DNA of 64,000 bases from Verrucomicrobiota bacterium. Its GTDB lineage: Bacteria; Verrucomicrobiota; Verrucomicrobiia; Limisphaerales; VHCN01. Shown here piece by piece: positions 1 to 64,000 of the stretch (its first letter is position 1; each line of letters begins with the position of its first letter). The notes below the pieces were generated by a model, which was given only the letters and a program-made list of their open reading frames with translations, was not told where the DNA came from and made no database searches. The stretch spans positions 1 through 64,000 of the forward strand of contig VHCN01000003.1 of assembly GCA_016871675.1 (NCBI GenBank), given 5' to 3'. A program made the translations under genes and the position numbers.

Positions 1-140
1 GACTTGTCCGGCCCGTGGCAACTGACGCAATACTTGGTCAGGAAAGCTTCAAACGGTTCCGCGCCACGGGTGGCACCCGCCAGCCCGAGGCAGGCGGAGA
101 GGAGCAGGCAGGAACGGGAAATTGTCCGGATGGGCAGCAT
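1..140 (-). CDS. Secreted planctomycete-type cytochrome c protein, N-terminal part (cut by window edge)
   Basis: Reading the minus strand from the ATG at 140-138 gives 46 codons that run off the window. The product begins MLPIRTISRSCLLLSACLGL, a clear Sec signal peptide (Arg, then a hydrophobic stretch, then an Ala-rich cleavage region near residue 27). It is followed by a haem-binding CVSCHG at about residues 38-43. This layout is typical of the N-terminal cytochrome domain of DUF1587/DUF1592-type or PSD1-type periplasmic proteins of Planctomycetes and Verrucomicrobia. The gene is the most downstream member seen of the minus-strand operon that starts at 7243. The family of the missing C-terminal part cannot be decided here. 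Confidence 0.7.
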   Translation of the reverse strand, partial: MLPIRTISRSCLLLSACLGLAGATRGAEPFEAFLTKYCVSCHGPDK

Positions 141-158
141 GTCAGTTGTCACGGGGAG

Positions 159-254
159 TTATGCTAAAACTTCCTTCACCACCTCGCCATACACATCCGT
201 GAGGCGGTAATCGCGACCGAGGTGACGGACGATGAGGATGCGAAGCCGCTTCAT
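159..254 (-). pseudogene. 31-codon relic of the C-terminus of a DUF1501 gene
   Basis: The ATG at 254-252 overlaps the TGA of the PSD1 gene (251-253) in an ATGA arrangement, and the frame runs 31 codons to a TAA at 161-159. Its last residues, RLTDVYGEVVKEVLA, match the final residues of the intact DUF1501 protein encoded at 5795-7243 (RLTDVHGHVLKEILA). In this phylum a DUF1501 gene normally follows a PSD1 gene. The simplest reading is that the partner gene was deleted except for its last codons, which now sit directly after the PSD1 stop. It could still be translated by coupling, but 31 residues carry no catalytic part. Confidence 0.7.
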
Positions 255-3115
255 TCCAGGTAGAGGAGCTCGTTGGCGTTGAGGAGTGCGCGGCAGAAGG
301 CTTCCACACCGTGGGCGGAGATGAGTTTTGTCGCGGCTTCATGTTCTTTTGCGGTCGGCTGGCGTTGGAAGGCGGTGCGATAGGCTTGGGTCGCCGCGTC
401 GCCGGCTTGGAGGCAGGCGGCCAACGCCTTCGCCATGTCGAGGGTGAAGCTGTGGTTGAGCAGCGTGAGCGCCTGGAGCGGAGTCGTGGTGTTGGCGCGC
501 TTCGGCGCGGCGAAGGCGATGTCCGGCAGATCGAAGTCGTTCAGCACATCCACCACGCTGGCGCGGGCGTTCTGGTGATAGACGGCGCGGCGGTAGGTTT
601 CTGGTCCGTGCGTATCGAGCGGAAAGTAAGTGCAGACGTTGTTCTGCGTGAACTTGTAGAGGCGGAAGCCAGGTCCGCCCATCGGCTCCAGTTGTAGCTT
701 GCCGGTGACAGCCAGCATCGTGTCGCGCACTTCCTCGGCGCTAAGACGGCGCGGCGGGAAACGCCAGAGCAGGCGGGCGTCCTTGTCCACCCGCACGGCG
801 GATTCCCGATACGCGGCGGACTGGAGATACGTTTCCGACAGCAGAATCTCGCGGTGCAACGCCTTCAACCGCCAGCCATTCGCGAGCAACCGTGCGGCGA
901 GGAACTCCAGCAGCTCCGGATGCGTGGGCTGGCTGCCGAGGGAACCGAAGTCGCTCGGCGTGTCCACCAGGCCGACGCCGAAGTGGTATTGCCAGACGCG
1001 ATTGGCCAGCACGCGCAACGCGAGCGCGTTCTGATCGCCGGTGATCCACTTCGCCAACGCGAGACGGCGCTCGCCTTCGGGCGCATCCGCCGGAAGTTCG
1101 TAGGGCGCTGTCACGCGGTCGAGCACGCTCAGGCTCGCGGGCGCCACGACCTCACCGGGCTTCATCGGATCGCCGCCCTTGTGGACAAACGTGCGCTCCT
1201 TGGGCTGCTCGGGGTTACCAACCCAGATTTGCGGCAGCTTCGGCACGCGACTGATCTGCCGTTGCACGTCGGCGATTTGCTGTTCGAGCGCTGTGATCCG
1301 GGCGGTTTCCTCCGCTGTGATGACGTTGTGCCGCGCCTTGGCCGCGCGGTGCGCGAGCGTCCACGGTTCGCGGCCTTCGTCCGTGGCGACGGTCGTCCAC
1401 GTCTTGCCATCGAGGGAGGTCTGAACTTCGTATTCGCAGGGTGTGGCGCCGGCCACTCTGCTTTCGTCCGTTCCGCGCTCGCCTCGCGCGTTGATGAAGG
1501 TGATGCGGTGGATCGTCTCCGGCCTGGCGAATGTGAGCGTGAGCACCGGCGGTTCGCCGATGAACCAGCCCTCGCCAGTCATGCCATCGATGCAGTATTG
1601 CGGCCCGTAAGCTTCCGGGAAGTCCTCGGCCGTTGTGGACTTCGCGCCTTCAGCCGTGGTGCCGTTGCTGGCGAGGGCGACATTCCGGCCGTCGTTGCTC
1701 CATACTTGGAATTCGGTGAGCTTGCCGCCGGGCGCGTTCGCCCGCTTCTTCCCCGCCGGGGCCGTGGTGAACCCGTGAATCACGAAGCGCAGAAACTTCG
1801 CCTCGGTGGCGGGAAACGACTCGTCGGTGCCGTGGGGATCGATCTTTGGCCGGGTGGCCTTGATGGTGGAAGCGGCGGCCTTGGCCCGCGCATCGATGTC
1901 CTTGTCCAGCTTCTCCAACTCGGCCTTGATCTGGGCGAGCTTCTGATTCAACGGCTTGGTCGCGGCGGCAAACGCGGCGCGCTCCTCCTTCGTGGTCACC
2001 ACGCGCCGTCCATGAGTCACGCCCTCGAACGCCGCGCGCAGCCGGTAATAATCCTCAGTGGGAATGGGGTCGAACTTGTGGTTGTGGCACCGCGCGCAGT
2101 TGATCGTGAGTCCGAGAAACGCACTCCCCGCCGCGGTGACGATGTCGTCGAGCGTGGCGGCGCGAATGTTCGCCTGCGCAACCTTGTCCTGGTTGCCCAC
2201 ATCGTCGTAAGGACCGGCGACGAGAAAGGCGCTGCCAACTTCCACGCCCGGATCATCCTTCCCGAGAACATCGCCGGCGAGGTGTTCGCGGATGAACTGG
2301 TTGAACGGCTTGTCCTCGTTGATCGAGCGGATGACCCAGTCGCGCCACGGCCAGAGATCATCAACGATGACATTGCGCTCGAAGCCGAGGCTCTCGCCAA
2401 AGCGCGTGACGTCGAGCCAGTGGCGACCCCAACGCTCGCCGTAACGCGGGCTGGCGAGAAGGCTATCGATGAGCGCTTCGATGGCCTGACGTGGGCTGGC
2501 TTTATGCGCCTTCACGAACGCCTCTACCTCCTCCGGTGTCGGCGGCAGGCCGTGCAGGTCGTAGGTCATGCGGCGGATGAGCGTGCGCGGATCAGCCGGC
2601 GGATTCTGCGTGAGCTTTTTCTCAGCTAGCTTGGCGCGGATGAATCCATCAAGGCTCTCGTGCGGATGCTTCGTCGCGAGTGGTTGGAGCGACCACCAGG
2701 TTTTGTCGCCGCGCTTCGCTTCGAGCTTCACGCCGTCGCGCGGGTCGGTCGCGCCGAGCTTCACCCACGTCATCAGGTCGGCGATCACGGCATCGGACAG
2801 CTTCGGTTTCTTCGGCGGCATTTCCAGATCCTCGACCTCGTGCCGCACGGATTGGATGAGCAGGCTCTGCTCCGGCTTGCCGGGAATGATCGCAGGCTTC
2901 CCGGAATCGCCGCCCTTCTGCCAGCCGGCCTTCGAATCGAGGTAAAGGTTGCCCTTGAGCTTCTTCGCCTGCGCGCTGTGGCACTCGTAGCAATGCTCGA
3001 TCAGCACGGGCCGAATCTTCTGCTCGAAGAAGGCGATGCCGGAAGGCTCGGCTGCGGTCAAGGCAGTCAACTGCGCAAGCGAAAGGGTGCTCAGGAGCGT
3101 GATTGCCGTCTTCAT
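251..3115 (-). CDS. PSD1 / planctomycete cytochrome c, DUF1549-DUF1553 protein with discoidin-like insert
   Basis: 954-aa secreted protein. A signal peptide ends near residue 22. A cytochrome-type haem site CYECH lies at 42-46. DUF1549 follows (about 150-350), ending in a second CARCH near 340. Next comes an F5/8 type C (discoidin-like) segment at about 430-570, containing EFQVWSNDG and [12 protein letters not shown], and then DUF1553 (about 650-930) with [13 protein letters not shown]. The biochemical role of PSD1 proteins is unproven; they co-occur with sulfatases and DUF1501 proteins in periplasmic polysaccharide use. The ATG overlaps the sulfatase stop upstream (ATGA, 3112-3115), so translation is probably coupled. 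The discoidin-like part suggests carbohydrate binding. Its usual DUF1501 partner downstream is only a relic. Confidence 0.9.
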
Positions 3116-4485
3116 TTCGGGGAAGGCTTCGGTGTCCAGTGGGCATCAAGTTTGTCGCGAAGGGCCGCGACGATGTCGGGATGCTTGCTGGCGACGTTGG
3201 TTTCTTCTTTTGGGTCGGACTCCAAGTCGTAGAGCATGGGTTGGGCGGCTTCGAGCGTGGCGATGAGATCCGGCTTCAGGTATTTGTCCGGCGGGATGGT
3301 TTTGAGCGAGCCCGCGGCTTCAAAGGTGCGCGGCAGAACGAGCCGCCAGCGACCATCGGTGGCCCAGCGCCACAGCACATTCGCGCTCGCATCGTCGAGC
3401 GTGAGTGAACGGATCGTGAAATCCTCACCAAACACATGGTGGCGCGTTTCGACAGCCTTGGCGTCGAGCAGATTGATGCCGCGGAGCTCTTTCGGAGCGG
3501 GCAGCTGAAGCGCGGCGAGCACGGTGGGCACGAGGTCGATGGAAGAAGCCAGCGCGGTGAACTTGGCTGGCTTCACTTGAGCGGGCCAGCGCACGAGGAT
3601 GGGCGTGCGATGCCCGGCGTCGAACGGCGTCGTCTTGTTCTTCGGCGCGAAGGCGGCGGCGGTGGGCGATTGGATCCAGCCGTTGTCGGTCACGTAGATG
3701 ACGATGGTGTTCTCGGCGAGTTTCTCGCGCTCGAGATGGCCGAGCAGTTCGCCGCAGGTTTCGTCAAACCACTCACACATGGCCCAGTAGCGCGCGACGT
3801 GCGGTGAGGCGGTCTTGGCGGCATACTTCTTAAACAGACGCTCCGGAGGCGTGTGCGGTGTGTGCGGCATGAACGGCGCATACCACACGAAGAAGGGTTT
3901 CTGCTGCTTCCGCGATTCGGCGATGAAATCGTAGATCGGCTTCATGTCCTCGCGGCCAATGGTGAGCCCCGCATCGCCGTGGCGGGAGCCCTGCGACATG
4001 CCGTGCGTGAAACCACCGCGCGTGAAATCGCCGTGCCACCACTTGCCCGTTTGAAAACTCAAGTAACCCGCGTTCGCGAGCAAGCGTGGCAGCGTGGGCA
4101 CCTTGTCGAGCAAGCCATTCCACTGCGCGGTCAGCTCGGCGGTGGAGCCACGCCCGCCTTTGGCCGTCGTGCCCGGCGACTGCGGCGGATCGTTGGCGGT
4201 GACCTTGTGCTGATGCGGATAAAGCCCGGTGATGATGGTCGCGAGACTCGGACAACAAACGCTCGTCGGCACAAAACCGCGCGGAAAAGCGAGGCTCTGC
4301 GCAGCGAGCTTGTCGAGATGCGGCGTCTGCACCTGCGGATGCCCCATGAAGCCATAATCACCGGCTCCCTGATCGTCCGAGATGATGAAGACGATGTTGG
4401 GCTTAGGCTTCGCAGCATCGGCGGCGTTCAGCGCGGCGAGCGGCGTGAGAAAAAGGATTACCAGGAGGTTGAGCAGCGGTTTCAT
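3112..4485 (-). CDS. Secreted sulfatase (alkaline-phosphatase fold), motif variant C-C-P-S-L
   Basis: 457 aa from the ATG at 4485; an in-frame start 8 codons upstream would spoil the signal peptide MKPLLNLLVILFLTPLAALN. The N-terminus IVFIISDDQGAGD supplies the metal-binding Asp pair (D37, D38). The formylglycine signature reads SVCCPSLATIITG (C77 to G87): Cys-x-Pro-Ser is kept, but the Arg of the usual C-x-P-S-R is Leu81. GKWWHGDF and TDNGW give further sulfatase blocks. It should hydrolyse sulfate esters of a polysaccharide in the periplasm after Cys-to-formylglycine conversion; no converting enzyme gene is in the window. Its stop overlaps the next start and it lies 26 bp after the beta-helix gene, inside one operon. 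Confidence 0.88.
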   Translation of the reverse strand: MKPLLNLLVILFLTPLAALNAADAAKPKPNIVFIISDDQGAGDYGFMGHPQVQTPHLDKLAAQSLAFPRGFVPTSVCCPSLATIITGLYPHQHKVTANDPPQSPGTTAKGGRGSTAELTAQWNGLLDKVPTLPRLLANAGYLSFQTGKWWHGDFTRGGFTHGMSQGSRHGDAGLTIGREDMKPIYDFIAESRKQQKPFFVWYAPFMPHTPHTPPERLFKKYAAKTASPHVARYWAMCEWFDETCGELLGHLEREKLAENTIVIYVTDNGWIQSPTAAAFAPKNKTTPFDAGHRTPILVRWPAQVKPAKFTALASSIDLVPTVLAALQLPAPKELRGINLLDAKAVETRHHVFGEDFTIRSLTLDDASANVLWRWATDGRWRLVLPRTFEAAGSLKTIPPDKYLKPDLIATLEAAQPMLYDLESDPKEETNVASKHPDIVAALRDKLDAHWTPKPSPK

Positions 4486-4511
4486 GTTTGGCCTGCGCAG
4501 TCTAGACAAGG

Positions 4512-5786
4512 TTATCGCGTCATCGCACCACTGATCGGCTGAGTGCGTTTGCGTCCGGAGAAATCAGTTTCGACCAGGTAACGCGCATCCGCCTGCGCCA
4601 CTGGAGCCGACGCCGCGGGAGTCGCATCGTGTTTCTGACCGTCCCAGGTGACACCGACGAAATCCGCGAGACCGCGTCCCGGTTTGGTGCCCTCCTTGGG
4701 GCCGGCGCCCAGAATCACGTTTCCCGTGCTCACCACACCAGCGTTGCCATTGGCGAAATGCAGCGCGTTCTGGTCGCGCGAGTAGAGGATATTGTTGGCG
4801 AGGATCATGCCATTCCGGCCATTCCATGAACCACCGCTGAAAGCGTGACCGGTGTTGATGATCGTGTTGTGGACGACCTGAAGGTTCAGCGTCTTGCCCT
4901 GGTGATCCGTGCTGGCGAATCCGGAACCCTTGGCGCCAATTAGCACGTTGTTCCGCACAACGGCCTCGCCCTGCACTTGCATGGTGTGATTATCGCTGCG
5001 GCGGCACAGGTTGCGCTCGATGATGTTCACCGGTTTCCCAGCGGTGCCATACACGGTGATGCAGGGATATTGCGTATCGTGAATGTCGTTCTCGGCAATC
5101 AGATTGCCCCACGAACCTTGCTTCACCTCGATGCCGTCGCCCTGTTCCCCGCGGCAATCGTGAACATGGTTCAACGCGATTACGCTCTCGCTCATGATGA
5201 ACTGACCGTTGTTCGCGCCGAGATACATGCCCTCGCCGTGACCACCGCCGTGGTGGAGGTGATTCCGCGTGAGGAAAAGCCGGCGCGTGTTCGCGCTGTT
5301 GGCACTGAGGCAAACCTGTCCGGTGTGATGAATGTGGCACCGATCAATCCACACTTCGCTGCACTGGCCGAGGCGGAGACCGTGACTGCCACCGGTGATC
5401 TCCACGCCGCGCAGGCAAAGATACCTCACCGGACCACCCTGCCCGATGTTGAGCACGTTTTGTTTCGCGTCGGGTCGCGTGAAGACCACGTTCGCGCCCT
5501 CGGCGGCCACGATCCAGATCGGTGCCTCGGCCGTTCCGCTCACGAGGATGTCCCAGAGGCGATTCACGCTGTAGGTGCCGGCGGAGATCACGAGCTGGTC
5601 ACCCGGCTGAAGCGCGGCGATGGCCTTAACGAGTGAATCGCCCGTCGGCTGCGAGTGCTTGATCACCCGTTTCGGAGCAACACCCGCCCAGTCGGGCGCG
5701 TAACGACTGTCCGTGGGCGCGGCGGCATGCAGCGCCGTAAACGGCGCGAGCAGCAGGGCGGCGAGGAGGGTGAGGGAATGTTTCAC
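4512..5786 (-). CDS. Secreted right-handed parallel beta-helix protein (pectate-lyase-like fold)
   Basis: 424 aa with a GTG start at 5786. Signal peptide MKHSLTLLAALLLAPFTALHA, then repeated short beta strands with Asn/His/Gly turns such as VWIDRCHIHHTG, LFLTRNHLHHGG and NLIAENDIHDTQ. These PbH1-type repeats span about residues 100-340 and are typical of polysaccharide lyases, pectinesterases and related hydrolases. The N-terminal part (AIAALQPGDQLVISAGTY) is the usual opening of such helices. No catalytic residues can be assigned without an alignment, so lyase against hydrolase is open. It lies between the DUF1501 gene (8 bp gap) and the sulfatase gene, so it probably acts on the same sulfated glycan in the periplasm or outside. 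Confidence 0.82.
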   Translation of the reverse strand: MKHSLTLLAALLLAPFTALHAAAPTDSRYAPDWAGVAPKRVIKHSQPTGDSLVKAIAALQPGDQLVISAGTYSVNRLWDILVSGTAEAPIWIVAAEGANVVFTRPDAKQNVLNIGQGGPVRYLCLRGVEITGGSHGLRLGQCSEVWIDRCHIHHTGQVCLSANSANTRRLFLTRNHLHHGGGHGEGMYLGANNGQFIMSESVIALNHVHDCRGEQGDGIEVKQGSWGNLIAENDIHDTQYPCITVYGTAGKPVNIIERNLCRRSDNHTMQVQGEAVVRNNVLIGAKGSGFASTDHQGKTLNLQVVHNTIINTGHAFSGGSWNGRNGMILANNILYSRDQNALHFANGNAGVVSTGNVILGAGPKEGTKPGRGLADFVGVTWDGQKHDATPAASAPVAQADARYLVETDFSGRKRTQPISGAMTR

Positions 5787-5794
5787 GGTCGGAA

Positions 5795-7243
5795 TTACGC
5801 GAGGATTTCCTTCAGCACGTGCCCATGCACGTCGGTGAGGCGGCGTTGCGCGCCGTTGTGGTAGTAGGTGAGTTTCTCGTGGTTCAACCCGAGCAGGTGC
5901 AGCACGGTCGCGTAGAAGTCATACACGGTGGCCACGTCCACCACGCTGCGCCGGCCGAAGTCGTCCGTCTCGCCGTAGCTGACGCCGCCCTTCACGCCTG
6001 CGCCCATCATCCACGTCGTGAACGCGTCGGGGTTGTGGTCGCGTCCGCTGGTGCCTTCCTGATGCGTCGGCATCCGGCCAAACTCGGTGCACCACACGAC
6101 CAGCACGTCGTCGAGCATCCCGCGCTGTTTCAGGTCGGTGAGCAACGCGGCGGTCGGTTGGTCGAAAATCGGGCAGTGCCGCTCGTAATCCGCCTTCAGC
6201 GTCTTGTGCGCGTCCCAGTTCAGCAACCCGTCCACCGCGCTCGCCCGCGACGCGCAGTAGAGGCTCACGTAACGCACGCCGCGCTCCAACATGCGCCGCG
6301 AGAGCAGACAATTGCGGGCGTAAGCGGCCTTGAGCTTGTTGCTGTCGTTGGTGCCGTAAAGCTGATGCACGTGCCCGGGCTCGCGCGAAAGGTCACTCAC
6401 CTCGGGCGCGGCGAGCTGCATCTTGGCCGCGAGTTCGTAGCTCGCCATGCGCGCGCGCAACTCGTCATTGCCCGGATGCGCGGCGGCGTGCTCAGCATTG
6501 ACGACCTTCAGAAACTCCCGCGTCGCCTCGTCTTCCTTCGCGGTGATGGACGCGGGCCGCGCGAGGTTGCGGAGCGGTTGCTGCGCGGCCATGGCGACAG
6601 CCTGATACTGCGCGGGCAGAAATCCATTGCCCCAGTTCGCCTTGCCGTTGGGCGGCTCGCCGCGGAGGTCCTGCACGGCCACGTAGGTCGGCAGGTCGCG
6701 GTTCAAACTGCCGAGGGCATAACTCACCCACGCGCCGGCCGCCGGGAAACCGTCACGCGTGAAACACGAGTTCATGTTCACGCAGCCCGGTCCGTGCGTG
6801 TTCGTCCGCGACGTCATCGAGTGAATGAACGCCATGTCGTCCACGTGCCGCGCCATATGCGGCAGCATCGAGGAAATCTTCTTCCCGCTCCGGCCCGCCG
6901 CGGCGAACGGCCACGGCGATTTCATCAGGTTGCCGTTCTTGCCCTGGAAACTCACCTCTGCCTCGCCGCCCGGCAGCGGCGTGCCGTGGAACTTCTCCAA
7001 CATCGGTTTGTAATCCCACAGGTCCATGTGCGAGGCCGCGCCCGGACAGAAAATCTGGAGCACCTGCTTCGCCTTGGGCGCGAAGTGCGGCGCGACGCCG
7101 GAGGACGCGGTCGCCGGGCTCGCGGCAGCAAGAGCGAACTCCTCCGCGAGCAATTGCGCGAGCGCGACGCCGGTCATCCCCGTGGTCATTCGGCCAAGGA
7201 ACTGGCGGCGGTTCAGGTTCAGCAGTGAGGGATTTGAGTTCAT
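5795..7243 (-). CDS. DUF1501 protein with twin-arginine signal
   Basis: 482 aa. The N-terminus NRRQFLGRMTTGMTGVALAQ is a TAT signal (RR then a hydrophobic Gly/Ala stretch), so the folded protein is exported. The body has DUF1501 hallmarks: FCPGAASHMDLWDYKP, HIHS-type MAFIHSMTSRTNTHG, VWCTEFGRMPTHQEGTSGRDHN and the tail RLTDVHGHVLKEILA. DUF1501 proteins are distant relatives of the alkaline phosphatase/sulfatase superfamily; their substrate is not known. It is the first gene of the minus-strand operon. Upstream, 7244-7467 holds no gene I can support, and no strong promoter was recognised there. Confidence 0.9.
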   Translation of the reverse strand: MNSNPSLLNLNRRQFLGRMTTGMTGVALAQLLAEEFALAAASPATASSGVAPHFAPKAKQVLQIFCPGAASHMDLWDYKPMLEKFHGTPLPGGEAEVSFQGKNGNLMKSPWPFAAAGRSGKKISSMLPHMARHVDDMAFIHSMTSRTNTHGPGCVNMNSCFTRDGFPAAGAWVSYALGSLNRDLPTYVAVQDLRGEPPNGKANWGNGFLPAQYQAVAMAAQQPLRNLARPASITAKEDEATREFLKVVNAEHAAAHPGNDELRARMASYELAAKMQLAAPEVSDLSREPGHVHQLYGTNDSNKLKAAYARNCLLSRRMLERGVRYVSLYCASRASAVDGLLNWDAHKTLKADYERHCPIFDQPTAALLTDLKQRGMLDDVLVVWCTEFGRMPTHQEGTSGRDHNPDAFTTWMMGAGVKGGVSYGETDDFGRRSVVDVATVYDFYATVLHLLGLNHEKLTYYHNGAQRRLTDVHGHVLKEILA

Positions 7244-7467
7244 GAGGAAAATGAAGAAAGCATTCTTCCCCGATTGTCCCCCAAGTGGACAGCAGCGGAC
7301 AATTCAAATCCCCACAAGAGATCGAAACGGTTTTGAGCCGGCAGCAAATGGACTCCAGAGGACCCGAAAAGACCCGATTTCGGGCAAGCAGTATACAATG
7401 GCAGTATCAGATTTGCCTTTTGGCCTGAGGTGCCGAGAAGAGCAGAAGCGCGAGGTCGTGACGGAGA

Positions 7468-7932
7468 TTAGCATGGAGTTCCGGCAGGCTGCGTTGAATG
7501 CCGCTCTGGGTGAAGGTGAAGCTCGGCGAGGGGGAAGATCAGCAACCAGTCAGCGCTCTTGAAGGCTCCCCCAAAGGCTTTTGCTTTGCCCAAGATGGAT
7601 CCCGGTGCCCGCTGGTGAATAAAATCCTGAGGCTGGACGGACGGATGAGGAGTTTTGATCTGCGTTGGCGTGCTCAAATCAGTCGAATTCGCAGACGGAG
7701 CCTCAGCGACACGCGCAAGTGGGGGGGCGCGTTTACTCTCACCGTCCGTCGTGGAAATTGCGGGGGGGGTCGAGCGTGCCGCGAGGGCCGCCACAACCGG
7801 CATCCAGTTGGAAAGGCCTTCTCGGAATGCAAGGTCGGAACTTCTCAATTGCCCGATGTTCAGCATCTCCTCAACCTTTTCCTTGGGGAGCGGGCCTTCG
7901 TATTTTCCATCACGCAGAACGTAGAATTGCAT
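7468..7932 (-). CDS. GYF_2 (DUF4339) domain protein
   Basis: 154 aa from the ATG at 7932. Residues 1-50 (MQFYVLRDGKYEGPLPKEKV ... FREGLSNWMPV) match the GYF_2/DUF4339 fold, recognised by the YVLRDGKYEGP start and the FREGLSNW core, which usually binds proline-rich peptides. The remainder (Pro/Thr/Ser-rich, no hydrophobic helix) does not resemble the membrane domain that often follows. The C-terminus may therefore have been replaced at a recombination point. It lies next to the broken HTH and integrase fragments upstream of tRNA-Ser. Function unknown beyond peptide binding. Confidence 0.6.
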   Translation of the reverse strand: MQFYVLRDGKYEGPLPKEKVEEMLNIGQLRSSDLAFREGLSNWMPVVAALAARSTPPAISTTDGESKRAPPLARVAEAPSANSTDLSTPTQIKTPHPSVQPQDFIHQRAPGSILGKAKAFGGAFKSADWLLIFPLAELHLHPERHSTQPAGTPC

Positions 7933-8051
7933 GGTCTAAAGGAACGCTGTTCAGCTATGTCGAGGCTCGGGGCGTTCCTGTCCACCATAATGCCTTCCGT
8001 CAACACCAAACATTCCACATCCGGAATGGACCACGCGGCACAGTCGCCAGC

Positions 8052-8183
8052 GTGCCAAAGTCGCTGGACCAACATCTCGGATCCTTCCTCCGCAAGAAGC
8101 GCGGCGGTCTCACCTGCGCACGATTCGCCCGCAAACTGGGCATCTCGCCTTCCACCCTCTACCGTCTCGAGCAAGGCCAGCAG
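8052..8183 (+). pseudogene. Truncated XRE-type helix-turn-helix regulator
   Basis: From a GTG at 8052, 44 codons read PKSLDQHLGSFLRKKRGG, then FARKLGISPSTLYRLEQGQQ, a textbook Cro/C1-type HTH (helix 2 FARKLGIS, recognition helix STLYRLEQG). After codon 44 the frame stays open to 8579 but turns into low-complexity Arg/Ser-rich sequence unlike the family, which normally continues with a further helix pair. The regulator thus looks cut, with the break lying where the minus-strand integrase remnant begins. A 130-nt 5' part remains. It may be part of a decayed integrated element beside tRNA-Ser. Confidence 0.55.
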
Positions 8184-8280
8184 AGGATTTTGCTCAATTC
8201 GTGGTCTTTTCGAAAGGTGAGGCATAGGTCGAGAAGGTCCACATTGGCTGGCATTTCTTTGGCGCATTTCAAAAGGAGTT

Positions 8281-8468
8281 GGGAGAGCAGGAGTTTGAGC
8301 TTTTCCTGTGTCGTTGCCCTGCTTCTCCACATCGGCCAGCTTGAGTTTGGCAACGCTGGGGGTTTTGGTCCGAAGGCTGAGGCGAATAAGCTTGCCGCCG
8401 ATTCTGATCCGGGCGAAGTATTTTCCCGATGGTGCGTAGCGGCTCAGATTGGCAAACGGGGTTTTCTG
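8281..8468 (-). pseudogene. Remnant of a tyrosine recombinase/integrase N-terminal domain
   Basis: The minus-strand frame reading down from 8468 gives FANLSRYAPSGKYFARIRIG followed by GKLIRLSLRTKTPSVAKLKL and ADVEK. This is the pattern of the SAM-like N-terminal arm-binding domain of phage-type integrases in Verrucomicrobia (YFARIR, GKLIR.SL.T, VAK..L.D). A stop (TGA at 8471-8469) stands immediately upstream in this frame and the plausible start lies in another frame at 8491, so the gene is frameshifted. Nothing of the catalytic R-H-R-Y domain follows. It lies about 130 bp from tRNA-Ser, a typical attachment neighbourhood, although on the 5' side of the tRNA. Confidence 0.55.
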
Positions 8469-8599
8469 TCAGGGCGATTGAAAGGTGCCATGCGAAATCT
8501 TGGTCGCTTTCCAATGCACACGGCCGGTATCAGATTACAGCATCAGATTGTCAACACGCAGGATTCAGTCCATCCGTAAGTGCCTTGTGTTGAACGACA

Positions 8600-8689
8600 G
8601 GAAGGGTGGCTGAGTGGTTAAAGGCACCTGACTCGAAATCAGGCGTAGTCGAAAGGCTACCGGGGGTTCGAATCCCTCCCCTTCCGCCA
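8600..8689 (+). tRNA. tRNA-Ser (anticodon CGA)
   Basis: The acceptor arms GGAAGGG and CCCTTCC pair, followed by discriminator G and an encoded CCA. The D arm has TGGCTGAGTGGTTAAAGGCA. The anticodon stem CCTGA/TCAGG encloses CTCGAAA, giving anticodon CGA. A long variable arm (CGTAGTCGAAAGGCTACCG) and the T loop GGTTCGAATCC complete a type II tRNA of 90 nt. It reads the UCG codon. It is adjacent to the integrase and HTH relics. Confidence 0.95.
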
Positions 8690-8772
8690 AATCCCCGCGG
8701 GACTCGGTGAAGGCTTCCGGACCCGATGGGACGACTGTGACCGTTCGAGCCGACCCAAACCACGCGACAACC

Positions 8773-9954
8773 ATGGCCGACCCAACCCCGCTCACCCAAG
8801 CAACGAACGCGCCCGCAGGTCCGCTCGCGCCGGCGCAGACTGGCGCCTGGCTCACGTTCGGGCTCGATCGTGTCGAGTGGCTCCAAGGCACGCTGCTCGG
8901 GAATCCCGTCTGGCAGTATGTCGCCTCGCTGCTTTACATCGTGCTCGCGTTCTACGCGGCGAAGCTTGTGGACTGCTTCTTCCGCACGCAGCTCCGCAAG
9001 GCCACGTCGCGCACGCAGACGCAGACGGACGACCTGCTGCTTGAGCTGGCGCGGGGGCCGGTCAAAATCATCACGTTCGTCATCCTGATGCACATCGGCC
9101 TGCGGGTCTTCGCGTGGCCGGAATGGGCGGCGGTGTTCATCTCGAAGGGACTCAAGCTCGTGGTCGCGTGCTCGATCACTTACGTCGCGCTCAAGGCCGT
9201 GGATCTCGCGATGGGTTTGTGGGAGCGGCGCATCACCGAGGCCGAGCGCGGCGTGCTGGACATGCAATTGCTTCCGGTGATCTGCAAGACCATCAAGGCG
9301 TTCGTCATCATGGTCGCCGTGCTGGTGACTTTCCAAAATCTCGGCGTCAACGTCACCGGACTCCTCGCGTCGCTTTCCATCGGCGGGCTTGCGGTCGGCC
9401 TCGCGGCGCAGGACACGCTCTCAAATCTCTTCGGTGCGGTCGCCCTGTTCACCGACCGGCCGTTTCGCGTGGGCGACCGCGTGCAGTTTGACCAGGTGGA
9501 AGGCACGGTGGAATCCATCGGCATGCGCAGCACGCGCATTCGCAACCTCGAGGGTTACCTCGTCGCCGTGCCCAACCGCACAATGGCCAACGCGTGCATC
9601 ACCAACATCAGCCGCCGGCCGAACATCAAGACCACGCTCAACCTCGGCCTCACTTACGACACGCCCGCGGACAAGGTCGAGCGCGCGCTGGCGATTCTCG
9701 ACGAGATCTTCAAGCCGCACCCGAGGACCGCGGATCTCGTCATCACGTTCAACAAGTTCAAGGACTCGTCGCTGAACGTCCTCGTCGAGCACTGGTGGGC
9801 GGGCACGGACTTCAGGGAATACGCCAGGGAATTCCAGCAACTGAACCTCGAGCTCAAGCGCCGGTTCGACGCGGCCGGCATCGAATTTGCATTCCCCACG
9901 CAGACCGTCCACGTGAAGGGGCAGGTCGGGGAATCCGCGAAACCGCCGAAGTAG
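8773..9954 (+). CDS. MscS-family small-conductance mechanosensitive channel
   Basis: 393 aa from the ATG at 8773 (an in-frame start at 8707 only adds 22 unconserved residues next to the tRNA). Four hydrophobic segments: VWQYVASLLYIVLAFYAAKL, VKIITFVILMHIGLRVF, VFISKGLKLVVACSITYVAL, and the pore helix region following FVIMVAVLVTFQNLGVN. The MscS signature GLAVGLAAQDTLSNLFG lies in TM3 and its amphipathic extension. The beta domain follows (RPFRVGDRVQFDQVEGTVESI and VAVPNRTMAN), then an alpha/beta vestibule with IRNLEGYL. The product opens on membrane tension to release solutes at hypo-osmotic shock. It stands alone between tRNA-Ser and a convergent nagB. Confidence 0.93.
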   Translation: MADPTPLTQATNAPAGPLAPAQTGAWLTFGLDRVEWLQGTLLGNPVWQYVASLLYIVLAFYAAKLVDCFFRTQLRKATSRTQTQTDDLLLELARGPVKIITFVILMHIGLRVFAWPEWAAVFISKGLKLVVACSITYVALKAVDLAMGLWERRITEAERGVLDMQLLPVICKTIKAFVIMVAVLVTFQNLGVNVTGLLASLSIGGLAVGLAAQDTLSNLFGAVALFTDRPFRVGDRVQFDQVEGTVESIGMRSTRIRNLEGYLVAVPNRTMANACITNISRRPNIKTTLNLGLTYDTPADKVERALAILDEIFKPHPRTADLVITFNKFKDSSLNVLVEHWWAGTDFREYAREFQQLNLELKRRFDAAGIEFAFPTQTVHVKGQVGESAKPPK

Positions 9955-10003
9955 CGCGCAGGCCGGCGTTGCCCGCGGCTCCGTGTTTCAAACCAACCCC
10001 AAA

Positions 10004-10073
10004 GGCACGAAGGACACGAAGAAGGCGGGGACACCAAGCCCTTCCCCTGTCCGTCTTTTGTGTCCTTCGTGGC
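10004..10073. repeat. Inverted repeat between convergent genes (CACGAAGGACAC family)
   Basis: GGCACGAAGGACACGA at 10004-10019 is mirrored by TTGTGTCCTTCGTGGC at 10058-10073, leaving a loop of about 38 nt. It lies between the stops of mscS (9954) and nagB (10086). A degenerate relative (CCACGAACGGACGCAAATGG, then ACATGAAG) occurs at about 10885-10912 on the other side of nagB. The position suits a bidirectional transcription end, but no T-tract follows the stem. Confidence 0.5.
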
Positions 10074-10085
10074 TTCGTGGTTTGA

Positions 10086-10871
10086 TCACCGCAATCCTTC
10101 CCACTCGGGCTCGTTCTCGAAGATCCAGCGGTAGTAGTCGGCGCCTTGCAGCTTGCTCGCGGCGGGTTCATCCACGACGACGGTGCAGCGGGCGTGAAGC
10201 TGAAGCGCGGTGGCGGAAATCATCGCGGTAATGGGGCCCTCGACGGCCTTTGCAAGGATGTCTGCCTTGGCGGCGCCCGTCGCGAGCAGCAGGCAGCGGC
10301 GGCTTTCGAGGATCGTGCCGACGCCCATCGTGATTGCGCGGCGCGGGACTTTGTCGGCTCCGCCGAAGTGCGCGGCGTTTTGCTGAAGCGTCGCGGGGGC
10401 GAGCGCCTTCACGCGCGTGCGGGAGTGGAGCGCGGAGAGCGGCTCGTTGAATCCAATGTGCCCGGCGCGCCCGATGCCGAGCAATTGGAGATCGATGCCG
10501 CCGAATTTGCGGATGGTCTGCTCGTATCGCGCGCACTCGGCATCAATGTCCGCGGCCGCGCCGTCGGGCAGATAAGTGTTGCGCGGGTCAATCTCGATCT
10601 GCCGGAAGAGATGCTCCTCCATGTAGTGCCGATACGAGTGCGGGTCGTCCGCGGCGAGGCCGACGTATTCGTCGAGATTGAAGGTGCGGCAGAGGGAGAA
10701 GTCGAGGCCGTCCTCGCGGTGCATGCGAACGAGCCGGTCGTAAACGGACTCCATCGTGCGGCCGGTGGCCAGGCCGAGCACCAGCTGCGGATGCGCGAGC
10801 AACTCGCGCGCGATGATGCGGGCCACGAGATCCGCGGCGCCCGCGGCATTGGGACGGATGATGACTTCCAC
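10086..10871 (-). CDS. nagB: Glucosamine-6-phosphate deaminase family (NagB-like), Asp-to-Ala variant
   Basis: 261 aa from a GTG at 10871; E. coli NagB is 266 aa. The open frame continues upstream but that part is not family-like. Conserved blocks: LGLATGRTMESVY (phosphate loop), FNLDEYVGL (catalytic Asp at D67), GIGRAGHIGFNEP (H138, E143) and the tail region LLATGAAKADILAKAVEGPI. It converts glucosamine-6-P to fructose-6-P and ammonia in the cytoplasm. In E. coli the residue two before the active His is Asp141; here it is Ala136 (reading R-A-G-H). Many homologues have Thr there, so activity is likely but altered. No Shine-Dalgarno was seen. It works with nagA at 13291. Confidence 0.82.
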   Translation of the reverse strand: MEVIIRPNAAGAADLVARIIARELLAHPQLVLGLATGRTMESVYDRLVRMHREDGLDFSLCRTFNLDEYVGLAADDPHSYRHYMEEHLFRQIEIDPRNTYLPDGAAADIDAECARYEQTIRKFGGIDLQLLGIGRAGHIGFNEPLSALHSRTRVKALAPATLQQNAAHFGGADKVPRRAITMGVGTILESRRCLLLATGAAKADILAKAVEGPITAMISATALQLHARCTVVVDEPAASKLQGADYYRWIFENEPEWEGLR

Positions 10872-10980
10872 GCGGCGGAGTGAACCACGAACGGACGCAA
10901 ATGGACATGAAGAAGCGGCGATTGAAGGCCGTTCGGGCCGGGGCGTTCCATCCCGCGCGAGCGGAGGAACGCCCGCCGCG

Positions 10981-12057
10981 TCACGGCAAACCGAATTCCT
11001 TCCTGTTCTGCTCGAACGATACGAGCACGGGCTGTCCGGAGAGCCTGGACTTGAGCAACGCCTGCTCATCCGCGCCGGACGTGAGCGGAAGCGCGACCTG
11101 GCCGCCTTCTGCCGCGCTCCGCTGCATCGCGAGCATGATCTCCGCGCCGAGGCAGGCGTGCCCGAAGTTGCACGAGTGCACCTTCGCATCGTCATCAAGC
11201 CAGTCGGCCATTTCCTGGATGTAAGGCGGCATGTCGTTCTCGTAGTTCATCACGCCCTCGCCGCTTTCGGCGCCGCGGCTCTTCGTCACCGCGCGCCAGC
11301 CGCCGTTGGTCAGCACCTCGACGAAGCCCTCGGTGCCTTGCGCGCCCATGCGGTTCTTGCCCCACCAGCGGGGCACGTCGGGCTGGTCGGGCGCTCCCGC
11401 GCCGCATTCGTAGATGCCGCGCACGCCGTTGGCAAACTGCACGAAGCCCGCGATGTAATCGGGCGAGGGATGGTTGTCCGCGAGTTTGTGGCGGCCCGCG
11501 GCCTGCGCCATGACCCATGTGGCGGGCGTGTAGGTGTTGAACCAGCACGTGTAATCAATCAAATGCGAGAGCATGTGGACCATCCAGCCGGTCGCCGCGC
11601 CATAAACGGTGTGGACGCGGCCGAGTGCGCCGCTGGCGGCGATTTCCATCGCCTTGCGATAGTGCGCGCCGTAACGGTGCTGATGGCTGACGACAGCCTT
11701 CACGCCCGCGCCGCGGATGAGGTCGCGCACGGTGAACAACTCGGCGCTCGTGAGCGTGACGGGCTTCTCGAATGCGATGAGTTTCGCGCCCGCGTCGATG
11801 CCCGCGCGGATCATCGGCGCGCGGAGGTTCGGGAGCGTGCAAAAGCAGAACACGTCGGGCCGCACCTCGCGGGCGAGCGCGGCGGCATCGTTGCCCTTGG
11901 CTGGGTTGCCGAGCTTGGGCGCGGCGGCTTCGAGCCGGGCTGCGTCGATGTCGCAGATGCCGACGACCTGAAAGCGCGGGTTGGCGTTGAAAGTGGTGGC
12001 GTGGTGCATGCCGCGCTTGCCCATGCCGGCGACGAGGACGCGATAGGGGTTGCTCAT
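10981..12057 (-). CDS. Gfo/Idh/MocA family NAD(P)-dependent oxidoreductase
   Basis: 358 aa, ATG at 12057. The Rossmann start NPYRVLVAGMGKRGMHHATT has the G-x-G-x-x-G dinucleotide loop. The family block FEKPVTLTSAE (EKP with catalytic-region Lys) follows near residue 95, then SHQHRYGAHYRKAMEIAASG. No export signal, so it is cytoplasmic. It lies 13 bp after the DegT aminotransferase gene (13195-12071), probably in one transcript. Oxidoreductase/aminotransferase pairs of this type introduce amino groups into sugars (as WlbA/WlbC do), but the substrate cannot be read from the sequence. Confidence 0.85.
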   Translation of the reverse strand: MSNPYRVLVAGMGKRGMHHATTFNANPRFQVVGICDIDAARLEAAAPKLGNPAKGNDAAALAREVRPDVFCFCTLPNLRAPMIRAGIDAGAKLIAFEKPVTLTSAELFTVRDLIRGAGVKAVVSHQHRYGAHYRKAMEIAASGALGRVHTVYGAATGWMVHMLSHLIDYTCWFNTYTPATWVMAQAAGRHKLADNHPSPDYIAGFVQFANGVRGIYECGAGAPDQPDVPRWWGKNRMGAQGTEGFVEVLTNGGWRAVTKSRGAESGEGVMNYENDMPPYIQEMADWLDDDAKVHSCNFGHACLGAEIMLAMQRSAAEGGQVALPLTSGADEQALLKSRLSGQPVLVSFEQNRKEFGLP

Positions 12058-12070
12058 TTTTCTTGTCCGT

Positions 12071-13195
12071 TTAGCCCTGGGCTTCGTCCCACTCGACGAC
12101 CTTCGCGATGACGAAGTCCACCTCGTCCGCGGTGAGCTCGGGGAACATCGGCAGCGAGATGCAGCTCGCGGCGTTGCGCTCGGCGTTCGCCACGGAGCCG
12201 ACGATGCGCGCGCCCTTGCCCCACGGATAGCCCGCCTGCTGGTGGATCGGGATGGAGTAATGCGTCTTGGCGTCCACGCCCGCGTCGTTGAGGAATTTCA
12301 GGAAGCCATCGCGCCTGGCCGCGTCGTTCGTCTCAATGACGTAGAGGTGGAACACGTGCCGGTAGCCGGGCAGTTCAACCGGCAGCGTGAAATGCTTCGC
12401 GCCCTGCAAACCCGCGGTGTAGCGCGCGGCCCACTTGCGGCGGTTGTCGTTCCACGCGTCGATGTGCTTGAGCTTCGCACTGAGCACGCCGGCGTGCAGG
12501 TCGTCGAGCCGGCTGTTGAAGCCGTAGCTGTGCACGTTGCGCGCATTCGAGCCGTGGTTGCGGAGCTTGCGGACCGTGGCGTCCACGGCGGCGTTGTTCG
12601 TGGTGAGCGCGCCTCCGTCGCCGAACGTGCCGAGGTTTTTCTGGATGATGAAGCTCGTGGTCGCCACATCGCTGAGTGCGCCGACCTTGAAGCCCGGCCC
12701 GCTGGAGCCGATGCCCTGCGCGTTGTCCTCGATCAGCTTCAACCCGTGTTTGTCGGCGATTTTCTTGATCGCGTTCATGTCCGCGCACTGGCCGTAGAGG
12801 TGGACCGGGATGATGGCCTTGGTCTTGGGCGTGATGGCGGCCGCGATCTTCGCGGGGTCGATGCACTTGGTGCGCGGGTCGCAATCCACGAAGACCGCGG
12901 TGGCGCCGGCGATCCAGATCGCCTCGGCCGTCGCAAAAAACGTGTTCGGATGCGTGATGACTTCGTCGCCGGGTCCGATGCCCAGCGCCATCAGCGCGAG
13001 CCAGATGGCGTCGGTGCCGTTGCCGAGGCCGACGGCGAACTTGGTGCCGTGATACGCGGCGAGTTCGGCCTCGAACTGCTTGAGCATCGGGCCCTGCACG
13101 TAATTCGCGCTGAGCAGCACCCGCTCGATGTTGGCATCGATCTCCGCCTTGATGTTGTGGTATTGACGGACATGTCCGTAGAATTCGACTTTCAT
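12071..13195 (-). CDS. DegT/DnrJ/EryC1/StrS-family PLP aminotransferase
   Basis: 374 aa, ATG at 13195. The N-terminus contains NGTDAIWLALMALGIGPGDE and ITHPNTFFATAEAIW, the classic substrate/PLP-phosphate block. HLYGQCADMNAI and LIEDNAQGIG (Asp bonding the PLP ring) follow, then the Schiff-base region FIIQKNLGTFGDGGALTTNN with its Lys. This family transfers an amino group from Glu to keto-sugars for lipopolysaccharide, S-layer or antibiotic sugars. It is cytoplasmic and first gene of a minus-strand pair with the Gfo/Idh oxidoreductase, and divergent from nagA (95 bp), a possible shared regulatory space. Confidence 0.9.
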   Translation of the reverse strand: MKVEFYGHVRQYHNIKAEIDANIERVLLSANYVQGPMLKQFEAELAAYHGTKFAVGLGNGTDAIWLALMALGIGPGDEVITHPNTFFATAEAIWIAGATAVFVDCDPRTKCIDPAKIAAAITPKTKAIIPVHLYGQCADMNAIKKIADKHGLKLIEDNAQGIGSSGPGFKVGALSDVATTSFIIQKNLGTFGDGGALTTNNAAVDATVRKLRNHGSNARNVHSYGFNSRLDDLHAGVLSAKLKHIDAWNDNRRKWAARYTAGLQGAKHFTLPVELPGYRHVFHLYVIETNDAARRDGFLKFLNDAGVDAKTHYSIPIHQQAGYPWGKGARIVGSVANAERNAASCISLPMFPELTADEVDFVIAKVVEWDEAQG

Positions 13196-13290
13196 GGTGG
13201 CGCGATAGGTAGCCGCAGGCGCTCGCGACTGACAAGGACTTTCCTCGGGAAAGGCTTGATTCGCGCGCGCGGGCGAACCGAAATTCCCGC

Positions 13291-14442
13291 GTGAACCACG
13301 GCGAAGCCATCGCGATGCACTACGCGACGCGCCAGCCAGTCCGGCTTGCGTGGTCGGACGGCGTCGTCACGGCGCTCGAACCCGCGCGCAAGGCGCCCGA
13401 GGATGCGTGGCTCGCGCCCGCGCTCTTCGACCCGCAGGTGAACGGCTACGGCGGCGTGGATTTCCAGCGGGACCAACTCACCGACGACGAGTTGCTCGCG
13501 GCGACGCGGCGGCTTCGGCGCGACGGGTGCGCGCGAGTTCTTTACACGCTCATCACCGACGAATGGCCGCGGATCCTTGCGCGCGTGAGGCACGTGCGCG
13601 ATCGGCGCGCGCGGAACGCCGAGTTGCGCCACGCCATCGCGGGCTTCCACATCGAAGGACCGTTTCTCTCGGCCGTGCCGGGCTTCAAGGGCGCTCACAA
13701 TGCGGACGTGATGCGCGACGCGACACCGCGTGACATCGAGGAACTCCGCGCAGCCGCCGGCGACGACCCGGTGCTGCTCACGCTCGCCGCGGAGCGCACG
13801 GGTGCGCTCGATGCCATCCAGGCCGCGGTGTCGCTCGGAATCAAAGTCAGCCTCGGCCACACGAACGCCTCCGCTGAGACCATGGAGCGCGCGGTCCGCG
13901 CCGGCGCGACGGCCTTCACCCATCTCGGCAACGCGCTGCCGCAACAGCTCGACCGGCACGACAACGTGATCTGGCGCGTCGCGGACACGCCGGGGCTTGT
14001 CGCGGGAATCATTCCGGATACGATCCACGTTTCACCGCTGCTCTTCCGCCTGCTGCACCGCGCGCTGCCACCGGCACGCATCTACTACACGACCGACGCG
14101 ATGTCCGCCGCGGGCGCGCCCCCGGGTCGTTACACGATCGGCTCGCTGGAACTCGAAGTCGGCGCGGACCAGATCGTGCGCCTGCCGGGCAAGACAAACT
14201 TCGCGGGCTCCGCGCTCAAGCCGATCGAGGGCGTGTTCCGCGCGGCGCAGATGCTCGGGCGGTCGTGGCGCGACGTGTGGGATCACTTTTCAGTCCGCGC
14301 GGCGAAGTTGATGAGTCTCGGGGAACCGCTCGCGCCGGGCCAGCCCGCGGATTTCTGCGTCTTGCGACTGGAGGACAACGGCCCGTTGAAGTCGATCGAG
14401 ACAATCGTCCGCGGCGAGCGCACCGCGGACGTTCCGAAGTAA
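13291..14442 (+). CDS. nagA: N-acetylglucosamine-6-phosphate deacetylase
   Basis: 383 aa from the GTG at 13291; an ATG at 13315 (MHYATRQPVRL) is equally plausible, and no Shine-Dalgarno decides. Amidohydrolase fold with ALFDPQVNGYGGVDF (metal-site region), GFHIEGPFLSAVPGFKGAHN (Glu metal ligand), SLGHTNASAE and FTHLGNAL (metal His residues), TDAMSAAGAP (catalytic Asp) and FAGSALKP near the substrate site. It removes acetate from GlcNAc-6-P, feeding NagB at 10086-10871. A GlcNAc kinase or PTS is not in this locus. Divergent from the DegT gene. Confidence 0.92.
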   Translation: MNHGEAIAMHYATRQPVRLAWSDGVVTALEPARKAPEDAWLAPALFDPQVNGYGGVDFQRDQLTDDELLAATRRLRRDGCARVLYTLITDEWPRILARVRHVRDRRARNAELRHAIAGFHIEGPFLSAVPGFKGAHNADVMRDATPRDIEELRAAAGDDPVLLTLAAERTGALDAIQAAVSLGIKVSLGHTNASAETMERAVRAGATAFTHLGNALPQQLDRHDNVIWRVADTPGLVAGIIPDTIHVSPLLFRLLHRALPPARIYYTTDAMSAAGAPPGRYTIGSLELEVGADQIVRLPGKTNFAGSALKPIEGVFRAAQMLGRSWRDVWDHFSVRAAKLMSLGEPLAPGQPADFCVLRLEDNGPLKSIETIVRGERTADVPK

Positions 14443-14530
14443 GCGCGCGGTGGCGGCGAGTTCCCGGTGGACACGGGTGCGCGCACTTTGAACCTTGAAC
14501 CCGCCCCCGCCGCGTCCCTATCTTCAAACC

Positions 14531-15181
14531 ATGAAACGATTGCTTTGCGCCGTGTCGATTGTCGCGCATCTCGGCCCGTGGACGCCCGCCGCGCTCGCGC
14601 AGGACGCCGTTGTCGAGGAGCGAATGCGCCGGCTCGAGAAGAGCGTCGAAGATTTGCAGGCCTCGAACTTCAAGCTTCGACAGGACATCACCGCCCTTAA
14701 TGCGCGGCTGGAAAAGGTCATCGAAGCCGCCGAACTCACCGCGCGCCGCGCCGGCAACAACGAGGACGTGTTGAAGCTCGCCCAACAACTCAAGGAACTC
14801 GACCAGCGCCGCGTCGCGGACCAGCAAAAAATCCTCGCCGAGGTCGAGAAGATGCTGAAGTCCGTCCCCGTCGCGCCCCCCGCCGCGCCTCCCGGCAACG
14901 GAGGGGCCAAGGCGCCCAATGGGAAAACCAAATCCCCTCCAAAGCTCGCGGAACCCGACGGCGCGACGCCCTCGCCCGCGGCCGACGCGAAGGGTGTCTG
15001 GCACCCGATCGAAAAGGGTCAGACACTCGGCGGCGTCGTGAAAGCCTACAACGATGACCTCAAGTCCAAGGGCAAGCCGGCGAAGGTCACATTGAAGGCC
15101 GTGCTTGATGCAAACCCGAAGCTCAACCCGGACAAGATGTTCATCGGCCAGAAGATTTTCATCCCCATCCCTGAGAAGTAG
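14531..15181 (+). CDS. Secreted coiled-coil protein with C-terminal LysM-like domain
   Basis: 216 aa from the ATG at 14531. A signal peptide MKRLLCAVSIVAHLGPW runs to about residue 25 (ALA). A heptad-rich stretch follows (VVEERMRRLEKSVEDLQ through about 105), then a Pro/Ala/Lys linker. The C-terminus is a LysM-type block starting WHPIEKGQTLGGVVKAYN, with LDANPKLNPDKMFIGQKIFI. LysM binds GlcNAc-containing glycans such as peptidoglycan, so this may be a periplasmic tether. It is 30 bp before the next small membrane gene on the same strand. Function beyond binding is unknown. Confidence 0.78.
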   Translation: MKRLLCAVSIVAHLGPWTPAALAQDAVVEERMRRLEKSVEDLQASNFKLRQDITALNARLEKVIEAAELTARRAGNNEDVLKLAQQLKELDQRRVADQQKILAEVEKMLKSVPVAPPAAPPGNGGAKAPNGKTKSPPKLAEPDGATPSPAADAKGVWHPIEKGQTLGGVVKAYNDDLKSKGKPAKVTLKAVLDANPKLNPDKMFIGQKIFIPIPEK

Positions 15182-15210
15182 TCCGCGCCGGTCCGGCGCG
15201 AACGCCTGCG

Positions 15211-15591
15211 ATGAAAAACCTGCGCCGCGCGCATCTTTACCTCGGGTGCTTCTTCGCCCCGATGCTGGTCTTCTACCTGCTCACGGGATGGTATCAGACC
15301 GTGGAACCGAACCGCATCAAGGAACCCGGCGAAGCGGAGTCGCTCGCGCAGAAGTTCCGCGTCGTGCATGTTTACCAAGTCTATCCCGGCAAATCCGAGA
15401 CGCGGAACCCGTCGTCGCCCAAGCTCTACCAGGCGCTCGTTGTATTGATGGCGGCGGCGGCGACACTCACGGTGTTGCTCGGCGTGGTGCTGGCGTTTCG
15501 CAGCATCAAGCCGGTCTGGCCTGTGCTGCTCGTGCTCGCGCTTGGCGTGGCCGTGCCCGCGCTCATGCTCTGGCTCGGGCAACGCCGGTGA
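15211..15591 (+). CDS. Small membrane protein, PepSY-TM-like
   Basis: 126 aa, ATG at 15211. Three hydrophobic helices can be seen: LYLGCFFAPMLVFYLLTGWY, LYQALVVLMAAAATLTVLLG and VLLVLALGVAVPALML. The N-terminal pattern RAHLYLGCFFAPMLVFYLLTG resembles the first helix of PepSY-associated TM proteins, where a His/Trp pair often lies near the membrane face, but the rest is too short for a full family match. It is likely cotranscribed with the LysM gene. No function assigned. Confidence 0.6.
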   Translation: MKNLRRAHLYLGCFFAPMLVFYLLTGWYQTVEPNRIKEPGEAESLAQKFRVVHVYQVYPGKSETRNPSSPKLYQALVVLMAAAATLTVLLGVVLAFRSIKPVWPVLLVLALGVAVPALMLWLGQRR

Positions 15592-15650
15592 GTCCGTCCA
15601 CGGGCGAATTTTCCGTTCCCCAATCCATCACGCGGCGTTAACGTCCCAAC

Positions 15651-16121
15651 GTGGCTCTTGTCCGGATTCTTGTGGACGGTTACAGCCTGCTGCACGCGTG
15701 GCCCGGGCTCGCGCCGGGGCGGCCGCGGCATTCGGCCGCCGCGCGCGACGCGCTGCTCCAGATGCTCACGAAGTATCGCGACGCCATCGGCACCCCCATC
15801 ACCATTGTCTTCGATGGCGCCGGCGCCCCGCCCGGGACACCCAGGCTCCCCTCCACGCACGAGCTGGAGATTCTCTACTCGGCCGACGGCAAGACCGCGG
15901 ACCAGTTGATCGAGCGCGCGGCGTATCGGTTCCAAAAATTCGGCGAGGTGCTCGCAATCACGGACGACTTTGCCGAGCGCGACACGGTGATCGCCCTCGG
16001 CGGGATGGCCCAGAGTTGCGGCGTGTTCATCGCGCAAATCGCCGACACGCTTGATGAACTCCGCCTCGATGTAAAGGAACACAACCGCCGCGAGCGCGTG
16101 GCGTTCAGGAGGGTCGCGTGA
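15651..16121 (+). CDS. YacP-like NYN-domain nuclease
   Basis: 156 aa with a GTG start at 15651. The N-terminus LVRILVDGYSLLHAWPGL, with Asp and Tyr/Ser at the active site, is the NYN/YacP (Rae1) signature. TIVFDGAGAPPG, LEILYSADGKTADQLIERAA and VLAITDDFAERDTV supply the further acidic residues of the PIN-like metal site. YacP proteins are ribosome-associated or general RNases; which applies is not decidable. Its stop overlaps the next start by 4 bp (GTGA at 16118-16121), implying coupled translation with the vWA protein. Confidence 0.8.
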   Translation: MALVRILVDGYSLLHAWPGLAPGRPRHSAAARDALLQMLTKYRDAIGTPITIVFDGAGAPPGTPRLPSTHELEILYSADGKTADQLIERAAYRFQKFGEVLAITDDFAERDTVIALGGMAQSCGVFIAQIADTLDELRLDVKEHNRRERVAFRRVA

Positions 16122-17665
16122 AGTCACGACCGCCACCATTCCGCACCCGCGCGCTCCTGGTTGCGGCCGGGCTGGCTTTTGCGCTTGGTGCTACGGCGCC
16201 GGCGCAGGTCCCGGCGCCCGTTCGGTGCGGTTTTCTCTTCATCGTGGACACTTCATCCGCGATGTCGCGGCTGAGCGATTCCGCGCAACTGACCCTCGCC
16301 TCGCTCGTCGCCTCCGGCTTGCACGGCGAAATGCGGCCGGGCGAGGAGTTCACCGTGTGGACCTTCAACGAGGACCTGAACGCCCGCGGGTTGCCCGTGA
16401 TCACGTGGTCACCGGAGAACAGCGGCAGCGTCGCGGCCCGCGCGGCCCAGCACTTGAAGTCGCAGAAGTTCCGACGGGCCTCGCGCATGGACCGCCTCGT
16501 GCCCGAGGTGCTCGCGGCGATGCGCGCCACGGAGCTGCTCGTCGCCGTCATCATCTCCGATGGCGAACAGGTCGTCGTCGGGACGCCGTTCGACCGCAAG
16601 ATCAACGTGACCTACGGGACGCGCGCGGAGGAAATGCGCCGGGTGAAGAAACCGTTTGTGACGGCGCTCGCGGCGCGGCGCGGGCAGATCGTGGACTTCG
16701 CGGTGACGCTCGGCGACGAACCCATCGAGCTGTCCGGATTTCGGCAGGTGCTCGCGAAGGCCGGCGCCCCCGGGAGCGAACTCGCGCCGTTCGCGCCGCC
16801 CACGTCCGTGCCGGTGTTGATGAAGCCCGGCGCCGCGCCCGTCGCGGCGACCAATGTTCTCTCGGTGCCTTCCCCGACGAATCGACCGTCTGCGGCTGTC
16901 GTGGCCAGTGCGCCGCCGCCCGCGCCCGCCAAGACGGCGCCCGCCGTTCAGGCGCCGAGTCCCGTGCCCGCAGTCGCCACTCCATCCCCGGCGCCTGCGA
17001 AGGCAGTCGAGCCGCCGAAACGCGAACCGCCGCCGCCCGCGGTCGCGCCGAACGAAACGCCGCCGCCTCCCGCACCGCCGAAGGAAACCAAGTCCGTGGC
17101 GGCGGCCCCGCCTGCTGCGAATCCGATCCCGCCGCCCATCCCGCCATCTGCGGCGGCCAAGGTGCAGCCCGTTGCCGAACCGACGGTGAAGTCCGCGCCT
17201 CCTGAGACTCCGGCGACTGCGAGCAAGGCACCCACAGCCACGTCTCCGGCTCCGCCGCGTGTGACAAATCCCGCGCCCGAACCCGTGCAGCCTGCCACCA
17301 GTCGTCCGGTGCTGATCACAAACCTCCCGCCGGTCGCAGCGACGAAGTCCGCTGAAGTGAATCCGTCGGCCCCGCCGAAGGTCGTTGCCGCCAATCCACC
17401 CGTGACTTCATCGTCTCAGGTGATCGAGGCTCCCTCGAACCCGCCCTCATCTGCGCCTGCGCAACCAACCGCCGCGGTCGTCACGCCGCACGTAGCCGTC
17501 GCGACGCCGGCTTCGAGGCGCGGAAACTCGTGGCTGCTCGCCGCGGGATCCGTCGCGCTGCTGGTTGCGGGATTCTGGGTCATCCTTCCGTGGTTTCGTC
17601 GACCCGAGCCCGAGCGGGCCACGAGCCTCATCTCGCGGTCGATGGATGACCAACGCCGGAAGTGA
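16118..17665 (+). CDS. Exported vWA-domain protein with long Pro/Ala/Thr-rich linker and C-terminal membrane anchor
   Basis: 515 aa, GTG start. Signal-like segment ALLVAAGLAFALGATAPAQ. A vWA-type domain at about 30-215 has LFIVDTSSAMSRLSD, where D-T-S-S-A gives a MIDAS-like DxSxS start, and VAVIISDGEQVVVGTPFD. Residues about 235-465 are a low-complexity linker of Pro, Ala and Thr. Near the C-terminus SWLLAAGSVALLVAGFWVIL is a membrane helix followed by a short Arg/Asp tail. It is probably a periplasmic or surface adhesion/scaffold protein. The linker's composition inflates spurious ORFs in other frames. Confidence 0.68.
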   Translation: MKSRPPPFRTRALLVAAGLAFALGATAPAQVPAPVRCGFLFIVDTSSAMSRLSDSAQLTLASLVASGLHGEMRPGEEFTVWTFNEDLNARGLPVITWSPENSGSVAARAAQHLKSQKFRRASRMDRLVPEVLAAMRATELLVAVIISDGEQVVVGTPFDRKINVTYGTRAEEMRRVKKPFVTALAARRGQIVDFAVTLGDEPIELSGFRQVLAKAGAPGSELAPFAPPTSVPVLMKPGAAPVAATNVLSVPSPTNRPSAAVVASAPPPAPAKTAPAVQAPSPVPAVATPSPAPAKAVEPPKREPPPPAVAPNETPPPPAPPKETKSVAAAPPAANPIPPPIPPSAAAKVQPVAEPTVKSAPPETPATASKAPTATSPAPPRVTNPAPEPVQPATSRPVLITNLPPVAATKSAEVNPSAPPKVVAANPPVTSSSQVIEAPSNPPSSAPAQPTAAVVTPHVAVATPASRRGNSWLLAAGSVALLVAGFWVILPWFRRPEPERATSLISRSMDDQRRK

Positions 17666-17723
17666 CGGCGTGGTGGCGTTTGCGGCCATCGTTGCAAACC
17701 GCCGATCGTCCCCGGCGTGCCCT

Positions 17724-19328
17724 TCACTGAATCTTCATCCAAACCGTCTTCAAGTGCGCGGGCAGCCCCCGCGTGATTGGGAAGTCGGGCGGTTGCGGCG
17801 CGTAGTGTTCACTGACGATGCTGCGCCGCGCGCGGGCGACCGCGCCGCGGACGGCTCCGAGGAATCCCTCCGGCGCGAGCGAGGCGGCATTCGTGGATGC
17901 GAAGAGCACGCCGCCGGGCGCGAGCAGCGGCAGCGCGAGGGTCACCAGCGACGCGTAGTCTTGCTTCGCCGCGAAAACTCCCGCGGACTTCGAACGTGAG
18001 AAGGTCGGCGGGTCGAGCAGCACCACGTCGAACGCGCGGCCCTTTTTCGCCAGCCGTCGCATCCAGTCGAAGCAATCGCCGTGCAGGAATTCGTGCGCCG
18101 ACGCGTCGAGCCCGTTCAGCGCGAAGTTGCGTCGTCCCCACTCGAGATATTTTTTCGACAGGTCCACGCTCGTCACGCGGGCGCCGCCCGTCGCAGCGGA
18201 GGCCGAGAAGGCGCACGTGTAGGCGAAAGTGTTGAGCACGCGGCGCGCGGTGGAGCCGGCCCCGATGTCGAAGCCCGCCGCGATGTGGCCGGTCTGCAAG
18301 CGGCGGCGGTTGTCGCGCTGGTCGAGGAAAAGGCCGGGGGAATACCCCTCGATGAAACTCAGCCCGAAGCGCAGGCCGTTCTCGCGAACGTCGAAGATTT
18401 CCGCCGCGGCGTCGCCGGCGACCCATTGCGGCGCGGCGTCGGCCGGCGTGGCGACCTTTTTCAGCAACCGTTTGTGATACGCCCCTCGCGCGCCCGTCTC
18501 GCGCAACAACAGGTGAAGGCGCGCCCGCCGGTCCGGCTCAAGCGGGCCCTCCGAAGCGGAGACGAGGAAGTCGCCGAGCTTGTCCACGAACCAGCCTGTG
18601 AACCCGTCGCTCGCGCCGTGAATCAGCCGGAACGCATCGGTTTCCCGCACATCGCACACGGCGGACCTGAGCGCGAGGTGGGGGGCAGACTTGAAATCCG
18701 CCTCCGCGCGAAAGGTCACTGTCTCGCCGCTCGACGGGTGCGCGAAGGCAATGGACTCCGCGTGCAGGCAGACCCGGTGCGCGGCCGTGCCTCCGTGCGA
18801 TTCGTCACCGAGAATAGGAAATCCCGCGTCCGCCGCGTGGATGCGAACTTGATGCGTGCGGCCGGTCCCCGGCTGGGCCTCGATGAGCGTGGTTTCGGCA
18901 CGACGCTGGACGACGCGGAACGAAGTCTCGGCAAGGGCGTCTCCCGGGCGCGCCGGCCGGGATACGTGGCGGTTGCCGTCCTTCACGACGCAGGACTTGA
19001 CGACGACCGAATCGCGCAACGGCGGCCGGTCCGTGAGAAGGAGATATTTTTTGGCGACCTCGCGCCGCTCGAATTGACGGGTGAGGGATTGGTTCGCGAG
19101 GGGCGACTTGCCGAAGACCATCACGCCGGAAGTGTCCTTGTCGAGGCGATGGATGATGGCGAGCGAAGCCCAGCGCGGTTCGCGCGCGCGGAGCCAGTCG
19201 TAGATGCCCTCGCCGGCGAAGGGTGAGGGCGCGTGAGTGTTCCAACCGGCGGGCTTGTGGACGACGAGGAGGTGGTCGTCTTCGTGAAGGACACAGGCCT
19301 GAAACAGGCCGGCGGGAGGGGACTTCAC
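17724..19328 (-). CDS. Fused RluA-family pseudouridine synthase and RlmI/RlmK-like SAM methyltransferase
   Basis: 534 aa, GTG at 19328 overlapping the GspB-like stop (GTGA). Residues 10-210 are an RluA-type synthase: DDHLLVVHKPAG, catalytic HRLDKDTSG with Asp63, and GTGRTHQVRIHAADAGFPIL. There is no S4 domain in front. Residues about 230-534 form a class I methyltransferase: ENGLRFGLSFIEGYSPGLFL, LDQRDNR, NTFAYTCAFSASAATGGA with the SAM loop, VDLSKKYLEWG, and the catalytic LDPPTFSRSKS (439-449). RlmI-type proteins normally carry an N-terminal PUA domain; here a pseudouridine synthase stands in its place. It likely performs two RNA modifications; targets are unknown. Confidence 0.88.
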   Translation of the reverse strand: MKSPPAGLFQACVLHEDDHLLVVHKPAGWNTHAPSPFAGEGIYDWLRAREPRWASLAIIHRLDKDTSGVMVFGKSPLANQSLTRQFERREVAKKYLLLTDRPPLRDSVVVKSCVVKDGNRHVSRPARPGDALAETSFRVVQRRAETTLIEAQPGTGRTHQVRIHAADAGFPILGDESHGGTAAHRVCLHAESIAFAHPSSGETVTFRAEADFKSAPHLALRSAVCDVRETDAFRLIHGASDGFTGWFVDKLGDFLVSASEGPLEPDRRARLHLLLRETGARGAYHKRLLKKVATPADAAPQWVAGDAAAEIFDVRENGLRFGLSFIEGYSPGLFLDQRDNRRRLQTGHIAAGFDIGAGSTARRVLNTFAYTCAFSASAATGGARVTSVDLSKKYLEWGRRNFALNGLDASAHEFLHGDCFDWMRRLAKKGRAFDVVLLDPPTFSRSKSAGVFAAKQDYASLVTLALPLLAPGGVLFASTNAASLAPEGFLGAVRGAVARARRSIVSEHYAPQPPDFPITRGLPAHLKTVWMKIQ

Positions 19329-20146
19329 CGCAGTATCCAGAGTTCGTGGACGCGGCCGTGAAACTCGAACACGACGCTGGAACGCTCGATGCGCACAATA
19401 CGCGCATCGTCAATGACGTCGCCAACCGTGACGTTGCGATTGTTGATGAGCGCGAAGGGATTGACCGCGCGGTGGATGATGCCCTGCACCCGGAGACGCG
19501 GGAACGGCATCTGAACGGCCACGGTGTTTGTGACGGATGGAACGGTCGGCGGCACCACGACGACCGGCGGGTTCGTGGTTCCGGGTGGGGCAAAGAGAGT
19601 GGCCGCGGCGGGCGAAGTGGGCGGTGTCGGCGGAGTCGGCAGTGCCGGGGAATTGGTCGTGGTCGCGGCGATTTCAGGTGGCGCGTTTGTCGGCGCCTTG
19701 ACGACGAGCGGCGGCGCGGGTTCGTTGGTCTTCGCGGGAGGATCGGTGGTGACCAAGACGGGCGGGGCGACGATCGGATTGGCCGTCGCCGGGGTCGCGG
19801 CGACCGGGGCCGCGGCGACTGTGGTCGTGTTGGTGTCCGCCGCCACCTTGCCTGCCTGCCTGGCCGCGTGTTGGCCGCGTGCGGACCGTTTGCCGGACGA
19901 CTTGTTTTCGATTTCCGATTCGTCGAGCTGGTTTTCGGACCACTTGTAGTAGAGGAGTCCGGCGCCGCCGAGCAGGAGCAGTGCGACGATGGCGCGAAGC
20001 AACGGCGCGACAGGGCGGGAGAAGAACGTGCGGGGCGGCGGTTGCAGCCCGTCGGTGGGCTTGAGGCCCTCGTCGGGAATGCGCGGGGCGCGCTGGCTGC
20101 GCTGCGCCTGGCCCGCCCGCTTGAGGGCATCGTTGATCAGGCTCAT
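19325..20146 (-). CDS. GspB-like inner-membrane protein
   Basis: 273 aa, ATG at 20146. N-terminal cytosolic 50 residues (SLINDALKRAGQAQRSQRAP), then a membrane helix APLLRAIVALLLLGGAGLLY. A long Ala/Pro/Thr linker follows, and a C-terminal GspB-type domain: LRVQGIIHRAVNPFALINNR, NVTVGDVI and HELWILR. GspB/ExeB helps the type II secretion ATPase-linked protein GspA/ExeA pass and assemble the secretin in peptidoglycan. It overlaps the GspA-like gene by ATGA (20143-20146) and the RluA fusion by GTGA. No other secretion genes are here, so the pair may serve another assembly. Confidence 0.75.
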   Translation of the reverse strand: MSLINDALKRAGQAQRSQRAPRIPDEGLKPTDGLQPPPRTFFSRPVAPLLRAIVALLLLGGAGLLYYKWSENQLDESEIENKSSGKRSARGQHAARQAGKVAADTNTTTVAAAPVAATPATANPIVAPPVLVTTDPPAKTNEPAPPLVVKAPTNAPPEIAATTTNSPALPTPPTPPTSPAAATLFAPPGTTNPPVVVVPPTVPSVTNTVAVQMPFPRLRVQGIIHRAVNPFALINNRNVTVGDVIDDARIVRIERSSVVFEFHGRVHELWILR

Positions 20147-20958
20147 GTGTTGACGTTTCCTTCGAGTTCGCGGATCGCCCGGCCGATCATGCGGAAGTCG
20201 ATGCGCTCACGCTGTAGAACATACCCGCAAAGCAGCGCCTTGTCACAAACGGTGTTGATGAGGCGCGGGACGCCCTTGCTGTATCGGTGGACTCGCCACA
20301 ACGCGGGGCCGGTGAACTCCGGCGTGCCGTTCGCGCCGCAGGATTCGAGCCGGTGGTGGATGTAACGGCCGGTCTCCGCCGGCGAGAGCGGCCGGAGATG
20401 GAAGCGCACACTGATCCGCTGCCGAAGCTGGCGGAGGTTGTGCTGGTTGAGGCGATCGCGCAACTCAGTCTGCCCGAGCAACACGATTTGAAGCAGCTTG
20501 CGGTCGTCGGTCTCCAGATTGGAGAGCAGGCGGATTTGCTCGAGCAACTCGTCCGTAAGTGCCTGCGCCTCGTCGATGATGAGCACGGCGTCGTTGCCCT
20601 TGACAGCTTGGTCGAGAAGAAAGCGGTTGATGGCGTCCATCGTCTCGAGCCGGTCGAGTCCCTTGACTGGCAGGCCGAACTCCATCGCGATGGCCTTGAT
20701 GAGCTGGTCGGGGCTGAGGATGGGATTGAGGATGAGCGCGCTGGCGACCCGCGGCCCGAGTTGCTCCATCATTGCGCGGCAAATGGTGGTCTTGCCCGCG
20801 CCGACCTCGCCGGTGAGCTGGACAAACCCCTTGCGCTCGCGAATGCCAAACAGGAGGTGGTTGAATGCCTCGCGATGTTTCGCGCTGTAGAAGAGCAGGC
20901 GCGGATTTGGATTGATGTCGAACGGGGGCTCGCGCAGCCCGTAAAAGTCCAAATACAC
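20143..20958 (-). CDS. ExeA/GspA-like AAA+ ATPase
   Basis: 271 aa, GTG at 20958. FYGLREPPFDINPNPRLLFY is the ExeA-type N-terminus. Walker A GEVGAGKTTICRAM, Walker B AVLIIDEAQAL, sensor IVLLGQTELRDRL and the arginine-finger region RQRISVRFHLRPLSPAET follow. It lacks the C-terminal peptidoglycan-binding domain of full ExeA. In type II secretion these ATPases aid secretin insertion. First gene of a three-gene unit with the GspB-like protein and the RNA-modification fusion, overlapping by 4 bp each. Confidence 0.85.
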   Translation of the reverse strand: MYLDFYGLREPPFDINPNPRLLFYSAKHREAFNHLLFGIRERKGFVQLTGEVGAGKTTICRAMMEQLGPRVASALILNPILSPDQLIKAIAMEFGLPVKGLDRLETMDAINRFLLDQAVKGNDAVLIIDEAQALTDELLEQIRLLSNLETDDRKLLQIVLLGQTELRDRLNQHNLRQLRQRISVRFHLRPLSPAETGRYIHHRLESCGANGTPEFTGPALWRVHRYSKGVPRLINTVCDKALLCGYVLQRERIDFRMIGRAIRELEGNVNT

Positions 20959-21008
20959 GACGGGCGCATGCTACCCCAATGCGATGGGGAGAAAAGGAGA
21001 ATTCCCTG

Positions 21009-21020
21009 CCCGGCGCCGGG
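21009..21020. repeat. 12-nt perfect palindrome between sulfatase and gspA-like genes
   Basis: CCCGGCGCCGGG at 21009-21020, followed by a second GC-rich partial repeat (CGCCGGCG). It lies just after the sulfatase stop (21033, minus strand) in a 74-bp gap. It could form a stem but has no T-tract. Small GC-rich intergenic repeats of this kind are frequent in such genomes. No function can be shown. Confidence 0.35.
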
Positions 21021-21032
21021 ACGCCGGCGCAC

Positions 21033-22592
21033 CTACTTCGCTCGCGTCCCGACGGGAGGCAGGTGGTCGGCCATCTTCGCGCCGGTGCGGCGGAGTTCGG
21101 CGAGCGTCGCGTCGCGGAGTTGCCGGAGTGTGTCCGCGTTCTTCATGCCGTGCGCGAGGTTTGTGAGTTCGGCGGGGTCGGCTTGCAGGTCGTAAAGCTC
21201 CTCGGTCTCGCCGGCGATGAGCGGGCGGATGTATTTGTGCCGGCCTTGGACGAGCATCAAATACCATGGCACGCCGTTTTGATAGAGGTGTGCGGCGTCG
21301 GTCGGCACGCGCGCGGTATCCTCGCCGAAGAAGTGCGTCGTGTAGGGCATGAGCACCGGGTGCGGCCATGGCGCGTCGGGATTCTTGAGAAGCGGCGTGA
21401 GGTCGTGCCCGTGCACCGGCCACGGCAGCGGCTGCTTCGCGAAGCTGAAAAACGTGGGCACGAGGTCCACGCCGCCGACGGGCGTGCGGCAGACTTTGCC
21501 CTCGGGAATCGTGCCGGGCATCGAGACGATGAACGGCGGGCGCAGGTTGTCGTCGTAGGGCGCGAGCTTGTGCCGGAAGCCGTGCTGTCCCCAGGCGAAT
21601 CCCTGGTCCGCGGTGAACACCACGAGCGTGTTCTTCAACTGCCCCGACTTCTCAAGCGCGCCGAGCACGCGGCCGATGCCCTCGTCGAGCGAGCGCACGG
21701 CCTGGTTGTATTGGCGCGTCCAGTCCGACAGCGTGCGGCCCTCGGCCACCCTCTTGTCGTCGCCGACTTCCTTGCCCTTCGCCTCGCGGCGCAGCACCGG
21801 TTCGCCGTTCGCGCCCTTTTCCCACGTGTTGACCTTTTGCATCCATTCGGGCTTGCCCGGGCGCGGCGCGTAAATGTCCTGCGGTGTCGCAACCTTCGCG
21901 GCGGGATAATCCTGCTTGTGGCGGTCGGCCGGCTGATACGGGCTGTGGACGCCACCGTAGCAGAGCCAGAGATACCACGGCTTGTTCAACGGCCGGTGCT
22001 GTCCGCGAATGAATTCGATCGCCCAGTCGGTGTAGTTGTCCGTCGAGTAGCCCTTGACCGCCTTCGTCTCCGTTCCGTTGAACGTGATGAGCTGGTCGTA
22101 ATAGTAGTTGCCCGCGTTGTCGGGATACTTCGGCCGGTTCCACACGCGCTGCCAGTCCCACTCACGGCCGAAGCCGTCATCGGTGCCCGTGTGCCACTTG
22201 CCGATCTGGCCGGTGAAGTAGCCCGCCTTGCGAAACACCGACGGCCACATCCGGCACTCCTTCGCATCGTAAACGCTGCCCGGATACTTCCCCTCCATCC
22301 GCATCGACTTCACGCCGTATTGGTGGAAGCCCGTGAGCAGCGTCGCCCTCGAAGGCATGCACCACGTGCCGATGTAGGCGTGCGTGAAGCGCACCCCGCG
22401 CGCGGCGAGGTTGTCCATGTTCGGCGTCTTCACGTAAGGATCCGCGCCCTCGTAACAACTCACCGAGCGATACGAGTGATCGTCGGTGTAGATGAAGAGG
22501 ATGTTCGGCGGCGAAGCCGCGGCGGCCGGGTTGGCCGTGACCAAGGCGGCCGCGAGCGCGAGGGTTCGCAAGACCGCGAGGGCTGATTTCAT
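21033..22592 (-). CDS. Secreted sulfatase with canonical C-M-P-S-R-A motif
   Basis: 519 aa, ATG at 22592. Signal peptide MKSALAVLRTLALAAALVTA, then PPNILFIYTDDHS with the metal Asp pair (D37, D38). The formylglycine motif is CMPSRATLLTG (C78), with the Arg intact. GKWHTGTDDG and FTADQGFAWGQHG supply other active-site blocks, and the tail YKYIRPLIAGETEELYDLQADP is family-typical. It needs modification of C78 to formylglycine; no modifying enzyme gene lies in the window. It stands alone, divergent from nothing obvious, 82 bp after the HlyD-like gene. Substrate unknown; the glycan or aryl sulfate is probably external. Confidence 0.92.
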   Translation of the reverse strand: MKSALAVLRTLALAAALVTANPAAAASPPNILFIYTDDHSYRSVSCYEGADPYVKTPNMDNLAARGVRFTHAYIGTWCMPSRATLLTGFHQYGVKSMRMEGKYPGSVYDAKECRMWPSVFRKAGYFTGQIGKWHTGTDDGFGREWDWQRVWNRPKYPDNAGNYYYDQLITFNGTETKAVKGYSTDNYTDWAIEFIRGQHRPLNKPWYLWLCYGGVHSPYQPADRHKQDYPAAKVATPQDIYAPRPGKPEWMQKVNTWEKGANGEPVLRREAKGKEVGDDKRVAEGRTLSDWTRQYNQAVRSLDEGIGRVLGALEKSGQLKNTLVVFTADQGFAWGQHGFRHKLAPYDDNLRPPFIVSMPGTIPEGKVCRTPVGGVDLVPTFFSFAKQPLPWPVHGHDLTPLLKNPDAPWPHPVLMPYTTHFFGEDTARVPTDAAHLYQNGVPWYLMLVQGRHKYIRPLIAGETEELYDLQADPAELTNLAHGMKNADTLRQLRDATLAELRRTGAKMADHLPPVGTRAK

Positions 22593-22673
22593 GCGGCCTC
22601 GTCTAGCACATCCGCCGCGGAGAAGGGAGAAACAAACTGCGTCAGTTGTGAGGCATGCTCCCTGATTGTCCCA

Positions 22674-23888
22674 CTACTGACCGGGCGCGGCAGACTTCTC
22701 GGTCGTGTTCGTGGCCGGGTTGTCCGCCGGCGGCACGCCCAGGAAGTCCACCTTCGCGCTCAACTCCGGCGTGAGGAAGCGATCGGGCCGCAGCACCTGC
22801 ACCTTGATTTGCAGCGTGCCCTTCTGCCGCGACGCCTCGGGCGCGATCTCCGCGACAAAGCCGTCGTAGCCCCTGTCCGGATACGCCTCGGGAGTCACAC
22901 GGCACTTCTGCCTGAGGAAAACTTTCGCGAGATCGGATTCGTTGAGATCAATCTCCACCTGCAAATCCGACGGGTCGGCAAGCGCCACGAGCGCCGTGCT
23001 CGGGCCGCGTCCGCCGCCGAAACTCTGCGGCACCACCAACTCGTCCGGATCCACGAGTTTCTCAAGGACCACGCCGTCCACAGGCGAGCGGATGACCGTC
23101 CAGTCGAGGTAAAGCTGCGCCAGGCTGCGCGCGGTCGTGGCCTCATGCAGTGTGGCTCGGGCCGAGTCCAGCCGGGCACGCGCCTCGGTCGGCGCGAGTT
23201 TCGCGGAAGCGAGCGCAGCCTCGGCCTCCCGAATCGCCGCGCGCGCGGTCTCGAGGCGCAAACGGGTGTCATCCTCCAGTTGCTTGGTTTCCACCTTGTC
23301 GCGGAAGAGCTTGGTGGCGCGCTCGAAATCGAGCTCGGCCTTCGAGAGCGCCGCGCGCGCGGACGCCACCCGCGCATCGGCCTGGGCCAGCCGCGCCTCG
23401 CTGTCGGGCACGGCGACCTGCGCCGTGACGATGGCGGCGTCGGCGGTTTTCATACGCGCCTCGGCTTCGGCCACGCGGACCCTTTGCTCGGCGTCGTCGA
23501 GGCGCACAAGCACCTGTCCCTTCGTGACACGGTCGCCCTTCTTCACGCCAATCCACTTCACCACGCCCATGAACCGCGGCGAAAGTTCGATGCGTTCGCG
23601 CGGGATGATGTAGCCGCTCACGGTGAGGACGGAGCCTTCGACACGGCCCGGCGCTGGCGTGGCCGGGCGCGCTGCCGCGTTCGTCGAAGGCGTCGATCCG
23701 TTCGCGGTCTTTGTGGCGCCCGCGGGCTTGTTGCCAAGCCGGATGGAGTCGCGCGCGCGCGGCCACGCCAGTGCGGCGACCCCTACCACGATCGCGCCAA
23801 CGGCGAGGAAGATTCCCCAAAGCGCGCGCGTCGGGCGGGCCTTCTGCTCGCTCGCGATTTGCAGCGACTTGAGGCGATCAGGGTCCAT
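22674..23888 (-). CDS. HlyD-type periplasmic adaptor (membrane fusion protein)
   Basis: 404 aa from the ATG at 23888; the frame upstream is not family-like. One N-terminal membrane helix ALWGIFLAVGAIVVGVAALA, then a barrel-sandwich half with VSGYIIPRERIELSPRFMGV and KGDRVTKGQVLVRLDDAEQR. A long alpha-helical hairpin rich in Ala/Glu/Arg (about 140-265) follows, then the second half IRSPVDGVVLEKLVDPDELV. These proteins bridge an inner-membrane pump and an outer-membrane channel. No ABC or RND pump, nor TolC-like gene, is nearby, so the partner lies elsewhere or is lost. Confidence 0.87.
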   Translation of the reverse strand: MDPDRLKSLQIASEQKARPTRALWGIFLAVGAIVVGVAALAWPRARDSIRLGNKPAGATKTANGSTPSTNAAARPATPAPGRVEGSVLTVSGYIIPRERIELSPRFMGVVKWIGVKKGDRVTKGQVLVRLDDAEQRVRVAEAEARMKTADAAIVTAQVAVPDSEARLAQADARVASARAALSKAELDFERATKLFRDKVETKQLEDDTRLRLETARAAIREAEAALASAKLAPTEARARLDSARATLHEATTARSLAQLYLDWTVIRSPVDGVVLEKLVDPDELVVPQSFGGGRGPSTALVALADPSDLQVEIDLNESDLAKVFLRQKCRVTPEAYPDRGYDGFVAEIAPEASRQKGTLQIKVQVLRPDRFLTPELSAKVDFLGVPPADNPATNTTEKSAAPGQ

Positions 23889-24013
23889 GTCAGGTCCGCG
23901 GCACGATGCGGCGGACCGGCGCGGGATGGAAGGACGAAACCGCGGCGCGCTCCGGTCGCGCCCGGGTGGGTTCGCGCTTGTCAGCCTCATCGCACCTTAC
24001 CACACTGCGCCGC

Positions 24014-25345
24014 ATGACACCGCAGAGCTTCCGGCCTTCGCGCCGTTCCTTCATCCAATCCGCCGCCGCACTCGCCGCCGCCTCGACGATGCCGGAGTGG
24101 TTCCTCGACGAGTGTTCCGGCGCGGCGGCGCTGGCCAAGCTGCTCGGGCCGAACGACCGGCCCGGCATCGCACTCATCGGCTGCGGCGGGCGCGGACGCG
24201 GCGTGGCTCGCGAGGCCGCGCAGCACGGTCAGATGGTGGCCTTCTGCGACGTGGATGAGGCGAGCCTGGCGCAGGCGCAAAAGATGTGGCCCGACGCGAA
24301 GCCGGTGAAGGATTTCCGCAAGGTCATGGAGCGCGACGACATCCACGTCATCGTCAACGGCACGCCCGACCACTGGCACACCTTGGTGAACCTCGCGGCG
24401 CTCAAGGCCGGCAAGGATGTTTACAGCGAGAAACCGCTCACGCTCACAATCGACGAGGGCAGGCGTCTCGTGAAAGTCGCGCGCGACAGCAAGCGCGTCC
24501 TGCAAACCGGCAGCCAGCAGCGCAGCGACAAGAACTTTCGCCTCGCGTGCGAGCTCGTCCGCAACGGCCGCCTCGGCAAACTCAAGCACGTCAGCGTGTG
24601 GCTCCCGTCCGGCCGGCGCGAGGGACCGTTCGCCGCGTCGCCCGTGCCCGCCGGGCTTGACTGGGATTTCTGGCTCGGGCAGGCGCCGAAGACCGATTAC
24701 GTGAAGGAACGCTGCCACCAGACCTTTCGCTATTGGTGGGAGTATTCCGGCGGCACGATGACCGATTGGGGCGCGCACCACAACGACATCGCGCTGTGGG
24801 GCATCGGCGCCGAACGCAGCGGGCCGGTCGAGATTGCCGCGAAGCCGCTCATCGAGATGATTCCCGGCGGATTCACCGCGCACAGCGAATACGACGTGAA
24901 CTACACCTACGCGAACGGCGTGACGCACTCGTGCCGCAGCACCGCCGCGAACGCGTGGAACGGCTCCGTGGTGAACAAGGAAGGCCAGCAACACGGCGTG
25001 AAATTCGAGGGCGCCGACGGATGGATCTTCGTCACGCGCGGCAGGATCGAGGCGGGCGCGCCCGAGTTGCTGACCACGCCCCTCGCCGCCGGCGCGACGC
25101 GGCTTTATGCGAGCGACAACCACATGAAAAACTTCTTCGACTGCGTCCGCTCGCGGCAGCAGCCCATCTGCGACGTCGAGATCGGCCACCGTTCCGTGAG
25201 CGTGTGCCACCTCGGAGTCATCGCGCTGCGGCTCGGGCGGAAGTTGAAGTGGGACCCTGCGAAGGAGCAGTTCACCGGCGACAAAGATGCCGGCAAGTGG
25301 ATCGCCCGCGAGCAGCGCAAGCCGTGGACTTACGACGCGGTGTGA
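24014..25345 (+). CDS. Gfo/Idh/MocA oxidoreductase with twin-arginine signal
   Basis: 443 aa from the ATG at 24014. The N-terminus RPSRRSFIQSAAALAAAST is a TAT signal (SRRSF then an Ala-rich helix), so export with the cofactor bound is expected. The Rossmann block is IALIGCGGRGRGVAREAAQHG. EKPLTLTIDEGRRLVKVA gives the EKP motif near residue 145. TDWGAHHNDIALWGIGA holds the active-site His pair typical of this secreted subfamily. Such proteins act on sugars in the periplasm (some are glycoside-cleaving NAD-dependent enzymes). It ends 10 bp from the stop of trpD, convergent. Confidence 0.9.
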   Translation: MTPQSFRPSRRSFIQSAAALAAASTMPEWFLDECSGAAALAKLLGPNDRPGIALIGCGGRGRGVAREAAQHGQMVAFCDVDEASLAQAQKMWPDAKPVKDFRKVMERDDIHVIVNGTPDHWHTLVNLAALKAGKDVYSEKPLTLTIDEGRRLVKVARDSKRVLQTGSQQRSDKNFRLACELVRNGRLGKLKHVSVWLPSGRREGPFAASPVPAGLDWDFWLGQAPKTDYVKERCHQTFRYWWEYSGGTMTDWGAHHNDIALWGIGAERSGPVEIAAKPLIEMIPGGFTAHSEYDVNYTYANGVTHSCRSTAANAWNGSVVNKEGQQHGVKFEGADGWIFVTRGRIEAGAPELLTTPLAAGATRLYASDNHMKNFFDCVRSRQQPICDVEIGHRSVSVCHLGVIALRLGRKLKWDPAKEQFTGDKDAGKWIAREQRKPWTYDAV

Positions 25346-25354
25346 GCCGTCCCA

Positions 25355-26422
25355 CTACGGCCTCGTTCGCAGCTCCTCCAGCTTCGCCCGGGCCGCGCCC
25401 GAGTCGAGCAACCCGGCCGCGAGTTCCCACCCTTCGACGAGCGACTTCGCGCGGCTCGCGATGAAGAGCGCCGCGGCCGCATTGAGCAGCACGGCGTCGC
25501 GCTTCGGCCCGCGCTCCGCGCCGCTCAGCAACCGCCGCACGATGTCCGCGTTGGCCTGTCTGTCGCCGCCGGCGAGGTCCGCGAGAGCAGCGGGCTGAAG
25601 CGGGAAGTTTCCAGGGTCGAGCGTGGACACGCTGAATCCGCGGTCGTGGTGGAATTCGGCGACGGTGTTCGGCCCGAGCGTCGAGAGTTCGTCCAGACTG
25701 GCCGACGCGCTGTCCGTTGCGCCCGGACTTTGGACGCTTCCCGAAACGACCATCCCGCGCCTCAACCCAAGCGACTGCAGCACGCGCGCGATGGGCTCGC
25801 ACAGCCCGGGCCGCGGCACGCCCAGCAACTGCGCGGTGGGCCCGGCGGGGTTGAGCAGCGGGCCGAGGAAGTTGAAAATCGTGCGCTGGCCGCGCCCGGC
25901 GCAGAGTTTGCGCGCCGGGGCGATGTGCTTGAACGCCGGATGATACCTCGGCGCGAAGAAGAAGGCGAAGTGCCGCTCGCGAAGCGCCCGCGCCGCCTCG
26001 TCGGGCGGCAACTCCACCGGCACGCCCAGCGCCTCGAGGACGTCCGCGCTGCCGCAGTTGGACGTGATCGCGCGGTTGCCGTGCTTCGCCACCGCCACGC
26101 CCGCGCTGGCCGCGACAAGCGCGACGGTCGTCGAGATGTTGAACGTGTCCAGCCTGTCGCCGCCGGTCCCGCACACGTCGAGAATCTCGCGGGACTCGCG
26201 CCACGCCGCGTCGAGCGGCACGGGCACGGCGCGCGTGCGCAGTTCGCCCGCGAACGAGGCGATTTCCTCCGGGGTCTCGCCCTTGATCGAAAGCGCGGAC
26301 AGGAACGCCGCCTTCACGCCGGGCGCGACGGTCTCCTTCACGAGCTCGTCCACGGCGAGCATCACCTGCGTGTCGGTGAGCGGTTCGCGGCGCGCGAGTT
26401 GTTCGGCGAGGTGTTCAAGCAC
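25355..26422 (-). CDS. trpD: Anthranilate phosphoribosyltransferase
   Basis: 355 aa with a GTG start at 26422. Motifs: LDVCGTGGDRLDTFNISTT (PRPP loop), KHGNRAITSNCGSADVLEALG, FFFAPRYHPAFKHIAPARK and TIFNFLGPLLNPAGPTAQLLG, with GVVSG-type MVVSG later. It attaches phosphoribosyl to anthranilate in tryptophan synthesis. It stands alone; no trpC or trpE is adjacent. The start is divergent from the TsaC/Sua5-like gene by 104 bp. Confidence 0.95.
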   Translation of the reverse strand: MLEHLAEQLARREPLTDTQVMLAVDELVKETVAPGVKAAFLSALSIKGETPEEIASFAGELRTRAVPVPLDAAWRESREILDVCGTGGDRLDTFNISTTVALVAASAGVAVAKHGNRAITSNCGSADVLEALGVPVELPPDEAARALRERHFAFFFAPRYHPAFKHIAPARKLCAGRGQRTIFNFLGPLLNPAGPTAQLLGVPRPGLCEPIARVLQSLGLRRGMVVSGSVQSPGATDSASASLDELSTLGPNTVAEFHHDRGFSVSTLDPGNFPLQPAALADLAGGDRQANADIVRRLLSGAERGPKRDAVLLNAAAALFIASRAKSLVEGWELAAGLLDSGAARAKLEELRTRP

Positions 26423-26526
26423 GGGCGCACGATACGGTGCGACGGCGGAGATGTCAGCAGCCGGGATGAGGCGCGGGATTGCTGCGGCGCCGCGTTCTAC
26501 CTACGCTGCCCCCGCGATTGAGTCCG

Positions 26527-27540
26527 ATGCCCGCCACCGAAATCCTGCCGACGCACACGCCGGTGCTGTTCGACGCCGCCGTGCGCCGCGCCGCCGCCGT
26601 GTTGCGCGCGGGCGGCGTGGTCGCCGTGCCGACGGAAACCGTTTACGGCCTCGCCGCCAATGCGCTCGATGGCACGGCCGTCGCGCGCATTTTTGCGGCG
26701 AAGTCCCGTCCCGCGCACAATCCGATCATCGTGCACGTCGCCTCGACGGCGATGGCGCGGCGCTGCGTGTCCGGCTGGCCGCCGGCGGCGCAGCGCCTCG
26801 CCGACGCGTTCTGGCCCGGACCGCTCACGTTGGTGGTGCCGAAGTCCGCGGAAGTGCCGGATGCGGTCACGGCGGGCGGGCCGACGGTCGGCGTGCGCTG
26901 GCCGCTCCATCCGTTTGTGCAGGCCGTGATTCGCGAGTGCGGCTTCCCGCTCGCCGCCCCGAGCGCGAATCCATCGAATGAACTTTCGCCGACAACGGCT
27001 TCGCACGTGTCGCGACTGCTCGGCGGCCGCGTTTCGTTGATTGTCGATGGCGGCGCGTCGCACGTGGGAATCGAATCCACGGTCGTCGACGTCACGCGCG
27101 CGCCGGCCCGGGTGTTGCGGCCGGGAATGATCCACGCTGGCGCGCTTGAGGCGGTGCTCGGCGAGGGTGTGGAGTCCGCGAGAAGGCCATCCGGCGCCGG
27201 TGTGCTGCGCAGTCCGGGCTTGTTGGAGAAGCACTATTCGCCGCGGGCGCGACTGATCGTGGCGGCATGGAAGGACGACCCGGACTTGCGCCGCCAACTC
27301 GAGGACCGCGCGCTTCCGGTCGCCGGGGCATTTGTCGTGTCGCACACGCACATTCCGCTGGGCGGCGGGTTCGCGAACGTGTCCGTGATCCCGCACGACG
27401 CCGAGGCGTTCGCGCGCGCACTCTACGGCGAGTTGCACGCGTGCGACGCCGCGGGTGCCGCGCTGATCGTCGTCGAAGCACCGCCCGACGGACCGGAGTG
27501 GGAGGCGATTCGCGACCGGCTGCGGCGGGCGGGAGGGTGA
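26527..27540 (+). CDS. L-threonylcarbamoyladenylate synthase (TsaC/Sua5 family)
   Basis: 337 aa from the ATG at 26527 (the in-frame start at 26479 adds unconserved residues). YrdC domain: GVVAVPTETVYGLAANALDG, AKSRPAHNPIIVHVAS, FWPGPLTLVV, VGVRWPLHPFVQAV and PSANPSNELSPTTASHV, IVDGGASHVGIESTVVDVT. A C-terminal extension from about residue 215 (LRSPGLLEKHYSPRARLIVA) fits the Sua5-specific domain, so the protein is the longer Sua5 form. It makes threonylcarbamoyl-AMP for tRNA t6A37 with TsaD/B/E. Confidence 0.93.
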   Translation: MPATEILPTHTPVLFDAAVRRAAAVLRAGGVVAVPTETVYGLAANALDGTAVARIFAAKSRPAHNPIIVHVASTAMARRCVSGWPPAAQRLADAFWPGPLTLVVPKSAEVPDAVTAGGPTVGVRWPLHPFVQAVIRECGFPLAAPSANPSNELSPTTASHVSRLLGGRVSLIVDGGASHVGIESTVVDVTRAPARVLRPGMIHAGALEAVLGEGVESARRPSGAGVLRSPGLLEKHYSPRARLIVAAWKDDPDLRRQLEDRALPVAGAFVVSHTHIPLGGGFANVSVIPHDAEAFARALYGELHACDAAGAALIVVEAPPDGPEWEAIRDRLRRAGG

Positions 27541-27550
27541 GGGGAAGTGC

Positions 27551-27604
27551 TCAGTGTTCAGGCCGGCGTGCCCGCTCGCCCCGCGTCTGGATGCTGAACA
27601 CTGA
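27551..27604. repeat. 11-bp perfect inverted repeat between convergent genes
   Basis: TCAGTGTTCAG at 27551-27561 pairs with CTGAACACTGA at 27594-27604 across 32 nt. It lies between the TsaC/Sua5 stop and the PotB-like permease stop. Position fits a bidirectional transcription end or a small repeat; there is no T-run on either side. Confidence 0.5.
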
Positions 27605-27627
27605 TTCGTTGGCTCCGGACGCCCTCA

Positions 27628-28533
27628 TCAACCCAAAACCCCTTCCTCGCGTTCAACGGTCGCCCGCGCGATGCGCGCGTGGAGCCACATGCCGGCGAGC
27701 ACGAGCGCGAGCGCGGTCGTCGCAATGGCCGCGCCGAAGGGCCAGTCGCGGCTCGGGCCGAATTGTTGCTGGATGACATTCCCGAGCAGCAGCGTCTTCG
27801 CGCCGCCGAGCAGGTCGGGAATGACGAACTGGCCGGTGGCCGGGAGAAACACCAGAAGGAATCCGGCGGCGAGGCCGGGCCAGAGTTGCGGGAGCAACGC
27901 GTGGCGGAACACGTTCCATGCGTTCGCGCCGAGATCGGCCGCCGCCTCGGCGAGCGTCCAGTCGAGCTTCTCCACCGAGGCGTAAAGCGGCAGCACCATG
28001 AACGGCAGGAAATCGCACACCATCCCGATCATCACCGCGGTCATGCCAGGGTGGAGTCCGTCGCCGGACGCGATGAAGCCCGCGCCCGCCGCGACCTTCG
28101 AGAGCGGACTCTCCGGCCCAAGCAGAAGCTGCCACGCGTAAGTGCGGATGAGGAGGTTGGTCCAAAACGGGATGACCACGAGCGTCAGCGCGAGGTTTTT
28201 CCATCGACCGGGCAGCGAGGCGATGAAGAACGCCATCGGCAGCGCGGCGCCGAGGCAGCACGCGGCCGAGGCGAACCCGATCGCGAGGCTTCGCAGCAGG
28301 ATTTGCGGATACAGCGGATCGAATCCGAGCAAGCCGAAGCCGAGCAGCCGCTTGTAGTTCCCGGTCGTGAACCGGCCTGCCACTTCGCCCGCGTCCCCGC
28401 GCGTGAGAAAGCTGATCGCTGCGATGCACAGCAGCGGGAGGACGAGGAAGAAGAGGAGCCAGATGGCGCCGGGAACCGCCGGAAGAGCCGCGCGGGATCT
28501 TATGGGGGCAGGCTCGGCCCGAGCCCGGCTCAT
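27628..28533 (-). CDS. PotB/PotH-like ABC transporter permease (orphan)
   Basis: 301 aa from the ATG at 28533, which overlaps the stop of the prepilin-like gene (ATGA, 28530-28533). Six hydrophobic helices: [20 protein letters not shown] at the N-terminus, then [80 protein letters not shown] and [17 protein letters not shown]. The EAA loop is [20 protein letters not shown]. Homologues pair with PotC, ATPase PotA and binding protein PotD for polyamine-type uptake; none of these is in the window. Confidence 0.88.
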
Positions 28534-29348
28534 TCGAAGGCTCGTGACTTGAGCCAGGTCGCGTCCGTGGGATTCCCCGTGGAGACGACGACGGGAACAC
28601 CGTTGTTCTTTGCGATACGGTCCCATCGGTGGATTTCCGAATGGCCGTCCGCGAATGCGAGGGTTGAGCCGTTGTTATGAAGTGCGGCGGGCGCGTTCTC
28701 CATGACTGTGTGGGGCAAGGGAGTGTTGTCGAGCCGGTAGACGCCGTCCTCGATGGTGTTGGGGTCCTCGTGGATGAACACGAACAGGTTGTCGGGCTTG
28801 TTCATCGAGATGATGCGCTGGAATGCTTCTTTGGGTGGAGTGCCGGCGATCGCGGCGACATTCCGGAGCGGTTGGTCATTCATCCAGATGTTCATCGTGA
28901 CGCTGCGCACGTAAGGCTCGCGCGCCGGCGGGATGGCGATTTTGTCGGCGGGACACCGGTAAATCAGAGGGTTGACCGCGTAGCGGCCGAGGAGCGCGTT
29001 CATGAACCAGACTGGATCCGTCTCGCTGCCCGCCCGGTAGCCCCCGCCGTTGTTCTTCATCCAACCGGTGCACCACGTCAGATTGGTCTGCGCCAGATTG
29101 AGCGCCGTGTGGTTGTTGAGCACCAGCTTGTCGTCGTTGTCGCCATAGTAGAGCGTCCACGCGGTGACCAATTGCTTCATGTTCGCCATGCACTTGGTGC
29201 CGAGCGCCTTTTCCTTCGCCTTCGAGAGCGCGGGCAGGAGCATCGCCGCGAGGATCGCGATGATGGCGATGACAACCAGCAGTTCAATGAGCGTGAAAGC
29301 CAGAGTCCGGAAGGAACCCCGCAGTTGGGATGAAGCCTGTGTCTTCAT
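28530..29348 (-). CDS. Prepilin-like protein (N-methylation motif, ADGH C-terminus)
   Basis: 272 aa from the ATG at 29348 (a GTG 4 codons upstream is also possible). The leader ends in [20 protein letters not shown], the type IV prepilin cleavage/methylation site and transmembrane helix. The body has [20 protein letters not shown] and the C-terminal block [20 protein letters not shown] (an ADGH motif of the Verrucomicrobia/Planctomycete prepilin-like paralogue family). These proteins are numerous and mostly uncharacterised. It is divergent from the redoxin gene and precedes an ATGA-overlapping permease gene, a strange partner. Confidence 0.85.
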
Positions 29349-29470
29349 GGTTCGGGTCACGCTTCCTTCTTGCAGAGTCCCGCCTGAGAATCAAGGCAAA
29401 ACTCGCCGCACCTCGAAGCCGGCTCGCTTGACACGCGACCCGGGGCCTCGCCTTAATCTCCCCCAAGCCC

Positions 29471-30031
29471 ATGAGAACTCTCGTTTCCATCATCGCCCTG
29501 TTCCTCGTCGTCGCGTTCGTCGCCACCGCGCAGCCTGCGCACTCCCGGCTCGCCATCGGGGCGAAGGTGCCGGACTTCGCCGTGACCACGCTTGACGGGC
29601 AGAAGCGCTCGCTCGCCGAGTTGCAGAAGGACGCCGCGGGCAAGGCGCGCCCCGTGGTGCTCACGTTCTGGTGCACGTTTTGCGGAAGCTGCCGCGAGGT
29701 GGACGCGCGGCTCGCGGAGTTCGCCAGGACTTACGGCAACAAGGTCGCATTCCACGTGCTCGACGCGAGCGCGAATGAACCGGCGTCGAAGGTCACCGCA
29801 TTTCTCAAGCAGAAGAACCTCGCGATGCCGGTGCTGCTCGACTCGACCGGCCGCAGCGCGGACGTGTTCGGCGTGAAGCTGACCACGACGACGGTGGTGA
29901 TCGACGCGAACGGCGTGCTCCGCTATCGCGGCCGCTTCGGGCGCGCGGGCGAGTCGCCCGCGGAGGACGCGGTGAAGTCCGTGCTCGACGGCGGCGAGGT
30001 GAAGATCAAGGAGCCGGGCTACTATGGCTGA
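29471..30031 (+). CDS. Secreted thioredoxin-fold redoxin (TlpA/AhpC-TSA type)
   Basis: 186 aa, ATG at 29471. Signal peptide MRTLVSIIALFLVVAFVATA. The redoxin start IGAKVPDFAVTTLDGQKRSL leads to LTFWCTFCGSCREV, in which the WCxxC site is C-T-F-C. A cis-Pro loop and DSTGRSADVFGVKLTTTTVV follow. It should act as a periplasmic thiol-disulfide reductase or in cytochrome maturation. The last codons overlap the start of a possible small gene at 30024. Sequence alone does not tell reductase from peroxidase. Confidence 0.85.
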   Translation: MRTLVSIIALFLVVAFVATAQPAHSRLAIGAKVPDFAVTTLDGQKRSLAELQKDAAGKARPVVLTFWCTFCGSCREVDARLAEFARTYGNKVAFHVLDASANEPASKVTAFLKQKNLAMPVLLDSTGRSADVFGVKLTTTTVVIDANGVLRYRGRFGRAGESPAEDAVKSVLDGGEVKIKEPGYYG

Positions 30032-30353
30032 GCGATCACGCGTCATTGAGCCCCGGTCGGGGCGCGGGAGGTCTTCAATCGCCGGCAGCCGATTGCCCAT
30101 CGGACTCGCGGTCGCATGGCTGCTCGTGGTCGCGGACGCGCAGGCCACGCCGCCCAATCGCGCTGGCCGGCGGATTGATCGCAGGATTCAGCAAGAGGAG
30201 ACAGAGTGTATGACGACCATGTGGCCTAACCAGGGCGCTGCAGCGAACGGCCTCTCCGCCGTCCGTTCGAGCGTCGCGGGAATTCGTGAGCGCACCGTGC
30301 GCTCCACCGCCGCCGCCGAGGCCGGGTCGCTGAGGTTGGAACCAAGCTTATGA
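30024..30353 (+). CDS. Possible small secreted protein (uncertain)
   Basis: 109 codons from an ATG that overlaps the redoxin stop by 8 bp; the stop TGA overlaps the next ATG (ATGA at 30350). A segment SRLPIGLAVAWLLVVADAQA looks like a signal peptide with an A-x-A cut. The remainder (RAGRRIDRRIQQEETECMTT and Ala/Arg-rich) matches nothing I know. Part of the upstream coding (around 30070-30095) also resembles a small repeat. The tight overlaps on both sides favour a real gene; the odd composition argues against it. Confidence 0.35.
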   Translation: MAERSRVIEPRSGRGRSSIAGSRLPIGLAVAWLLVVADAQATPPNRAGRRIDRRIQQEETECMTTMWPNQGAAANGLSAVRSSVAGIRERTVRSTAAAEAGSLRLEPSL

Positions 30354-30505
30354 AACCAGCAACGATCATTGGGTTCGTTCTCGTCGCAAGCGGCGTGGTG
30401 ATGGGTGTGCTCCATTTCGCGGCGGGCAAGGTCGGGTTGGCTCCCGCCGTGGGCGTGTTGGCCGGCGGTGTGGCCGTGCTCTTCGCCACGAAGTGCGGCG
30501 GCTGA
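30350..30505 (+). CDS. Small two-helix membrane protein
   Basis: 51 aa from the ATG at 30350. The product starts MKPATIIGFVLVASGVVMGV and continues LHFAAGKVGLAPAVGVLAGG, then VAVLFATKCGG. It is two hydrophobic stretches of about 18 residues with a short turn. It overlaps the preceding ORF by 4 bp and so may be translated by coupling. DUF3185-type small membrane proteins look similar, but no family is certain. No terminator was seen after it. Confidence 0.5.
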   Translation: MKPATIIGFVLVASGVVMGVLHFAAGKVGLAPAVGVLAGGVAVLFATKCGG

Positions 30506-30602
30506 GGAAAGGCTTGAACCGCCCGTGCGGCGGTGCATCCGGAGTTTCGCCGTGGAACGCGTCGCGTCGCGGGGCGACCGGGTCCACCGCTCCCGGTGGA
30601 GG

Positions 30603-31349
30603 CTACTTGTTGAACAGGTTGCCGATCCCCTTCCCGATTTCCTTCACGCCTTCGACCGCGCCTTTGCCGACGGCTTTCGCCGTGTCGAGCACGCCTCTGC
30701 CGACCTCGGCCGCGAATTCCGCGCCGGCCTTGCCGAGCTTGGCCACCGCCTGTCCCGCGGCCTCGATGGTGCCGGTGAACACCGCCGAGAACATCTTCTC
30801 CGTCAACTCCGCGGGCGTGATGCCGTCCGCGCCCTGTCCAAGGTTTTGCAGGTGGATGTCCGGCAGCGGCACGGTGAGCGACTTGCCGCCGAGGAGGGTG
30901 AGGGAGAGGTTGATCTTGCCGCCGGTGACGCGGAATTCGTCCACCTGGAGTTTTTTGCCGGGCTTGGAGGATGGCTCCGATTTCTCGGAGGCGGTCGCGG
31001 CCTGCACGTTCTCGAGGATCTTGCCGAGGTTGCTGCCCTTGCCGCCGCCCTCGAGCGTGATGTCGGGCGCGACGACGTTGACCTTCTGTACGACGATCTT
31101 GTCGGAGAAGATCGAACCGGGCTTGACCGTGACCTCGACCTCGCCGACGGCGATGGCGTGCGGCGTCTTGAAGCCTTCCGGGTTGCCAATGACGAGGCCG
31201 GTGAGCTTGCCGCTGCCGCTCATCGGCGAGAGGCTCACGCCGGCGAGTTTCACGTCCACCCTGGCGATCTTCGGGCCGAAGGTCTCGACGCCTTTCTTCA
31301 CCGCGCCATCGAGCGAGAGCGCGACGGCGACAAGCGCGACCACGAGCAA
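30603..31349 (-). CDS. AsmA-like/DUF748-type membrane-anchored protein
   Basis: 248 aa from a TTG at 31349. The start is uncertain: the hydrophobic anchor (KILKIAAVLIVLLVVALVAV) clearly begins upstream in the same frame, where no ATG/GTG occurs, so a rarer start or a small indel may be involved. After the anchor comes ARVDVKLAGVSLSPMSGSGK, VIGNPEGFKTPHAIAV and DKIVVQKVNVVAPDITLEGG, beta-rich text typical of AsmA-related envelope proteins. Then Lys/Gly/Ala-rich helices (EVGRGVLDTAKAVGKGAVEG). Probably periplasmic, lipid- or envelope-related. Confidence 0.65.
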   Translation of the reverse strand: MLVVALVAVALSLDGAVKKGVETFGPKIARVDVKLAGVSLSPMSGSGKLTGLVIGNPEGFKTPHAIAVGEVEVTVKPGSIFSDKIVVQKVNVVAPDITLEGGGKGSNLGKILENVQAATASEKSEPSSKPGKKLQVDEFRVTGGKINLSLTLLGGKSLTVPLPDIHLQNLGQGADGITPAELTEKMFSAVFTGTIEAAGQAVAKLGKAGAEFAAEVGRGVLDTAKAVGKGAVEGVKEIGKGIGNLFNK

Positions 31350-31497
31350 GACGATCAGGACCGCGGCGATCTTGAGGATCTTCTTCGTGGCGAGACGGTG
31401 CGAACTCCGGTCGCCGGTGTAAAGGGATTTGACGGCGCGGGCGCCGGGCTTTTGCCTTTCCTCGCCCGCGGCGCGTCCTTACGCTTCGCGCACCGTT

Positions 31498-32538
31498 ATG
31501 GCTACCGCCCGCCGCTATAAATTCTGCTTCGGCCCCTGGAACATCAGCGAGGGGCAGGACCCCTACGGCCCGCCCGTGCGCGAGCCGAAGTCCTTTGCGT
31601 GGAAGCTCGCCAGGCTCAAGAAGCACGGTTTCGACGCGATGATGTTCCACGACGACGACGCGGTGCCGGACATCGACCGCAAGCCGCCGCGGCAGGTTCG
31701 CAGGGAGGCGCGCGAGTTGAAGAAGCGTCTCGACGACCTCGGCATCGCCGCCGAGATGGTCGCGCCGCGGTTGTGGTTCGCGCCGCAGACGATTGACGGC
31801 GCCTACACGAGCAACGACGCCAAGTGCCGCCGCTACGCGATCGAGCGGTCGAAGACCTCGATCGACATCGCGAACATCCTCGGCACCGACATTCTCGTGC
31901 TGTGGCTTGCGCGCGAAGGCAGCTACATCCGCGAGTCGAAGAACGCGCGCCGCGCGGTGGACCACCTGGTCGCCGCGTTCGATGCGATGCTCGCGCACGA
32001 CCGGCGCATCCGCCTCGCCATCGAGCCCAAGCCCAACGAGCCGATGGATCACGCCTACATTCCGACCATCGGCCACGCGCTGGCCATCGCGCAGCAGACT
32101 CGCGACCCCAAGCGCGTCGGCTGCCTCATCGAAAGCGCGCACGCCATCCTCGCCGGACTCGACCCGGCGGATGAAATTGATTTCGCGATGAGCTTCGGCA
32201 AGTTGTGGTCGCTCCACCTCAACGACCAGAACGGGCTGAAATACGACCAGGACCGCCCCTTCGGCTGCACGAACCTCCGCAGCGCCTTCGACCAAATCCG
32301 CGCGCTTGAACGCAACGGCTACGGACGCCACGGCGAATACGTCTGCTTCGACGTGCATCCCTTCCGCACCACGAAGGAAGAGCACTGGATGGCGCACCTC
32401 GTGAACAGCCGCCGCACCTTCCTGCGCCTTGTGAGGAAGGCGCGCACCTTCGACGAGAAGGCCGCGCAGTCGCTTGTCGCAAACCGCGACTACCAGGCGC
32501 TCGACCAGATGGTGATCGAGCACTTGATGGGGGTGTGA
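31498..32538 (+). CDS. Xylose isomerase-like TIM-barrel sugar isomerase (xylose/rhamnose isomerase type)
   Basis: 346 aa from the ATG at 31498; the upstream in-frame start is not conserved-looking. Motifs include FCFGPWNISEGQDPYGPPVR, HGFDAMMFHDDDAVP, VLWLAREGSYIRESKN, LAIEPKPNEPMDHAYIPTIG (metal-binding Glu), GCLIESAHAILAGLDPADEI, WSLHLNDQNGLKYDQDRPFG (metal-site His and Asp) and CFDVHPFRTT. It resembles D-xylose isomerase and related pentose isomerases, cytoplasmic with no signal peptide. The sugar specificity is open. Confidence 0.88.
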   Translation: MATARRYKFCFGPWNISEGQDPYGPPVREPKSFAWKLARLKKHGFDAMMFHDDDAVPDIDRKPPRQVRREARELKKRLDDLGIAAEMVAPRLWFAPQTIDGAYTSNDAKCRRYAIERSKTSIDIANILGTDILVLWLAREGSYIRESKNARRAVDHLVAAFDAMLAHDRRIRLAIEPKPNEPMDHAYIPTIGHALAIAQQTRDPKRVGCLIESAHAILAGLDPADEIDFAMSFGKLWSLHLNDQNGLKYDQDRPFGCTNLRSAFDQIRALERNGYGRHGEYVCFDVHPFRTTKEEHWMAHLVNSRRTFLRLVRKARTFDEKAAQSLVANRDYQALDQMVIEHLMGV

Positions 32539-32631
32539 TTCGTCCGCCGCGGCCCGCGGCCTGACAGAAGATTTACATTCGATTCACTGCGCGCTGACAA
32601 CGCGCGCGCGCGGCTGCCGCATGCTCGCGGC

Positions 32632-32700
32632 ATGAAACCAACCCTGTTCGCCGCGGTCTTCCTCGCCTCGCAACTCCACCTCGGCGCCGTCGCGAAGCAC
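32632..32700 (+). pseudogene. Signal-peptide end of a lost secreted-protein gene
   Basis: An ATG at 32632 gives [20 protein letters not shown], then AKHN, a Sec signal peptide whose mature part stops making sense at about 32700 (frame closes at 32746). It joins directly to a response-regulator fragment in another frame. What protein it led is unknown; an AKHN start is compatible with an alkaline-phosphatase-type enzyme, but this is a guess. Confidence 0.45.
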
Positions 32701-32701
32701 A

Positions 32702-32820
32702 ACGCTCATCGTGCTCGACGTGATGCTTCCAGGCGCGAGCGGCTATGACGTGTGCAAGCAGCTCCGCGCGAAGAAAGTCACGACGCCGGTGCTGATGCTC
32801 ACCGCGAAGGGGCAGGAGAT
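32702..32820 (+). pseudogene. Fragment of an OmpR-type response-regulator receiver domain
   Basis: In the frame starting at 32702 the sequence reads [20 protein letters not shown], then [20 protein letters not shown]. The phospho-Asp block (LDVMLPG) and the Thr-containing LMLTAKG are those of a PhoB/OmpR-like receiver. The N-terminal acidic pocket and all after the Thr block are missing; the homology stops at about 32820. No start codon belongs to it, so it is a dead fragment. Confidence 0.75.
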
Positions 32821-33107
32821 CGCGAAGTCGCGCACGAGTTCGAAGTTGTCGGGGTCGCCGATGGGCGCCCGGCGGAAGTAGCGCAGGGCGCGGTCGAACA
32901 CACCCTGTTCCGTGAGGTCGTAGAGTTTCCGCGCATCCCTGCGGAACAGGAAGATGGCGGCGGCGTATTCGCGATTGAGCCCGGGGTTGAAGGGATCGAG
33001 CGCGAGCGCCGTTTCGAAATCGCAGCCCGGGCGCGCGGCGCGAGGGCTGCGGAGAGGACGAGTGCGGCGGCGGCGGCGAGGAGGACGGTCAGTTTTCTTT
33101 CAAGCAC
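32821..33107 (-). pseudogene. Broken paralogue of the neighbouring TPR protein
   Basis: The minus-strand ATG at 33107 begins a signal peptide MLERKLTVLLAAAAALVLSA. After about 28 codons the family sequence continues in another frame: [60 protein letters not shown]. These match the intact protein at 33192-34163, where one reads VFLFRKDAMEHFSLDEQQVF, DKALDHYARAQTLDPQNFTL. Thus a copy with the middle of the N-terminal half deleted and a frame shift; its 3' end is cut at about 32821, where the receiver fragment joins. Confidence 0.75.
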
Positions 33108-33191
33108 GGGTCCCAGACGGGTCAGCGGAAGTCTATTCGACCTGGTGCGTGGAATCGACCTGCAGACAAGCAGGTAGGTTGTGCAAAGCTG

Positions 33192-34163
33192 TCACTTCGG
33201 TTCCTTCACGGTTTGCGGCGGCGCGGCGTCTTTCTTCTGGCGGTCGTCGAGGGTCTTCTGCACGCGCGCGCGGACGACCTGGTGATTGGTGTGGGTGACC
33301 TTGGCGAGGTCCGCGCGGGCTTCGTCGAAGCGGCCCATGTTGATGCGGATGCGCGCGAAGTGAAGATGGATCGCCTGCCGTTCGGGTTCGGCCGGCGCGA
33401 GCTTGAAGGCGCGTTCCCACGCGGCGAGGGCGGCTTCATTGCGCGGCGGGCGGATGCCGTAGTAGGTCTGCGCGATGTCGGATGCGAGGGTGAAATTTTG
33501 CGGGTCGAGCGTCTGCGCCCTGGCGTAGTGGTCGAGGGCCTTGTCGAACACCTGCTGCTCGTCGAGGCTGAAGTGCTCCATCGCGTCCTTGCGGAACAGG
33601 AAGACCGTGGTCCCGAAGTTGTAATGATAAACGGATTGCGCGGGTGAGAGCTCGATGGCCTTGAGGTGGTAGTCGAAGCTCTTGCGAACGGGTCCGCGGT
33701 GGGCGTAGTGGTTGGCGAGGTTGTTCCACGCGGCTGGATTTTTCGTGTCGAGTTCGAGCGCGGTTTCCCATGACTTGACGCCTTCCTTCTCGAAGCCGTG
33801 CTCGCAGAGGAAGCTGCCGAAGGCAAGGTGGGCGGGCGCGTGCTTTGGGTGGCGCGTGAGGAAATCGTCGTAGCGTTTGCGGATTTCCTCGATGCGGGCG
33901 TTGATCTTGAGCTGGAGTGCGGCGCGGACGGCGGGGGCCGTGGGGCCGTCGGCGTTTTGCGCCTGGATGGTCCACTGCTCGATCTGGTCGAGTGCCGTGT
34001 CGTCCTCGACCATGATTTTTCGAAGCTCGGCCTCGGTGGCATCGGGGGCGGGCGCGGCCTTCGCAGGAGGAGCCTTCGATTTCTTGGTGGCGGGGGACTG
34101 CGCGCCGGCGATTGTGGCGAGCAGGGTGAGCGAAAGGCTCGCGAAGAGGCACCGGCAGTTCAT
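33192..34163 (-). CDS. Secreted TPR-repeat protein
   Basis: 323 aa, ATG at 34163. Signal peptide MNCRCLFASLSLTLLATIAG, a Lys/Ala/Pro segment, then helices containing TPR-like repeats: HPKHAPAHLAFGSFLCEHGF, WETALELDTKNPAAWNNLAN, HLKAIELSPAQSVYHYNFGT, DHYARAQTLDPQNFTLASDI and the last AWERAFKLAPAEPERQAIHL. These form a superhelix for protein contacts. It lies 11 bp downstream of the receiver protein gene on the same strand, possibly one transcript. A damaged paralogue is just downstream at 32821. Confidence 0.75.
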   Translation of the reverse strand: MNCRCLFASLSLTLLATIAGAQSPATKKSKAPPAKAAPAPDATEAELRKIMVEDDTALDQIEQWTIQAQNADGPTAPAVRAALQLKINARIEEIRKRYDDFLTRHPKHAPAHLAFGSFLCEHGFEKEGVKSWETALELDTKNPAAWNNLANHYAHRGPVRKSFDYHLKAIELSPAQSVYHYNFGTTVFLFRKDAMEHFSLDEQQVFDKALDHYARAQTLDPQNFTLASDIAQTYYGIRPPRNEAALAAWERAFKLAPAEPERQAIHLHFARIRINMGRFDEARADLAKVTHTNHQVVRARVQKTLDDRQKKDAAPPQTVKEPK

Positions 34164-34174
34164 GGCACCGGAAG

Positions 34175-34567
34175 TCAGGGCTTCGCTGCGGGGCGGGCGG
34201 TGTGGTCCTGGATGACCTTGACGCGATCGTCGAGTTGCACCGGCTTGGACCGGGAATACATCCCGTTTCCGTCGAGGCTCCGGGCGGGCGCCTCGTCGGG
34301 CGTGATTGTCCCGGTCAGGAACACGATCGGAATGCGGGCGAGTGAGCGGTCGGCGCGGGTGCGCGCGGGGAGTTTCGTGCCGTCCATGCCGGGCATGATG
34401 ACGTCCAGCAGGATGATGTGCGGCTGGAAGACCCGCGCGGCGGCGGGCGCGTTGCCGGAGGCGTTCTCCTCGCGGACGTGGTCGCCGCCGCGCTGATCGA
34501 GGTTCAGCTTTCCCATGCGGGTGAAGGCGACGTCGTCATCCACGATCAGGATTCGCTTTGGCTGCAT
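34175..34567 (-). CDS. Single-domain response regulator (receiver only)
   Basis: 130 aa, ATG at 34567. RILIVDDDVAF supplies the acidic pocket (D10-D12), HIILLDVIMPGMDG the phosphoacceptor D55, IVFLTGTITP the Thr, and SRSKPVQLDD the Lys. No output domain follows. It overlaps the 3' end of the sensor gene (34536) by 32 bp, so the two are translated together and probably interact. Residues 27-45 are diverged (GGDHVREENASGNAP). Single-domain regulators act through protein contacts or phosphorelay. Confidence 0.85.
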   Translation of the reverse strand: MQPKRILIVDDDVAFTRMGKLNLDQRGGDHVREENASGNAPAAARVFQPHIILLDVIMPGMDGTKLPARTRADRSLARIPIVFLTGTITPDEAPARSLDGNGMYSRSKPVQLDDRVKVIQDHTARPAAKP

Positions 34568-36242
34568 CGGGGGGGGCGGCGGCTTTGAGGATGACGGTGG
34601 CGCAAACGCCGGAGCCGCCGCGGCGGTTCTGGATGGCGATGTTGCCGCCGTGCATCTCGATGACTTTCTTGGTCACGGTGAGCCCGAGGCCGGTGCCCTT
34701 GCCGGCGGGCTTCACCGTGAAGAACGGGTCAAAGATGCGGCTGAGTTTTTCGGGCGGGATGCCCGTGCCCGTGTCCTCAATCTCGAGGATCAACGACGGC
34801 TCGGCGCGCCGGAGCAACCGGGTGACGCGACGGTCGTTGTCGGACTCGACCTCGCCGTGGTTGGGCTGGTGGAAGCGCGTGCGCACGGTGATGGTGCCAC
34901 CGCCGGGCATGGCTTCGATCGCGTTGGTCAGCAGGCTGACGAGCACCTGCTTGATGCGGCCGCCGTCCACAAAGGCCTTCGGCAGGTTTGGATCAAGTTC
35001 GCGCACAGCCGTGCAGCCGCCGTCCTTCAATTCGTGTTCAAGCATCTGTAGCGACGCTTCGAGCACTGCGTTGAGGTCGGCGGGCACAAGTTCGAGTTTG
35101 CCGGGCGAGACAAAGTCGAGCAGGCCGTTGAGGATCGTATCGGCCCGGCGGAGCGCCTCGGTCGAGTCGAGCGTCGCGGCGGCGGGCGCCCCGGGGAGCG
35201 CCTTGAGTTGGTCGAACCCGGCGCGCGCGGTGTCGAGCGCGCCCTTCATCTCGAGGGCGAAGCCCGCGGCGAGCCGGCCGACGATTTGCGTGCGCTCCAT
35301 CTGGATGATGTGGCCATGGGCTTCCTTGACCTCGTTGTGCTTTTCGCGAAGGTCGGAGAGCGCCTTGAGGACCTCCTCTCGGCTGCGGGCGAGGTCGGCG
35401 TTGGCCTGCTGGATCCGTTCCTCGGCGAGCTTCCTCTCGGTCACGTCCCAGAAGATCCCCTGGATGCCGATCACCTGTTTGTCGCGGTCACGGATGGGCG
35501 TCTTGACGACTTGGACGTAGCGTTTGCCGCCGCCGGGCGGTTCGTGTTCCTCGACCGTTTCGAAGACCTGCCCGGTCTGCATCACAACGCGGTCGTCGCG
35601 CTGGTACTTCTCGGCGAGCTCGGGGGGGAAAAAATCGAAGTCCGACTTGCCGACGATCTCCTCCATCGGCCGGCCGAGTTCGGCGAGGAATTTCTGGTTG
35701 CCGAAGGTGAAACGACCCTGCGGGTCCTTGCGCAGGATGAACTGCGGCAGATTGTCCACGAGCGACTGGTAAAACGCCTCCGAATGCCGCAGCGCCTCCT
35801 CGGCCCGTTTGCGCTCGATCGCGTAGCGCAGCGAACGCGCGAGCAGGGGGCTGTCCACGCTTCCCTTCACGAGATAATCCTGCGCGCCCGAATGCACCGC
35901 GTTCACGGCGGCATTCTCATCGTCGAGCCCGCTCATCACGAGAATCGGCATCGCGGGCGCCTGCGCGCGGACGATGTCGAAGGTCTCGAGGCCGAAACTG
36001 TCCGGCAGCGAGAGGTCGAGCAGCACCACGCCGAAAGAACCCTTGGCGAGGCATTCCAGACCCTTGCCGAGCGAGGCCGCATGGGTGACTTCGAACCGCG
36101 CGGATGAAGGCTCCGAGAGCATCGCCTGGATGAGCAGGGCGTCCGCCGGGTTGTCCTCGATCAGCAGGACGTGGATCAACGGCAAACCCGAGACCGGTCC
36201 GCTGCCGGCGACTTTCGAGAAGATGGACGTGTCCTTGCTCAT
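34536..36242 (-). CDS. Receiver-PAS-kinase sensor protein with a Leu in place of the phosphorylated His
   Basis: 568 aa from the ATG at 36242 (the ORF continues 16 codons upstream). N-terminal receiver (about 22-140) with E29/D30, phospho-Asp D76 and K126; PAS domain with the following PAC (about 150-275, ending GIFWDVTERKLAEE); coiled coil 275-315; DHp region 315-350; HATPase about 385-555 with N box N440 (LLTNAIEAMPGG), DTGTGIPPEK at 490-499, FDPFF, and G2 box GKGTGLGLTVTK. The DHp block reads VGRLAAGFALEMKGAL; the family has His where Leu330 stands (codon CTC against CAC). ATP binding is intact but self-phosphorylation on His is unlikely. Its partner may be the receiver gene it overlaps. 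Confidence 0.88.
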   Translation of the reverse strand: MSKDTSIFSKVAGSGPVSGLPLIHVLLIEDNPADALLIQAMLSEPSSARFEVTHAASLGKGLECLAKGSFGVVLLDLSLPDSFGLETFDIVRAQAPAMPILVMSGLDDENAAVNAVHSGAQDYLVKGSVDSPLLARSLRYAIERKRAEEALRHSEAFYQSLVDNLPQFILRKDPQGRFTFGNQKFLAELGRPMEEIVGKSDFDFFPPELAEKYQRDDRVVMQTGQVFETVEEHEPPGGGKRYVQVVKTPIRDRDKQVIGIQGIFWDVTERKLAEERIQQANADLARSREEVLKALSDLREKHNEVKEAHGHIIQMERTQIVGRLAAGFALEMKGALDTARAGFDQLKALPGAPAAATLDSTEALRRADTILNGLLDFVSPGKLELVPADLNAVLEASLQMLEHELKDGGCTAVRELDPNLPKAFVDGGRIKQVLVSLLTNAIEAMPGGGTITVRTRFHQPNHGEVESDNDRRVTRLLRRAEPSLILEIEDTGTGIPPEKLSRIFDPFFTVKPAGKGTGLGLTVTKKVIEMHGGNIAIQNRRGGSGVCATVILKAAAPPDAAKANPDRG

Positions 36243-36329
36243 CAGTGCCTGGACATGCCGCAGTTTCGACACGCCCCCCGGCCATTTCAAGCACGAAACC
36301 GGGCGCCCAAGTCCTGCGCGCGACGCCGC

Positions 36330-37589
36330 TCACTCGCCCGGCACGCGGTCAATGCGCGCGCCCAAGCCGCGGAGTTTCTCCTCGATCCGCTCGTAGCCAC
36401 GGTCGAGGTGGTAGATGCGGTTGACCTGGGTCTTGCCCCTCGCGCAAAGGCCGGCGATGACAAGCGCGGCGGACGCCCGGAGGTCGCTGGCCATCACGGG
36501 AGCGCCGCTGAGCTTGAGGCCGCCCTTCACAATCGCGCTCGGACCTTCAATCGCGATGTCCGCGCCGAGCCGGCAGAGTTCCGGCACGTGCATGAACCGC
36601 GCCTCAAAGATGCGCTCGGTGAGGATGCTGATCCCGTGCGTGAGCACCATCAACGCCATCATCTGCGCCTGCACATCCGTCGGGAATCCCGCGTAAGGCA
36701 GCGTGGTCACGTCCACCGGCTTGAGCCTTCCGCGCCGGACGTTCAGCGAACCGCCCGTGCGTTCGAGGCTCACCCCCGCCTCGCGCAGTTTGTCGAGCAC
36801 CGCCGTGAGATGATCCAACCGCGCGCCGTGGATCGTCACGTCGCCGCGAGTCGCCGCCGCTGCAATGGCGAAGGTCGCCGCCTCGATCCGGTCGGGGATG
36901 ACCTCGTGTTCCGCGCCGTGGAGTTCGCTCACGCCCGTGATGGTGATGGTGGGGCTGCCCGCGCCGTGGACCTTCGCGCCCATCGCGATGAGGAAGTTCG
37001 CGAGGTCGGTCACCTCCGGCTCGCACGCGGCGCTCTCGATGATCGTGACGCCCTCGGCGAGAACGGCGGCCATCATGAGATTCGCGGTGCCGAGGACCGT
37101 GGAGCCGGCGCGGCCGCCGAGGAAGATGTCGCCTCCGGTGAGCTTTCGCGCGGAAGCGTTCACGTAACCCGCCTCGATGCGGATGCGCGCCCCGAGTGAG
37201 CGCAGACCCTTGAGGTGAAGGTCAATCGGGCGCGCGCCGATGATGCAGCCGCCGGGCAGCGAGACGCTCGCCTTGTGCAACCGGCCCATGAGCGGGCCGA
37301 GGATGCAAATCGAGCCGCGCATCTTGCGGATGAGTTCGTAGTCGCCGACGCCGCGGATCTTCGACGCCTGGATCGTGACGGTGTCGCCGTCGCGCGCGAC
37401 CTCGGCGCCAAGCGAGGTGAGGATGTGCCCCATCGTCCTCACGTCCACGAGGTCGGGCGCGCGGCGGATGGTGCATTTCTCCGGCGTGAGGAGCGCCGCG
37501 GCCATGATGGGGAGGACGGCGTTCTTCGCGCCGCTGATGGTGACCTCGCCGTGGAGCGGCACGCCGCCGCGTATCAAGAAGCTGTCCAT
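36330..37589 (-). CDS. murA: UDP-N-acetylglucosamine 1-carboxyvinyltransferase
   Basis: 419 aa from the ATG at 37589 (the ORF runs further upstream). RGGVPLHGEVTISGAKNAVL contains the Lys22-region, and SLPGGCIIGARPIDLHLKGL places the catalytic Cys at residue 115, exactly the E. coli position (and the fosfomycin target). RRGRLKPVDVTTLPYAGFPT DVQ-type block and the final GYERIEEKLRGLGARI are typical. It makes the first committed step of peptidoglycan synthesis in the cytoplasm. It lies 43 bp after prmC and 87 bp before the sensor gene. Confidence 0.96.
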   Translation of the reverse strand: MDSFLIRGGVPLHGEVTISGAKNAVLPIMAAALLTPEKCTIRRAPDLVDVRTMGHILTSLGAEVARDGDTVTIQASKIRGVGDYELIRKMRGSICILGPLMGRLHKASVSLPGGCIIGARPIDLHLKGLRSLGARIRIEAGYVNASARKLTGGDIFLGGRAGSTVLGTANLMMAAVLAEGVTIIESAACEPEVTDLANFLIAMGAKVHGAGSPTITITGVSELHGAEHEVIPDRIEAATFAIAAAATRGDVTIHGARLDHLTAVLDKLREAGVSLERTGGSLNVRRGRLKPVDVTTLPYAGFPTDVQAQMMALMVLTHGISILTERIFEARFMHVPELCRLGADIAIEGPSAIVKGGLKLSGAPVMASDLRASAALVIAGLCARGKTQVNRIYHLDRGYERIEEKLRGLGARIDRVPGE

Positions 37590-37632
37590 GGTTGCACTCC
37601 GGTGTCTCCGCGCCCTGACCGCGCGACATTGT

Positions 37633-38493
37633 TCACGGCCCGGCGACGCGGGCAATCAAGAAACGCTCGCGGCCGGAAAGATCCCTCGCGACGCGATCGA
37701 CCCGCCACGGCGCCCGGGAAAAAAGTCCGCGCAACGCCACGGCTTGCCCGTCGCCAAACTCCGCGATAAACGCCCCGCCGGGATTCAGGAATCCGGGCGC
37801 AAGCCGCGCGAGCGCGCGGAAGCAATCAAGCCCGTCCGCCCCGCCGTCCAGCGCCAGACGCGGGTCGTGGTCGCGGACTTCCGGCTCGAGCGCGTCGATG
37901 TCCGCCGTGGGAATGTAAGGCGGGTTGGCGACGATCACTTCGACGCGCGTCGCTGCGGGCAGCGCCTCGAGGCCGTCGCCGAGATGAAAGGCGATGCGCA
38001 AGTCGAGTTGGTGCCGCGCGGCGTTTCGGCGCGCCAGCGCGAGGGCGTCGCCGGAGATGTCGAGCGCGTGAACGCTCGCGGCAGGCGCGTGCAACGCGAT
38101 GGCGATGGCGAGGCAACCGGTCCCGGTGCCAAAGTCCACGAGCGATGCGGCGCCGGGGCATTCGCGCGCAACATGATTCCACGCGAGTTCCGCGAGTTGC
38201 TCGGTCTCGGGCCGCGGGATGAGCGCGGCGCGCGTGGTTTCGATCTCGACGCCGCAGAAGGAAACGGAGCCGAGGAGGTGTTGCAGCGGTTCGCGCCCGC
38301 CGCGCCGCTGGATGAGTGCGCGCAGGACCTCGAGTTCCGCACCGGACAACACGCGCTCGAATTCCAGGTAGAGCCGCATGCGGGGCAGCTTGAGCACGTG
38401 GGACAGGAGCAGTTCAACCTGCAGGCGCGGGGACTCCACGCCGCGCCTGGCGAGAAAGCCGGCACTCCGCTTGATGACCTCGAGCACAGTCAC
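37633..38493 (-). CDS. prmC: Release-factor glutamine methyltransferase (PrmC/HemK)
   Basis: 286 aa from the GTG at 38493 (start TVLEVIKRSAGFLARRGVES); an upstream TTG at 38529 adds 12 residues. N-terminal helical domain (SPRLQVELLLSHVLKLPRMR), then the SAM fold: IPRPETEQLAELAW, LVDFGTGTGCLAIAIALHAP, ALDISGDALALARRNA and the catalytic VIVANPPYIPTADI (NPPY). It N5-methylates the Gln of the GGQ motif in release factors RF1/RF2. Cytoplasmic. In a minus-strand set with hisH and murA. Confidence 0.94.
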   Translation of the reverse strand: MTVLEVIKRSAGFLARRGVESPRLQVELLLSHVLKLPRMRLYLEFERVLSGAELEVLRALIQRRGGREPLQHLLGSVSFCGVEIETTRAALIPRPETEQLAELAWNHVARECPGAASLVDFGTGTGCLAIAIALHAPAASVHALDISGDALALARRNAARHQLDLRIAFHLGDGLEALPAATRVEVIVANPPYIPTADIDALEPEVRDHDPRLALDGGADGLDCFRALARLAPGFLNPGGAFIAEFGDGQAVALRGLFSRAPWRVDRVARDLSGRERFLIARVAGP

Positions 38494-38589
38494 GCGCGCG
38501 AGGGTCGGGCGTCGCGCGCCGCGGTTCAAGTTTCAAGAGGGCCGCGAAACATCGATGACGTTGGACTCAACGGCGGGCTCGCCGCCATG

Positions 38590-39213
38590 CTACGCGCGTT
38601 CCGCGTGCTCGACGAAGTTTTGCAGCAGCCGCAGGCCGACGCCCTGGCTTTTCTCGGGGTGGAACTGCGTCGCGAACACGTTCCCCTTCCACACCGAGGA
38701 CGCGAAATTCACGCCGTATTCCGTGCGCGTCGCGATGATCGAGTCGTCCACGGGTTTGGGGAAGAAGCTGTGCACGAAGTAAACGTGGCTTCCGCTCTCG
38801 ATGCCCCGGAACAGCGGGCACTCCGGACGCGTGATCTCGATCTGATTCCACCCGATCTGCGGGATCTTCAGGCCGGGCTGGTCGGGGAATCGCACGACGC
38901 TGCCCGCGAAAATCCCGAGGCCGGCGGCGCATGAATTGAACTCCTCGCTTCGCTCGAACAACGCCTGATAGCCGACGCAGATGCCGAGAAACGGCCGGCC
39001 GGTTCCGATGAACTCCTTCACGCCCGCGAGCAGTTCCTGCCGTTGCATGGCGGTGATGCAGTCGTCGAACGCGCCCACGCCCGGCAACACCACGCCGCGC
39101 GCCGCGCGCATCGCGTCGGCGCGGGTCGTCACGAGCACATCCGCGCCGACCTTGCGCAACGCCTTCTCCACGCTGCGCAGGTTGCCGGAGCCGTAATCAA
39201 GCAGGGCGATCAT
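38590..39213 (-). CDS. hisH: Imidazole glycerol phosphate synthase glutamine amidotransferase subunit
   Basis: 207 aa, ATG at 39213. Class I glutamine amidotransferase: IALLDYGSGNLRSVEKALRK, LPGVGAFDDCITAM, the nucleophile in PFLGICVGYQALFE (C79), IPQIGWNQIEI and the His/Glu of FATQFHPEKSQGVG. Family members usually have G-I-C-L-G-M-Q; here G-I-C-V-G-Y-Q. It supplies ammonia to HisF in histidine synthesis; no hisF or other his gene is in the window, so hisH is separated from the operon. Confidence 0.93.
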   Translation of the reverse strand: MIALLDYGSGNLRSVEKALRKVGADVLVTTRADAMRAARGVVLPGVGAFDDCITAMQRQELLAGVKEFIGTGRPFLGICVGYQALFERSEEFNSCAAGLGIFAGSVVRFPDQPGLKIPQIGWNQIEITRPECPLFRGIESGSHVYFVHSFFPKPVDDSIIATRTEYGVNFASSVWKGNVFATQFHPEKSQGVGLRLLQNFVEHAERA

Positions 39214-39258
39214 CGGGGACGGGAATGAACCACGGCTGGGTGTGGGTGAACACGGATT

Positions 39259-40551
39259 TCACGAAGGCAGGCGGGTGGCCGGCGCGAGTTCGCGCTCGGT
39301 GCGGAGCCTCAACTGGCCGCAGGCCGCCTCGATGTCGTGGCCCTTCTCGCGCCGCAAGGTGACGGGCACGTGCCAACGCTCGAGCGCGGCGAGGAACGCC
39401 TCCTGCGCGGCCTCGCCCGGGCGTTTCCACTGGAGCCCCTCGACGGAATTGTAAGGAATGAGATTGATCTTGGCGTGCAGGCGTTGCGCGAGCTGCGCAA
39501 GCGGGCGCGCCTGCGACACGTGGTCGTTCACGCCCTCGATGAGGATGTATTCGAACGTGATCATCTTGCCCTTCTTCTGGAAGTGGTATTCGCAAGCCGC
39601 TGCAAGCTCCCGGATGGGGAACCGGCGGTTGACGGGCATGAGCTTCGAGCGGACCTCGTCGGTCGCGCCGTGCAACGAGATGGCCAGGCGGAATTGCAAC
39701 GGCTCATCCGCAAGCCTGCGAATCTGCGGCGCGAGCCCGCTGGTCGAGATGGTGATCTTGCGCGCGCCGATGCCGCCGCCCCACGGCGCGTTCAGGATGG
39801 CGAGCGCGCGAAGGAGATTGTCGTAGTTCGCGAGCGGCTCGCCCATGCCCATGATGACGAGGTTGTTGATCAGCCGCGCCGCGAGTTTCGGGATTCGAGT
39901 TCCGGGTTTGGGGACTCCCGCTGGTGAATCCGAAACCCGGGACTCGGCCGCCGCAACCCGTTCCGTGGCGAGCACCTGCTCCACGATCTCGTCCGGCGTC
40001 AGGTTGCGCTTCCAGCCTTCGAGCCCGCTCGCGCAGAAGCCGCACCCGTAGGCGCAGCCGACTTGGGTGGACACGCACAGCGTGTGGCGGTCGCTCGCCT
40101 CGCCGTAGAGCGCAGGGTTTGCCGGGATGAGCACGCTCTCGATCAACGCGCCGTCGCGCAGGCGCCAGAGCAGTTTTTGCGTCGTGTCGCGCGAGCCTTG
40201 TTTGCGGGCGAGCGCGAGCGACCCGGACGCGAATTCCGCGGCAAGCCGGTCGCGCAGCGGCTTGGGGATGTTCGTCATCGCGTCCCAACCTGTCACCCGG
40301 CGCGTGTAGATCCAGTCGAGCAACTGGTCCACGCGAAACGCCCGCTCGTCCCAGCCCTCGAACGTCGCCACCAGCTCATCGCGCGTGAACGTCTTGATGT
40401 CGCGCTGACCGGGGCCCGGCTTCACCGGGGGGCTGGAGCGCGGGGCCGCGACGGGGTCGGGCACGGTTGCGGGAAGAATCTGCCGCGCGGGAACGCCGGC
40501 CTTGATCCACGGCGACGACTGCGGGTCGCGTTGAAGGGCCGGGCGCTTCAT
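39259..40551 (-). CDS. rlmN: 23S rRNA (adenine2503-C2)-methyltransferase with in-frame palindromic insert
   Basis: 430 aa from the ATG at 40551, which overlaps the moaC stop (ATGA). Radical-SAM cluster site CAYGCGFC (CxxxCxxC), then NLVIMGMGEPLANYDNLLRA, TISTSGLAPQIRRLADEPLQ, LAISLHGATDE, and near the C-terminus RREKGHDIEAACGQL holding the second catalytic Cys. It methylates A2503 of 23S rRNA and A37 of some tRNAs. Between the Fe-S site and the VIMGMGEP block sits an extra stretch (about ESRVSDSPAGVPKPGTRIPK) encoded by an inverted repeat at 39896-39946. The N-terminus has a Pro-rich extension of about 50 residues. Confidence 0.94.
   Translation of the reverse strand: MKRPALQRDPQSSPWIKAGVPARQILPATVPDPVAAPRSSPPVKPGPGQRDIKTFTRDELVATFEGWDERAFRVDQLLDWIYTRRVTGWDAMTNIPKPLRDRLAAEFASGSLALARKQGSRDTTQKLLWRLRDGALIESVLIPANPALYGEASDRHTLCVSTQVGCAYGCGFCASGLEGWKRNLTPDEIVEQVLATERVAAAESRVSDSPAGVPKPGTRIPKLAARLINNLVIMGMGEPLANYDNLLRALAILNAPWGGGIGARKITISTSGLAPQIRRLADEPLQFRLAISLHGATDEVRSKLMPVNRRFPIRELAAACEYHFQKKGKMITFEYILIEGVNDHVSQARPLAQLAQRLHAKINLIPYNSVEGLQWKRPGEAAQEAFLAALERWHVPVTLRREKGHDIEAACGQLRLRTERELAPATRLPS
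39896..39946. repeat. Palindromic insertion inside the rlmN reading frame
   Basis: CGAGTTCCGGGTTTGGG (39896-39912) and CCGAAACCCGGGACTCG (39930-39946) are reverse complements at 15 of 17 positions, with a 17-nt loop. The element is translated in frame as part of about 25 extra residues absent from E. coli RlmN between the radical-SAM cysteines and the GMGEP block. The case resembles the protein-inserted palindromic elements known from Rickettsia, but no other copy was found in this window by eye. Confidence 0.6.
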
Positions 40552-41039
40552 CGTCGTGCGGTTCGCGCGGCGCCGCTGCGCGGAGTCTGCTTGGTTTTCT
40601 TCAGCAACCGCACGCCGCCGATGACCATCTGTTTGTCCGCGGCCTTGCACATATCGTAGATCGTCAGCGCGGCGACGGTGACGGCGGCGAGCGCTTCCAT
40701 TTCCACGCCGGTCTGCGCGGTGATCCGGGCTGATGCGGTGATGAGGATGCGGTCGCGCGCGGGCGGGATTTCAAAGTTCACCTCGCAATGCGAGATCGGG
40801 AGCGGATGGCAGAGCGGGATGAGTTCGCCGCAGCGCTTGGCCGCGGCGATGCCCGCGATGCGCGCGGTCGCGAGCACGTTGCCCTTCGCGACGCGGTCCG
40901 ACTCGATGAGTTCGAGCGTTGCGCGCTGGAGTTGGATTTCGCCGGCGGCCACCGCTTGGCGCAGAAGCGGCGGCTTGGCGGAGACGTCCACCATTCGGGC
41001 TTCGCCGCGTGCGTCGAGATGGGAGAGCTTTCGTTTCAC
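40548..41039 (-). CDS. moaC: Cyclic pyranopterin monophosphate synthase accessory protein
   Basis: 163 aa with a GTG start at 41039. LSHLDARGEARMVDVSAKPP, IAAAKRCGELIPLCHPLPIS, ITASARITAQTGVEMEALAA and the final LTIYDMCKAADKQMVI (Lys residues at the active site) are all MoaC. It forms cyclic pyranopterin monophosphate from the MoaA product in molybdenum-cofactor synthesis. No moaA was seen here. It overlaps the rlmN start by 4 bp and lies 3 bp after the lipoprotein gene. Confidence 0.95.
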   Translation of the reverse strand: MKRKLSHLDARGEARMVDVSAKPPLLRQAVAAGEIQLQRATLELIESDRVAKGNVLATARIAGIAAAKRCGELIPLCHPLPISHCEVNFEIPPARDRILITASARITAQTGVEMEALAAVTVAALTIYDMCKAADKQMVIGGVRLLKKTKQTPRSGAARTARR

Positions 41040-41042
41040 CGG

Positions 41043-41447
41043 TCAGGGCTGGCGCGGGCGGCTGCCGGCGCCGGGCGAAAGTGTGACCCGGTTCGTGGCC
41101 ACGAGGAATTCAAATGTTTCTGGCGAGGTCGTGCGCGATCGGAACTTCACGCGCAGCGAGCCGTCCGGCTGGGGCGCGAATCGCAGGTCGGTGATGAACT
41201 CGGGCTCGGGCAACACGGAAAGCGAGACGGGGTCCGCCTGGAATGTCGGCGAGCGCCGGAGTTCGCCGACGTGCCGGAGGAACTTGCGCCCGTCGGAAGG
41301 CCACACGCCGGTCATGTCGCGCATGGACTGGATGGCGAGGCCGAGTTGCGAGGCGATTGTCTCGATGCGCGGTGCGTCCCCAGCATGGGGCACCGTCCCA
41401 CACGCCGCGCCAAGGGCGGCCGCTGCGGCCAGGACTCGAAGCGTCAT
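41043..41447 (-). CDS. Putative lipoprotein of unknown function
   Basis: 134 aa from the ATG at 41447 (a longer start at 41483 overlaps panB). MTLRVLAAAAALGAACGTVP gives a short hydrophobic stretch ending in a possible lipobox (GAAC). The rest contains QLGLAIQSMRDMTGVWPSDG, SLSVLPEPEFITDLRFAPQP and FRSRTTSPETFEFLVATNRV, a small beta-rich domain I do not recognise. It lies 19 bp after panB and 3 bp before moaC, so is probably expressed with them. Confidence 0.65.
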   Translation of the reverse strand: MTLRVLAAAAALGAACGTVPHAGDAPRIETIASQLGLAIQSMRDMTGVWPSDGRKFLRHVGELRRSPTFQADPVSLSVLPEPEFITDLRFAPQPDGSLRVKFRSRTTSPETFEFLVATNRVTLSPGAGSRPRQP

Positions 41448-41466
41448 CACGGCCGTGGTCCGCGGT

Positions 41467-42225
41467 TCAGGCGCGCAGTTCATTCATCCAATCTTGAATT
41501 GCGCCGCGCGCGTCGGCGGCAAAGTCCATCCGCGGCTTTACATGCCTGGGGATGAAGCCGGGCGTCGTGCCGAGCAAGTCGGTGGTCACGAGGATTTGCC
41601 CGTCGCACTCGCGACCCGAGGCGATGCCGAGGGTCGGCACGGGCAGCCGGCGGCTGAGTTCGGCCGCGACCGGCGGCGTGACGAGTTCGAGCACGATGGC
41701 GAAGACGCCGGCCGCCGCGAGCGCGTCCGCGTCGGCAAGCAGCGCCTCGCGTTCGGTGTCTTGTTTTCCCTGCACGCGGTAGCCGCCAACTTCAAGCACG
41801 TGCTGCGGAAGCATGCCGAGGTGGCCCATCACGGGAATGCCGGCCTCGAGGATCGCGCGAAGCTGCGGCAGGATCGCGCGGCCGCCCTCGGCCTTGACGA
41901 ACTCCGCGCCGGCGGCGGACAGGCGGCGGGCATTCGCGACAGCGTCGGCCGGGGTTTCATAGCTGTGATACGGGAGGTCCGCGCCAAGCAGCGCGCGGGG
42001 CTTCGCACGGGCGGCGGCGCGAAGGTGATGCACGATGTCGTCCATCGTCACGTGGGTCGTGTCCGGGTGACCCAGCACGACCATGCCGAGGGAATCGCCG
42101 ACGAGCAGCACGTCCACACCCGCGTCGTCGAGGAGCTTCGCCATCGCGAAGTCATACGCCGTGAGCGCCGCGACCCGGCCGCGGCCCTTGGCGGCGGCGA
42201 TGGCCGCGACGGTGACCTTGTTCAC
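41467..42225 (-). CDS. panB: 3-methyl-2-oxobutanoate hydroxymethyltransferase
   Basis: 252 aa with a GTG start at 42225. VAALTAYDFAMAKLLDDAGV, DVLLVGDSLGMVVLGHPDTT (Mg-binding Asp), ALLGADLPYHSY, FVKAEGGRAI (Lys/Glu of the active site), PVMGHLGMLPQHV and LGIASGRECDGQILVTTDLL. The TIM-barrel enzyme adds a hydroxymethyl group from 5,10-methylene-THF in pantothenate synthesis. No panC or panD is adjacent. First gene of the minus-strand run reaching moaC and rlmN. Confidence 0.96.
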   Translation of the reverse strand: MNKVTVAAIAAAKGRGRVAALTAYDFAMAKLLDDAGVDVLLVGDSLGMVVLGHPDTTHVTMDDIVHHLRAAARAKPRALLGADLPYHSYETPADAVANARRLSAAGAEFVKAEGGRAILPQLRAILEAGIPVMGHLGMLPQHVLEVGGYRVQGKQDTEREALLADADALAAAGVFAIVLELVTPPVAAELSRRLPVPTLGIASGRECDGQILVTTDLLGTTPGFIPRHVKPRMDFAADARGAIQDWMNELRA

Positions 42226-42304
42226 GCGAGGGGACGGTTGCGCCGGGCGAAGTCTTCGACAAGCGGAAATTGCGCAACCGGGAACGGAGGATGCAGTCCG
42301 CGAC

Positions 42305-43807
42305 TCAGTCGGGCAACGGCTTGTCCTTGGTTTCCGGGCCGAGCCAGATGATGAGAATCCCGATGACGTAAATCACCGTCATCACCGAGCCCGCCTTCGG
42401 GAAGCTGTCGCCAAAGGCCGCCATGAGCGTGGCCGTCTGCAAGCCACCGATCGCCGCGATAATGCGGCCGAAGTTGAAGGCGAATCCCTGTCCGGTCGCG
42501 CGGACCGCGGTCGGGAAGAGCTCGGGAAAATACAACGGGAAGAATCCGTAAAAGGCCGCGGTGATGCCGCCCGCGACGAACGCCGAGGCGAGGAAGGCGG
42601 TGCCAAACTTGTCGTTGGCCTGGTAGAAATAGAGCGCGGACGCGATCGATCCGACGCACATCGCAGTGTAAGTGATGCGCCGGCCAAACCGGCCCGCCGA
42701 CAACGCGGCGAGAAACGTGGCGGTGATGGCGCCGAGCGAGGTGGCGATTTGCGTCCACTCCTTCGCGTGTTTCGTGACATCCGGCTCCAGCTTCATCGCC
42801 CAGCGCGGCGCCCATTGCAACGATCCCCACGTGCCGAGCAGCGCCACGCCCGCGAGTCCCGCGCCGAGCAGCATCATCTTCATCACCTCGCGCGAGTTCG
42901 CTCCCCGCAACGAACCCGCCGCCTCCGAGCGCGCCAGGTATTGCCGCACCGGATAGAGGTAGCCGAGCAATGCCACCGCGAGGAACACCACGGTGAGAAG
43001 GCCGGCGCCCGGCTTGGTCAGCGGGCTCATCGGCGACCACGCCCAGATGATCACCAGCGAGGCGAAGCACCCCACCAGCACTCCGAGCAGGTCCGCTTTC
43101 GCCCAGTGAGAGGTCGCGCCGCGGGCCTTTTCCTCCTCCCACTTCTCGGACTCCGAGACGAAGAGCCGGATGAAGAAGACGAGCAGCGCGGGCAGCGCGC
43201 CGCTGATCATGAGGAAACGCCAGCCGTCGTGGGCGACGAGCTTCTGGGCGAACTCCTTGGACAACCCGATGGCGAGCATCGACGACTCGACGCCGCCGAT
43301 AAAGTTCACGAGCCCCATGCTGAGCAGCGCCACGCCAAGGAAACCCACGTTCGCCGCCGCGCCGATGAGCCCGGCGATCCATGCGCGCGACTTGCCGGGC
43401 CAGATTTCGTTCACGAGCGCGACGCCGAGCGACCACTCGCCGCCCATGCCGAGCGACGCAATGAACCGCAGCGCCGCGATGTGCCACGCTTCGGTCGCGA
43501 ATCCGCACAGCCCGGTGAACACCGCGTAGGTGAAAATGCTCAGAGCCATCGCGCGAACGCGTCCGATCTTGTCGCCGAGCCAGCCGAACACCACGCCGCC
43601 CGTGGCCGCGCCCACGAGGAACACGGCGATGATCGCGCCGAACCACTTCGTGGCGTCCGTCGCCGCGGCCGCGCCGAGCAGGTCCTTGAGCGCGGACTGT
43701 CCGATGAGCGGGAAGAGCCCCATCTCGAACCCGTCGAACATCCAACCCAGCAGCGCCGCGGTGAGGGCCATGGTTTGGGCACGTTTGCTCGATGGGGGCG
43801 GGTTCAT
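42305..43807 (-). CDS. Major facilitator superfamily transporter (sugar/organic-anion type)
   Basis: 500 aa, ATG at 43807. Twelve hydrophobic segments can be drawn. MFS motif A between helices 2 and 3 is GWLGDKIGRVRAM, repeated as AGRFGRRITYTAM between helices 8 and 9. LGMGGEWSLGVALVNEIWP (helix 4-5) is typical of the sugar/niacin-type symporters. The cytoplasmic loop is longer than usual (KWEEEKARGATSHWAKA). It would move a small carboxylate or sugar with protons. Divergent from the GDSL-hydrolase gene by about 285 bp of unassigned sequence. Confidence 0.9.
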   Translation of the reverse strand: MNPPPSSKRAQTMALTAALLGWMFDGFEMGLFPLIGQSALKDLLGAAAATDATKWFGAIIAVFLVGAATGGVVFGWLGDKIGRVRAMALSIFTYAVFTGLCGFATEAWHIAALRFIASLGMGGEWSLGVALVNEIWPGKSRAWIAGLIGAAANVGFLGVALLSMGLVNFIGGVESSMLAIGLSKEFAQKLVAHDGWRFLMISGALPALLVFFIRLFVSESEKWEEEKARGATSHWAKADLLGVLVGCFASLVIIWAWSPMSPLTKPGAGLLTVVFLAVALLGYLYPVRQYLARSEAAGSLRGANSREVMKMMLLGAGLAGVALLGTWGSLQWAPRWAMKLEPDVTKHAKEWTQIATSLGAITATFLAALSAGRFGRRITYTAMCVGSIASALYFYQANDKFGTAFLASAFVAGGITAAFYGFFPLYFPELFPTAVRATGQGFAFNFGRIIAAIGGLQTATLMAAFGDSFPKAGSVMTVIYVIGILIIWLGPETKDKPLPD

Positions 43808-44092
43808 CAGGTGCGGGATGTTTCTCGGTGCAGGAGTGCGCCATTGCTATCGGCAATGCGCGGGCGGGTCAAAAGAAAACCGAACAAACGTCGTGTCTTT
43901 GCCGTGTCCCCGCGCCTTCCGTCTATAACATGCGTCGCCTCGTCCTTGAAGACCGGTGTCTTGAGCAGCTCGGAAGTCAGCCCGGACTTCACGCGTTTCA
44001 GCCTCACCGCCGGCAGCCTCCGCGCGCCGAAAGGATTGCGCCCGCCCGGCACGTCCACCTACATTCGCCGGACCGTGTCACCCGCGCACACC
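43808..44092. other. Divergent intergenic region (MFS / GDSL hydrolase)
   Basis: About 285 bp between divergent starts. An open frame runs through it on the plus strand (part of a very long frame from 42083) but carries no recognisable protein. No strong -35/-10 pair or hairpin was recognised. It is the likely site for the promoters of both genes. Confidence 0.4.
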
Positions 44093-45376
44093 ATGAATCG
44101 CATCCTCCTCCTCTCCGCCACGCTGGCCGCGCTCCACGGCGCGACTGTTCCAGCCGCCACGCCGCCACTGCTCCCGCAAGGCGCCCGTCTCGCCATCATC
44201 GGTGACTCGATCACCGAGCAGAAGCTCTACACCAAATACATGGAGACCTACCTGCTCGCCTGCGCCGGTCGCAGCGACATGAAGGTCTTCCAATTCGGCT
44301 GGAGCGGCGAGCGCGCCGACGGATTCGCGAACCGCGCCGCCAACGACCTCGCTGCCTTCAAGCCCACCGTCGCCACCACGTGCTACGGCATGAACGACGG
44401 CGGCTACCAGCCGTGGAAGGACAGCATCGGCCAGGCTTACGAGGCCAACATGCGCAACGTCCTCAGGCGTCTCGACGAGGCCGGCGTGAAGCACATCGTC
44501 GTGGGCTCGCCCGGCGCGGTGGACTCGAAGTTCTTCGGCGCGCGCCCGAGCTTCGGCGGCGCGAACTCCGCCGCAGGCTACAACGACACGCTCGCCCACC
44601 TGCGCGACCTTTGCCGCAAGCTCGCCACCGAGCACAATCTCGGGTTCGCCGACGTCCACGCCGCCATGTTCGACACCATGCCCAGGGCCAAGGCCGCGCT
44701 CGGCGACGATTATCCCGTGTGCGGCGGCGATGGGTTTCATCCCGGCCCCAACGGCCAGCTCCTCATGGCCTACGCGTTCCTCAAGGGACTGGGCGTGGAC
44801 GGCGACCTCGGCACGATCGTCGTGGACCAGAACGGCGCGCCCAGCGCCACCGGCGGCCACAAGGTGCTCAACTCGGGCGGCGGCAAGGTCGAACTTGAGA
44901 GCGCGCGCTACCCGTTCTGCTTCGACCCCGACCCGAAGTCCGCCAACAGCACGCGCAGCATCACGCCGTTCGTGCCGTTCAATCAGGACCTCAACCGCCT
45001 CACGCTCAAGGTCCGCAACCTCGCAACCGCGAAGGCGAAGGTCACGTGGGGCGCGACCTCGAAGGAGTTCTCGCGCGAACAGCTCGAGACCGGCGTGAAC
45101 CTCGCCGCCGAGTTCCCGGCCACGCCGTTCGACGCGCCGTTCGCCAAGGTCATGGACGCCGTCGGGCGCAAGCAGGCCTTCGAAACGCAGATGATCAAGG
45201 GAATGGTCACGAACTTCCGCCAGTTCGCCAACGACTCGAAGGCCGACCCCGGGCTCGGCGCCGCGTTCAACAGCCTGCGCGACCGGCTCGCCGCGCGCCA
45301 GCAGGCGCTCGACGCGGAGGTGCGCAAGGCCATCGTGCCCGTCAAACACACGCTCGCCATCGCGCCGGCGCAATGA
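44093..45376 (+). CDS. Secreted GDSL/SGNH-family hydrolase with C-terminal extension
   Basis: 427 aa from the ATG at 44093 (signal peptide MNRILLLSATLAALHGATVP). SGNH blocks: LAIIGDSITEQKLYTKYMET (Ser nucleophile in GDSIT), FQFGWSGERADGFANR (Gly), TVATTCYGMNDGGYQPWKDS (Asn), and GFHPGPNGQLLMAYAFLKGL (Asp/His pair in D-G-F-H). Residues about 260-427 are a helical extension rich in Lys/Ala. This group includes acetyl-xylan and rhamnogalacturonan acetylesterases. It is followed 10 bp later by a secreted TIM-barrel protein on the same strand, so carbohydrate deacetylation is likely. Confidence 0.87.
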   Translation: MNRILLLSATLAALHGATVPAATPPLLPQGARLAIIGDSITEQKLYTKYMETYLLACAGRSDMKVFQFGWSGERADGFANRAANDLAAFKPTVATTCYGMNDGGYQPWKDSIGQAYEANMRNVLRRLDEAGVKHIVVGSPGAVDSKFFGARPSFGGANSAAGYNDTLAHLRDLCRKLATEHNLGFADVHAAMFDTMPRAKAALGDDYPVCGGDGFHPGPNGQLLMAYAFLKGLGVDGDLGTIVVDQNGAPSATGGHKVLNSGGGKVELESARYPFCFDPDPKSANSTRSITPFVPFNQDLNRLTLKVRNLATAKAKVTWGATSKEFSREQLETGVNLAAEFPATPFDAPFAKVMDAVGRKQAFETQMIKGMVTNFRQFANDSKADPGLGAAFNSLRDRLAARQQALDAEVRKAIVPVKHTLAIAPAQ

Positions 45377-45386
45377 TCCCCTTTCC

Positions 45387-46253
45387 ATGCGCACCCTGCT
45401 GAACATTGCCACCGCCTGCGGATTGCTCGCAGCGACATCGCCGACTCGCGCCGCCGACACGGCGCTCTTCGCGCGCAGCAACCTCGTCGCGTGGTGCATC
45501 GTGCCGTTCGACGCGAAGAAACGCGGCCCCGGGGAACGCGCGGCGATGATGGAGCAGCTCGGCATCCGGCATTTCGCCTACGACTACCGCGCCGAACACA
45601 TCGCGCAGTGGGACGACGAACTCGCCGCGCTCAAGCGCCACGGCATCAGCCTCGACGCGTGGTGGTTTCCTGCGACGATGAACGACGAGGCACGCCGCGC
45701 GGTCGAGCTCTTCAAGCGGCACGGCGTCAAGCCCCAGTTCTGGGTCACCGGCGGCGGCGCGTTTGTGAAGCAGCCCGAGGAACAGCTCGCGCGCGTCGAG
45801 TCCGAGGCCAGGCGCATCCGGCCCATCGCGGAAGCCGCCGCCAGCGTCGGCTCGCAAGTTGCGCTCTACAACCACGGCGGCTGGTTCGGCGAACCCGAAA
45901 ACCAGATTGCCGTCATTGAGCGACTCCAGCGCGACGGCGTCATGAACGTCGGCATCGTTTACAACCTGCACCACGGCCACGACCACCTCGACCGCTTCCC
46001 CGCGCTGCTGGCGAAGATGAAGCCGCACCTGCTCGCGCTCAACCTCAATGGCATGACCAAGGACGGCGACAAGGCTGGGAAGAAAATCATGGTGCTCGGC
46101 CACGGCGACCTCGACCTCGCGCTGCTCAAGGCCATCCGCGACTCCGGCTGGCGCGGCCCCGTGGGCATCTTGAACCACACCAACCTCGACGCCGAGCAAC
46201 GCCTCCGCGAAAACCTCGACGGCCTCGACCACCTCGTGAGGCAACTGCGGTAG
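45387..46253 (+). CDS. Secreted sugar phosphate isomerase/epimerase-like TIM barrel
   Basis: 288 aa, ATG at 45387. Signal peptide MRTLLNIATACGLLAATSPT, then LVAWCIVPFDAKKRGPGERA, LGIRHFAYDYRAEHIAQWDD and LYNHGGWFGEPENQIAVIER (His/Glu of the AP-endonuclease-2-like barrel), NVGIVYNLHHGHDHLDRFPA (His pair) and GPVGILNHTNLDAEQRLREN. The xylose isomerase-like barrel normally binds two metals. Most relatives in this phylum are secreted and uncharacterised. It lies 10 bp after the GDSL hydrolase. Confidence 0.83.
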   Translation: MRTLLNIATACGLLAATSPTRAADTALFARSNLVAWCIVPFDAKKRGPGERAAMMEQLGIRHFAYDYRAEHIAQWDDELAALKRHGISLDAWWFPATMNDEARRAVELFKRHGVKPQFWVTGGGAFVKQPEEQLARVESEARRIRPIAEAAASVGSQVALYNHGGWFGEPENQIAVIERLQRDGVMNVGIVYNLHHGHDHLDRFPALLAKMKPHLLALNLNGMTKDGDKAGKKIMVLGHGDLDLALLKAIRDSGWRGPVGILNHTNLDAEQRLRENLDGLDHLVRQLR

Positions 46254-46282
46254 AGCGCGCGGGCGTCAAACCATCCGCGCGC

Positions 46283-47701
46283 GTGAACGACCCGCATCCC
46301 GAATCCGAATTGGAACTGCCCGCGCCGAAGGTCGCGCCCGCGCTCGACCCGGCGTTCCGTCCCGCGGCGCTCGCGACGCGCGCATTCCGCGAACTCGTGC
46401 GCGAGTCGGGCGCGCCCCAACCGCTTGTCCTTGCCATCGAGCAGGCCGACGGCTCGGTCTTTCGCACGGAAACCGCGCTGCTGCCCGAAGCGCATCCAAA
46501 ATCGGCGGTCAACTTTACGTTCGTCGAGCGGTTGGTGAAGTTTCTCCTGTGGTCGCGCGGCGGATGGCGGCTTCATGTCGCCGGGCCGGCGGGGCTTGCG
46601 GAGCGAGTGCGCGCGCACTTCCGCGACACGGCCACGGGGCGCTTCGACTCGGGGCTCATTGGGGAACAAGTGTTCGACCGTGCGATCGAAGTGTCCGCGT
46701 GCCGGCCTGACGAAGTGCCGGCAGAGAAGGCGCGCACGCAGGCGCTCGGGCGGCATCTCGACGGCTGCCGCATCGGCTTCGACCTCGGCGGCAGCGACCG
46801 CAAGGTGGCGGCGGTGCAGGACGGCCGCGTGGTGTTCAGCGACGAGACGGTGTGGGATCCGTATTTCCAGACGGACCCGCAGTATCACTACGACGGCATC
46901 ATGGACTCGCTGCGCCGGGCAGCCGCGCACTTGCCGCGCGTGGACGCCATCGGCGGCAGCTCGGCAGGCGTGATTGTGAACAACCAGATCAAGGTCGCGT
47001 CGCTCTTTCGCGGCGTCCCGCGGGATGTTTTCGACCGCCGCGTGAAGGCGCTGTTCCTCGAACTTGGCCGGGCGTGGGGCGTGCCGTTCGAGGTGGCGAA
47101 CGACGGCGAAGTGACCGCGCTCGCGGGCTCGATGAGCCTCGGTCAAAACGGCGTGCTCGGCATTGCGATGGGCACGAGCCAGGCGGCGGGCTACGTGACG
47201 CCGGAGGGAACGATCACCTCGTGGCTCAATGAGCTGGCGTTCGCGCCGGTGGACTTCAACCCGGCCGCGCCGCGCGACGAGTGGAGCGGCGATTACGGCG
47301 TCGGCGCGCAATACTTCTCCCAGCAGGCGGTGGGGCGGCTGCTTGCACCCGCGGGCATCGAGGCGGAGCCGGCGGTGGGCCTGCCGGAGAAGCTGAGGCT
47401 GGTGCAATCGCTGATGGCGCGTGGCGATGAGCGGGCGTCGAAGGTTTACCAGACGCTCGGCGTGTATCTCGGCCACGGGCTGGCGCACTACTCGGATTTC
47501 TACGACTTCCGGAACGTGCTCATCCTCGGGCGGGTGACCACGGGCGCGGGCGGGGAACTGCTTGTGGCGACAGCGAAGGACGTGCTGCGCGCGGAGTTTC
47601 CCGAGCTCGCGTCACGCATCGCGTTTCACACGCCGGACGAAAAGGACAAGCGCGGAGGCCAAGCCGTCGCGGCGGCGAGCTTGCCGCGGATCGCGCGGTG
47701 A
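46283..47701 (+). CDS. ROK-family sugar kinase/regulator with N-terminal extension
   Basis: 472 aa, GTG at 46283. Residues 1-150 are a family-specific extension (KFLLWSRGGWRLHVAGPAGL). The ASKHA fold begins IGFDLGGSDRKVAAVQDGRV (phosphate-1 loop), then AIGGSSAGVIVNNQIKVASL, VPFEVANDGEVTALAGSMSL (catalytic Asp) and GIAMGTSQAAGYVTPEG. The Zn-binding CxCGxxGC of most ROK proteins is absent. It may phosphorylate a sugar or act as a regulator; no HTH precedes the fold. Third plus-strand gene after the hydrolase pair. Confidence 0.8.
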   Translation: MNDPHPESELELPAPKVAPALDPAFRPAALATRAFRELVRESGAPQPLVLAIEQADGSVFRTETALLPEAHPKSAVNFTFVERLVKFLLWSRGGWRLHVAGPAGLAERVRAHFRDTATGRFDSGLIGEQVFDRAIEVSACRPDEVPAEKARTQALGRHLDGCRIGFDLGGSDRKVAAVQDGRVVFSDETVWDPYFQTDPQYHYDGIMDSLRRAAAHLPRVDAIGGSSAGVIVNNQIKVASLFRGVPRDVFDRRVKALFLELGRAWGVPFEVANDGEVTALAGSMSLGQNGVLGIAMGTSQAAGYVTPEGTITSWLNELAFAPVDFNPAAPRDEWSGDYGVGAQYFSQQAVGRLLAPAGIEAEPAVGLPEKLRLVQSLMARGDERASKVYQTLGVYLGHGLAHYSDFYDFRNVLILGRVTTGAGGELLVATAKDVLRAEFPELASRIAFHTPDEKDKRGGQAVAAASLPRIAR

Positions 47702-47767
47702 GCGAGCCGGATTCCGGCGGCGCGATCACCACCAATCCCAATCGAGCGCCGGCGCTGGCGCGCTCAC

Positions 47768-47965
47768 TCAACCCTGTGCGGCGTCCGGCATGGTGAAGAA
47801 TTCCGCGTGCCCGTCGCCGTGGAGGAAATTGACTCCCCGTTTGCCGCGCAGGGTGTGCCACGTGTTGCGCGTGCCGGTCAGGTTGCGGTTCATGTGCCAG
47901 ACCCAGCAGCCCTCGATGATCTTCGTCTGCGACTTGACCGCGATTTCGGCCGAGCGGATGACCCG
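47768..47965 (-). pseudogene. C-terminal remnant of a prepilin-like gene
   Basis: The minus-strand frame yields VIRSAEIAVKSQTKIIEGCW, VWHMNRNLTGTRNTWHTLRG, KRGVNFLHGDGHAEFFTMPD, AAQG and a stop. It is the H/GDGH C-terminal block seen in prepilin-like proteins (compare [13 protein letters not shown] at 28530-29348). The N-terminal methylation motif is missing; the frame upstream reads into the antisense of the intact prepilin-like gene at 48057. Probably an old inverted partner cut by rearrangement. The upstream edge is uncertain. Confidence 0.55.
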
Positions 47966-48056
47966 CGCGCGAGGAGAAAGACACGGGCTCCATCGGGTTG
48001 ACAGGGAGCCACCAGCCTGACAAGGTTTCGAGACGTTGAATCCAAGTGAGCCGGCG

Positions 48057-48809
48057 ATGAGTTCGAACCCGTCCATGCCGCGAGACGCCCGGGAGGCGTT
48101 CACGCTGATCGAATTGCTTGTGGTCATCGCCATCATTGCGATCCTCGCCGGGATGCTCATGCCCGCGCTCGCCTCGGCAAAAAAGAAGGCCCACACCGCC
48201 ACGTGCCAGTCGAACGAGAAGCAGTTCGCCACGGCGGTCTTGCTCTACATCGACGACCATGACGACCAGTTGCCCGGCGTGTGCAACGACGGCCAGACGG
48301 CCAGCTACGTGCGGAACACGAGCACGAACGTGTTCACATACGCCAACCCCGCGGTGTTTTACATCGCGCGATATCTGAGCCTGCCGGCTCCCAGTGCGGT
48401 GCGAGTGAGCCCGAAGGTCATGGTCTGCCCCGGCTTCCAGCGGCAGGCGCCGTTCCTAAACAACACGGGCATGACCAACCGCGTCCCGTATCGCCTGAAC
48501 CCGACGGGCATCTTCGCGCCGTCACGGTCGGGGAGCCGACCCTTCGGGTCGCCTGCGAGCACGAACGTTATTGGGGGAACAAACACATACCTCATCCCGA
48601 TCAAGATGGCGCAAATCAACGCCCCGTCCCGCGAATGGATGCTTGTGGATGTGGATCGAGTGAACACCCCGCTCGGCACCGCGCCGCTGACCAACTCGTG
48701 GTGGGGCCAGCTTCCGAGCCAGCCGGTGCACGGCAACCGCACCAACGCCATGGCCGTGTGGTTCGACGGACACGCGGAATTCAAGAAAACCGCTTCGAAC
48801 CTCCGCTGA
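48057..48809 (+). CDS. Prepilin-like protein (N-methylation motif)
   Basis: 250 aa from the ATG at 48057 (a TTG 7 codons upstream is in frame). The prepilin motif is [20 protein letters not shown], then GMLMPALASAKKKAHTATCQ and an extracellular domain with LLYIDDHDDQLPGV. The C-terminus VHGNRTNAMAVWFDGHAEFK has the DGH block near the end. It belongs to the same large paralogue family as 28530-29348. No pilus machinery gene is nearby. Divergent-facing remnant of a relative at 47768. Confidence 0.83.
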   Translation: MSSNPSMPRDAREAFTLIELLVVIAIIAILAGMLMPALASAKKKAHTATCQSNEKQFATAVLLYIDDHDDQLPGVCNDGQTASYVRNTSTNVFTYANPAVFYIARYLSLPAPSAVRVSPKVMVCPGFQRQAPFLNNTGMTNRVPYRLNPTGIFAPSRSGSRPFGSPASTNVIGGTNTYLIPIKMAQINAPSREWMLVDVDRVNTPLGTAPLTNSWWGQLPSQPVHGNRTNAMAVWFDGHAEFKKTASNLR

Positions 48810-48915
48810 GCCGCACAGTCCGCGGAGCGGTCTCTCGAGGCGGACGAGGCGGAAATTTCCGGTTGCGCGCGCAAGGCGTTCGCCTAGCCTCGGCCGCAAT
48901 TCAGCATCCACCGCC

Positions 48916-49824
48916 ATGAACACCAACCGTCGTGACTTTTTCCGCACCGCAGCGCTCGGGGCGGGCTCGCTTTCACTCGTCCGCGCCGAGAGTCCAGCCG
49001 CCGAGCCCAAGACCAAGGCGGCCGCGAAGCCCGCTCCCAGTTTCTCCAAGCCCGCCAAGATGAAACTCGGCACCGTCACCTACAACCTCGCGAAAGACTG
49101 GGACATCGAAACGATCATCAAGAACTGCGCCGAGGCGAAATTCCAGGGCGTCGAGCTCCGCACGACCCACGCGCACAAGGTCGAGGTCAACCTCTCCAAA
49201 CAGGAGCGCGCCGAGGTGAAGAAGCGTTTCGCCGACTCGCCGGTCGAGTTGATGAGCCTCGGCAGCGCCTTCGATTACCACACGCCGGACCCATCCAAGC
49301 TCCGCAAGGACATCGAGGCGACCAAGGAATACATCGTGCTCGCCCATGATGTCGGCGCGAGCGGCGTGAAGGTGCGGCCGAACGACCTGCCGCCCTCCGT
49401 GCCTGTCGAGAAGACCCTCGACCAAATCGGCAAGTCGCTGCGCGAACTCGGGGAATTTGGCGCCGGTTACGGCCAGCAGATCCGCGTCGAAGTCCACGGC
49501 CGCGGCACCGCCGCGCTGCCGCACATCAAGACGATGATGGACATCGCGAACCACAAGCTCGTGGGCGTGTGCTGGAATTCGAACCCGACGGACCTGGACG
49601 GCGACGGCTTCGATCACAACTTCAATCTCGTGAAGCACAAGATCTTCACCGTCCACATGCGCGACCTTCACTTGGAGGATTATCCGTTCCGCAAGCTGTT
49701 CGCGGGCTTGAACGAGTCGGGCTTCCAAGGCTTCTGCCTCGCGGAGATTCCGGACAGCAAGGATCCGGTGCGGCTGATGAAATACTACCGCAGCCTCTGG
49801 CTCGCGTATCAGAATCTCCTCTGA
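48916..49824 (+). CDS. TAT-exported sugar phosphate isomerase/epimerase
   Basis: 302 aa, ATG at 48916. TAT signal NTNRRDFFRTAALGAGSLSL, then an Ala/Lys/Pro linker and KMKLGTVTYNLAKDWDIETI. Xylose isomerase-like barrel with GVELRTTHAHKVEVNL (Glu ligand), IRVEVHGRGTAALPHIKTMM, GVCWNSNPTDLDGDG, VHMRDLHLEDYPFRKL (His/Asp) and FCLAEIPDSKDPVRL (Glu). It is periplasmic by its signal and probably metal-dependent, acting on a sugar or a cyclitol; no specificity can be read. Ends 9 bp before the stop of folK, convergent. Confidence 0.85.
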   Translation: MNTNRRDFFRTAALGAGSLSLVRAESPAAEPKTKAAAKPAPSFSKPAKMKLGTVTYNLAKDWDIETIIKNCAEAKFQGVELRTTHAHKVEVNLSKQERAEVKKRFADSPVELMSLGSAFDYHTPDPSKLRKDIEATKEYIVLAHDVGASGVKVRPNDLPPSVPVEKTLDQIGKSLRELGEFGAGYGQQIRVEVHGRGTAALPHIKTMMDIANHKLVGVCWNSNPTDLDGDGFDHNFNLVKHKIFTVHMRDLHLEDYPFRKLFAGLNESGFQGFCLAEIPDSKDPVRLMKYYRSLWLAYQNLL

Positions 49825-49832
49825 ACCGTGGA

Positions 49833-50360
49833 TCAACCGTCCGAGGGTCCAAGTCGCAGGACAACCTCCCCGGGAGGAAGTTCAGCGAGGAGCATCGCAG
49901 CCGTTTTCGCCTGACCCGGCAGGACGAACCCCGGCGCGATTTCGCACAGCGGTTCAAGCACGAAACGGCGACCATGTGCCCGCGGATGGGGCAGCGTGAG
50001 CGCGGCGGAGGCGCGGACTTCCTCTCCGAATGCAATCAGGTCCAGGTCGAGCGGACGTGGTTCGTTGAGCACCACCTTTGGCCCGCGGCCGAACTCCCGT
50101 TCGATGGCTTGCAGCTTCACAAGCAACGACTCGGGCGTCTCGCCTTCGAGAGGATCGAGTGCAACGACGGCGTTCACGAACATCGGCGAACCGGGCGGAC
50201 AATCCACGGGTGTGCTGGACCAGATGGACGAAACCGAGACCGATTCCGAGGAGAGCGCGGAAAGCCGCATGATCGCCGCGCGCAGGTTGGCGACAGGATT
50301 GCCGAGGTTGGAGCCGAGGGCGATTACGGCGATTGCGGATTGTTCGCGAGCGGCATCCAT
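49833..50360 (-). CDS. folK: 2-amino-4-hydroxy-6-hydroxymethyldihydropteridine diphosphokinase
   Basis: 175 aa from the ATG at 50360. IALGSNLGNPVANLRAAIMR (pterin loop), SSIWSSTPVDCPPGSPMFVN, AIEREFGRGPKVVLNEPRPL, DLDLIAFGEEV (EPRPLDLDLI signature with Mg-binding Asp pair), LPHPRAHGRRFVLEPLCEI. It pyrophosphorylates the pterin in folate synthesis. It follows dapB by 35 bp. The 5' end and upstream (50330-50400) carry a small repeat rich in AATCGGCAGCCGGC. Confidence 0.94.
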   Translation of the reverse strand: MDAAREQSAIAVIALGSNLGNPVANLRAAIMRLSALSSESVSVSSIWSSTPVDCPPGSPMFVNAVVALDPLEGETPESLLVKLQAIEREFGRGPKVVLNEPRPLDLDLIAFGEEVRASAALTLPHPRAHGRRFVLEPLCEIAPGFVLPGQAKTAAMLLAELPPGEVVLRLGPSDG

Positions 50361-50395
50361 CTCTAATCCGAAATCGGCAGCCGGCAATCGGCGAC

Positions 50396-51130
50396 TCACC
50401 GGAGCCCCAGCACGTCCTGCATATCGTAGAGCCCTGGCTTTTGCGCAACGACCCATTGCGCCGCCTGGAGGGCGCCATGGGCAAAGGTCTCGCGGCTCGC
50501 CGCCTTGTGGGTGAGTTCAATGCGCTCGCCGTTCGCGGCAAAGATGACGGTGTGGTCGCCAACGACATCGCCGCCGCGGAGCGAGTGCATGCCGATTTCC
50601 GTGGCGGTGCGTTCGCCGGTGGTGCCGCTCCGGCCGTGTCGAAGGACTTCCCTCAATGGGTGCTTTCGCACGTCAGCGAGGATTTCCGCAAGCGTCGCCG
50701 CCGTGCCGCTGGGCGCGTCTTTCTTGAGCCGGTGGTGCATCTCCACGACTTCGAGATCGAAGCCGGGGCCGAGGATTTCCGCCGCCTTGCGTGTGAGCCA
50801 GAAGAGCGCATTCACGCCGGTGGAGTAGTTCGAAGCCCACACGATCGGGATGGCGGATTGCAGGCCGCGGATGGCGGATCGCTCCGCGTCGGTGTGACCG
50901 GTGGTGCCGATGACGAGCGCCTTGCAGTGCTGCTGGCAGATGTGCGCGAAGGGCAGCGTGGCGCTGTGAAAGCTGAAGTCCACCACAACGTCGGCAGCTT
51001 CGATGTGCGGCGCGAGATGGTCGCCGAGGTCGAGCTGCGCGGCGACGCGCAGTCCGGGATGCTGCGAGGCGCACGCGATGAGGGTCTGGCCCATGCGGCC
51101 CCGGGCTCCGGTGATGATAACTCGTGTCAT
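50396..51130 (-). CDS. dapB: 4-hydroxy-tetrahydrodipicolinate reductase
   Basis: 244 aa from the ATG at 51130. VIITGARGRMGQTLIACASQ (NAD-binding), VVVDFSFHSATLPFAHICQQ, LVIGTTGHTDAERSAIRGLQ, VWASNYSTGVNALFWLTRKA and the active-site EMHHRLKKDAPSGTAATLAE. It reduces the DapA product in lysine and meso-diaminopimelate synthesis for peptidoglycan. It lies 71 bp after dapA, in the dnaA-dapA-dapB-folK run. Confidence 0.95.
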   Translation of the reverse strand: MTRVIITGARGRMGQTLIACASQHPGLRVAAQLDLGDHLAPHIEAADVVVDFSFHSATLPFAHICQQHCKALVIGTTGHTDAERSAIRGLQSAIPIVWASNYSTGVNALFWLTRKAAEILGPGFDLEVVEMHHRLKKDAPSGTAATLAEILADVRKHPLREVLRHGRSGTTGERTATEIGMHSLRGGDVVGDHTVIFAANGERIELTHKAASRETFAHGALQAAQWVVAQKPGLYDMQDVLGLR

Positions 51131-51201
51131 GGGCTTCTTTCGTGAAGCGCGATTTCGCACCGCGCGGACGGGATGCCGCCGACGGCGCGTGTCGCGCGGA
51201 A

Positions 51202-52083
51202 TTACTTCAACACTCCGACGGATTTCAACGTCGCCCTCAGCGCCTCCCGGTTCTTCGCGACCATTGGGGCTAGCGGGAGGCGGTATTCCTCCGCGATGCG
51301 GCCCATCATCGCGAGCGCAGCTTTCACGGGGATGGGATTGGTCTCGATGAAGAGGTCCTTGAACAATGGGTAGAACCGGGCGTGGACCTTGAGCGCCTCG
51401 GCCAGATTGCCGGATGCGAACGCGCGAACCATCCGGCTGACTTCGCGCGGGATGATGTTGCTCGCGACGCTCACAACGCCCTGGGCGCCGACGCTCATGA
51501 AGGGCAGCGTGAGCGAGTCATCGCCGCACAGGATGGTGAACTTCGGTCCGAGCGAGGCGCGGAGCTGGCTCACCCGGTCGCACGAGCCGCCGGCTTCCTT
51601 GATGCCGATGATGTTGGGGCAGGCTGCGGCGAGGCGCTTCACGGTGTCCACGCCGATTTCGACGCCACAGCGGCCCGGGATGCTGTAGAGCACGAGCGGC
51701 AACTGCGTCTCGCGAGCGATGGCGCGAAAGTGCCGGAAGAGTCCCTCCTGCGTGGGCTTGTTGTAATAGGGGGCGACTTGCAGCGAGCCGTCGGCGCCGG
51801 CGTCCTCGGCGGCTTTCGTGAGGTAGATGGCCTCGCTCGTGGAGTTGCCGCCGGTGCCGGCGAGGACCTTCACGCGGCCTGCGGCGAACTTCACGGTGAG
51901 TTCGATCACGCGGATGTGATCCTCGTAGTCGAGCGTCGGCGACTCTCCGGTGGTGCCGACCGGAACGATGCCGTCGATGCCGCCACGGACCTGCGCTTGC
52001 ACGAGTCGCTCCAGCGCGGATTCGTCCAACCCGCCGCCCCGCTTGAAGGGCGTGACAATCGCTGTGTGGATGCCGGCGAACAT
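51202..52083 (-). CDS. dapA: 4-hydroxy-tetrahydrodipicolinate synthase
   Basis: 293 aa from the ATG at 52083. VTPFKRGGGLDESALERLVQ, VPVGTTGESPTL, APYYNKPTQEGLFRHF, VLYSIPGRCGVEIG (Tyr133), and NIIGIKEAGGSCDRVSQLRA (Schiff-base Lys162), then ILCGDDSLTLPFMSVGAQGV. It condenses pyruvate with aspartate semialdehyde in diaminopimelate synthesis. The long upstream frame (to 52479) belongs to other genes. Its ATG lies 2 bp after the stop of a 70-aa gene. Confidence 0.96.
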   Translation of the reverse strand: MFAGIHTAIVTPFKRGGGLDESALERLVQAQVRGGIDGIVPVGTTGESPTLDYEDHIRVIELTVKFAAGRVKVLAGTGGNSTSEAIYLTKAAEDAGADGSLQVAPYYNKPTQEGLFRHFRAIARETQLPLVLYSIPGRCGVEIGVDTVKRLAAACPNIIGIKEAGGSCDRVSQLRASLGPKFTILCGDDSLTLPFMSVGAQGVVSVASNIIPREVSRMVRAFASGNLAEALKVHARFYPLFKDLFIETNPIPVKAALAMMGRIAEEYRLPLAPMVAKNREALRATLKSVGVLK

Positions 52084-52085
52084 GG

Positions 52086-52298
52086 TCACTCGATGTCTCC
52101 GACGATGAGCAGTTTGGCCGCGAGGGCGTCGTGCACAGCCTTCAACGCCTGCGAGGCGCGGGCGGTGTCCGCATACTCGAACTCGAAACTCTCGCTGCTG
52201 GTCGCCACGCAGGGCGTCTCCTCCGCGCAGTACGCCACCTCGGTGGCGGCGAGGTTTACGAGCATTCCCTGGATGCGGATGAACAGCGGGACGGTCAT
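52086..52298 (-). CDS. Small conserved-looking protein of unknown function
   Basis: 70 aa from the ATG at 52298 (frame open further upstream). MTVPLFIRIQGMLVNLAATE, VAYCAEETPCVATSSESFEF, EYADTARASQALKAVHDALA, AKLLIVGDIE. A beta-rich N-terminus and an amphipathic helix can be seen; two Cys are present. It is placed tightly between dnaA (96 bp gap) and dapA (2 bp gap) and likely cotranscribed with dapA. Unknown family. Confidence 0.6.
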   Translation of the reverse strand: MTVPLFIRIQGMLVNLAATEVAYCAEETPCVATSSESFEFEYADTARASQALKAVHDALAAKLLIVGDIE

Positions 52299-52394
52299 AA
52301 GCGGCCGGAACTTTGGGGAATCGCAGGCGTTTGGCGAGCCTGATTTTCGCGGCCCGAACGAGCTGGGAGCCGCGCGCACGACGACGTCCAATCC

Positions 52395-53816
52395 TCAACG
52401 TTGGAGCTTCTTTTCGAGCATGCCGACCCGCTGGCGAATGGCGGGGTCGACCTCCATGCGGTCCTTCACAAGCCGGCACGCGTGGAGCACGGTGCCATGG
52501 TCGCGCCCGCCAAACGCCTCGCCGATGGCGCTCAGCGAGCTCTCGGTCAGGTGCCGTGAGAGGAACATCGCCACCTGCCTCGGAAACGCGATGTTTTCCG
52601 GGCGGCGCTTGCTTGTCATGTCGGCCAGGCGGATGTCGTATTCGGTGGCGACGATCTTCTGGATGGTGTCGATGTTGACGACGGCGCGGCTTTCCTCGTG
52701 AAGGATTTCGCGGAGCATCGTCTCGGTCTGTTCGACGGTGACCTTCCGGCCGGTGAGCGTGGTGAAGGACGTCACGCGAATGAGCGCGCCTTCGAGGCGC
52801 CGGATGTTCGAGCGGATGCGATGGGCAAGGAAGTCGATGACCTCGGGCGCCACCTCGACGTTCAAGAGGCGGGCCTTCTTCTGCAAGATGGCGAGCCGCA
52901 TCTCGAAGTCAGGCGCCTGAACGTCTGCGACCAGACCCCACTCAAATCGTGACACGAGCCGTTGCTCGAGCCCCTGAATCTCGCTGGGCGCACGGTCGCA
53001 CGAAAGCACCAGTTGGTGGCGCGCCTCCATGACGGCGTTGAACGTGTGGAAAAACTCCTCCTGAATCCGCTCCTTGCCGGCGAGGAACTGGATGTCGTCA
53101 ATCAACAGCACGTCGGCTGAGCGATACTTCTTGCGAAATCGCGCGAACTGGTTGTTTTGAAGCGCGTCGATGTATTCGTTGGTGAAGCGCTCGCTCGAGA
53201 CGTAGGCGACTTTCGCGCCCTTCTTGTGCGCGTGGACATACTGGCCGATGGCATGAAGCAGATGGGTCTTCCCGAGGCCGACGCCGCCGTAAACGAAGAG
53301 CGGGTTGTAGGACTTGGCGGGTTGCTGCGCGACGGCGAGCGCGGCGGCGTGCGCGAAGTTGTTGTTGCTGCCGACGACGAACGTCTCAAACGTGTTTCGC
53401 GGGTTAAACGTGGCGTCGGCATTCGCGCTTCCGCGCGCCGGCACGCCCTCGTGGACCGGGGAATTCGATGCGGAAGCCTTGGACTTGGCCTGCGTCGCAG
53501 CGCCACTCCCTGTCGCCGCGAGTGAGCCCGCACCCAGCACTTTGAATTTCACCAGGAGCGTCCGGCCTGTCGCGTGGGCGACGGCATCCTGCAGCAGGCC
53601 GAGGTAGTTGTCCTTCAGCCAGACTTCGCAAAACTCATTTGAAACGCCGAGCGTGATGGCCTTCTCGTCAATCGCGCACGCCTGCACCGGTGCAAACCAA
53701 AGGCTGAATGTCTCCGGATTCAGCAGGGTGCGTAGCTGCGCCTGACAGGACGACCAAACCTTGTCGGCATGCAAAGCTTGGGCCGGCTCAGCGCCGCGAT
53801 TGGGCGTTTTATTCAC
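52395..53816 (-). CDS. dnaA: Chromosomal replication initiator protein DnaA
   Basis: 473 aa from the GTG at 53816, with an AAAGGAGG Shine-Dalgarno 3 nt before the start (short spacing). Domain I at about 15-100 (WSSCQAQLRTLLNPETFSLW), a variable linker with Ala/Ser, then AAA+ with Walker A VYGGVGLGKTHLLHAI, Walker B VLLIDDIQFLAGKERIQEEF, sensor FEWGLVADVQAPDFEMRLAI and the duplex-DNA HTH AFGGRDHGTVLHACRLV. Frames upstream of the GTG are spurious. Lies downstream of an AT-rich spacer. Confidence 0.97.
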   Translation of the reverse strand: MNKTPNRGAEPAQALHADKVWSSCQAQLRTLLNPETFSLWFAPVQACAIDEKAITLGVSNEFCEVWLKDNYLGLLQDAVAHATGRTLLVKFKVLGAGSLAATGSGAATQAKSKASASNSPVHEGVPARGSANADATFNPRNTFETFVVGSNNNFAHAAALAVAQQPAKSYNPLFVYGGVGLGKTHLLHAIGQYVHAHKKGAKVAYVSSERFTNEYIDALQNNQFARFRKKYRSADVLLIDDIQFLAGKERIQEEFFHTFNAVMEARHQLVLSCDRAPSEIQGLEQRLVSRFEWGLVADVQAPDFEMRLAILQKKARLLNVEVAPEVIDFLAHRIRSNIRRLEGALIRVTSFTTLTGRKVTVEQTETMLREILHEESRAVVNIDTIQKIVATEYDIRLADMTSKRRPENIAFPRQVAMFLSRHLTESSLSAIGEAFGGRDHGTVLHACRLVKDRMEVDPAIRQRVGMLEKKLQR

Positions 53817-54158
53817 GCGCCTCCTTTGCCGGGTTTTGGGCTGAAAATCCGTAGTTTTCCGGCAAGACCGCAACGCGCGCCACGCCCGCGCCGAAGCGGA
53901 TGGGCCGTTTGCGCAATTCAAGTCGCCGGTCGTTCAAATCCATAAAATACTAATTTACAACCACTTACAGCATGTGTTGCTCGTCCAGCACTCCTTCCAA
54001 ACCGACGACGAGCCTTCCCTCATGCCGCAGTCGATGCCGGATGGTTTTTTCTTAGGCGAAGGGGCTGAGACTGACGAGGCAAACATATTAACTCTTGTTC
54101 CCAACTTACTCACACGCTCGGATCCTCGGAAAAATCAGGGTCTTCTTGCACGCGACGC
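53817..54158. other. AT-richer spacer upstream of dnaA, possible origin region
   Basis: This 340-bp non-coding segment is clearly AT-richer than the surroundings (for instance around 53940-53975 and 54085-54115). It lies directly before dnaA, where origins often are. I looked for TTATCCACA-type boxes on both strands and saw only weak ones (TTACTCACA near 54106 and TTATTCACG at the dnaA start, about 7 of 9 each), so the origin call is not supported by boxes. It also must contain the dnaA promoter. Confidence 0.35.
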
Positions 54159-54193
54159 TAAAAAATGGGCGCCCCGCCGGGCGAGGCGCCCCG
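54159..54193 (-). terminator. Intrinsic terminator after glnA
   Basis: On the minus strand, after the glnA stop (54209), GGGCGCC and GGCGCCC (within 54167-54192) form a 7-bp GC stem with a short loop, followed by ATTTTTTAGC, a run of six T (plus-strand A at 54160-54165). Stem plus T-run is a standard Rho-independent terminator and isolates glnA from dnaA. Confidence 0.8.
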
Positions 54194-54208
54194 TGAACAA
54201 CCGCTGTT

Positions 54209-55621
<1,413 letters not shown>

Positions 55622-55659
55622 TGGGTATTTCTTTGCGTTCAAGTTTTGGGTCAACCGAC

Positions 55660-55691
55660 AAAAATCCCCCCCCAACCCGAGTCGGACGGGG
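55660..55691 (-). terminator. Hairpin between glnB and glnA (attenuator or weak terminator)
   Basis: On the minus strand, CCCC..CCGA..TCGG..GGGG at 55691-55670 can fold, followed by GGGGATTTTTGTC. It lies in the 80-bp gap before glnA. A hairpin with a T5 tract there could end part of the glnB transcript. The stem is imperfect, so the call is tentative. Confidence 0.35.
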
Positions 55692-55701
55692 AAATCCAGA
55701 T

Positions 55702-56089
<388 letters not shown>

Positions 56090-56181
56090 CAGGAATCTCG
56101 GTCGCGCCGTAGTTTTTGGATTTCCATCGCGGCAGTCCGGATTTCGGCGGCGTCCGCGACCCCGTGCGGCGACTGCGGCGC

Positions 56182-56254
56182 TGCTCCCGCCCTGAATTGA
56201 ACAGGGATCAACGGTTTAGGAAACCGCCGCTCTATCCATTTGAGCTACGGGAGC
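56182..56254 (-). tRNA. tRNA-Arg (anticodon CCU)
   Basis: Reading the minus strand from 56254: GCTCCCG pairs with CGGGAGC near 56183, then discriminator A; CCA is not encoded. The D arm TAGCTCAAATGGATAGAGC and the anticodon stem GCGGT/ACCGT enclose TTCCTAA, giving anticodon CCU (reads AGG). The T arm CCCTGTTCAATTCAGGG follows. 73 nt. Confidence 0.93.
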
Positions 56255-56471
56255 GCGAGCCGGACAGATCCGCCAACGCGGGCATCTAACGCCGGGGCGA
56301 TGCGGCGCGGCAAGCAGTTTCATCGCGCGCGACGACGCTCGCTTGCCCGGCCCAAACGCGACGAGGCCGACGGACCTCGTGGAGCATTCGTCCATCCCGA
56401 TGGGCAATGGGACGAGGCGTGGACCAATCAGGCGCGGCTTGAGCAGGGGTTCGACCGTGGCGAACGCGGTG

Positions 56472-59168
56472 TCAAGATCGCCGCGGGAGCGGATCCGGCT
56501 GAGTGGCGGCCCGCGTGCTGGGCGCAGGCCGTTTTGAATCGGGAGAACCGTGCGCCGCGGATGTTTCGACGCCGGCCGCCGAAGCGGCGGGCTGGACTGC
56601 GTGCACGGAATCGGCCGGTTGAACGCGCTCCACTTTCGCGATTGCCATGCCCTTGGCCACTCCATCCAACAGCACCGAAATGATGCGCTTGAGCGCGAGC
56701 TGTTCCTCGCGGAATAGCCAGACCAGCGCCGGCAGTGCGATGAGAAGAAACGCAAGCCACCAGAGCGAGGAGCCGAGCGCGCTGATGAGCAGGATTTCAA
56801 ATCCCAGCGCGGTCCAGAAGGTGACGTGCGCCAGCAGGCTCCAGCCCGTCCGCAGTCGGCAGCGGAGCAGCCGGCGGCCGCGGGCGTGAAGTTCCGTGGC
56901 GGTCGTGAGCTGGAGCCAGCACCAGCGGCTGCCGGACACCTCGACGTCGAACCGGCTCCAGCCTGAGTCGGTCTTGTTCTGCCAGCCCTGCGCGGCGAGC
57001 CGCTCGATGACGCAACGCAGGAATTCCATGCGGTCCACGCCAGTTTCGCACCAATAGCCCACCTCGCCGAGCGACGAGCGCGAGCGCTTGAGCGTGAGCG
57101 AGTCGAGTGTCTCGTGCGCGGCGAGCGGCGTGTGGCGGAGCGTGAGGCGTTCCGCGTATCGCGCCCAGCCGCGCACGATCGGCTGGAGGAAGAACATCGT
57201 GGCGATGAGCGGCCGCGAGCGGGCGCGGCGCTTCTTGCGCGGCAATTCCGCCTGCCACGCCGCCGCGATGCAGAGCGCAAGCGAGATGAAAAGGCTCGTG
57301 ATGCCGAGCGGCATGAGCAGGTGGAACTTCACCCCCGCGAACGCCGCGCCGATCGTGAGCAGCGGAAGCGTGACGCAGACATGATACTCGAGACTCGTGA
57401 GAAGCGTCGGTGCATGGTTCGGTGAGCCCGAGTAGATGGACTGGAAGAAGCCGCTCGCGAACGTGCCGTGATAGATCATGTCCTGCCGCGTGACGACGCC
57501 GGGTTTGGCGGGCGAGTAGATGCGTCCCTGCCAGAGACTGCCGCCGATGGCGTTGAAGTATTCCGGATGCTTCCGCACGAGCAGCGCCTCGGCCGCGCCG
57601 TAGCCGCGTTGCTGCCGCAGATACGCGGCGACCGTCGAGCGCCGGTAGTGCCACACGAAACCCGCGGGGCTGAAGCCAATCTTGTGTCCGTGCTGTTGCA
57701 ACCGCCAGCACACGTCCACGTCGTCGCCCGCCGCGTGAAAGATCGGGTCAAAGCCGCCGACCTCGTCGAGCGCCCACTTGTAGAACGCCATGTTGCAGCC
57801 GGGGATGTGCTCGGCCATGCGGTCCGTCAACATCACGTGCGCCGGCCCGCCCGGCGAAACCATCACCGCGGCCGCCACCCATGAATCTTCCGGCGGAAGG
57901 AAGTTGTGCCCGCCGATTCCCGCGAAGTCGCTGTTCAGCAAGTCGCCGACGAGGTAGTGCAGCCAGTCTTCATCCGCGCGGCAGTCGCTGTCGGTGAACG
58001 CGACGATTTCCCCGCGCGCCGCCGAGATGCCCGTGTTGCGTGCGACGGAGAGGCCGAGGTTTTGCGGGTGGCGGATGTTTCGAATGCCCTTGTGCAGAGT
58101 CGCGATCTGCTGTGTGTCGTCCGTCGAGCCGTCGTCCACGAGGATGATTTCGAAGTTCGGGTAATTGAGCCGCTCAAGCGAGCCGAGGCACGCCTTGAGG
58201 GTGTGGGCGCCATTGTAACTTGCGACGACGACCGAGACCCTCGGCGTGCGGGGCAGCGGGAAATACGGCGCGGCTTGGAACAGCTCGCGGACGGCTGCCG
58301 CGCTTTCCTTCGGCTGTCGGTCGCGCGTGGTGATGCCAAACGCCCAGTCCTCGATCGCGCGGCCGTCCGTGTGCCAGTCGTCGGAAAACCCAAACACAAT
58401 CACGCCCGCAAGCCCGCCCCGAAAGGCCGCCTCGATCTGCCATCGCAGACACTCGGACTTCTTCGGCTCGCCCTCGCGAATCGAGTCCATCCCAAACTCG
58501 CCAAGCAGAAGCGGCTTGGAGTCCGCGATCATCTGCAGGCGGGCGAGGTAGCTCTCGAACGGCTTCGGTGGGTGGAGGTAAACATTGAACGTGAGGAAGT
58601 CCACGTTTTGCGGCCGCAGGAATTCCGTCGGAGGATAATTCGCGAAGGTGCACAGCAGGTCGGGATCCTCGGCCTTCGCAACATCCACCAATTCGTCGAT
58701 GAACTCGGCGACGGCCTTGGGGCCGCTCCAGCGCACGATGTCCGCCGGGATTTCATTCACCACGCTCAGCGCGAAAACCGCGGGGTGCTTGGCGCAGAGG
58801 CGCGCGCCCTCCGCGACGGCGGCGCGCGCCCGCTCGCGGTGCGCCGCCGAATCGAGGAAGCACTGGTGTTTGGCCCACGGAACGTCCACGAACACTTTCA
58901 GCCCGTTCTCGGCCGCCAGGTTGAGGAACCAGCGCGGTGGCAGCTCGTAAATGCGGATCAGATTCGCGCCGAACCCGCGGATCTGGTCGAAGTCACGAGC
59001 GGCCTGCTCGCGGGCGGGGAACGGTTCACCTGCCGCGTTCGGCACGAAGGGTCCGTAGGCCAGGCCCTTCGCGTGGAACTTGCGGTCGGCGAGACGGAAG
59101 AACTTTCCGTCCACGCTCACGCGCGGTTGCGAGGAGAGAGGGACTGGCACGGGGCTTGGACGGCGCAA
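56472..59168 (-). CDS. Fusion of a TIM-barrel glycoside-hydrolase-like domain and a GT2 glycosyltransferase with membrane helices
   Basis: 898 aa with a TTG at 59168; the true start may be a nearby GTG. Residues about 15-300 form a GH2/GH5-like TIM barrel: HAKGLAYGPFVPNA, ANLIRIYELPPRWFLNLAAE, then acid/base-type VVNEIPADIVRW (E139) and nucleophile-type LLLGEFGMDSIREG (E224). From 310 a GT2 GT-A fold: VSVVVASYNGAHTLKACLGS, DDGSTDDTQQ, DSDCRADED and DPIFHAAGDDVDVCWRLQQH. C-terminal half: several membrane helices, with LPLLTIGAAFAGVKFHLLMP, SLLAHVTFWTALGFEILLIS and ALGSSLWWLAFLLIALPALV. It likely sits in the inner membrane, building or trimming a glycan. No signal peptide precedes the hydrolase part. 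Confidence 0.85.
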   Translation of the reverse strand: MRRPSPVPVPLSSQPRVSVDGKFFRLADRKFHAKGLAYGPFVPNAAGEPFPAREQAARDFDQIRGFGANLIRIYELPPRWFLNLAAENGLKVFVDVPWAKHQCFLDSAAHRERARAAVAEGARLCAKHPAVFALSVVNEIPADIVRWSGPKAVAEFIDELVDVAKAEDPDLLCTFANYPPTEFLRPQNVDFLTFNVYLHPPKPFESYLARLQMIADSKPLLLGEFGMDSIREGEPKKSECLRWQIEAAFRGGLAGVIVFGFSDDWHTDGRAIEDWAFGITTRDRQPKESAAAVRELFQAAPYFPLPRTPRVSVVVASYNGAHTLKACLGSLERLNYPNFEIILVDDGSTDDTQQIATLHKGIRNIRHPQNLGLSVARNTGISAARGEIVAFTDSDCRADEDWLHYLVGDLLNSDFAGIGGHNFLPPEDSWVAAAVMVSPGGPAHVMLTDRMAEHIPGCNMAFYKWALDEVGGFDPIFHAAGDDVDVCWRLQQHGHKIGFSPAGFVWHYRRSTVAAYLRQQRGYGAAEALLVRKHPEYFNAIGGSLWQGRIYSPAKPGVVTRQDMIYHGTFASGFFQSIYSGSPNHAPTLLTSLEYHVCVTLPLLTIGAAFAGVKFHLLMPLGITSLFISLALCIAAAWQAELPRKKRRARSRPLIATMFFLQPIVRGWARYAERLTLRHTPLAAHETLDSLTLKRSRSSLGEVGYWCETGVDRMEFLRCVIERLAAQGWQNKTDSGWSRFDVEVSGSRWCWLQLTTATELHARGRRLLRCRLRTGWSLLAHVTFWTALGFEILLISALGSSLWWLAFLLIALPALVWLFREEQLALKRIISVLLDGVAKGMAIAKVERVQPADSVHAVQPAASAAGVETSAAHGSPDSKRPAPSTRAATQPDPLPRRS

Positions 59169-59248
59169 GGGTCGCGCGCAGTCACGCGGCGAGTTCTACG
59201 GGAAGCGGCGGGGCGAATCAAGCGGGCGCCGGGCTTCCGATGAACGAG

Positions 59249-59273
59249 GCTTCGGACTCAACCGTTCCGAAGC
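59249..59273. repeat. 8-bp inverted repeat upstream of rsgA
   Basis: GCTTCGGA at 59249-59256 is mirrored by TCCGAAGC at 59266-59273 with a 9-nt loop. It lies in the 190-bp gap between the GH-GT fusion start and rsgA. A small stem, no T-run; its role is unknown. Confidence 0.35.
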
Positions 59274-59360
59274 AACGGCCGGCGCTCCATCTGGCGCGCC
59301 GATTCGCCAGTGGACTTTGGCGCCGGCCTCCACTAGAAACACTGGCGTGGATGCACTGAC

Positions 59361-60434
59361 ATGGATTTGACGTCGTTCGGCTGGAACACCGCCTTCGAGC
59401 AGGCGTTCGCGGTGCATCAATCCACGGGCCTCAAGCCCGCGCGCATCGTCGCGGAGGCCAAGCACCAATTCACCGCGCTGACCAAGTCGGGGCCCCTCGA
59501 GGCGACGCTTTCGGGGCGCTTCCTGCACCAGGCCGAATCGAGGGCGGCGCTGCCCAAAGTCGGCGACTGGGTCGCGATCGAGCCGCTCGCCGGGGAGGAC
59601 AAGGCCATCATCCATCACGTCCTGCCGCGGCGGACCCGGCTTTCGCGCAAGGCGGCGGGCCGCGACCTCGACGAGCACGTGCTCGCGGCGAACGTGGATG
59701 TCGCGTTCGTCGTGCAGGCGCTGGACGCGAGTTTCGACCTGCGCAAACTCGAGCGCGTCCTCATCATGGCTTACGAAGGGGGAGTCGCGCCCGTCGTCGT
59801 CCTGAACAAGACCGATTTGTGCGGGGATCTCGAGGCGCGTCTCGCCGAGGCGCGAGTCGTCGCCGGCGCGGCACCGGTGCTCGCCGTCTGCGCCCGCACG
59901 GGGCACGCCGTGCGCAAGCTGCTTGACCACGCCAAGCCGGGGAGCACCACGGTGTTCGTCGGACCTTCGGGCGTGGGGAAGTCGAGCCTCATCAACCGCC
60001 TGTGCGGCGACGACGCCCAGCCGACCATCGAGGTTCGGGCGCGCGACGCGAAGGGCCGTCACACGACGACGTGGCGCGAGATCATCCCGCTGCCCAACGG
60101 AGCGTTCGTCATCGACACGCCCGGATTGCGGGAATTCCACCTGTGGCTCGCGGGCGAGGGAATGCCCTCGGCGTTTGCGGACATCGAGGACCTCGCGTTG
60201 CAGTGCCACTTCCGCGGATGCTCGCACACGAACGAGAAGCGCTGTGCCGTGCAGGCCGCCGTCGAGACCGGCCAACTGCCGGCGGCCCGCCTTGCGAACT
60301 ACCTCAAACTTCAGCGCGAACTCAAGCACGTGGCCACCGAGTCCCGTGAACTGGCTTACCTGGCCAGGAAGCGCAACGCCCGCGCCGCCTCGCGCCCGTC
60401 CCGCAGGTTCACGGAAGATTCGGACGCCGGTTGA
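59361..60434 (+). CDS. rsgA: Ribosome small-subunit-dependent GTPase A
   Basis: 357 aa, ATG at 59361. N-terminal OB-like barrel (LSGRFLHQAESRAALPKVGD), then a circularly permuted GTPase: NKTD (G4) before GPSGVGKSSLINRLCG (G1), and DTPGLREFHLWLAGEG (G3). The C-terminal zinc knuckle CHFRGCSHTNEKRCAV binds Zn. It helps mature the 30S subunit. Ends 41 bp before a minus-strand tRNA-Glu. Confidence 0.95.
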   Translation: MDLTSFGWNTAFEQAFAVHQSTGLKPARIVAEAKHQFTALTKSGPLEATLSGRFLHQAESRAALPKVGDWVAIEPLAGEDKAIIHHVLPRRTRLSRKAAGRDLDEHVLAANVDVAFVVQALDASFDLRKLERVLIMAYEGGVAPVVVLNKTDLCGDLEARLAEARVVAGAAPVLAVCARTGHAVRKLLDHAKPGSTTVFVGPSGVGKSSLINRLCGDDAQPTIEVRARDAKGRHTTTWREIIPLPNGAFVIDTPGLREFHLWLAGEGMPSAFADIEDLALQCHFRGCSHTNEKRCAVQAAVETGQLPAARLANYLKLQRELKHVATESRELAYLARKRNARAASRPSRRFTEDSDAG

Positions 60435-60474
60435 ACGTTGTTCGCGCGGCGCGGGCAGGACTGCGAGCGGGGGG

Positions 60475-60550
60475 TGGCGACCCTAACGGGATTCGAACCC
60501 GTGTTCTCGCCGTGAAAGGGCGATGTCCTAGGCCACTGGACGATAGGGTC
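60475..60550 (-). tRNA. tRNA-Glu (anticodon UUC)
   Basis: The minus strand from 60550 starts GACCCTA and pairs with TAGGGTC, discriminator G, encoded CCA to 60475. D arm CGTCCAGTGGCCTAGGACA; anticodon loop CTTTCAC gives UUC; T loop GGGTTCGAATCCC. A full 76-nt tRNA with CCA. Confidence 0.95.
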
Positions 60551-60564
60551 TCATTGGCGCGTGG

Positions 60565-60570
60565 AATATA
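60565..60570 (-). promoter_or_regulatory. Possible -10 element of tRNA-Glu
   Basis: TATATT on the minus strand lies 14 bp before the tRNA-Glu 5' end, a sensible distance. A convincing -35 was not found 16-18 bp upstream (CGTGAC only), so this is only a candidate. Confidence 0.3.
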
Positions 60571-60698
60571 AGTGCGAAGGTCGGGAAGTCACGCCGTTTC
60601 TCCGGCGCGGCCGCTCCGGCGCCAGTGGCGCAGGCAACGGCAGAACCCAAGCTTGAACTTGGAACTTCGCCGCCAGTTGCGATAGCCTCGGCGCGGCA

Positions 60699-62291
60699 AT
60701 GTCCCAGATGCTGAAGTCCTCCGGCGCGATGGGCGCGGCCACGCTCGCCAGCCGCGTGCTCGGCATGGTGCGGGAGATTGTTTACGCGCGCTTCATGGGG
60801 GACGGCTGGGTGGCGGGCGCATTCGTGCTCGCGTTCACGATTCCCAACCTCTTCCGGCGTCTTCTCGGCGAGGGCGCGCTCACCGCGGCGTTCATCCCGA
60901 TTCTCAAGGAGAAGGAACACACTTCCGACACTGCCACGCTCTGGCGCGCGGCAAACGCCGTCCTCACCTCGCTCATCATCGTGTCGGTGCTCCTCATCGC
61001 GGGTGCCATGGTCGGGCTCACGATGGCGCTGGACCGGCACGTGTTCGACAAGGAGACGCGGCTCATGCTCGAGCTGCTGCGCGTCATGTTTCCCTACATG
61101 CTGCTGGTCTGCGTCGCGGCCGTCTTCATCGGCATCCTGAACGCTCGCGGCCACTTCTTCATCCCTGCGCTCGGCGCCACGATGCTCAACGTCGTGATGA
61201 TCGCCGCCGTTCTGTGGGGCACGCGCTTTTGGGGCAGGCGCCTGGAGGAACAGGTCTTCGCGCTCGCCATCGGCGTGCTCGTCGCGGGCGTCGCTCAGGC
61301 TGCGTTTCAAATCCCGACCCTGCGGGGCGAGGGATTTCGCTTCCAGTGGGTCTGGCCGTGGCGCGATGACACGGTCGGGCGCGTGATGCGGCAGATGATT
61401 CCCGGGACGATTGGGGTCGCGGCGTTTCAGATCAATGTCCTCATCACGCAAGGCGTGGCCTTCTGGGTGGATGCGCCGATCGTGGCGTCGTTCAACTACG
61501 CCGTGCGCCTGCTCGAGTTGCCGCAGGGCGTGTTCGGCGTGTCGCTCGCGACGTATCTGCTGCCGACGCTCGCGGGGATGGCGGTGAAGCAAAACTACAA
61601 CGAGTTCCGCGCGACGCTTCGGCAGGGCCTCGGCTATGTGATCTTCGTCAACCTGATCGCGTCGGTGCTGCTGTTCGTCCTCGCCGAGCCGATCGTGCGG
61701 TTGCTCTTCGAGCACGGCAAGTTCACGCCGGAGTCCACGCAACGCGCGGCCTTCGCGCTTCGGTGCCTCGCGCCGGGGCTCGTGTTCTTCTCGATGGTGA
61801 ACATCACCGCGCGCGCCTTCTATGCGCTGGGCGACACAACCACGCCGATGAAAATCAGCCTCGCGTGCCTCTTCTCGAACGCGGTGCTCGCGCTCTGGAT
61901 GGTGCTGCCGCGGGGCAAGGGCGGCCTCGGCCTCGAACAGGGCGGCCTGGGTGTGGCCAACTCCGTCAGCGCGGGCTTCAACGCGTGGCTGCTGCTGCTT
62001 GCGTTGCGCGACCGGCTCGACCACCTCGGGCTCGGCGCGTTGCGTCGAAGCCTCGGACCCAACATCGCCATCGCCGCCGTCGCGGGCGTCGCCGCGTGGG
62101 GCGCCGGGTGGTGTTGGGAACAGCGGTTCCAGCACGACACGTTGCGGGACCAGCTCGGCGCCGTGTTTGTCCCGGCCGCGGCTGCGACGTTGCTTTACGT
62201 CATCCTTGCCCTGCTGCTGCGCATTCCGGCCGCTCGGGAAACCTGGACCCTCGTGTGGCGAAGGACCGGGAAGCTGTTCCAGTCGGATTGA
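60699..62291 (+). CDS. murJ: Lipid II flippase MurJ (MviN)
   Basis: 530 aa, ATG at 60699. About 14 hydrophobic helices in the MOP fold. Conserved opening MLKSSGAMGAATLASRVLGM, REIVYARFMGDGWVAGAFVL and LFRRLLGEGALTAAFIPILK (charged R-R and E-G-A motifs). ELLRVMFPYMLLVCVAAVFI and RALYALGDT-type RAFYALGDTTTPMKI also fit. It flips lipid II across the inner membrane for peptidoglycan synthesis. Lies between tRNA-Glu and a convergent ABC-2 permease gene. Confidence 0.94.
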   Translation: MSQMLKSSGAMGAATLASRVLGMVREIVYARFMGDGWVAGAFVLAFTIPNLFRRLLGEGALTAAFIPILKEKEHTSDTATLWRAANAVLTSLIIVSVLLIAGAMVGLTMALDRHVFDKETRLMLELLRVMFPYMLLVCVAAVFIGILNARGHFFIPALGATMLNVVMIAAVLWGTRFWGRRLEEQVFALAIGVLVAGVAQAAFQIPTLRGEGFRFQWVWPWRDDTVGRVMRQMIPGTIGVAAFQINVLITQGVAFWVDAPIVASFNYAVRLLELPQGVFGVSLATYLLPTLAGMAVKQNYNEFRATLRQGLGYVIFVNLIASVLLFVLAEPIVRLLFEHGKFTPESTQRAAFALRCLAPGLVFFSMVNITARAFYALGDTTTPMKISLACLFSNAVLALWMVLPRGKGGLGLEQGGLGVANSVSAGFNAWLLLLALRDRLDHLGLGALRRSLGPNIAIAAVAGVAAWGAGWCWEQRFQHDTLRDQLGAVFVPAAAATLLYVILALLLRIPAARETWTLVWRRTGKLFQSD

Positions 62292-62312
62292 ACCGGTCGC
62301 CAGCCCGCGCCT

Positions 62313-63104
62313 TCACGAACTCGCGCTCGTGTAGCGCTTCACGGAAATCCTCCAGAAGACGTGCGACACCGCGAAGCACGCCGCCCCCATTCCAGCGAGC
62401 AGCAGCAGTTCCACCGGCGAGCGCATCTTGTCCGCGAGCAGCCGCACGGGGACGTTCGACACCAGCAGCATCGGCAGCGCGAACGTGAACACCGCGCGAA
62501 ACGCCCCGCGGAACGCCTCATCGGGCTGCCGCGCGAGGTTGAACAGGTTGTAATAGCCCCACACGATGCCTTGCGCGCGCACGCTCCAAAAACTCACACA
62601 CGCCAGCATGAACATCAGCGAGTAGTGGAGGAGCAACCCCACCGCGACGAGCGCGAGGAATCCCGCCGCCTGCGCGGCCGTCGGAGCCAGCGCCAGCTTG
62701 CCCGCCGCATACACCATCACCCCCACGGCGGACGCGGCGTTCACGAACGAGCCGAAGTCCACGTGCCGCAGCGACAACAGGAACCTCGTGCTCGCCGGAA
62801 GCAGCAGCAGGAAGTCGAGCTTGCCCGTGCGGATGTGCTCGGACACCTGGACGCAGTTCGTCAGGAACAGCCCGGTGAACAACTGCTGGATGAAATGGCT
62901 CGCGCCGTAGAGCAGCACGACCTCCCACTTCGTCCACGTCCCGATGCTCTCCGTGTGGAGAAAAAGCACGCCCACGAACGTGAGCTGCAACACAAACCAC
63001 AGCAGCTCCACGACGATCCACATGATGAAGTTCGCCTTGAACCCCATCTCGCGGATGAGCCCGTTGCGCCAGAACTCGGCGTAGATGGCCGCGTGTCGTT
63101 TCAT
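62313..63104 (-). CDS. ABC-2-type permease (DUF990-like), second of a pair
   Basis: 263 aa from the ATG at 63104, preceded by GGAGG nine nt upstream; an earlier ATG at 63113 overlaps the upstream stop but has no usable SD. Hydrophobic helices include NFIMWIVVELLWFVLQLTFV, SFVNAASAVGVMVYAAGKLA, GFLALVAVGLLLHYSLMFML and FTFALPMLLVSNVPVRLLAD. Layout matches the ABC-2 permeases of DUF990 type. It likely pairs with the permease at 63110. No ATPase is in the window (probably just beyond its end). Confidence 0.83.
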   Translation of the reverse strand: MKRHAAIYAEFWRNGLIREMGFKANFIMWIVVELLWFVLQLTFVGVLFLHTESIGTWTKWEVVLLYGASHFIQQLFTGLFLTNCVQVSEHIRTGKLDFLLLLPASTRFLLSLRHVDFGSFVNAASAVGVMVYAAGKLALAPTAAQAAGFLALVAVGLLLHYSLMFMLACVSFWSVRAQGIVWGYYNLFNLARQPDEAFRGAFRAVFTFALPMLLVSNVPVRLLADKMRSPVELLLLAGMGAACFAVSHVFWRISVKRYTSASS

Positions 63105-63109
63105 CCCCC

Positions 63110-63916
63110 TCATCCTCCGGCCGCCGAGTATCTCCGGATGCCGCGGCTCCAGACCAGGCGGGCGAGCGCATACGCAGCCACGACCCACATCGCCTGCACC
63201 GCAAGGCCGCCCGCGAGTTCCGCCCCGGTCACCCGCTCCATGAAAATGCTGACCGGGAAAAACAAGAAATACGGGAACGGCGTGTATTGCAGTGCGTCCA
63301 GCGCCGCGGGCGGCAGAATGTCCAGCGGGAACAGATGCCCGCCGGCGATGTATTCGAAAGCATACAGGATGAAGATGAACGTCGCGACTTCCGTGACCCA
63401 AAAGGCCAGGAGCGCCATCGTGTAGCTCACGAGGAATTGCAGCAGCGCCGTCATCGCGACGGAGAGCGCGAACCACAACCAGGTCGATGCGTGCGCGGGC
63501 GGCGTGAAGTAATCGCGCTGGAACAGGATGAACAACCCGACCGGAATCACCGCCACCGCCGTGTAAACCAGCCGGCCCGAGACGAACAGCGTGAGCCGAT
63601 ACCCGAGATAGTCCATGGGCTTCACCAGATACTGGCTGATGAGGCCCTCCTTGATTTCGCCCGCAATCTGCCAGTCGTCCTCGGCCACCGCGCTGAGCAT
63701 GTCCACAAGCGTCACCACAAGGTAGTAGGACACCATCTGCGCGAGCGTGTAAGCGCCGACCATCGCGCCCGGCCCCTTGCCGGCGAAGATCGTGTCCCAC
63801 ATCATCAGCATGGCCATCAGCGGCACGAGGGCGAACACGGCGCGGCAGAAGAAATTCACCCGATACACCAGCGTGTTCTGGATGCCGATGTTCAGGACGT
63901 GAAGGTATTTGGTCAT
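63110..63916 (-). CDS. ABC-2-type permease (DUF990-like), first of a pair
   Basis: 268 aa from the ATG at 63916. Helices around LVYRVNFFCRAVFALVPLMA, VSYYLVVTLVDMLSAVAEDD, LTLFVSGRLVYTAVAVIPVG, LWFALSVAMTALLQFLVSYT and MALLAFWVTEVATFIFILYA. Conserved GEIKEGLISQYLVKPMDYLG lies in the large loop and is typical of DUF990-type permeases. Exported substrate unknown. The upstream frame (63917-63985) is unlikely coding. The ATPase gene usually stands next, upstream beyond 64000. Confidence 0.85.
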   Translation of the reverse strand: MTKYLHVLNIGIQNTLVYRVNFFCRAVFALVPLMAMLMMWDTIFAGKGPGAMVGAYTLAQMVSYYLVVTLVDMLSAVAEDDWQIAGEIKEGLISQYLVKPMDYLGYRLTLFVSGRLVYTAVAVIPVGLFILFQRDYFTPPAHASTWLWFALSVAMTALLQFLVSYTMALLAFWVTEVATFIFILYAFEYIAGGHLFPLDILPPAALDALQYTPFPYFLFFPVSIFMERVTGAELAGGLAVQAMWVVAAYALARLVWSRGIRRYSAAGG

Positions 63917-64000
63917 CGCGATGTGGTCGTCGTCGTCCTCGAATCCGCTTGTCGCCCGGGGTGTGGGGCGTGGCGCGTGAAACAACCGGGTTCGCGGGTT

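Follow-up and report, generated by a model that had tools for sequence, protein, structure and literature searches.

The window, by which we mean the whole stretch of 64,000 nucleotides analyzed here, carries on its minus strand a pair of overlapping genes, one for a putative pseudo-histidine kinase and one for a single-domain receiver. The features discussed below are the following:

34536..36242, minus strand: gene of the putative pseudo-histidine kinase, with an ATG start and an open reading frame of 568 aa, supported by Pfam domains and an AlphaFold2 model
Domains of the 568-aa protein, in residues: REC 23-135, PAS 156-285, coil 286-320, DHp 321-384, HATPase 385-556
36015..36017, minus strand: codon of Asp76, the nearly invariant phospho-acceptor of the N-terminal receiver domain
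35229..35267, minus strand: degenerate H-box region, residues 326-338, reading AGFALEMKGALDT where homologues have AG(V/I)AHEVKNPLA..
35253..35255, minus strand: CTC codon of Leu330, at the position of the phospho-acceptor His, which is H in 36/36 other distinct homologues
34175..34567, minus strand: partner single-domain receiver gene, 130 aa, retaining its acidic pocket, D10/D11, D55, T85, and K108 and overlapping the kinase gene by 32 bp

A preliminary description of this DNA had reported a leucine at the site of the phosphorylated histidine, in a long and undamaged frame with an N-terminal receiver domain bearing D76, and a 32-bp overlap with a single-domain receiver gene. All of this holds when the minus-strand frame (36242..34536) is read again, and the two-gene pair proved to be conserved in relatives. 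The codons around residue 330 are TTC GCC CTC GAG ATG AAG GGC GCG CTC (F-A-L330-E-M-K-G-A-L), and the whole block of the protein reads AAGFALEMKGAL. The frame is open and its GC3 (0.86) is the same as in the genes nearby. On the minus strand, eight C in a row (34569-34576) lie shortly before the receiver ATG, toward the 3' end of the kinase frame; with one C less, the kinase frame would continue into the receiver gene, making a single hybrid-kinase frame.

The replacement of the histidine does not stand alone. H330L, V332M, N334G, P335A, and A337D occur together in the DHp, whose loop also carries an in-frame deletion of four residues relative to homologues. The phospho-acceptor motif of HisKA domains is H-E/D-x-x-N/T-P, and its His, Asn/Thr, and Pro positions are here occupied by L330, G334, and A335. 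Pfam recognizes Response_reg, PAS, and HATPase_c domains in the protein, but HisKA gave no match even at E<=1, while the orthologue L040 scores 41 bits for it. We compared 37 distinct DHp sequences including this one, the homologues being mostly from the same order, and the gene of the window was the sole exception: the other 36 all have the His, Asn, and Pro of the block, mostly as (V/I)AHEVKNPL. The His-bearing sequences are more distant homologues, and a single genome of the window's family entered the comparison. The possibility of a family of His-less kinases common to relatives was also considered, and no other His-less copy was found among the 30 best loci of a search with the DHp fragment in 320 genomes of the order.

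These multiple lesions bear on how the leucine arose. The genome is a draft of 149 contigs, and CTC differs from CAC by one base, so that a sequencing or assembly artifact at Leu330 could be suspected. A single-base error is rejected, however, since several codons are changed and four are deleted in frame within the same domain, with the frame and the GC3 pattern preserved; an artifact of any kind is very hard to credit. The preliminary description had also proposed that, if orthologues all had the histidine, the change would be a recent mutation. The first half of this proposal stands, with His in all 36 distinct homologues. The second does not: more than one lesion in the block rules out a single recent base change, and the sequence thus indicates that the replacement of His330 is not one recent mutation.

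Homologues of the kinase were sought in the 320 genomes of the order and in a contig collection, a set in which the window genome is the sole member of its family. The best ones (L120-L128) share approximately 52-56% identity with it across most of the protein, and the genes in L040 and L121 are one and the same. These orthologous REC-PAS-HisKA-HATPase kinases have the domain order found in the window and, in every locus checked, a single-domain receiver gene downstream, but all of them carry the canonical (V/I)AHEVKNPL block that the window protein lacks.

The HATPase_c domain of the protein scores 78.8 bits in Pfam, more than the 69.3 bits of the orthologue L040. The preliminary description had taken all the ATPase boxes to be intact, which is correct for N440, DTGTG, FDPFF, and GTGLGL, but the N box carries Ser436 in place of its first Asn, which is present in 17/17 compared homologues. 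Hence, the ATP site may be weakened. We also built an AlphaFold2 model of the protein from 12 sequences (mean pLDDT 81.8, pTM 0.40). It places in order the REC domain, the PAS domain, a long helix (268-348) that includes Leu330, a loop, a second helix (360-378), and the ATPase domain. The DHp reaches only 53-78 pLDDT, such that the model is compatible, with moderate confidence and without being a proof, with a retained helical hairpin.

The residues that were lost suggest which activities were lost with them. The HisKA kinase CrdS requires H371 and E372 to act as a kinase and N375 to act as a phosphatase, and its H371A mutant is still active as a phosphatase (PMC3510030). These three residues map to positions 330, 331, and 334 of the window protein. 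Since L330 and G334 stand at the equivalents of H371 and N375, neither activity is expected, and the analogy suggests that the protein is probably without both. The phosphatase action that had been proposed earlier is therefore disfavored, because the Asn four residues past the histidine is Gly334. The same N334G change argues against a protein acting only as a phosphatase. A related idea is that phosphorylation moved to another site: two histidines lie in the coil (His309 and His311, window positions 35310-35318), and 17/17 other homologues have Gln at position 309. Yet they are 19-21 residues upstream of the lost His and have no acidic neighbor. We regard a phosphatase-only protein or an alternative-site kinase as a very remote prospect.

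The protein could instead borrow a histidine, forming a mixed dimer with another kinase whose His would be phosphorylated in trans by the ATPase domain encoded in the window. This would fit the intact G1, F, and G2 boxes, the second Asn of the N box, and the normal constraint on the CA domain. There is also a precedent for heterodimerization, that of the pseudokinase ChrS with HrrS (PMC9491836), although what ChrS lost is its CA domain. But the dimerization helices are the fastest-changing part of the window protein, and its own genome is without a close DHp paralogue, the next matches being approximately 30% identical. A borrowed histidine thus seems improbable to us.

The rates of evolution differ among the domains. 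We computed for each part of the pair the ratio of the window branch length to the rest of the tree, with the topology fixed from the concatenated pair and 40 bootstrap replicates each. The ratio is 0.067 for REC+PAS (bootstrap 0.047-0.089), 0.17 for CA, 0.26 for the partner receiver gene (0.16-0.36), and 0.49 for the DHp (0.29-1.13); none of the bootstrap ranges of the last three overlaps that of REC+PAS. We then counted private residues, i.e., those absent from every other sequence, in the window pair and in the orthologues L122 and L125. The counts (window/L122/L125) are close in REC (20/18/21), PAS (13/16/15), and CA (42/36/41), whereas the window is far ahead in the DHp (23/5/6), the coil (11/4/6), and the partner receiver (35/13/14), a contrast with a Fisher p of ~2e-4 to 3e-4. 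From these sequence comparisons, the REC, PAS, and ATPase domains are about as constrained as in the catalytic orthologues, and the DHp, the coil, and the partner receiver have evolved ~2-4 times faster.

Such a pattern could reflect early, piecemeal decay, in which the pathway fell out of use, with the DHp and the partner receiver drifting first and the rest being still without stops. The fastest parts are indeed these two. The missing stop codons were considered as an argument against decay, but if all private changes were neutral, a conservative count gives only ~4.4 nonsense changes expected in the whole pair and ~1.4 in the DHp and receiver. Because these expectations are low, the absence of stops is weak evidence. 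The window's own genome also gave fewer first-look candidates for the kinase (42) than most relatives with the gene, all but one of those with a close homologue giving about 90-420; this low count may reflect a smaller signaling repertoire. Against decay, the REC, PAS, and CA domains are no faster than in the His-bearing orthologues, a pace that a dead gene would not have held over the time of the DHp changes, and both receivers have kept their catalytic residues. We consider decay unlikely, if still a sizable chance. What tips the balance to a pseudokinase is that REC, PAS, and CA are under normal constraint, which also suggests that the cell still produces and uses the protein.

We therefore favor, with a confidence only somewhat above even, a lineage-specific pseudo-histidine kinase that, like DivL, senses and binds without phosphorylating. 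Signaling by change of shape would then be the best reading. The protein would neither autophosphorylate at residue 330 nor dephosphorylate its partner. D76 of the N-terminal receiver and D55 of the partner receiver would get phosphate from the other kinases or the Hpt proteins of the cell. The PAS ligand, the phosphorylation of the receiver, and the binding of ATP could together determine the conformation of the helical dimer, and this dimer would act by binding, as a scaffold, by sequestration, or by allosteric control of another kinase in the manner of DivL. The genome encodes 8 HisKA and 2 Hpt domains, which are possible phosphate donors for D76 or D55. On its contig 11 (about 57500-60300, L002/L003), a frame of 1654 aa combines a HisKA and an Hpt domain with a PAS domain that shares 55% identity with the PAS of the window protein; this large hybrid kinase is a candidate donor. 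Four points weigh against the pseudokinase reading: the Leu330 state is known from one genome, without a close relative to inform on its age or on selection; relaxed selection would equally give a faster evolution of the DHp and the receiver; Ser436 may weaken the ATP site; and the analysis turned up no protein through which a non-catalytic role would be exerted.

To our knowledge, few bacterial pseudo-histidine kinases have been characterized, and our literature search for a survey of His-less kinases found nothing specific. DivL is the best studied of them and represents an old, fixed conversion. In Caulobacter crescentus, this His-replaced kinase works by binding a phosphorylated receiver, with no kinase activity (PMC4211667), and action by binding is likewise what we propose for the window protein. 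Both have PAS domain(s) before the kinase module, a replaced His, and other kinase boxes largely kept (PMC4211667), and the window protein has the makings of a pseudo-histidine kinase, with Leu330 for the His in a kinase fold whose hairpin is predicted at moderate confidence. But the His is a Tyr in nearly all DivL homologues across alphaproteobacteria (PMC4211667) and a Leu, in one genome, here; unlike DivL, the window protein has also lost the N and P of the block and has an N-terminal receiver domain. No sequence relation to DivL outside the generic ATPase domain was found: the best stretch against DivL (4q20) covers only residues 408-558. ChrS of Corynebacterium glutamicum also shows that an inactive histidine kinase can still affect signaling via a related kinase (PMC9491836), but its CA domain was lost by a frameshift in a laboratory strain (PMC9491836), whereas here the CA domain was kept and the DHp changed.

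We tentatively suggest, as a conjecture with well under an even chance, that a Verrucomicrobiota-like lineage made an independent, DivL-like conversion to a pseudokinase that reads receivers, having lost both activities, kept ATP binding, and rewired its receiver to other kinases. Orthologous gene pairs with an intact His are available for comparison, and it is the parts involved in phosphotransfer that have diverged, while those for sensing and ATP binding are constrained. Hence, this locus would make the turn from kinase to pseudokinase open to a direct test.
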